A stretch of DNA of 22,012 bases from Candidatus Tectomicrobia bacterium (GTDB lineage: Bacteria > UBA8248), in contig JACPUR010000006.1 in the NCBI GenBank assembly GCA_016192135.1, positions 1 through 22,012 on the forward strand, given 5' to 3'. Below the pieces are notes generated by a model. That model did not search any database and was not told where the DNA came from. It saw nothing but the letters and a program-made list of their open reading frames with translations. Below, one piece after another: positions 1-22,012 of this stretch (position 1 is the stretch's first letter; each line of letters begins with the position of its first letter). A program made the position numbers and the translations under genes.

Positions 1-363
1 GACCCGGGCGGTCACGGTGTCCCCGTCCAGGGCGCCCCGGGTGCGGGCCCGGCCGATCAGGATGTCGGGCTCGCGCCGGCCCTCCTCCGCCCCCTCCGGG
101 ATGACGAAGCCGATGCCCGAGCGGTGGCCCCGGAAGGCGCCTCGCACCAGGGAGAGGCTCGCGGGCAGGGCGAAGCGGGCCCGCACCCGCACGAGCTTCC
201 CCTCGTCGGAGAGGGCCCGCATGCGCTTGCGGAGCGCCGGGCGGTGGTCCGCCGGAACCTTGAGGAGGCGGATCACCTCCCGCACCGCCATGGCGCGCCC
301 CTCGCGCCCGAGGAGCGAGAGGAGCTCCTGGTCGGTGGGCGGGGTGAAGCGGCGGGCGCTCAC
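1..363 (-). CDS. rnr: Ribonuclease R, N-terminal part (runs off the window)
   Basis: This is the first 121 codons of an RNase R / VacB-type 3'-5' exoribonuclease, which degrades structured RNA. The protein starts VSARRFTPPTDQELLSLL. Residues about 10-60 form the winged-helix (HTH_12) region with the basic run ALRKRMRALSDEGKLVRVRARF. After this comes the first cold-shock/OB domain, with GAFRGHRSGIGFVIPEG, DILIGRART and RGALDGDTVTARV, the usual RNase R pattern. The catalytic RNB domain would lie beyond base 1. The start is GTG at 361-363, because no other start codon occurs in this frame between the gene and the preceding stop. It lies 28 bases after the stop of the upstream phosphatase gene on the same strand, so the two are probably co-transcribed. 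The family call is firm; the activity is inferred from family. Confidence 0.85.
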   Translation of the reverse strand, partial: MSARRFTPPTDQELLSLLGREGRAMAVREVIRLLKVPADHRPALRKRMRALSDEGKLVRVRARFALPASLSLVRGAFRGHRSGIGFVIPEGAEEGRREPDILIGRARTRGALDGDTVTARV

Positions 364-391
364 CGGGCCTCGCGGCGAACCTGGAGGGCGC

Positions 392-1063
392 TCATCCCCC
401 CGCCTCGGAGACGTGGACCTGGTGCAGGCCAAGGATTTCCTTGTTCCCGAGGCGGACGCAGGTGAGCTTGTTGCCGTAGGCGGCCCCGGTGTCGATGCCG
501 AGGAGGCGCGGCAGGCGGTCCAGGATCTCGGGCATCGGGGTGTGGCCGAAGACCACGGGGCGGCCGAAGTCGTGCTCGGCCTCGAAGAACTCGTGGCGGA
601 GCCAGAGCATGTCGAAGGGGTTCTGGTCCTCGAGCGGCACCCCGGGCCTGAGCCCCGCGTGGACGAAGAGGAAGCCCCCCGCCTCGTGGCAGTACTTCAG
701 GTCCTGGTAGAACTGCTGGTGCAGCGGGGGCAGGCGCAGGGGGCGGTGGCGCGGGTCGAGCCCGTAGCTCTCCAGGGTGGGGAGGCCGCCGTTCATCATG
801 AACACGTTGGGCTCGTAGCGGCCCTGCTGGCGGAGGAAGTCGAGGAACATGTCCTCGTGGTTCCCCCGGAGGCAGACGGTCTTGGGATGGCGGAGCTTGA
901 ACTCGAGGACGCGGTCCACCACCCCCTTGGGGTCGGGGCCGCGGTCGATGAAGTCCCCGATGAAGACGATCTCGTCCTCGGGCTGGAAGGGCACGCGCCG
1001 GATGAGCTCCTCCAGCATGGCCCGCTGGCCGTGGATGTCGCCGATGGCATAGAGGTTGGGCAT
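392..1063 (-). CDS. PP1/PP2A-like serine/threonine metallophosphatase
   Basis: This is a calcineurin-like metallophosphoesterase of 223 residues. All three signature blocks are present: GDIHG near residue 8, GDFIDRG near 37, and GNHED near 67. These supply the Asp, His and Asn ligands of the dinuclear metal centre. C-terminal metal-binding histidines are visible in FVHAGLRPG and VFGHTPMPE. Bacterial proteins of this size act as protein Ser/Thr phosphatases or as diadenosine tetraphosphatases (ApaH-like); sequence alone does not decide. The start is the ATG at 1061-1063. A TTG one codon upstream is possible, and neither has a clear Shine-Dalgarno sequence. It precedes rnr on the same strand. 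Its upstream side borders the AT-rich NYN block, so its original promoter may have been displaced. Confidence 0.85.
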   Translation of the reverse strand: MPNLYAIGDIHGQRAMLEELIRRVPFQPEDEIVFIGDFIDRGPDPKGVVDRVLEFKLRHPKTVCLRGNHEDMFLDFLRQQGRYEPNVFMMNGGLPTLESYGLDPRHRPLRLPPLHQQFYQDLKYCHEAGGFLFVHAGLRPGVPLEDQNPFDMLWLRHEFFEAEHDFGRPVVFGHTPMPEILDRLPRLLGIDTGAAYGNKLTCVRLGNKEILGLHQVHVSEAGG

Positions 1064-1181
1064 CAAGAATCCACATTAGCCGGGAAAAGAGAACAGGCAA
1101 AAATTTCTCATCCAAACGGATCTTGTGAATCTGCCTAATGACGCATCGAACACAGGTCCAGTTCTAACAATCCCGTGAACA

Positions 1182-1940
1182 TTACCAACTCGGGGGCTTT
1201 CGTATGCTTGTTCCCGCGACAGGATCATCAAACAAAGCTCTCCGGAAATGAGTCAGTCTCAAATGCCTATGGTTTGTGGCAACTGATTTTAAGGCGGGAG
1301 ACACGCCAAACTTGTTCGGGCTGGCGATGATTATGCGTTTCTTTCTCTCCTGGGCAGCCAACCGAATGGGTTCAGCCAGATCGGTATCATTAGAAATCAC
1401 AATAGCTGCATCAAAAAGATTCTTCCAAGCATCGTTCACAAGATGACATGCTAAATTCACATCCGAGCCTTTTTCCTCCATCTTTAAGATCTCGACTTTG
1501 ATTGCGCTTCTGACTGGATAAGAAATTCTTCGGGACCTCGCCCCAGTCGGATACCCCCCTACCGGAAGAATTTCGGGTCGTATTCCATCTATAGGATGCA
1601 AGCCAGACGGTAATATTACAGGAACTGGCGGAGAATTGATGGTTCTGTTAGCGGCTGGAAGGTTAATCACAGGGCGCCAGACATTTGATGCTAGAAAATT
1701 GCCAAAGTAGATTTCCAGTTCTGGAATAGTTGCCAAAGCATCAAGGTAAACTTGTTGTCGCTTGGGTTGGCCAGGGTCTTCGATACCCGAGACGCGAGCC
1801 GTATAATACTTAATCCTTTCGAGAACGTGATTTAAGGGAAGCAACTGCGTTACCAAACTTTTTAAATTCAACCATTTACATCTGCAATTCCGGACAGCGT
1901 AATAAAGATTGAAACCATCAATGTATGCATATGTCCGCAA
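1182..1940 (-). CDS. NYN-domain (PIN-like) putative ribonuclease, probably acquired
   Basis: This 252-residue protein belongs to the NYN/LabA-like branch of the PIN nuclease superfamily, metal-dependent enzymes usually thought to cut RNA. The acidic site residues are visible: D8 in YIDGFNLY, D160 in EKGSDVNLACHL, and D185 and D187 in ISNDTDLAEPI. Residues about 92-145 look like an insertion between the second strand region and the GSDVNLA block. The protein ends IRKPPSW. The start is a TTG at 1938-1940, chosen because AGAGGA (1948-1953) sits 7 bases upstream and no in-frame ATG exists nearby. The gene is AT-rich beside GC-rich neighbours and has its own consensus promoter and hairpin leader, so it looks like an independent transferable unit. 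The RNA target is unknown. Fold confidence is high, function confidence low. Confidence 0.85.
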   Translation of the reverse strand: MRTYAYIDGFNLYYAVRNCRCKWLNLKSLVTQLLPLNHVLERIKYYTARVSGIEDPGQPKRQQVYLDALATIPELEIYFGNFLASNVWRPVINLPAANRTINSPPVPVILPSGLHPIDGIRPEILPVGGYPTGARSRRISYPVRSAIKVEILKMEEKGSDVNLACHLVNDAWKNLFDAAIVISNDTDLAEPIRLAAQERKKRIIIASPNKFGVSPALKSVATNHRHLRLTHFRRALFDDPVAGTSIRKPPSW

Positions 1941-2016
1941 TCGATCGTCCTCTAACGAGCAAGAGCCACCCCGAAAGGTGGCTCCTGAGCCTACAGCACG
2001 CTGCAGGCGGGTATCT
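1941..2016 (-). promoter_or_regulatory. Structured 5' leader of the NYN gene (two tandem hairpins)
   Basis: This is the predicted untranslated leader of the NYN gene. Hairpin 1 (1991-2006) has arms CTGCAG and CTGTAG closed by a 4-base loop, with one G-U pair. Hairpin 2 (1963-1984) has perfect 8-base arms GAGCCACC and GGTGGCTC around a 6-base loop TTTCGG. The bases just before hairpin 2 (GGCTC, 1986-1990) could compete for its 5' arm. The short CTC-GTTA-GAG element overlaps the ribosome binding site. No T-run follows, so neither hairpin is an intrinsic terminator. A cis-regulatory RNA or the protein's own RNA target is inferred. Confidence 0.5.
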
Positions 2017-2022
2017 ATATTA

Positions 2023-2050
2023 ATTATAGGTCATGAACGAAATCCGTCAA
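2023..2050 (-). promoter_or_regulatory. Sigma70-like promoter of the NYN gene
   Basis: On the minus strand TTGACG (2045-2050) and a perfect TATAAT (2023-2028) are separated by 16 bases. Transcription would begin near 2016, about 75 bases before the TTG start. It is the best promoter match in the window and stands in an AT-rich stretch. Confidence 0.7.
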
Positions 2051-2184
2051 GTAACCCCCGCATATGGGAGCCGTAAAGGGAACCGATGCATCTATTTGTT
2101 TTATAATGTCTTATGCCCATTGGGCGCAAATGAAAAAATACATAAAATTCAACCCCGGGGAAGCTGCCGATTCTCGATATTTCA

Positions 2185-2213
2185 GGGGAAATTCCCGGGT
2201 AAGAAATTTCCCC
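2185..2213 (-). other. Hairpin at the 3' end of polA
   Basis: A 9-base inverted repeat (ggggaaatt at 2185-2193, aatttcccc at 2205-2213) with an 11-base loop lies directly after the polA stop codon. No T-run follows on the minus strand, so it may protect the mRNA end or be a Rho-type pause rather than a true intrinsic terminator. Confidence 0.4.
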
Positions 2214-2214
2214 C

Positions 2215-4944
2215 TCAGTGCACCTCCCCCCAGTTGGCCCCGGTGCTCATCTCGACGGCCAGGGGGACCGAGAGCTTCTCGGCCCCCTCCATCTCCTCGC
2301 GCACGAGGTGGGAAAGGGCCTTCTCCTCCTTGGGGGGGAACTCGAAGAGGAGCTCATCGTGCACCTGGAGGAGGAGCCGGGCCGCGAGCTTCTCCTTCTT
2401 GAGCCGGGCCGCGATGCGGATCATGGCGCGCTTGATGATGTCGGCGGCCGAGCCCTGGATGACGCTGTTCACGGCGGTGCGCTCGGCGGCGGCGCGCATG
2501 TTGCGGTTGCGGCTCTTGAGGTCGGGGATGTAGCGGCGCCGGCCCAGCAGGGTGGAGACGTAGCCGCGCTCCGCCCCTTCCTTGATCGTCTTCTCGACGA
2601 AGGCGGGCACCCGGGCGAAGCGCTTGAAGTAGGCCTCGATGAAGGCCTTGGCCTCGCCCTGCGGGATGCCCAGCGTCTGGGAGAGGCCGAAGGCGCCCTG
2701 GCCGTACACGATCCCGAAGTTCACCGCCTTGGCCACCCGGCGCATCTCGGGGGCGACCTCTTTGGGCTTCACCCCGTAGACGGCGGCGGCGGTGGTGGCG
2801 TGGATGTCCTCCCCGCGCTCGAAGGCCTGGACGAGGCCCGGGTCCCCGGTGAAGTGGGCGAGGACGCGCAGCTCGATCTGGCCGTAGTCGGCCGAGAGGA
2901 GCCGCCAGCCCGCCTCGGGCAGGAAGGCGCGGCGGATCTCGCGCCCCAGGTCGGTGCGGATGGGGATGTTCTGGAGGTTGGGGTTCGAGCTGCTCAGCCG
3001 CCCGGTGGCGGCGACGGTCTGGTTGAAGTCGGTGTGGATGCGTCCCGTCCTGGGGTGGACGAGGCCCGGGAGGGTGTCCACATAGGTGTTCTTGAGCTTG
3101 GCGAGCTGGCGGTAGTTTAGGATCTCCTGGGGGAGCGGGTGCTGGGCGGCGAGCCTCTCCAGGGTGTCGATGTCGGTCGAGGCGCCCGTCTTCGTCTTCT
3201 TGAGGATGGGGAGGCCCAGCTTGCCGAAGAGGATCTCGCGGAGCTGGGGGGTGGACTGGATGTTGAACTCCCCGCCCGCCAGCTCGTGGATGTGCGCCCG
3301 CATGGCCTCGAGCCTGGCGTCGAGCTCCTTGCCCATCCCGCGCAGCACCTCGGCGTCGAGGCGGATGCCGGTGCGCTCCATCTCCAGCAGCACCCGGAGG
3401 AGGGGCATCTCAAGGCCGTGGAACAGATCGTCCAGGCCCTCCTGCCCGAGCTTCTCCTTCATGATACGGGCGAGGCGCAGGGTGAAATCCGCGTCCTGGC
3501 AGGAGTAGGCGGCGGCCAGATCGACCGGCACGGAAGAGAAGCCGATCTGCTTCGCGCCCTTCCCGCAGAGCTCCTCGTACTTGATGGTGGTCTCGCCCAG
3601 GAACTCCAGCGCCAGGTGGTCGAAGCCGTGGCTCGTGCGGTCGGAATGCAGGAGATAGGAGGCCACCATGGTGTCGAAGAGCGGCCCCTCGATCTCCACC
3701 CCCGCCCGGGCGAGGACGGCCATGTCGTACTTGATGTTCTGGCCCACCTTCTCGGCCTTGGGATCGGCGAGGAGGGGCCGGAGCCGCTCCAGGACCTCCT
3801 TCAGCGGGGGCTGGGGCCCGGCGTCCATGCGGTCGTGGCCGACGGGGATGTAGCGGGCCTTGCCGGGGGCGGGCGAGAGGCTGATGCCCACGATCCCGGC
3901 CTGCATGGGGTCGAGGGAGGTGGTTTCGAGATCCAAGGCGAAGCAGCCCGCCCGCTTCAGCTCCTTGACGAGGGCGGCCAGCTCCTTGAGATCGCGGAGG
4001 TCGCAGTGGTCCACGTCCGCGCGCGGGGCGGGGGCGGCGGGCGCCTCCGTCTCTTCTTCCTCCGCCGGGGGGGCGTAGCCCGGGAGCTGCTCGACCAGGC
4101 TCTTGAACTCGAGCTCCTCGACGAAGAGCCGCCTCGCCGCCTCGAAGTCGGCGTGGCCCAGGCGGTAGCGGTCGAGATTCGCGTCCACCTCCAGGTCGCA
4201 CCGGATGGTGCAGAGCTCGCGCGAGAGGCGGGCCAGCTCGGCGTGCTCCTGGATGAGCTCGCGCACCTTGGGGCGGGCGATCTTCTCCGCCGAGGCGATG
4301 ACCTGCTCCAGGCTCCCGAACTCCTGGATGAGGGCCACGGCCGTCTTCTCCCCCACGCCGGGGACGCCGGGGACGTTGTCGGAGGTGTCCCCCATGAGGG
4401 CCTGGATGTCCACGAACCGCGCGGGGGGGACGCCCCACTTCTTCTCGATCTCGGCGGGCCCGCACTCCTCGTCCCGCATCGGGTCCCAGATGCGCACCCG
4501 GTCCGAGACGAGCTGGGAGAAATCCTTGTCCCCGGTGACGAGCATGACGTCGAAGCCCTTGGCGAGGGCGCGCCGGGCGAGGGAGCCTATGAGATCGTCC
4601 GCCTCGGCCCCGGGCCGGATCAGCACCGGGATGCGCAGCGCCTCGACCGCCCGCTGCATGAGCGGGATCTGCTCGACCATGTCCTCGGGCGGGGCGTCCC
4701 GGTTCGACTTGTAGGCGGGGTAGAGCTCGTGCCGGAAGGTGGGCTCGGGGCGGTCGAAGGCCACGGCGATGTACTCGGGCGCCTTCTCGCGGATCACCTT
4801 GAGGAGCATCCGGGCGAAGGCGTAGACCGCCCCCGTGGGGCGGCCCTTTGAGTTCGAGAGCCGCTGGCGCATCATCCCGTAATAGGCCCGGAACATGTAG
4901 CCCGAGCCGTCCAGGAGGAATATCCGCTTGTTCCGGGCCGTCAT
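2215..4944 (-). CDS. polA: DNA polymerase I
   Basis: Family A DNA polymerase of 909 residues, close to the usual 900-930; it fills gaps and removes RNA primers. All three domains appear intact. The 5'-3' exonuclease (1 to about 290) has LLDGSGYMFRAYYG, EADDLIG, VTGDKDF and GDTSDNVPGVPGVGEKTA (about 185-202). The 3'-5' proofreading domain (about 330-500) has DLETTSLDP, GQNIKYDM and YSCQDAD, so the acidic metal ligands are kept. The polymerase domain has motif A SADYGQIELRVLAH (about 680), motif B RRVAKAVNFGIVYGQG (about 740) and motif C QVHDELLFE (about 860). The start is the ATG at 4942-4944 with GGAG about 5 bases upstream. An in-frame extension to 5046 is Arg/Gly/Pro-rich and not polymerase-like. 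The gene is divergent from the unknown gene at 5142. Confidence 0.97.
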   Translation of the reverse strand: MTARNKRIFLLDGSGYMFRAYYGMMRQRLSNSKGRPTGAVYAFARMLLKVIREKAPEYIAVAFDRPEPTFRHELYPAYKSNRDAPPEDMVEQIPLMQRAVEALRIPVLIRPGAEADDLIGSLARRALAKGFDVMLVTGDKDFSQLVSDRVRIWDPMRDEECGPAEIEKKWGVPPARFVDIQALMGDTSDNVPGVPGVGEKTAVALIQEFGSLEQVIASAEKIARPKVRELIQEHAELARLSRELCTIRCDLEVDANLDRYRLGHADFEAARRLFVEELEFKSLVEQLPGYAPPAEEEETEAPAAPAPRADVDHCDLRDLKELAALVKELKRAGCFALDLETTSLDPMQAGIVGISLSPAPGKARYIPVGHDRMDAGPQPPLKEVLERLRPLLADPKAEKVGQNIKYDMAVLARAGVEIEGPLFDTMVASYLLHSDRTSHGFDHLALEFLGETTIKYEELCGKGAKQIGFSSVPVDLAAAYSCQDADFTLRLARIMKEKLGQEGLDDLFHGLEMPLLRVLLEMERTGIRLDAEVLRGMGKELDARLEAMRAHIHELAGGEFNIQSTPQLREILFGKLGLPILKKTKTGASTDIDTLERLAAQHPLPQEILNYRQLAKLKNTYVDTLPGLVHPRTGRIHTDFNQTVAATGRLSSSNPNLQNIPIRTDLGREIRRAFLPEAGWRLLSADYGQIELRVLAHFTGDPGLVQAFERGEDIHATTAAAVYGVKPKEVAPEMRRVAKAVNFGIVYGQGAFGLSQTLGIPQGEAKAFIEAYFKRFARVPAFVEKTIKEGAERGYVSTLLGRRRYIPDLKSRNRNMRAAAERTAVNSVIQGSAADIIKRAMIRIAARLKKEKLAARLLLQVHDELLFEFPPKEEKALSHLVREEMEGAEKLSVPLAVEMSTGANWGEVH

Positions 4945-5051
4945 GGCGCTCCGTCCCCCTCGCGGGGAAAAAAACCTTCGCCTCCACCCTCGCACGGGCG
5001 GGCCGCCATCCGCAACGGGGCCGCGCCGGGGAGGGAGGGTGCACAATTCTT

Positions 5052-5080
5052 TTGCGGCCTCCCGGGGAATCCGCTATCAT
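5052..5080 (+). promoter_or_regulatory. Probable promoter of the proline-rich gene
   Basis: TTGCGG (5052-5057) and TATCAT (5075-5080) are spaced 17 bases apart in the polA divergent interval. Transcription would start near 5087, which favours the translation start at 5142 with its ribosome binding site over the ATG at 5091. The -10 matches 5 of 6 consensus bases and the -35 only 3. Confidence 0.4.
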
Positions 5081-5141
5081 CCCGCTTTACATGGGTTTAA
5101 GGCCCCCGGCGCCCCGCGCCTGGGCGGCCATGGGGAGAAAC

Positions 5142-6632
5142 ATGGCGGCTGACCCGAAGTCGCGCCCCGATCTGCTGGGCTTCCTCCAGGAGCAGATCCA
5201 GCGGCGGGAGTCGTTCCGGCTGGAGATCGACCGCAGCATCGAGGTCCTCCGGGAGGCCGAGAAGGAGCTCCGGCGCATCCTCCCCGGCGCGGAGGCGCCC
5301 GCCGAGGCTCAGGACGATCTCCCTTACCGCATCCAGCCCCATGAGGCCCCCCCGTCCCCCCGGGAACCCCTCCCGAGGCCGGCGCCCCAGGCCCGGTGGG
5401 AGGAGCCCGCGGGAGGGCTGGCCTCCCCGCTCGAGCGGCCTCTCCCCTCGTTCCAGGCCCCGCCCCTGGCGCCTCCCACCGAGCGGGAGCCCATCCCCCA
5501 GCCGCTGGACCTGCCCCGGCCGGGGGACGCCCCGAGGCGCGCCTTGGCGCGGGGGGTGGACGAGGCGCTCCAGGAGGAGCAGATGCTCCTCCTCGGGATG
5601 AACGACGTCACCTCCTCTCGCCGGCGGGCCGAGGCGCCGCCCCGGGCGGGCGGGCCGGCCCACCCGCCCGTCTTCCACTCGGAGGAGGAGGCGCCGCCCC
5701 CCGGCCCGGCCCGCGCGCCCCATCGTAGGGAGGAGGCCCCGCGCCCCCAGGCGCCCGGGCCCCAGGCCCCGGCCGGCCCCTCGGTCCAGAAGCTGATGGA
5801 CTACATCCGCCTCGGGGGGGCGGTGCGCTGCCTCGACCCCTGGAACCGCACGTGCGCCGCCTTCGTCTTCCGCTCGAACGGCTCGGCCATCTTCGCCACG
5901 GACGTCTTCGTGAACTACCTGCGCGCCGTGTTCGCGCGCCTGAAGCCCGAGCGCACGGGCGAGCCAGAGTCGGGCCTGCTGCGGGAGGCGGTGCCGCAGA
6001 TGCGCTTCCTCGCCTCGCTGGTCGAGGCGCTCCAGAGCCAGCGCCTGCTCCCGGTGCGCTCGGTGAAGGGCCTCCAACTCGCGGGGGGGCAGAAGCTCCC
6101 GCCGGGCTTCGAGTTCGAGGCCTCGACGCGGGACATGATGAACCCCGCGCTTCTCGAGCGGCTCCAGGCGGTGCTCCGGAAGCCTCCGGCGGGATTCTTC
6201 TTGCCCGGCGGGCCTTATTCCGAGGTGCGGGGCTACCTGGCCGGCTACCAGGCCTTCTGCCGGACGCACGGGGAGGAGAGCCGGGCGGCCGCCATGCTGA
6301 TCCAGATCGGGCTCGAGGAGGCGGGGGAAACCTCAACGCCGGCGGGGATAATCCCGGCTGGCATCCCCCCTTCGCCCGAGGACACCCGCGCCTTCATGGA
6401 GGAGGCCGAGGCCCTCCAGGACCTCAACACCTTCGACTTCTCGCCCGAGGACCAGAAGTCGATTTTGGCCCAGCGGGAGGACGCTTTTTCGATGTCCGCC
6501 TTCCGGAGGCCCGGCCCCGGCCCGGAGGAGAGCTCCCCCCCCGTCCCCGGCCCCGCCGCCCCCGAAAATGCCCGGAAAGACGAGGAAATCCGCAACTTCT
6601 TGAAGGGCCTCGGCATCGAGTGGAAGGGCTGA
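5142..6632 (+). CDS. Uncharacterised proline-rich protein with coiled-coil N-terminus
   Basis: I do not recognise this 496-residue protein. Residues about 8-45 are charged and helical (LLGFLQEQIQRRESFRLEID onward) and suit a short coiled coil. Residues about 50-212 are a low-complexity Pro/Ala/Arg/Glu linker. Residues about 213-396 look like a folded domain, beginning SVQKLMDYIRLGGAVRCLDP, with two cysteines (RCLDPWNRTC) and mixed helices and strands. A last acidic/proline tail ends EIRNFLKGLGIEWKG. No signal peptide or membrane segment is seen, so it is probably cytoplasmic. The start is ATG 5142 because GGGGAG (5132-5137) precedes it. ATGs at 5091 and 5130 are alternatives. It is divergent from polA and ends just before a C-rich repeat tract. 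The layout (helix, flexible linker, domain, tail) suggests a scaffold or adaptor; that is inference only. Confidence 0.7.
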   Translation: MAADPKSRPDLLGFLQEQIQRRESFRLEIDRSIEVLREAEKELRRILPGAEAPAEAQDDLPYRIQPHEAPPSPREPLPRPAPQARWEEPAGGLASPLERPLPSFQAPPLAPPTEREPIPQPLDLPRPGDAPRRALARGVDEALQEEQMLLLGMNDVTSSRRRAEAPPRAGGPAHPPVFHSEEEAPPPGPARAPHRREEAPRPQAPGPQAPAGPSVQKLMDYIRLGGAVRCLDPWNRTCAAFVFRSNGSAIFATDVFVNYLRAVFARLKPERTGEPESGLLREAVPQMRFLASLVEALQSQRLLPVRSVKGLQLAGGQKLPPGFEFEASTRDMMNPALLERLQAVLRKPPAGFFLPGGPYSEVRGYLAGYQAFCRTHGEESRAAAMLIQIGLEEAGETSTPAGIIPAGIPPSPEDTRAFMEEAEALQDLNTFDFSPEDQKSILAQREDAFSMSAFRRPGPGPEESSPPVPGPAAPENARKDEEIRNFLKGLGIEWKG

Positions 6633-6762
6633 CCCGGCCCTCCGGAGGCCCCCAAAAATGCTCATTTTCCACCCGAAATCCCCCGATTCGCCCCCAAAAT
6701 CCCCCAAAAACCCCCTAAAATCCGCCCTTTTTCGCCCAAAAACCCCCGAATCTCCGCTCCAA
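6633..6762. repeat. C5/A4-5 repeat tract, G-quadruplex potential on the minus strand
   Basis: The stretch after the proline-rich gene has no coding potential. It contains repeated runs of five C separated by A-rich spacers, at 6680-6684, 6691-6695, 6701-6705, 6711-6715 and 6743-6747. The first four are separated by 6, 5 and 5 bases, so the minus strand reads G5-N5-G5-N5-G5-N6-G5, a strong intramolecular G-quadruplex motif. The plus strand, and the mRNA if transcribed, would be the C-rich side. This tract and the arsM control region fill the 343-base gap between genes. Confidence 0.6.
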
Positions 6763-6780
6763 ATACTTGACCCCCTCAAC
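6763..6780 (+). promoter_or_regulatory. Operator-like dyad, site 1 (arsM)
   Basis: ATAC-TTGA-N5-TCAA-C: half sites TTGA (6767-6770) and TCAA (6776-6779). It is the most distal of three matching sites, about 45 bases upstream of the likely -35 box. Confidence 0.5.
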
Positions 6781-6820
6781 CACCGATCCCGCATTTCCGG
6801 GGCGAATTTCGTTCCGGCCG

Positions 6821-6838
6821 ATACTTGACAAGCTCAAG
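6821..6838 (+). promoter_or_regulatory. Operator-like dyad, site 2 (arsM)
   Basis: ATA-CTTGA-CAAGC-TCAAG is a perfect 5-base inverted repeat with a 5-base centre. It shares ATACTTGA with site 1 and covers the -35 box of the arsM promoter. Confidence 0.6.
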
Positions 6839-6853
6839 GAACGGGCAGATATT
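6821..6853 (+). promoter_or_regulatory. Probable arsM promoter, overlapped by operator dyads
   Basis: A perfect -35 TTGACA (6825-6830) and GATATT (6848-6853; 4 of 6 matches) are 17 bases apart. The -35 box lies inside operator site 2 and the -10 box inside site 3, the classic arrangement for repression by occlusion. Transcription would start near 6860, leaving a leader of about 115 bases. Confidence 0.55.
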
Positions 6854-6866
6854 TGAACCAGTCAAC
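6849..6866 (+). promoter_or_regulatory. Operator-like dyad, site 3 (arsM)
   Basis: ATAT-TTGA-ACCAG-TCAA-C is the third copy of the TTGA-N5-TCAA pattern, starting 28 bases after site 2. It overlaps the predicted -10 box and start point of arsM. Confidence 0.55.
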
Positions 6867-6913
6867 TTTTGGCCGCCCCCCCCTGGCATCCAGGGCCGGG
6901 CGGCCCCCCCCCT

Positions 6914-6941
6914 GCCCTCCGAAGCCTTAGCGGAGGAGGGC
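6914..6941 (+). repeat. Palindromic repeat in the arsM leader
   Basis: Arms CCTCCG (6917-6922) and CGGAGG (6932-6937) surround AAGCCTTAG. A related element recurs at 7215-7241 inside the arsM coding region, so this is probably a dispersed repeat. In RNA it would form a hairpin about 25 bases before the ribosome binding site AGGAG (6964-6968). Confidence 0.5.
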
Positions 6942-6975
6942 GGCCCCCAAGAGCGAGACACCCAGGAGCCCCCCC

Positions 6976-8106
6976 ATGACACGCCCCGAGGCCCCCTCCT
7001 CGACCGCCCCTTCCCCCTCTTGCTGCGCCCCCGGCGAGGCCCCCCCGGCGAAAGAGGCCGGGCCCCGCTCGCCCTCTTTCACGGCCCCCGCCCCCGAGGC
7101 GATCAAGGCCCCCGCCCCCGCCGCCCACACCCAGGCCGCCCAGGGCGCCTCCTGCCGCGGGCCCTCCGCCGAAAGCTGCCGCGCCCCCCAACCCTCCGAA
7201 GCACCCTCCGGTGCACCCTCCGAAGCCTCGGCGAAGGAGGGAGTCTTGGCGGAGGAGAGAGCCCCGGCGAAGGAGGCCGGGCCCCGCTCGCCCTCTTTCA
7301 CGGCCCCCGCCCCCGAGGCGATCAAGGCCGCCGTCCGCGCCGCCTACACCCAGGTCGCCCAGGGCGCCTCCTGCCGCGGCCCGGCCGCACCTCCCGCGGA
7401 TCGTGATTCTCCCAGTGGAGGGTTGTCCCTCCGTCCCTCCTGCCGCGGATCGGATGAGCCTCTCATGGGCACGGGTGCAAGCAACATCGCCCGCATCGGC
7501 TACGACCCCGCCCGCGCCGCCGCCCTCCCCGCCCCCGTCCTCGCCGCCAGCGCCGGCTGCGGCAACCCCCTCGCCCGCGCCCGCCCCCGGCCCGGCGAGA
7601 CCGTCCTCGACCTCGGCTCCGGCGGCGGGCTCGACTGCTTCCTCGCCGCCGGGGAGGTGGGGCCCACCGGCCGCGTCATCGGCCTCGACATGACCGGCGC
7701 CATGCTCGAGAAGGCCGAGGCCGCCCGCCGCGCCCTCGGCCTCGCCCACGTCGAGTTCCGCCGGGGCGAGATGGAAGCCATGCCCCTCGCGAGCGCGGCC
7801 GTCGACATCATCATCAGCAACTGCGCCGTCAACCTCTCCCCCGACAAGGCCGCCGTCTTCCGCGAGGCCTTCCGCGTCCTCAGGCCCGGCGGCCGCCTCG
7901 CCCTCTCCGACGTCCTCCGCACCGGCGAGGGAGGCGGGGGCTCCATGGAGGAATGGTGCGCCTGCATCGCCGGCGCCCTCACCCCCGGGGAGTTCCTCGA
8001 AGGCCTCCGCGCCGCCGGCTTCGAGCAGGCCCAAATCGCCGAGAGAAAACCCTATATCGCGGAAGGCCACGAGAGCATGGTCATCACCGCCGAGAAGCCG
8101 GGGTAG
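6976..8106 (+). CDS. arsM: Arsenite S-adenosylmethionine methyltransferase with duplicated N-terminal arm
   Basis: ArsM methylates As(III) from SAM, giving methylated and volatile arsenicals; it acts in the cytoplasm. The core matches the family: AGCGNPLA (193-200), SAM-binding VLDLGSGGGLDCFLAA (210-225), GRVIGLDMT (232-240), SNCAVNLSPDK (281-291) and WCACIAGAL (327-335). C283 and C330 correspond to two conserved arsenic-binding cysteines, and C133 in QGASCRGP probably to the third. At 376 residues it is about 100 longer than usual. The excess is N-terminal: residues 26-63 and 99-136 are near-identical copies (KEAGPRSPSFTAPAPEAIKA through GASCRGP). The second copy keeps the AAYTQVAQ helix; the first has drifted. 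Eleven cysteines are present. Start ATG 6976 follows AGGAG by 7 bases. No arsR is in the window, although operator-like sites precede the gene. The family call is firm. Confidence 0.92.
   Translation: MTRPEAPSSTAPSPSCCAPGEAPPAKEAGPRSPSFTAPAPEAIKAPAPAAHTQAAQGASCRGPSAESCRAPQPSEAPSGAPSEASAKEGVLAEERAPAKEAGPRSPSFTAPAPEAIKAAVRAAYTQVAQGASCRGPAAPPADRDSPSGGLSLRPSCRGSDEPLMGTGASNIARIGYDPARAAALPAPVLAASAGCGNPLARARPRPGETVLDLGSGGGLDCFLAAGEVGPTGRVIGLDMTGAMLEKAEAARRALGLAHVEFRRGEMEAMPLASAAVDIIISNCAVNLSPDKAAVFREAFRVLRPGGRLALSDVLRTGEGGGGSMEEWCACIAGALTPGEFLEGLRAAGFEQAQIAERKPYIAEGHESMVITAEKPG
7051..7164 (+). repeat. Direct repeat copy A within arsM
   Basis: This 114-base block recurs at 7270-7383 with about a dozen base differences. 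It encodes residues 26-63 of ArsM. The two copies are offset by exactly 219 bases (73 codons), so the reading frame is kept. Confidence 0.8.
7191..7226 (+). repeat. Triple tandem 12-mer inside arsM
   Basis: Three consecutive 12-base units: ACCCTCCGAAGC, ACCCTCCGGTGC and ACCCTCCGAAGC. They lie between the two long copies and run into a palindromic repeat similar to the one in the leader (6914-6941). They encode the linker PSEAPSGAPSEA. Confidence 0.65.
7270..7383 (+). repeat. Direct repeat copy B within arsM
   Basis: Second copy of the 114-base block, encoding residues 99-136 and ending at C133 in GASCRGP. It is the copy that joins the methyltransferase core and better keeps the family-like helix. 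Confidence 0.8.
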
Positions 8107-8423
8107 GGAGGAACCGGCACCCTCTCCTGGGGGAGGGGGTGAGGGGGGATTGTGGCAGGATTCAAAGAATCAATGGGACGGCCCGTGCGCACCCCGGCGG
8201 CAGTGAGGTGCGACTCGATCATGATCAACCTCAGAATCGCGTGTGGGTCGATCTCTTGAAATTCGGCCGACAACTCTAGAGCCACTCGGCTGTACTCCTC
8301 GAGAATCCCGGGGCTTGTGGCAATCTCGAGCCGGCCCTGCCGCCAGGCGTCCAGAATCTCGTAGGGGTAGCCGGCGAAAAAGATCCCGGAGATGAGGACG
8401 TTCGTGTCGAGAACGATCCTCAC
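8052..8423 (-). pseudogene. PIN-family toxin, C-terminally truncated
   Basis: The N-terminal half is a PIN_3-type toxin: MRIVLDTNVLISGIFF (D6), then YPYEILDAWRQGRLEIATSP and GILEEYSRVALELS with the second acidic residue. Such toxins are about 135-140 residues and end with a DPDDD-like block and an IVSGDKDLL-like block. Here homology stops near residue 78 (8190). The rest (RTGRPIDSLNPATIPPHPLP onward) comes from a repeat and the antisense 3' end of arsM. Two of the four metal-binding acidic residues are therefore missing and the protein should lack nuclease activity. The start is GTG 8421-8423, overlapping the antitoxin stop (GTGA), so translation is coupled. The frame is open to 8052, with 55 bases overlapping arsM tail to tail. 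Confidence 0.75.
8118..8141. terminator. Strong hairpin between convergent arsM and the PIN remnant
   Basis: CACCCTCTCC (8118-8127) and GGGAGGGGGTG (to 8141) form a 10-base stem with one G-U pair and a 4-base loop, 12 bases after the arsM stop. There is no T-run on either strand, so it is not a canonical intrinsic terminator. It resembles dispersed repeats made of CCCTC/GAGGG arms and may mark the junction where the PIN gene was truncated. Confidence 0.4.
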
Positions 8424-8683
8424 TTCCGGGCACGGACCCGCGATACAGCGGCAGCAACGTCACGCTTGCGCAACCCCGACCGCCGCGCCTGCGTTCTCGC
8501 CTGGGCAATCAGGCGATCGAAGTCTCCCATGGACGGCGGCGAAATCACCTTCAGGATAACGACGTCTCCTTCGCCCACGACGACGAACTGGACCCCTGGC
8601 ACAAGGCGAAGCTTCTCGCGTACTTCCTCTGGGATAACGACCTGCCCCTTCGAAGAGAGCCGTGTGGTGGCCAACGATGCCAT
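8420..8683 (-). CDS. AbrB/SpoVT-family antitoxin
   Basis: This 87-residue protein carries a swapped-hairpin AbrB/MazE DNA-binding domain at residues about 4-48: TTRLSSKGQVVIPEEVREKL followed by VPGVQFVVVGEGDVVILKVI. The C-terminal 35 residues are basic and helical and would normally bind and inhibit the PIN partner. It sits directly before the PIN gene with a 4-base overlap, the normal order for this toxin-antitoxin type. Start ATG 8681-8683 has an ideal AGGAGG (8689-8694) 5 bases upstream. It appears intact, with its own promoter and a palindromic operator, although its toxin partner is truncated. It may survive as a stand-alone repressor. The family is clear; its present role is inferred. 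Confidence 0.88.
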   Translation of the reverse strand: MASLATTRLSSKGQVVIPEEVREKLRLVPGVQFVVVGEGDVVILKVISPPSMGDFDRLIAQARTQARRSGLRKRDVAAAVSRVRARK

Positions 8684-8702
8684 CGCAACCTCCTGGCGGA
8701 TG

Positions 8703-8716
8703 TCTTACCGGTAAGA
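8703..8716 (-). promoter_or_regulatory. Palindromic operator of the antitoxin promoter
   Basis: TCTTACCGGTAAGA is a perfect 14-base palindrome spanning the end of the -10 box and the predicted start point (about 8709). AbrB-type antitoxins usually repress their own promoter, so this is the natural candidate binding site. Confidence 0.6.
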
Positions 8717-8744
8717 TTATAGCCTGGCGGCGCCGGTCTCGCAA
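8716..8744 (-). promoter_or_regulatory. Promoter of the antitoxin-toxin pair
   Basis: On the minus strand TTGCGA (8739-8744) and a perfect TATAAT (8716-8721) are 17 bases apart. Transcription would start near 8709, leaving a leader of about 26 bases with AGGAGG. Confidence 0.7.
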
Positions 8745-8858
8745 TGGCCTTTGTTCCACCGCCCCCTCTCGGGGCCGGGCGGCCCTCCGCCCCGGCCGGG
8801 ATGCGGATGGAGGGTCCGCAGGGGCGAGTCTGAGACCCGCCCCGCATTTCGGGGCCGT

Positions 8859-8887
8859 TTGAACCCCCCGCCGGGGGGCCGTATCAT
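8859..8887 (+). promoter_or_regulatory. Probable promoter of the restriction-modification gene
   Basis: TTGAAC (8859-8864) and TATCAT (8882-8887) are 17 bases apart. The start point would be near 8894, only about 2 bases before the ATG at 8896. With no Shine-Dalgarno sequence visible, the mRNA is probably leaderless or nearly so. Confidence 0.5.
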
Positions 8888-8895
8888 TTCCGATT

Positions 8896-11800
8896 ATGGC
8901 TACCCCGCCGCCGATCATCGAGGAACTGGTCGAGCGCTTCGGCCAGAATATCGAGGCCTACAAGAGCCCGGCCTACAATGAAACCCGGCTACGCCGGGAA
9001 TTCATTGATCCGTTTTGGGAAGCGTTAGGATGGGATATCGCTAACAAGGCGGGCTTCGCGCTCCCCTACCAGGACGTGCTCCACGAGGACTCCCTGAAGA
9101 TGGGAGGCACCACCAAGGCCCCGGACTATTCCTTCCGCGTCGGGGGTCAGCGCAAGTTCTTCCTGGAGACGAAGAAGCCCGCCGTCAACGTCCAGGACGA
9201 CCCTGAACCCGCCTACCAACTCCGCCGCTACGCCTGGACGGCCAAACTCCCCCTTTCGGTCCTGACGGACTTCGAGCACACAGCGGTCTACGATGGACGC
9301 GTCCGCCCCAAGCCCGGCGACAGGGCCTCCGCCGCCCGCGTCAACCTCATCCCCTACACCGAGTACCTGGACAAGTGGGATGAAATCGCCTCGGTCTTCT
9401 CCAAGGAAGCGGTCTACAAAGGCTCCTTCGATAAGTACGCGAGTGCAAAGAAAGCCAAGCGCGGCACCGCCGAGGTGGACGCCGAGTTCCTCAAGGAACT
9501 GGACCGCTGGCGGGAGGAGCTGGCAAAGAACCTCGCTCTGCGGAACCCGCTGAACCGAAGGGACCTGAACTACGCCGTCCAGATGACGATCGACCGCATC
9601 GTCTTCCTCCGCATGTGCGAGGACCGGGGCATCGAGCCGGAGAGGCAGCTTCAAGCCCTCCTGAACGGCCCGAACATCTATCCCCGGCTCGTCAAAATCT
9701 TTGAGGCGGCGGACGAGAAGTACAATTCCGGCCTCTTCCATTTCAGGGACGAGACGGGGCAATCCAGCACTCCCGACCAACTGACCCTCTCCCTCAAGGT
9801 CGACGACAAGACCCTCAAGGACATCCTCTCCAAGCTCTACTACCCGGAGAGCCCCTACGAGTTCCGGGTCCTCCCCCTGGAGATATTGGGCACCGCCTAC
9901 GAGCGCTTCCTCGGGAAGGTCATCACCCTCGGCCCGGGCGGGCGGCGGGCCAGGGTCGAGGAGAAGCCCGAGGTCCGGAAGGCGGGCGGCGTCTACTACA
10001 CCCCGCAATACATCGTGGACTACATCGTCAGGAACACCGTGGGCAGGATGATCGAGGGCAAGTCTCCGGAGGAGATCAGTTCCCTCAAGGTTCTCGACCC
10101 CGCCTGCGGCTCGGGCTCCTTCCTCCTGGGGGCCTACCGCTATCTGCTCGACCACCACCTGGATTGGTACACGACAAGAATGAAGGCGGATGGCAAGGTT
10201 CCCGTAGGGGCGGGGCGGACAATGTCCGCCCACCATGCCCGCCCGGAGGAGGGGCGACCACAGGGGGTCGCCCCTACAGGGGTGGCCGCCCGCGCCGCCC
10301 GGGGCAGGAAGGGCCGCCAGGCCCCGCCCATCTACCAGGGCAGGGGCGGCTTGTGGTTCCTCACCATCGCCGAGAAGAAGCGCATCCTCCTCGACAACAT
10401 CTTCGGGGTGGACATCGACCCCCAGGCGGTGGAGGTCACCAAGCTCAGCCTCCTGCTCAAGGTGCTGGAGCACGAGAGCGAGGAGACCTTGCAGAGCGCC
10501 TTTCTTTTCCACCGTGAGCGTGCCCTGCCGGACCTGGGGGGCAACATCAAGTGCGGTAACGCCCTGATCGGGACGGATTTCAACGCGAACAAGCAAGGAA
10601 CGCTGTTCGATGAGGACGAGCAGTACCGCATCAACGCCTTCGACTGGGGCCAGGGGTTCCCCGCGATCATGAAGCGCGGCGGGTTCGACTGCGTGATCGG
10701 GAATCCGCCGTATGTTAGGCAAGAATTGATTGGGAATTACAAGGCATATTTTCAAAGAAAGTATAAAGTCTACAACGGAACCGCTGATCTTTACTCATAC
10801 TTTATAGAACGAGGAGTTTCATTGCTTCGGCAAAACGGCCTTTTCAGTTTTATCGTCGCCAACAAATGGATGCGAGCCATCTATGGGAAACCTCTCCGGG
10901 AGTGGATGAGTCAACAATGTCTTCAGGAGGTAGTTGATTTTGGCGATTTACCAGTTTTTCAAAAGGCTACAACATATCCATGCATCCTTCGGATAGCTAA
11001 GAGTACGCCGACGAATGAATTTGCTGTTGTTCGTGTCGGCACTTTAAGTTTTGATAGGTTGGATCTGTACTGTCAGAGGCAATCTTATGTGGTTTCGAAG
11101 TCTGCTCTGAGCAATAACAATGGATGGGATCTTGCGACAGAAAAGGCTTCTCAATTATTGAAAAAGCTTGAGGCGAGCGGTGTTGCTCTAGGTAGGTATG
11201 TTCATGGAAAAATCTACCGTGGGATATTGACGGGAGCAAATGAGGCATTCGTTATTGATCGGGAGATTCGGACCAAGCTAATTGAGAGCGATCCCAGTTG
11301 CACGGATTTAATAAGGCCATTCGTGACAGGACGTGAGGTTAAAAGGTATCAGCCTGTTATGAGTGAGCGTTTTTTGATTTTCGCAAGGCGTGGTGTGAAT
11401 ATCAGCAAATATCCTGCAATTGAAAATTATTTAACGGGATTCAAGAAAAAACTGTTACCAAAACCTAAGAATTGGAAGGGGAAAAAATGGCCTGGGCGAA
11501 AGCCAGGTTCATATGAATGGTACGAAATTCAGGATACGGTAGATTATTATCGTGAATTCGAGAAACCTAAGATTGTTGTGCCTTCAATCGTACAGAGGGC
11601 TTCCTGTTCTTTCGATGAGGGGAATGTGCTTTCGAATGACAAAACCTCAATTATTGTTACTGACCAAAAATATTTGCTTGGTTTGTTGAACTCGAAGCTG
11701 TTGGATTTTTTCATTCACTCGATTGCCTCAACAAAGCAAGGCGGATATTTTGAGTATAAACCTATGTACCTCGAACGCCTCCCCATCCGCGCCATCGATT

Positions 11801-12018
11801 TCTCCAATCCCGCCGACGTGGAGAAGCACGGCCGCATGGTCTCCCTCGTGGAATCCATGCTGGACCTGCACAAGCGCCTCCAGGCGGCCCGGACGCCGCA
11901 GGAGAAGGAAATGCTCCAGCGGCAGATCGACGGCACGGACGGGCAGATCGACGCGCTGGTGTATGAGCTCTACGGCCTGACCGGGGAAGAAATCAAAATC
12001 GTCGAGGAAGGTCCGTAG
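8896..12018 (+). CDS. Type IIG restriction-modification enzyme (nuclease, adenine methylase and TaqI-like specificity domain in one chain)
   Basis: A single 1040-residue protein that should both methylate and cut DNA. The N-terminal PD-(D/E)xK nuclease has D77 (APDYSF) and E91-x-K93 (FLETKKP). A helical connector follows (about 170-330). The N6-adenine methylase has motif X GGVYYTPQYIVDYIVRN (about 365), SAM motif I DPACGSGSF (401-409), GVDIDPQAVEVTKLSLLLK and catalytic NPPY (603-606). The TaqI-like specificity part follows, with YRGILTGANEAFVI, IRPFVTGREVKRY and LLNSKLLDFF, ending with YLERLPI. Residues about 437-460 (VGAGRT to VAPTG) come from an inserted REP pair. From about 10710 to 11765 the DNA is much AT-richer than both flanks, suggesting that the recognition segment was replaced. 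The stop TAG lies inside another REP. No separate methylase or nuclease gene is nearby, as expected for type IIG. Confidence 0.92.
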   Translation: MATPPPIIEELVERFGQNIEAYKSPAYNETRLRREFIDPFWEALGWDIANKAGFALPYQDVLHEDSLKMGGTTKAPDYSFRVGGQRKFFLETKKPAVNVQDDPEPAYQLRRYAWTAKLPLSVLTDFEHTAVYDGRVRPKPGDRASAARVNLIPYTEYLDKWDEIASVFSKEAVYKGSFDKYASAKKAKRGTAEVDAEFLKELDRWREELAKNLALRNPLNRRDLNYAVQMTIDRIVFLRMCEDRGIEPERQLQALLNGPNIYPRLVKIFEAADEKYNSGLFHFRDETGQSSTPDQLTLSLKVDDKTLKDILSKLYYPESPYEFRVLPLEILGTAYERFLGKVITLGPGGRRARVEEKPEVRKAGGVYYTPQYIVDYIVRNTVGRMIEGKSPEEISSLKVLDPACGSGSFLLGAYRYLLDHHLDWYTTRMKADGKVPVGAGRTMSAHHARPEEGRPQGVAPTGVAARAARGRKGRQAPPIYQGRGGLWFLTIAEKKRILLDNIFGVDIDPQAVEVTKLSLLLKVLEHESEETLQSAFLFHRERALPDLGGNIKCGNALIGTDFNANKQGTLFDEDEQYRINAFDWGQGFPAIMKRGGFDCVIGNPPYVRQELIGNYKAYFQRKYKVYNGTADLYSYFIERGVSLLRQNGLFSFIVANKWMRAIYGKPLREWMSQQCLQEVVDFGDLPVFQKATTYPCILRIAKSTPTNEFAVVRVGTLSFDRLDLYCQRQSYVVSKSALSNNNGWDLATEKASQLLKKLEASGVALGRYVHGKIYRGILTGANEAFVIDREIRTKLIESDPSCTDLIRPFVTGREVKRYQPVMSERFLIFARRGVNISKYPAIENYLTGFKKKLLPKPKNWKGKKWPGRKPGSYEWYEIQDTVDYYREFEKPKIVVPSIVQRASCSFDEGNVLSNDKTSIIVTDQKYLLGLLNSKLLDFFIHSIASTKQGGYFEYKPMYLERLPIRAIDFSNPADVEKHGRMVSLVESMLDLHKRLQAARTPQEKEMLQRQIDGTDGQIDALVYELYGLTGEEIKIVEEGP
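10204..10277. repeat. Inverted pair of REP elements inside the restriction enzyme gene
   Basis: The left unit (10204-10231) begins GTAG and contains GGGCGGAC-AAT-GTCCGCCC. The right unit (10251-10277) is in reverse orientation and reads GTAG, GGGCGACC, CCCTGT, GGTCGCCC on the minus strand. Both have the architecture of the cluster at 12.0-12.6 kb. The insertion is in frame and falls in a surface loop between motif I and the KRILLDNIFGVDIDPQ block. Confidence 0.8.
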
Positions 12019-12109
12019 GGGCGGGCCCCCGCGCCCGCCCTGGCCCACAAACCCGCCCCCGTCCACGCGCCCGTCCGATGGAAGGGCGGCCACGGGGGGC
12101 CGCCCCTGC
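12015..12109. repeat. Inverted REP pair at the 3' end of the restriction enzyme gene
   Basis: The plus-oriented unit is at 12015-12040 (GTAG, GGGCGGGC, CCCCGC, GCCCGCCC). The minus-oriented unit is at 12083-12109 (arms GGGCGGCC and GGCCGCCC). The stop codon of the upstream gene (TAG, 12016-12018) is the TAG of the first unit. No gene lies between 12019 and 12136. Confidence 0.8.
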
Positions 12110-12136
12110 GGGTGACCGCATCATGAAACCATCCCC

Positions 12137-12508
12137 ATGAAATTCAACCCCGACGCCCACCGCCGCCGGTCGGTGCGGCTGAAGGGATGGGACTACGCCT
12201 CGCGCGGGGCGTATTTCGTCACGGTGTGCGTGCAAGGGCGGGAATGCCGGTTGGGGGAGATCGCGGGCGGAAAGATGCGGCTGAGCGAGGCCGGCGCGAT
12301 GGTCCAAAGGACGTGGGAGGAATTGCCTTCCAAATATCCGGGGATGGAGATCGATGCATTCGTCGTGATGCCGAACCACATTCACGGGATCATCGTTTTG
12401 ATCGATCCCGTAGGGGCAGGCCCCCGTGCCTGCCCCGGCCCCCGTGCCCGCCCCGGCATACACGCCCGCCCGGAACAGGGGCCCGGCCACACGCACCCGC
12501 CACGATGA
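12137..12508 (+). pseudogene. REP-associated tyrosine (Y1/IS200-like) transposase, 3'-truncated
   Basis: The first 91 residues match RAYT/Y1 transposases: RRRSVRLKGWDYASRGAYFV near the N-terminus, then VCVQGRECRLGEIAGGKMRL, LPSKYPGMEIDAFVVMPNHI and HGIIVLIDP. The HIH histidine pair of the HUH-type active site (residues 86-88, in MPNHIHGII) is present. After VLIDP the frame enters REP sequence (VGAGPRACPGPRARPG) and stops at residue 123. Full-length relatives are about 200-240 residues and carry the catalytic Tyr helix in the missing part, so this copy cannot be active. The start is ATG 12137, which gives the family N-terminus. RAYTs domesticate and spread REP palindromes. This one is surrounded by, and broken by, such palindromes, so it or an intact relative elsewhere probably produced them. 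Confidence 0.85.
12410..12454 (+). repeat. REP unit plus half unit inside the transposase gene
   Basis: 12410-12436 reads GTAG, GGGCAGGC, CCCCGT, GCCTGCCC. Compared with its neighbours both arms changed together (CGG to CAG on the left, CCG to CTG on the right), which keeps the stem paired. 12437-12454 is a half unit lacking the left arm. This insertion replaces the normal 3' part of the transposase. Confidence 0.8.
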
Positions 12509-12509
12509 A

Positions 12510-12584
12510 GGGGCGGGCCCCCGCGCCCGCCCCGGCCGGGATGGATGGATGGAATCCGTAGGGGCGGGCCCCCGTGCCCGCCCC
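12510..12584 (+). repeat. Two plus-oriented REP units
   Basis: Units at 12510-12533 and 12558-12584 have arms GGGCGGGC and GCCCGCCC. The second has the full 5' GTAG; in the first this is AAGG. They lie just after the truncated transposase frame. Confidence 0.75.
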
Positions 12585-12609
12585 GTTCCTCGTGCGTATC
12601 CCGAAAAAA

Positions 12610-12636
12610 GGGGCGGCCACGGGGGGCCGCCCCTAC
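12610..12636 (-). repeat. Minus-oriented REP unit
   Basis: Read on the minus strand: GTAG, GGGCGGCC, CCCCGT, GGCCGCCC. It closes the cluster and faces the plus units, giving a BIME-like arrangement. Both arms again differ together from the plus units (GGGC to GGCC with GCCC to GGCC). Confidence 0.75.
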
Positions 12637-12666
12637 GGGTTGCGCGTTTGCATGTCCCCTCCCCCC

Positions 12667-12885
12667 TCACCTCCCCTCCGTCCCGGCGGGCGCCTGGGGC
12701 GCGGGGCCGGGGGGCTTGACGGCGGGGGCCTGGCGCCCGGGGGGGGGCGCCGGGGCGGGGGGGTTGTAGCGCCAGGTGAAGCCGAGGTAGGCGATGTAGA
12801 AGAAGAGGCCGGCCAGGGCGTAGCGCAGCACCTGGAGCAGGATGCGCATCTTGAGGCTGGGCTCTTTCCTTCCGAAGCCGTTCAT
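12667..12885 (-). CDS. Small single-span membrane protein, proline-rich tail
   Basis: A 72-residue protein: charged N-terminus (MNGFGRKEPSLKMR), one hydrophobic helix at about 15-34 (ILLQVLRYALAGLFFYIAYL), then WRYNPPAPAPPPGRQAPAVK and more Pro/Ala to the end. A positive N-terminus before one helix suggests N-in topology with the proline tail outside the inner membrane. I do not recognise a family. Its ATG (12883-12885) overlaps the stop of the lipoprotein gene (ATGA), so the two are translationally coupled and probably work at the same site in the envelope. The downstream end is close to the REP cluster. A longer frame running upstream through the lipoprotein gene is a shadow and was not used. 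Confidence 0.6.
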   Translation of the reverse strand: MNGFGRKEPSLKMRILLQVLRYALAGLFFYIAYLGFTWRYNPPAPAPPPGRQAPAVKPPGPAPQAPAGTEGR

Positions 12886-13313
12886 GGGCCGATTCCCAGC
12901 TCCCGTTCGGTCTCGGTGATGACGGCGGCGGCGAGGGCCCGGTCCTTGAGGAGGGGGAGGGAGGAGCGCCGGGCGTCCACCTGGAGGCGGGTGGCGCGGC
13001 GGGACACCTCCTCGAGCCTCACCTCCACCCGGTGGAGCCTGGCGCGGGCGGTGATGACGTCGCCCTCTTCGTCCGTTTTCCAGCCGCGCTCGATCGGCAG
13101 CCGCATGCGCGCCAGGGCGCGGTCCACGGCGCGGCGGACCTCGCGGTTGCCCTCGGGCAGCACCTTGTGGGCGACGCTGGAGGCCGTGTACTCGACGCCG
13201 GCCACGGAGACGGTCGCCAGGACGCCGGCCGCCATGGGGCACCCGCCCAGGAGGGGAAGGGACGCCGCGAGGAGAATCATCGGGAGCGGCGAGAAGGATC
13301 GGCCGTGGCCCAC
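12882..13313 (-). CDS. DUF3568-like lipoprotein
   Basis: A 143-residue exported lipoprotein. The signal peptide is visible: basic N-terminus (GHGRSFSPLP), hydrophobic core (MILLAASLPLLGGC) and a lipobox LGGC with Cys near residue 25, the lipidation site. The mature part starts PMAAGVLATVSVAGVEYTAS and has the alternating, charged pattern of DUF3568 proteins, small predicted lipoproteins of unknown function. The GTG at 13311-13313 was chosen because it gives a signal with positive charges. The internal ATG at 13278-13280 would leave only 13 residues before Cys and no charge. Neither start has a good ribosome binding site. It is the first gene of a two-gene minus-strand unit and is divergent from the amidohydrolase gene. 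Confidence 0.7.
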   Translation of the reverse strand: MGHGRSFSPLPMILLAASLPLLGGCPMAAGVLATVSVAGVEYTASSVAHKVLPEGNREVRRAVDRALARMRLPIERGWKTDEEGDVITARARLHRVEVRLEEVSRRATRLQVDARRSSLPLLKDRALAAAVITETERELGIGP

Positions 13314-13454
13314 GGGGGTTTTCCACTGCCGGGCGGGGCGCGAGTGCCGCGCACAGGTTACACCGGGGGCGGAGGGGGTTCAAGCGTTGACACCCCGGCG
13401 CCGGCATCGCAGAGTGGGCCTTCCTTTTTCCCTTGACGCATGGAGACCGGCCCG
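13314..13454. promoter_or_regulatory. Divergent control region, lipoprotein / amidohydrolase
   Basis: The only good promoter element is a plus-strand TTGACA (13387-13392). The hexamer 17 bases further (CAGAGT, 13410-13415) is a weak -10. On the minus strand TTGAAC (13378-13383) with TAACCT (13355-13360) is also weak. Confidence 0.3.
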
Positions 13455-14438
13455 ATGCACATCGATGTCCATTGCCACATCTACCCCCAGGAGTATTTCG
13501 ATATCGTGGAGAAGGAAGGCCCGCGCTACGGGGTGCGGGTGTTCACGGACGAGAAGGGGGGGAAGCGCTGCGAGGTGAAGGGCCAGATGCAGCCGCCCCT
13601 CGAGCCCTTCACCGACGTGGGGATGCGGCTCGGGACGATGCGGGAGATGGGGCTGGACATGAACGTGCTCTCGTTCTCGTCGCGGCCGGGGGTGTACTGG
13701 GCGGACCCGGGGCTGGCGGAGGAGCTGTGCCGGGCCTCGAACGACGCCTACGCGCGGATCATCCGGGAGCACCCGGGGAAGTTCTCGGGCCTGGCGGCGC
13801 TGCCGGCCCAGGACGCCGAGCGCTCGGCCCGGGAGCTCGAGCGCTCGGTCCAGAAGCTGGGGCTGAAGGGCGGCTTCATGGGGACGAACGTGAACGGGCG
13901 CTACCTGGACGACGAGGGCTTCCTGCCCATCTACGAGGCGGCGGCGGGGCTCAAGGTGCCCATCATCGTGCATCCGGCCAACCCGGCGGGGATGGCGCAG
14001 ATGAAGGACTACCACCTCTTCAACCTGGTGGGCTTCACGGCCGAGAGCGCGAACTCGATCGGCCGGCTCATCTTCTCGGGCGTGTTCGACCGCCTGCCGG
14101 ACCTGCAGTTCATCTTCCTCCACGGAGGCGGCACGGTGCCCTACCTCATCGGGCGCTACACGCACGGCTGGAAGGTGCGGCCCGAGTGCCGGAAGATCGG
14201 GCGCCCGCCGCTGGAGTACCTGCGGGGGCACTTCCACTTCGACTGCCTCGTCTTCCACCCGCCGGTGGTGCGCTTCCTGACGGAGATCATGGGGGCGGAC
14301 CGGGTGCTGCTGGGGACGGACCTCCCCTACGACATGACGGACCGGGACATCGTGCGGACCATCCGGGACGCGGGCCTCAGCCCCGAGGACCACGAGAAGG
14401 TGACCCACCGCAACGCCCAGACCCTGCTCGGCCTCTAG
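13455..14438 (+). CDS. ACMSD-like metal-dependent amidohydrolase/decarboxylase
   Basis: A 327-residue amidohydrolase-2 TIM-barrel protein of the group containing 2-amino-3-carboxymuconate-6-semialdehyde decarboxylase (ACMSD) and 6-methylsalicylate or resorcylate decarboxylases. Metal-ligand and catalytic motifs are visible: HIDVHCHIYP with HxH at the N-terminus, IIVHPANPAG, FLHGGGTVPYLIGRY, and GTDLPYDM near the C-terminus with the final Asp. The substrate is unknown, probably a carboxylated aromatic or muconate-like compound. Start ATG 13455 has GGAG (13442-13445) 9 bases upstream; the ATG at 13440 would add METGP but lacks such a site. The permease gene starts 12 bases after its stop, so the pair is an operon and the permease may move the substrate or product. 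Confidence 0.88.
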   Translation: MHIDVHCHIYPQEYFDIVEKEGPRYGVRVFTDEKGGKRCEVKGQMQPPLEPFTDVGMRLGTMREMGLDMNVLSFSSRPGVYWADPGLAEELCRASNDAYARIIREHPGKFSGLAALPAQDAERSARELERSVQKLGLKGGFMGTNVNGRYLDDEGFLPIYEAAAGLKVPIIVHPANPAGMAQMKDYHLFNLVGFTAESANSIGRLIFSGVFDRLPDLQFIFLHGGGTVPYLIGRYTHGWKVRPECRKIGRPPLEYLRGHFHFDCLVFHPPVVRFLTEIMGADRVLLGTDLPYDMTDRDIVRTIRDAGLSPEDHEKVTHRNAQTLLGL

Positions 14439-14450
14439 CGGGCGCTGACC

Positions 14451-15194
14451 GTGTGGCCCCCCTGGGAGCACACCCTGCTCGTCTTCGCCGCCGGGGTCCT
14501 CGAGGGCGCGGTGGGCTTCGACTTCGGCCTCGTCGCCACCCCGGCCCTGGGCGCCGCGCTGGGCGTGCGGGGGGCGGTCGTCCTCCTGTGCCTGCCGGGG
14601 CTCCTCCTCAGCGCGGCGCGGGCGATCGGGGGAGGCGTCCCGGGCGGGCCCCTGCGCCGGCTGATGCCCTTCATCGGGGCGGGGAGCGCCGGGGCGGCGG
14701 CCGGGGCCTTCGCCCTGGCCTCGACCCCGCCCGCCCTCCACAAGTGGGGGCTCGGGCTCTTCGTCCTCCTCTGCGGGGCCTACAGCCTCTCGCGCCTGCG
14801 CCTCCAGCTCGACATGCGCGACGAGGGCTTCTTCGCCTGGCTGGCGGGGGCGCTCTCGGGCTTCCTCGCGGGGGCCGGGAACGCCGGGGGGCCCCTCGCC
14901 GTCGTCTACATGGACAGCCTGGGCCTCACGCGGGGGCGGATGGCCCGGATGCTGCCCGTGTGCGGGCTGGCCTTCGCGGCCGCCCAGGTGGCGGCGCTCT
15001 CGGGCGCGGGGCTCCTGCTGCTCGAGCCGGCGGCGCGCTCGGCGGCGGCGGTGCTGCCGGCGCTGGCCGGGTTCTTCCTGGGGAGGATGCTCAGGGGGCG
15101 CTTCCCGCCGCGCGCGGGCTACGCGGCGGGCCTGGCGGCGATGGGCGGGGCGGCGGCGGCGCTGCTGATCTGGGGGCCCTCGGGCTGGAGCTGA
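14451..15194 (+). CDS. TauE/SafE (TSUP) family membrane permease
   Basis: A 247-residue inner-membrane protein with about seven or eight hydrophobic helices and very little loop. The two-fold TSUP pattern is seen: an N-terminal AGVLEGAVGFDFGLVATPAL block and a second-half LAGALSGFLAGAGNAGGPLA block with the typical G-x-GG-P element. The family exports or imports sulfonates, sulfite and other small organic anions. GTG 14451 was taken as start because it begins the first helix and lies 12 bases after the amidohydrolase stop; no strong ribosome binding site is seen, so coupled translation is likely. Its stop is 7 bases from the convergent PilZ gene, with no terminator between them. An anion linked to the amidohydrolase reaction is an inferred cargo. 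Confidence 0.85.
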   Translation: MWPPWEHTLLVFAAGVLEGAVGFDFGLVATPALGAALGVRGAVVLLCLPGLLLSAARAIGGGVPGGPLRRLMPFIGAGSAGAAAGAFALASTPPALHKWGLGLFVLLCGAYSLSRLRLQLDMRDEGFFAWLAGALSGFLAGAGNAGGPLAVVYMDSLGLTRGRMARMLPVCGLAFAAAQVAALSGAGLLLLEPAARSAAAVLPALAGFFLGRMLRGRFPPRAGYAAGLAAMGGAAAALLIWGPSGWS

Positions 15195-15201
15195 GGGGGG
15201 C

Positions 15202-15846
15202 CTACGTGTTGCGCATCCCCGACTTCGAGACGAGCCTGGAGGCCAGCTTGATGAAGGCGGAGACGCTGTCGAGCTTGCCGGCGCGGCTGTCGAACTGGAC
15301 GCCGTAGAGGTTGTCGTTCTGCTCGCGCGTCACGTTGCGCACGAAGCCCATGATGTTCTCGGCCGTGGTCCCGTCGGGCAGCTCGAACGACATGAACACG
15401 GGCATGTTGACCTCGAAGCGGAACGGGCAGGAGAGGCTGCAGCCGCCCAGGCTCAGGTTCTTGATGAGGCCCCAGGGGGCGCTCTCGTCCTTCTTCTGCG
15501 CGGCGAAGTCGTGCTTGCGCGGGGTGGTGAGCACGCGGATCTTGGTGTTCAGCCGCTCGGACTGCCGGAGCGTGACCTCCTCGATCTTCTTGGGATAGGC
15601 GAGGTAGAGGACGCGGAAGGGCTGCAGGGTCTGGAAGAGGACGGTGGACTGGAAGCCCCACACCTTCCCCTCGTGCATCCCGCGGCCCACCACCGGGAGG
15701 TTCTTCGGCAGCTGGACCGACTGCCCCGCGCGGGTGGGCTGCTCCACGAGGAGGCAGTGGTCCGGGTCCCAGCCGACGAGGCGCGAGTTGAGGCGCACCT
15801 TGTTGACCGGGTCCACGAGCTGAATGGCGGTCCCCACGGGAAGCAA
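15202..15846 (-). CDS. PilZ-domain protein (YcgR-like c-di-GMP receptor)
   Basis: A 214-residue cytoplasmic protein. Residues 1 to about 92 resemble the YcgR N-terminal beta-barrel (VGTAIQLVDP, VGWDPDHCLLVEQP, VLYLAYPKKIEEV). Residues about 93-205 are a PilZ domain. The c-di-GMP-binding residues are visible: an RxxxR motif in RQSER and an N-x-S-x-x-G motif in NLSLGG. It should therefore bind c-di-GMP and act on motility, adhesion or exopolysaccharide. No flagellar or polysaccharide genes are in the window. The start is TTG 15844-15846, supported by GGAGGGGG upstream; a GTG three codons later is an alternative. It lies downstream of kdsD on the same strand but about 95 bases away. Confidence 0.82.
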   Translation of the reverse strand: MLPVGTAIQLVDPVNKVRLNSRLVGWDPDHCLLVEQPTRAGQSVQLPKNLPVVGRGMHEGKVWGFQSTVLFQTLQPFRVLYLAYPKKIEEVTLRQSERLNTKIRVLTTPRKHDFAAQKKDESAPWGLIKNLSLGGCSLSCPFRFEVNMPVFMSFELPDGTTAENIMGFVRNVTREQNDNLYGVQFDSRAGKLDSVSAFIKLASRLVSKSGMRNT

Positions 15847-15940
15847 CGTGCGCCCCCTCCCGGCGGATCAGGCTATCGAATAGGGCGGCAGTCTAATCGC
15901 TCCCGCCCACGGCTGCAAAACGAGGCGTCCCGCCGCCCCC

Positions 15941-16897
15941 TCAAGCGACCCCGCTGCGGAGGAGGTGGTGGAGGTGGATCACGCCCTCGATCTCCCCGTC
16001 CTTCGCCACCACCACGGAGGTGATGGCCGAGTCCTCCATCAGCCGCAGGGCGGCGCTGGCCAGCTCGCTCCCGGCGATGGTCTTGGGCGAACCGCTCATC
16101 ATGCCCCGGGCGTCGGGGGGGAGCTGCCCGTTCCCCCGCTCCAGCGCGCGCCGCAGGTCGCCGTCGGTGACCACCCCCGCGAGCCGCCCCGCGGCGTCCA
16201 CCACGCAGGCCATCCCCAGCCGCTTGGCGCTCATCTCGCGGACGACGGCCCCGGCCGGGTCCGTGTCGCGCACCCTCGGCACCTCCGCCCCCTTGCTCAT
16301 CAGCTCCTCGACGCGGAGCAGCCGCTTCCCGAGGGTGCCGCCCGGGTGGAAGCGCGCGAACTGCTCGGGCCGGAAGCCCCTCGCCTCGAGCACCGCCATG
16401 GCCAGGGCGTCCCCCATGGCGAGGGTGGCGGTGCTGCTCGCGGTGGGGGTGAGGTTGATGGGGCAGGCCTCCTCCTCCACGAAGACGTCGAGCACGGCCT
16501 CGGCCTCCCGCCAGAGGGTGGAGCCGCGCCCCCCGGTGATGGCCACGACGGGGGTGCCGAAGCGGGCGAACACGGGCAGGAGGCGGATGAGCTCCTCCGT
16601 CTCGCCGCTGTAGGAGAGGGCGAGGATGACGTCCTCGTCCGTCACCATGCCCAGGTTGCCGTGGACCGCCTCGGCCGCGTGGAGGAAGAACGAGGGCGTG
16701 CCGGTGCTCGCGAGGGTGGCCGAGATCTTCTGGCCGATGAGGCCGCTCTTGCCCATCCCGGTGACGACCACCCGGCCCTTGCAGCCGTGGATGAGCTCCA
16801 CCGCCCGGGCGAAATCCTCTCCCAGGCGCTCCGGCAGCCGCGCCAGGGCCTCGGCCTCGATCCGCAGGGCCTGGACCCCCCGCTCGACGGGGCTCAT
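15941..16897 (-). CDS. kdsD: D-arabinose 5-phosphate isomerase (KdsD/KpsF/GutQ family)
   Basis: A 318-residue enzyme converting ribulose 5-phosphate to arabinose 5-phosphate, the first step towards Kdo for lipopolysaccharide. The SIS sugar-isomerase domain spans about 25-170: GRVVVTGMGKSGLIGQKISA, FLHAAEAVHGNLGMV, SYSGETEELIRLLPVF and PTASSTATLAMGDALA. The linker FHPGGTLGKRLL is typical. A CBS pair follows, with MACVVDAAGRLAGVVTDGDL and ITSVVVAKDGEIEGVIHLHH. ATG 16895-16897 matches where relatives begin (MSPVERGVQALRIEAEALAR). An ATG at 16946-16948 and a TTG at 16961-16963 with a G-rich site are alternatives adding 17-22 residues. The frame stays open far upstream, antisense to yebC; that part is not real. 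It implies an LPS-type outer membrane. No other Kdo gene is adjacent. Confidence 0.92.
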   Translation of the reverse strand: MSPVERGVQALRIEAEALARLPERLGEDFARAVELIHGCKGRVVVTGMGKSGLIGQKISATLASTGTPSFFLHAAEAVHGNLGMVTDEDVILALSYSGETEELIRLLPVFARFGTPVVAITGGRGSTLWREAEAVLDVFVEEEACPINLTPTASSTATLAMGDALAMAVLEARGFRPEQFARFHPGGTLGKRLLRVEELMSKGAEVPRVRDTDPAGAVVREMSAKRLGMACVVDAAGRLAGVVTDGDLRRALERGNGQLPPDARGMMSGSPKTIAGSELASAALRLMEDSAITSVVVAKDGEIEGVIHLHHLLRSGVA

Positions 16898-17001
16898 CCC
16901 CGCCGCCGGGGCCCCAAGCGGCTCGCCGCCTGGGGAGCCCCCCGCCATCGGACGCTTGCCCAACGGGACCCCCCCTCTCTCCGTCCGCCCGGGCGAAACT
17001 T

Positions 17002-17024
17002 GCGGAAATATATCGCATTTCCGC
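17002..17024 (-). promoter_or_regulatory. Perfect inverted repeat in the kdsD/yebC divergent region
   Basis: GCGGAAAT (17002-17009) and ATTTCCGC (17017-17024) with a 7-base AT-rich centre. On the minus strand the centre contains GATATA/TATATT, a possible -10 box for kdsD, with TGGACA (17032-17037) upstream at 17-19 bases. A repressor site over the kdsD promoter is plausible but inferred. Confidence 0.4.
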
Positions 17025-17080
17025 GCCGATCTGTCCACGCCGGCCCGCCGGAGGCCTTTTCGGCCCGCCGGGGCACTCCC

Positions 17081-17108
17081 TTTACTCCCCCGGCCCCGGC
17101 ATGATACT
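17081..17108 (+). promoter_or_regulatory. Possible promoter of the yebC-ruvCAB operon
   Basis: TTTACT (17081-17086) and GATACT (17103-17108) are 16 bases apart. Transcription would start near 17115, giving an 80-base leader before the yebC ATG. No LexA-like CTG-N10-CAG box was seen. Confidence 0.4.
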
Positions 17109-17194
17109 AAATCAGGGGATTTCTCCACGCAGCGGGGGCCCATCGCGGCGGATCTCGCGGTTTTCCACCATTCACCAGCAGGAGTTGGAAGGTC

Positions 17195-17944
17195 ATGTCC
17201 GGCCACTCGAAATGGAGCACGATCAAGCGCAAGAAGGGTGCCCTGGACGCCAAGCGGGGGAAGATTTTCACCAAGCTCATCAAGGAAATCACCGTCTCGG
17301 CCAAGATGGGCGGCGGGGACCCCGGCGGCAACCCCCGCCTCCGCACCGCCATCGACGCCGCCAAGGCCGCCAACATGCCCCAGGACAACATCAAGCGCGC
17401 CATCGCCAAGGGCACGGGGGACATGGAGGGGGTGACCTACGAGGAGGTGACCTACGAGGGCTACGGCCCGGGCGGGGTGGCGCTGCTCATCCGGGTGCTC
17501 ACCGACAACCGCAACCGCACGGGCTCGGAGATCCGCCACATCTTCTCGCGCAACGGCGGCAACCTGGCCGAGCCGAACGCCGTGGCCTGGATGTTCGACA
17601 TGAAGGGCCAGTTCCTCGTGCCGGGCAAGGCCGCGGACGAGGAGAAGCTCATGGCGATAGCCCTGGAGGCGGGGGCGGAGGACATGCAGCCCTCCGAGGG
17701 CCAGTTCGAGATCCTCACCTCGCCCGACGCCTTCGAGGACGTGAAGCAGGCCCTCGAGAAGAACAAGATCCAGCCCGACTCGGCGGAGCTCACCATGCTC
17801 CCCAAGACGACGGTCAAGCTGGAGGGGAAGGTGGCCGACCAGATGCTCCGGCTCATGGAGGCGCTCGAGGATCACGACGACGTCAATAACGTCTACGCGA
17901 ACTTCGACATCTCCGAGGAGCAGATGGCGGGCGCCTCCGCCTGA
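17195..17944 (+). CDS. yebC: YebC/PmpR-family protein (TACO1 type)
   Basis: A 249-residue member of the YebC family, the usual length. The N-terminus [20 protein letters not shown] is the family hallmark. Domain I continues with [20 protein letters not shown] and [17 protein letters not shown]. Domains II and III have [20 protein letters not shown] and [18 protein letters not shown], and it ends with [13 protein letters not shown]. YebC proteins were described as DNA-binding regulators (PmpR) and more recently as ribosome-associated factors that help synthesis of proline-rich stretches, which would suit this proline-rich genome. The ribosome binding site is AGGAG 10 bases upstream, with GGAAGG closer in. 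It is first in the operon, and ruvC follows after 37 bases. Confidence 0.95.
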
Positions 17945-17981
17945 GCCCCGAGGCCCACTCCGCCCGAGCGAGGCCGGCCCG

Positions 17982-18512
17982 TTGGCCCGGAAGCCGCACC
18001 GCATCCTGGGGGTGGACCCCGGCCTGGGGACGACGGGCTACGCCCTCCTCTCGCTCGCCGAGGGGAGCGCCGAGCCCCTCCTGGTCGAGGGGGGCATCCT
18101 CAGGAGCGACGCCCGGGCGCCCTTCGAGAGCCGCCTGGGCGAGCTCTTCGGCGACCTGACCCGCATCCTCAGGGGCCTCAAGCCCGACGTGATGGCGGTC
18201 GAGAACCTCTACAGCCACTACAAGCACCCCCGCACCTCCATCATCATGGGCCACGCCCGGGGGGTGATCTTCCTCGCCGCCTCCCTCGCCAAGGTGTCCG
18301 TGCGGAGCTACGCCGCGACCGAGATCAAGAAATCCCTCGTGGGGGCGGGGCGGGCCACCAAGCGCCAGATCCAGCAGATGGTCCAGCGCCGCCTCGGGCT
18401 CCGGGACCTCCCCGAGCCCGAGGACCTGGCCGACGCCATCGCCGCCGCCTACTGCCACGTGGACCGCGCCCTCCGGCGGCCGGCCCTCCTCAACGGGAGT
18501 GGGCGCCGGTGA
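17982..18512 (+). CDS. ruvC: Crossover junction endodeoxyribonuclease RuvC
   Basis: A 176-residue Holliday junction resolvase that cuts junctions symmetrically together with RuvAB. The four catalytic acidic residues are present: D12 (ILGVDPGLGTTGY), E74 (VMAVENLYSHYKHPRTS), and D148 and D151 (EDLADAIAAAYCH). The dimer helix region GHARGVIFLAA and the TEIKKSLVGAGRATKRQIQQ stretch are typical. The start is TTG 17982-17984 with GAGG about 9 bases upstream. The first acceptable later start would remove D12. Its stop overlaps the ruvA start (GTGA), so the two are translationally coupled. Confidence 0.95.
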   Translation: MARKPHRILGVDPGLGTTGYALLSLAEGSAEPLLVEGGILRSDARAPFESRLGELFGDLTRILRGLKPDVMAVENLYSHYKHPRTSIIMGHARGVIFLAASLAKVSVRSYAATEIKKSLVGAGRATKRQIQQMVQRRLGLRDLPEPEDLADAIAAAYCHVDRALRRPALLNGSGRR

Positions 18513-19135
18513 TCCGCCGCGTCGCGGGCGAGGTCGTGGAGGTCCTGGAGGAGAGCGCCGTGCTCCGCGCCGCCCCGGGCCTCTGCTACGAGGTGCTGGT
18601 GGGGGGCTACGCGCTGCCCGAGCTCCGGGCCCTCATGGCGGCCCGCGAGCCGGTGGAGCTGCACACCTACCACTACCTCGAGGGGAACGTGGCCACGGGC
18701 CAGCTCATCCCCCGGCTCGCCGGGTTCTTCTCGAACGAGGAGCGCGAGTTCTTCCTGCGCCTGATCAAGGTGCCGGGGCTGAGCCCCCGGAGCGGGGTGC
18801 GCGCCCTGGGACTCCCGCCCCGGGAAATCGCCCGCGCCATCTCCGCGGGCAACACGGCCCTGTTGACGAGGCTCCCGGGGATCGGGAAGAAGAAGGCGGA
18901 GCACCTCGTCTCCCAGCTCCAGGGGGAGATCGCCGGCCTCGCCCTGGCCCCCGAGGCTCCCGCCGCCCGGGCCGAGGCCTCCCCCAGCCGCGGCGAGGCG
19001 ATGGCGGTGCTCGTCGGGCAGCTCGGCTACCGCACCCCCGAGGCGGAGGACCTGGTCGAGCGCGCGCTCCTCGCCCTCGGCGCGGGGGCCACCACCGAGG
19101 CGGTGCTCCAGGAGGTCTTCCGGCTCGGCCGTTGA
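18509..19135 (+). CDS. ruvA: Holliday junction branch migration protein RuvA
   Basis: A 208-residue protein that forms the tetramer holding the four-way junction and recruits RuvB. Domain I, the OB fold, covers 1 to about 64 (MIRRVAGEVVEVLEESAVLR, ELHTYHYLEG). Domain II has two helix-hairpin-helix motifs: VPGLSPRSGVRALG at about 88-101, which is divergent (GLSP for the common GVGP), and the canonical LPGIGKKKAEHLVSQL at about 123-138. A short Ala/Pro linker leads to domain III (about 160-208), which contacts RuvB. The start is GTG 18509-18511, with GGGAG about 9 bases upstream, overlapping ruvC by 4 bases. ruvB follows after 22 bases. Confidence 0.94.
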   Translation: MIRRVAGEVVEVLEESAVLRAAPGLCYEVLVGGYALPELRALMAAREPVELHTYHYLEGNVATGQLIPRLAGFFSNEEREFFLRLIKVPGLSPRSGVRALGLPPREIARAISAGNTALLTRLPGIGKKKAEHLVSQLQGEIAGLALAPEAPAARAEASPSRGEAMAVLVGQLGYRTPEAEDLVERALLALGAGATTEAVLQEVFRLGR

Positions 19136-19157
19136 CGCCGGAGACAGGAGAGGACAC

Positions 19158-20222
19158 ATGGCCATCGAGCGGAAGGTGACGGGGCGCTCCATCGGCCCGG
19201 CGGAGGAGCAGGCCTTCTTCACCCTGCGCCCCTCGAGGCTCGAGGACTACGTGGGCCAGCGCGAGCTGGTCGAGAAGCTCCGCATCGCCCTCGAGGCCGC
19301 CCGCGCCCGCAAGGAGCCGGTGGGCCACATCCTCTTCCACGGCCCCCCGGGGCTGGGCAAGACCACCCTCTCCCACATCATCGCCGAGGAGATGGGCACC
19401 CGCCTCGTCAAGACCTCGGGGCCCTCCCTCACCCGCCCGGCCGACCTCATGGGCATCCTGACCGGGCTGCAGGAGGGGGACGTCCTCTTCATCGACGAGA
19501 TCCACCGCCTGCCCCGCCCGGTGGAGGAGTTCCTCTACCCGGCGATGGAGGACTTCCGGGTGGACTTCGTGGTGGACCAGGGCCCGATGGCCCGCACCCT
19601 GAACTTCCCCTTGAAGCGCTTCACCGCCGTGGGGGCCACCACCCGGCCCGGCTCCCTCACCGGGGCGCTGCGGGAGCGCTTCTACCTCCTCTACCACGTG
19701 GACTTCTACGCGGAGGCCGAACTCCAGGAGATCCTCCGGCGCAGCGCGGGCCGCCTGGAGCTCCCCATCGAGGAGGAGGCCGCGGCCGAGCTCGCCCGGC
19801 GCAGCCGGGGCACCCCGCGCACGGCGAACCGCCTGCTCCTGTGGACGCGGGACTTCTGCCAGGCCAAGGGGGACGGGGCCATCCGCCTGCGCCTGGCCCG
19901 CGAGGCCTTGGCCATGGAGGGGGTGGACGAGATCGGGCTCGACGGCCTGGACCGGCGCTACCTCCGCACCATCACCGACCATTACGGCGGGGGGCCCGTG
20001 GGGGTCGAGGCCATCGCCGCCACCATGAACGAGGAGGCGGACACCCTCGTGGACATGGTGGAGCCCTTCCTGCTCCGCACCGGGCTCGTGCAGCGCACCC
20101 GGGGCGGCCGGCGCGCCACCCCGGCCTCCTACCGCCACCTGGGCCTGGCCCTCCCCAAGAATCCGCAGGGCGGCGGCGCCCAGCCGGGACTGTGGGAGGG
20201 GGGGGAGGAGTCGGCGGAATAA
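19158..20222 (+). CDS. ruvB: Holliday junction branch migration ATPase RuvB
   Basis: A 354-residue AAA+ motor that pulls DNA through the RuvA-bound junction. Walker A is GPPGLGKTT (62-70) and Walker B LFIDEIHRL (110-118). Sensor I is GATTRPGSLTGALRERF (159-175), including the arginine-finger region. Sensor II is in RSRGTPRTANRLL. The C-terminal winged helix has LDRRYLRTITDHYGGGPVGV and VEPFLLRTGLVQRTRGGR. The N-terminal RPSRLEDYVGQ is the family signature. The length is slightly above the usual 335-350, with a short Gly/Glu tail after HLGLALPKN. Start ATG 19158 follows AGGAGAGG. It is the last gene of the operon; a large inverted repeat lies after it. Confidence 0.97.
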   Translation: MAIERKVTGRSIGPAEEQAFFTLRPSRLEDYVGQRELVEKLRIALEAARARKEPVGHILFHGPPGLGKTTLSHIIAEEMGTRLVKTSGPSLTRPADLMGILTGLQEGDVLFIDEIHRLPRPVEEFLYPAMEDFRVDFVVDQGPMARTLNFPLKRFTAVGATTRPGSLTGALRERFYLLYHVDFYAEAELQEILRRSAGRLELPIEEEAAAELARRSRGTPRTANRLLLWTRDFCQAKGDGAIRLRLAREALAMEGVDEIGLDGLDRRYLRTITDHYGGGPVGVEAIAATMNEEADTLVDMVEPFLLRTGLVQRTRGGRRATPASYRHLGLALPKNPQGGGAQPGLWEGGEESAE

Positions 20223-20246
20223 GCCGGCGGCGAGGCATCCATGAAA

Positions 20247-20374
20247 CCGATATCCTTCGTGGAGCCTGTCCTGAGTGAAGCGAAGGGCTCAGGATGACAG
20301 TTTGGCCAATGATTGGTGGCCAAGGCTGTCATACTGAGCGAAGGCCGCTCTTGGGCCGGAGCGAAGTATCTCGG
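20247..20374. repeat. Inverted pair of dispersed palindromic repeats after ruvB
   Basis: The left unit (20247-20300) and right unit (20326-20374) are inverted copies of one family. CTCAGGATGACAG (20288-20300) pairs with CTGTCATACTGAG (20326-20338) at 12 of 13 positions. The spacer carries its own dyad, TTGGCCA and TGGCCAA. Each unit also contains CCTGAG/CTCAGG or GAGCGAAG-type internal arms. The family differs from the GTAG REPs at 12 kb. The pair could fold into one long hairpin at the end of the ruv operon mRNA and may act as a terminator or mRNA stabiliser. No gene lies between 20223 and 20446. Confidence 0.7.
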
Positions 20375-20446
20375 TTTGCCCTATCATGCCTCCGAGGCAC
20401 TTGCTCGATGAACAACCGGCTCACATGCCACGGTTAGGTGTTCGCG

Positions 20447-20671
20447 ATGGAGCCCTTCGGTCAGTTCGGCCGCGTCCTGATCGTCTTCGGGATCGTGCTG
20501 GTGGTCCTGGGGGTGATCCTCACCCTCGCCCCGCGCCTCCCCTTCCTCGGCGGCCTGCCGGGGGACATCCACCTCCGGGGCAAGAGCTGGAGCTTCCACT
20601 TCCCGATCGTCACCTCGATCGTGGTGAGCGTGGCGCTGACCGTCCTGCTGAACCTGTTCTTCCGGAGGTGA
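20447..20671 (+). CDS. DUF2905 family small membrane protein
   Basis: A 74-residue protein matching DUF2905: helix one at about 8-28 (GRVLIVFGIVLVVLGVILTL), the signature PRLPFLGGLPGDIHLRG, a short strand segment SWSFHFPIVTSI, and helix two at about 53-71 (VVSVALTVLLNLFFRR). It is an inner-membrane protein of unknown function. ATG 20447 was preferred over the GTG at 20438 because TAGGTG lies 6-7 bases upstream. In other genomes such genes are often close to ruvB, so this position is typical. It ends 19 bases from the convergent PrcB-like gene, with no terminator visible between them. Confidence 0.85.
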   Translation: MEPFGQFGRVLIVFGIVLVVLGVILTLAPRLPFLGGLPGDIHLRGKSWSFHFPIVTSIVVSVALTVLLNLFFRR

Positions 20672-20690
20672 GCGGCGGTCCCGCCCGCCC

Positions 20691-21194
20691 CTACCGCTCC
20701 CGCTCCAGATCGTTCCGGAACCACTGCCGGAGGGTGCGCTCGAAGAGGACGGGGCGCTCCGGCCCCCCGGGCCTGGGCAGCACCTTCAGCAGGCAGGGAG
20801 TCGTGAGGGCCTGGGTGGCGAAGCCCCCCGGGCGCGCCTCCTCGTAGCGGACGACCAGGTATTCCTTCCCGCCTTCCTTCTCCGGGCCCGCCGAGAGGAA
20901 CCTCACGCCGTAGCCCCCGGTCGGCCGCCGGCCCAGGCAGATGCCCACCATCACCTGCTTTTCGTAATCCACCCGGGGCGGCTCGGCCCTCCAGCCGGAG
21001 AACCGGATGCGGCCGAGCAGGCGCCGGCCGTCCCCGGGCTTGAGCGCCGCGGCGTGGAAGGCCTCGGCCGGCCCGCCGTAGGCGGTGCGCCACTCGCCCT
21101 TTTCCTGCGCCCCGGAAGGCGCGGGCTCCTGCGCCCCAGAGGGCGCGGGGGCGAGCCAGAGCGCGGAGAGGAACAGGAGGGCGGGAACCTTCAC
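20691..21194 (-). CDS. Exported protein with PrcB-like C-terminal domain
   Basis: A 167-residue protein. The N-terminus (VKVPALLFLSALWLAPAPSG) is a signal peptide with probable cleavage after an Ala near GAQ. A short repeated PAPSGAQE spacer follows. The C-terminal region fits the PrcB_C domain, with VMVGICLGRRPTGGYGVRFL followed by a strand-rich stretch and the LTTPCLLKVLPRPGGPERPV end. PrcB was named as a regulator of the PrtP protease in Treponema; here the function is unknown and the location is probably periplasmic. GTG 21192-21194 is the start because it overlaps the HAD gene stop (GTGA) and has AAGGA about 9 bases upstream. A GTG at 21225-21227 would bury the signal peptide. Confidence 0.72.
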   Translation of the reverse strand: MKVPALLFLSALWLAPAPSGAQEPAPSGAQEKGEWRTAYGGPAEAFHAAALKPGDGRRLLGRIRFSGWRAEPPRVDYEKQVMVGICLGRRPTGGYGVRFLSAGPEKEGGKEYLVVRYEEARPGGFATQALTTPCLLKVLPRPGGPERPVLFERTLRQWFRNDLERER

Positions 21195-22009
21195 GACGGC
21201 ACGTCCTTGGCGCGGGAACCCCGGCACCCCGGCAGGTGGGGCACGATCTCGTCGGCGCGGCGCACCTCGAGGTCCGGCTTCACGTCCGGGTCCCCCGGCA
21301 GCGCCCCCCAGCGGTTGATCCAGACCGAGGCCATCCCCACCGCGCGGGCGCCCGCCACGTCGGTGCGCAGGTTGTCCCCGATCATGACGGCCTCGGAGGG
21401 CTCGACCCCCAGCTCGGCCAGGGCCTGCTCGAAGAGGAAGGGCCCGGGCTTCCCGATGACGACGGGGGGCTTGCCGGCCGCCGCCTGGACGGCGAGCGCC
21501 ACCGCCCCCCCGCCCAGCTCGAAGCTCCCCCCCTCGCGGGGGGCGCGCACGTCGGGGTTCAGGGCGAAGAAGGGCGCCCCCCGGGCCACCGCCCGGGCCG
21601 CCGCGCTCAGGGAGAAATGGGTGAGGCCCTCGTCGAGGCCCACCACCACGATCTCGGCCCGGTGCTCGGCCCAGGGGGGGACCAGCTCGAAGCCCGCCGC
21701 GCGGATGGCCGCCTGGAGGGTCTCCGTCCCGAGGACGAGGACGCGCCCCGTCCCGCAGCGGCGCCGGAGGAACTCCCCCGCCCAGTCGAGCACGCCGACG
21801 ATCTTCCCGGGCCCGGGGTCGATGCCCAGGATGGCCATGTGGGCGCGCACGTCCGCCGAGGTGTGCCTTGAAATGTTGGTGACGAAGCGGTGGGGGAGGC
21901 CGCGCGCCTCCAGGGCGCCGAGGAGCTCCCGCGCGCCGGGCAGCACCTCCTCCCCGGCGTAGAGCACGCCCTCGAGGTCCATGACCACGGCTTTCAGGTC
22001 GCGGAACAT
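21191..22009 (-). CDS. HAD-IIA family phosphatase (NagD/LHPP-like) with DxE motif I
   Basis: A 272-residue HAD hydrolase. Motif I is VVMDLEGVLYAGE: the nucleophile D10 is present but the usual second Asp (DxD) is Glu, giving DLE. Motif II is FVTNIS, where the family has TNN or TNS. The C2-type cap lies at about 80-180. The motif III lysine is in IGKPGPFLFEQAL, and motif IV is MIGDNLRTDVAGARAVGM, both intact. Related proteins hydrolyse sugar phosphates, nucleotides or 4-nitrophenyl phosphate; LHPP-type members also lack the second Asp. The substrate is unknown. The start is ATG 22007-22009 and fits the family, though only three bases of upstream sequence are visible. It is coupled to the PrcB-like gene. 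Confidence 0.87.
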   Translation of the reverse strand: MFRDLKAVVMDLEGVLYAGEEVLPGARELLGALEARGLPHRFVTNISRHTSADVRAHMAILGIDPGPGKIVGVLDWAGEFLRRRCGTGRVLVLGTETLQAAIRAAGFELVPPWAEHRAEIVVVGLDEGLTHFSLSAAARAVARGAPFFALNPDVRAPREGGSFELGGGAVALAVQAAAGKPPVVIGKPGPFLFEQALAELGVEPSEAVMIGDNLRTDVAGARAVGMASVWINRWGALPGDPDVKPDLEVRRADEIVPHLPGCRGSRAKDVPS

Positions 22010-22012
22010 GGC

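Follow-up and report, generated by a model that had tools for sequence, protein, structure and literature searches.

The type IIG gene and its surroundings

The window, that is, the whole stretch of 22,012 nucleotides that was analyzed, contains a gene for a type IIG restriction endonuclease-methyltransferase, called the query in the following (Table 1). For brevity, the nuclease, the linker, the SAM-binding half of the methyltransferase, and the C-terminal helical hairpin are denoted the chassis, and residues ~607-958, which comprise the second half of the methyltransferase and the TaqI_C-type target recognition domain, are denoted the cassette. The best match of the query protein was PADLOC PDLC03604 (REase_MTase_IIG), with an E value of 1.4e-217 over residues 8-1035. 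Pfam matches were obtained for HSDR_N at the N terminus (residues 63-135), for Eco57I and N6_Mtase in the middle of the protein, and for TaqI_C at residues 808-964 (E 1.7e-17). The translation contains a PD-(D/E)XK motif in the nuclease domain (P76-D77 ... E91-T-K93, encoded at 9121-9174), and the SAM motif I of the methyltransferase is DPACGSGSF (residues 401-409). A nuclease, a gamma-class N6-adenine methyltransferase, and a recognition domain are combined in one polypeptide, which defines the query as a type IIG enzyme. The enzyme would be expected to be active.

Table 1. Parts of the query gene, with positions in the window and the basis of each assignment
Feature	Position	Strand	Basis
Type IIG restriction endonuclease-methyltransferase, single open frame, 1040 aa	8896..12018	+	PADLOC REase_MTase_IIG PDLC03604; Pfam Eco57I, TaqI_C, N6_Mtase, HSDR_N
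Chassis, N-terminal nuclease domain	8896..9465	+	HSDR_N match residues 63-135; structure model; motif read from the translation
Chassis, helical linker followed by the first methyltransferase half	9466..10695	+	GC3 0.87-0.92; strands of the model up to beta-4 (597-602)
REP-like palindromic repeat pair, in-frame insert in a disordered loop	10201..10282	+	Repeat family D7, inverted repeats; model
Putative 5′ exchange hinge, GGG AAT CCG CCG TAT = GNPPY (motif IV, residues 602-606)	10699..10713	+	GC3 edge; L087/L089 break; synonymous conservation
Cassette part M (residues 607-710), remaining half of the methyltransferase fold with strands beta-5 to beta-7	10714..11025	+	GC3 0.42; model
Cassette part T (residues 711-958), target recognition domain of the TaqI_C type	11026..11769	+	TaqI_C; CamA-like fold; GC3 0.41
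Putative 3′ exchange zone (YLERLPI) plus helical hairpin of the C terminus; composition as in the chassis	11770..12018	+	GC3 edge 958; helices 972-997 and 1001-1025

Two further loci of the window were annotated. A MazE-like antitoxin and a PIN-domain toxin are encoded directly upstream of the enzyme in divergent orientation (8052-8683, minus strand). A gene for an NYN-domain protein (1182-1940, minus strand) matched HEC-09, a candidate defence family of PADLOC (E 1.2e-40), and its GC3 of 0.43 was the lowest of all genes sampled in the genome.

A sharply bounded block of low GC3

The GC content of the query dropped from about 0.61-0.64 to about 0.38-0.47 in the block and then returned to 0.68. 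At third codon positions, GC3 was 0.87-0.92 until residue ~600; it amounted to 0.39 for residues 606-958 (about 0.41) and to 0.88 thereafter. In steps of 40 codons, the values ranged from 0.75 to 1.00 for residues 1-600, from 0.28 to 0.53 for residues 601-960, and from 0.82 to 0.93 in the remainder. The first-pass annotation had reported a GC drop right after the NPPY codons, a recovery at YLERLPI, and a GC-rich nuclease, SAM site, and C-terminal helix. Sliding GC and GC3 profiles bore this out, with coordinates that agreed within a few bases.

A maximum-likelihood model with two edges placed the low-GC3 block at residues 606-958 (approximately 10711-11769), and its log-likelihood gain of 122 compares with at most 11.4 in 20 shuffles. 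The 95% range of the 5′ edge at codon 606 was 601-607 (10696-10716), and that of the 3′ edge at codon 958 was 956-963 (11761-11784). For comparison, 96 long open frames were picked mechanically from about 0.3 Mb of the same genome. No stretch in these frames had a lower GC3 than the 350-codon stretch of the query (0.41), and the internal GC3 range of the query gene was the largest (0.50, with 0.35 for the runner-up). The GC3 of host core genes in the window (ruvABC, yebC, and polA) was 0.97-0.98, that of the query chassis 0.88, and that of the cassette 0.41.

The edges in the predicted structure

A structure model was built from the window and locus sequences alone (pLDDT 85, pTM 0.72). Along the chain, strand beta-4 (597-602) is followed by the NPPY loop (603-606), strands beta-5 to beta-7 (644-713), the recognition domain (~722-959), and the helical hairpin (972-1025). 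In the model, the 5′ edge cuts the methyltransferase fold right behind the catalytic loop, and at the 3′ edge the recognition domain gives way to the C-terminal hairpin. The earlier claim that the edges coincide with functional boundaries was thus correct insofar as the 5′ edge falls at a functional motif. However, this edge lies just after beta-4 and the NPPY loop, so it is inside the methyltransferase fold and not at a domain boundary. The moved unit consists of half of the catalytic fold together with the recognition domain.

Comparison with solved folds, for which Foldseek was also used, gave the highest Z score for CamA (31.4 over 541 residues), followed by MmeI (25.4), M.BseCI (24.9), BrxX (23.7), M.TaqI (22.3), and DrdV (20.6). 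The overall fold resembles solved type IIG/IIL enzymes, i.e., MmeI (648 residues) and DrdV (712 residues, rmsd 9.9), the latter being aligned to residues 4-1026 of the model. Like the query, BpuSI (3s1s), MmeI (5hr4), and DrdV (7lo5) combine nuclease, methyltransferase, and recognition domain in a single chain, but their identity to the query is just 12-15%. CamA of Clostridioides difficile (7lni, 7rfk), M.TaqI, M.BseCI, and PglX/BrxX of BREX share the fold of the methyltransferase and the recognition domain, but lack the N-terminal nuclease of the query. The sequence match in this second group covers query residues 594-981, and as the identity is 25%, the specificities of these enzymes are not transferable to the query.

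Chassis and cassette have different relatives

Relatives were found at 63 loci in public genomes and at several loci in further genomes, and the full-length ones were compared segment by segment. When the chassis was 59-67% identical to that of the query, segment 601-960 was related in some genes (60-70% in 601-710), whereas in others it had next to no relationship (23-32%), and a chassis of 60-70% identity could be joined to a cassette of just 17-32% identity. Conversely, chassis with only 21-35% identity could be joined to related cassettes, with 42-65% in 601-710 and 34-52% in 711-960. For example, the identities to the query in chassis and 601-710, respectively, were 33% and 65% for L044, and 21% and 58% for L052.

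The same picture emerged from separate phylogenies, which were quick trees with long branches. In the chassis tree, a branch (98*) separates 12 distant chassis from all others, whereas the same division needs 8 changes in the cassette tree, at least 5 of which are forced by starred branches. With the cassette data, AU tests rejected the chassis clade (p 3e-29) as well as L022+L027 (5e-6), L026+L030 (0.0015), and L026+L030+L031 (0.0015), while L048+L053 was not rejected (0.06). The cassette data also rejected the query together with L023 and L025 (7.7e-5), but this trio itself is no supported clade of the chassis tree. The grouping of the query with L085, its nearest cassette relative, was not rejected by the chassis data (p 0.127). 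One common tree for the two parts, which the first-pass annotation had named as a refuting result, is rejected at the family level. As to the swap of the recognition domain proposed for this gene, exchange was found in the family and the edges of the query lie at points that recur in it, but the tree conflict of the query itself is not significant, and for the query separate histories are supported by composition. The proposed swap is thus partly supported, and across the family residues ~607-960 behave as a cassette that is separate from the nuclease/SAM chassis.

The junctions lie at conserved sequence and are recurrent, on the 5′ side at motif IV and on the 3′ side at LPI. A 5′ GC3 edge at motif IV was also found in L087 (606, range 603-607), L089 (609, range 601-610), and L090 (range 598-614), while that of L041 was at 597. 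In L026, L030, and L031, an alternative 5′ edge is located at ~710, behind the methyltransferase fold, which indicates that movement of just the recognition domain occurs as well. The 3′ edges were near 956-970 in most of these genes.

The most clear-cut example comes from genome G057, which contains three type IIG paralogues (L087, L088, and L089), two of which have nearly identical chassis and unrelated cassettes. At the DNA level, the chassis of L087 and L089 are 98, 94, 92, 92, and 89% identical in successive parts of 1-427, and 92, 92, and 82% identical over 490-600, with just 40% in the variable loop 427-490. The identity is 33-61% over 601-960, 51% over 961-985, and 84% after 985. Both genes have GGG AAT CCG CCG TAT, and similarity is lost immediately after the last base of the NPPY codons. 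These fifteen bases are also present in the query, at its own GC3 edge.

Codon conservation at motif IV

The 15-mer of motif IV, GGGAATCCGCCGTAT, was exactly present in 10 of 28 chassis genes, compared with an expectation of 0.19. Codon conservation was measured relative to the usage of each gene. Among 117 nearly invariant positions, it was strongest at P604, where CCG was found in 29 of 36 genes (10.6 expected, z 7.1), and Y606 (TAT in 31 of 35, 19.3 expected) and G602 (GGG in 17 of 36, 7.5 expected) were both in the top six. GNPPY ranked first of 48 conserved windows for synonymous excess (0.218, mean 0.108, sd 0.042), while every conserved window in the IIG genes has some such excess.

Two other methyltransferases were used as controls. 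In PrmC, which has an unswapped NPPY, there was no CCG excess at the first proline (12 of 30, 9.7 expected). HsdM, with NPPF, had a weaker CCG excess (17 of 26, 8.8 expected), and thus the CCG bias is not confined to swapping enzymes. TIGR03533 and PF05175 were considered as extra controls but were left out, as they mostly retrieved PrmC again. A codon bias of another kind was observed in the PrmC genes (L121-L150), where the second proline was CCC in 19 of 30 cases (8.5 expected) and tyrosine was TAT in 22 of 30 (14.5 expected).

The synonymous conservation suggests that the NPPY DNA may serve as a recombination hinge. The pattern fits a hinge but is no proof, and shared ancestry or a codon constraint in DNA methyltransferases could contribute. 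A more far-reaching version, in which the 15 bases GGGAATCCGCCGTAT are kept across phyla as a hinge for the exchange of unrelated cassettes between bacterial and archaeal type IIG genes, is a tentative idea that we regard as rather unlikely.

Origin of the AT-rich cassette

The first-pass annotation had derived a swap from the GC drop and had named a drop in all homologues as the observation that would speak against it. In direction, this is largely what was found. GC3 was lower in 711-960 than in the chassis in 37 of 38 homologues, which are not independent of each other, with a mean difference of -0.21; for the C-terminal part, the difference was merely -0.04. Consequently, the drop by itself is no proof of a one-off event in the query. 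The difference in 711-960 depended on the GC3 of the chassis and was -0.30 for values above 0.65, -0.18 in the middle range, and -0.07 for values below 0.45. Low GC3 of the cassette is therefore a family property, and the query is an extreme case. The drop of the query beyond the family trend lay mainly in 601-710 (residual z -2.1, and -1.3 in 711-960). Fast-evolving columns were too weak as the sole cause of the low GC3, as variable columns were 0.034 lower than conserved columns within the chassis and did not differ within 711-960. A simple pool of donors with intermediate GC was also a poor fit, as the segment of AT-rich genes was not GC-richer than their chassis. A literature search on low GC in recognition domains found no paper, which is weak evidence of absence.

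The reading that we favour, with a probability of about 0.83, is that the query is a mosaic type IIG enzyme in which a conserved chassis has been joined by recombination to a foreign, AT-richer specificity cassette. It was weighed against the view that the recognition segment is intrinsically AT-richer because of weaker selection and a general AT-biased mutation pressure, without any import. The near-universal drop fits this view, and as it includes AT-rich genes, in which import from donors of intermediate GC should raise GC3, part of the drop may indeed be intrinsic. However, edges that are sharp to a few codons and that, on the 5′ side, fall at either of two places depending on the gene (606 or ~710) are not what it would lead one to expect, the effect of variable columns is too small, the chassis and cassette trees are in conflict, and paralogues within one genome carry swapped cassettes. 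We thus regard a purely intrinsic cause as improbable; the sharp edges and the tree conflict argue for import, to which an intrinsic AT tendency may be added. A chimera produced by assembly or binning is far less credible. The window consists of a single short contig (22,012 bases) of an assembly of 41 contigs, but the frame is open across both edges, L085, L024, and others are collinear with the query from end to end, and one confidently predicted fold spans both parts.

As a timing variant that is compatible with the mosaic, the swap could have taken place in another host before the gene reached this genome, with subsequent transfer of the complete mosaic gene. The chassis GC3 is below that of the host core genes, 17 genomes from the same genus or family yielded no full-length match to the gene but just short or weak ones, and a toxin-antitoxin pair and remnants of REP/RAYT elements adjoin the gene. 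The first two of these observations indicate that the whole gene was probably acquired, and the swap may be older than its arrival. On the other hand, a direct swap in this lineage into a previously acquired chassis may have taken place, and we consider the odds of the earlier-host variant to be even. The earlier description of the swap as recent, and as an event in this genome, goes further than the results: the composition of the chassis is not native, and the gene was not found in the 17 genomes searched. A search for a donor of the cassette yielded none that is close at the DNA level. The best identity was 41% in plasmids, 30% in phages (for the match with the best score), and 61% in 386 genomes, the latter being the best protein identity of the cassette, and IMG/VR viral contigs gave no match. 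Overall, the feature described in the first-pass annotation is real and its reading was largely right, but the query is one case of a repeated, family-wide process and not a singular recent event.

Mechanism and precedents

In the mosaic, exchange would proceed by homologous or short-homology recombination, with the DNA of motif IV as a candidate 5′ hinge and the LPI region as a candidate 3′ hinge. The nuclease and the cofactor-binding parts would be retained, and the exchange would probably alter the recognized sequence.

For type III methyltransferases of Helicobacter pylori, recognition domains are reported to move between non-orthologous enzymes at DNA of weak similarity that encodes conserved motifs of the methyltransferase (summarized in PMC3983042). 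As in the query family, the recognition part moves at DNA for conserved methyltransferase motifs and across species limits. The H. pylori enzymes, however, are of another type and have another motif order, whereas in the query family, a gamma-class type IIG fusion, the putative hinge is motif IV (NPPY), half of the catalytic fold travels along, and exchange extends across phyla and even between domains of life. Exchange and movement of recognition domains are also established for type I HsdS (PMC3874165, PMC3077401). As here, recognition parts recombine at conserved flanks, and the specificity of HsdS changes; but there the recombining protein is the S subunit, a chain of its own that has repeats or conserved helices, whereas in the query family the cut lies in the catalytic domain of a single chain. 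Thus, the mechanism is known in kind, and what differs is the type of enzyme, the location of the putative hinge within motif IV, the transfer of half of the catalytic fold, and the span of bacteria and archaea.

In single-chain restriction enzymes of bacteria and archaea, a specificity module is thus exchanged at two repeated points, one of which lies in an active-site motif. For engineers, the exchange points mark where chimeras are naturally tolerated. In addition, it becomes testable whether conservation of a catalytic motif at the DNA level maintains an exchange hinge between distant species.

Repeats in and around the gene

The REP-like pair within the gene lies between motif I and the next strand, in a model loop (436-473) with a pLDDT below 50 that is variable in homologues. 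Its repeat family has 99 matches genome-wide, compared with 2 for the reversed pattern. The stop codon of the enzyme, TAG (12016-12018), is located within the first arm (GTAGGGGCGGGCCCC) of a second REP pair at 12005-12115. It is followed at 12137-12508 by a truncated REP-associated tyrosine transposase (NF047646, E 8.2e-6, residues 21-88), which is interrupted by REP copies at 12400-12640. The loops of the G057 paralogues contain peptides (GGTDIPVC and HHRDTESTEGRG) that resemble translated interspersed repeats.
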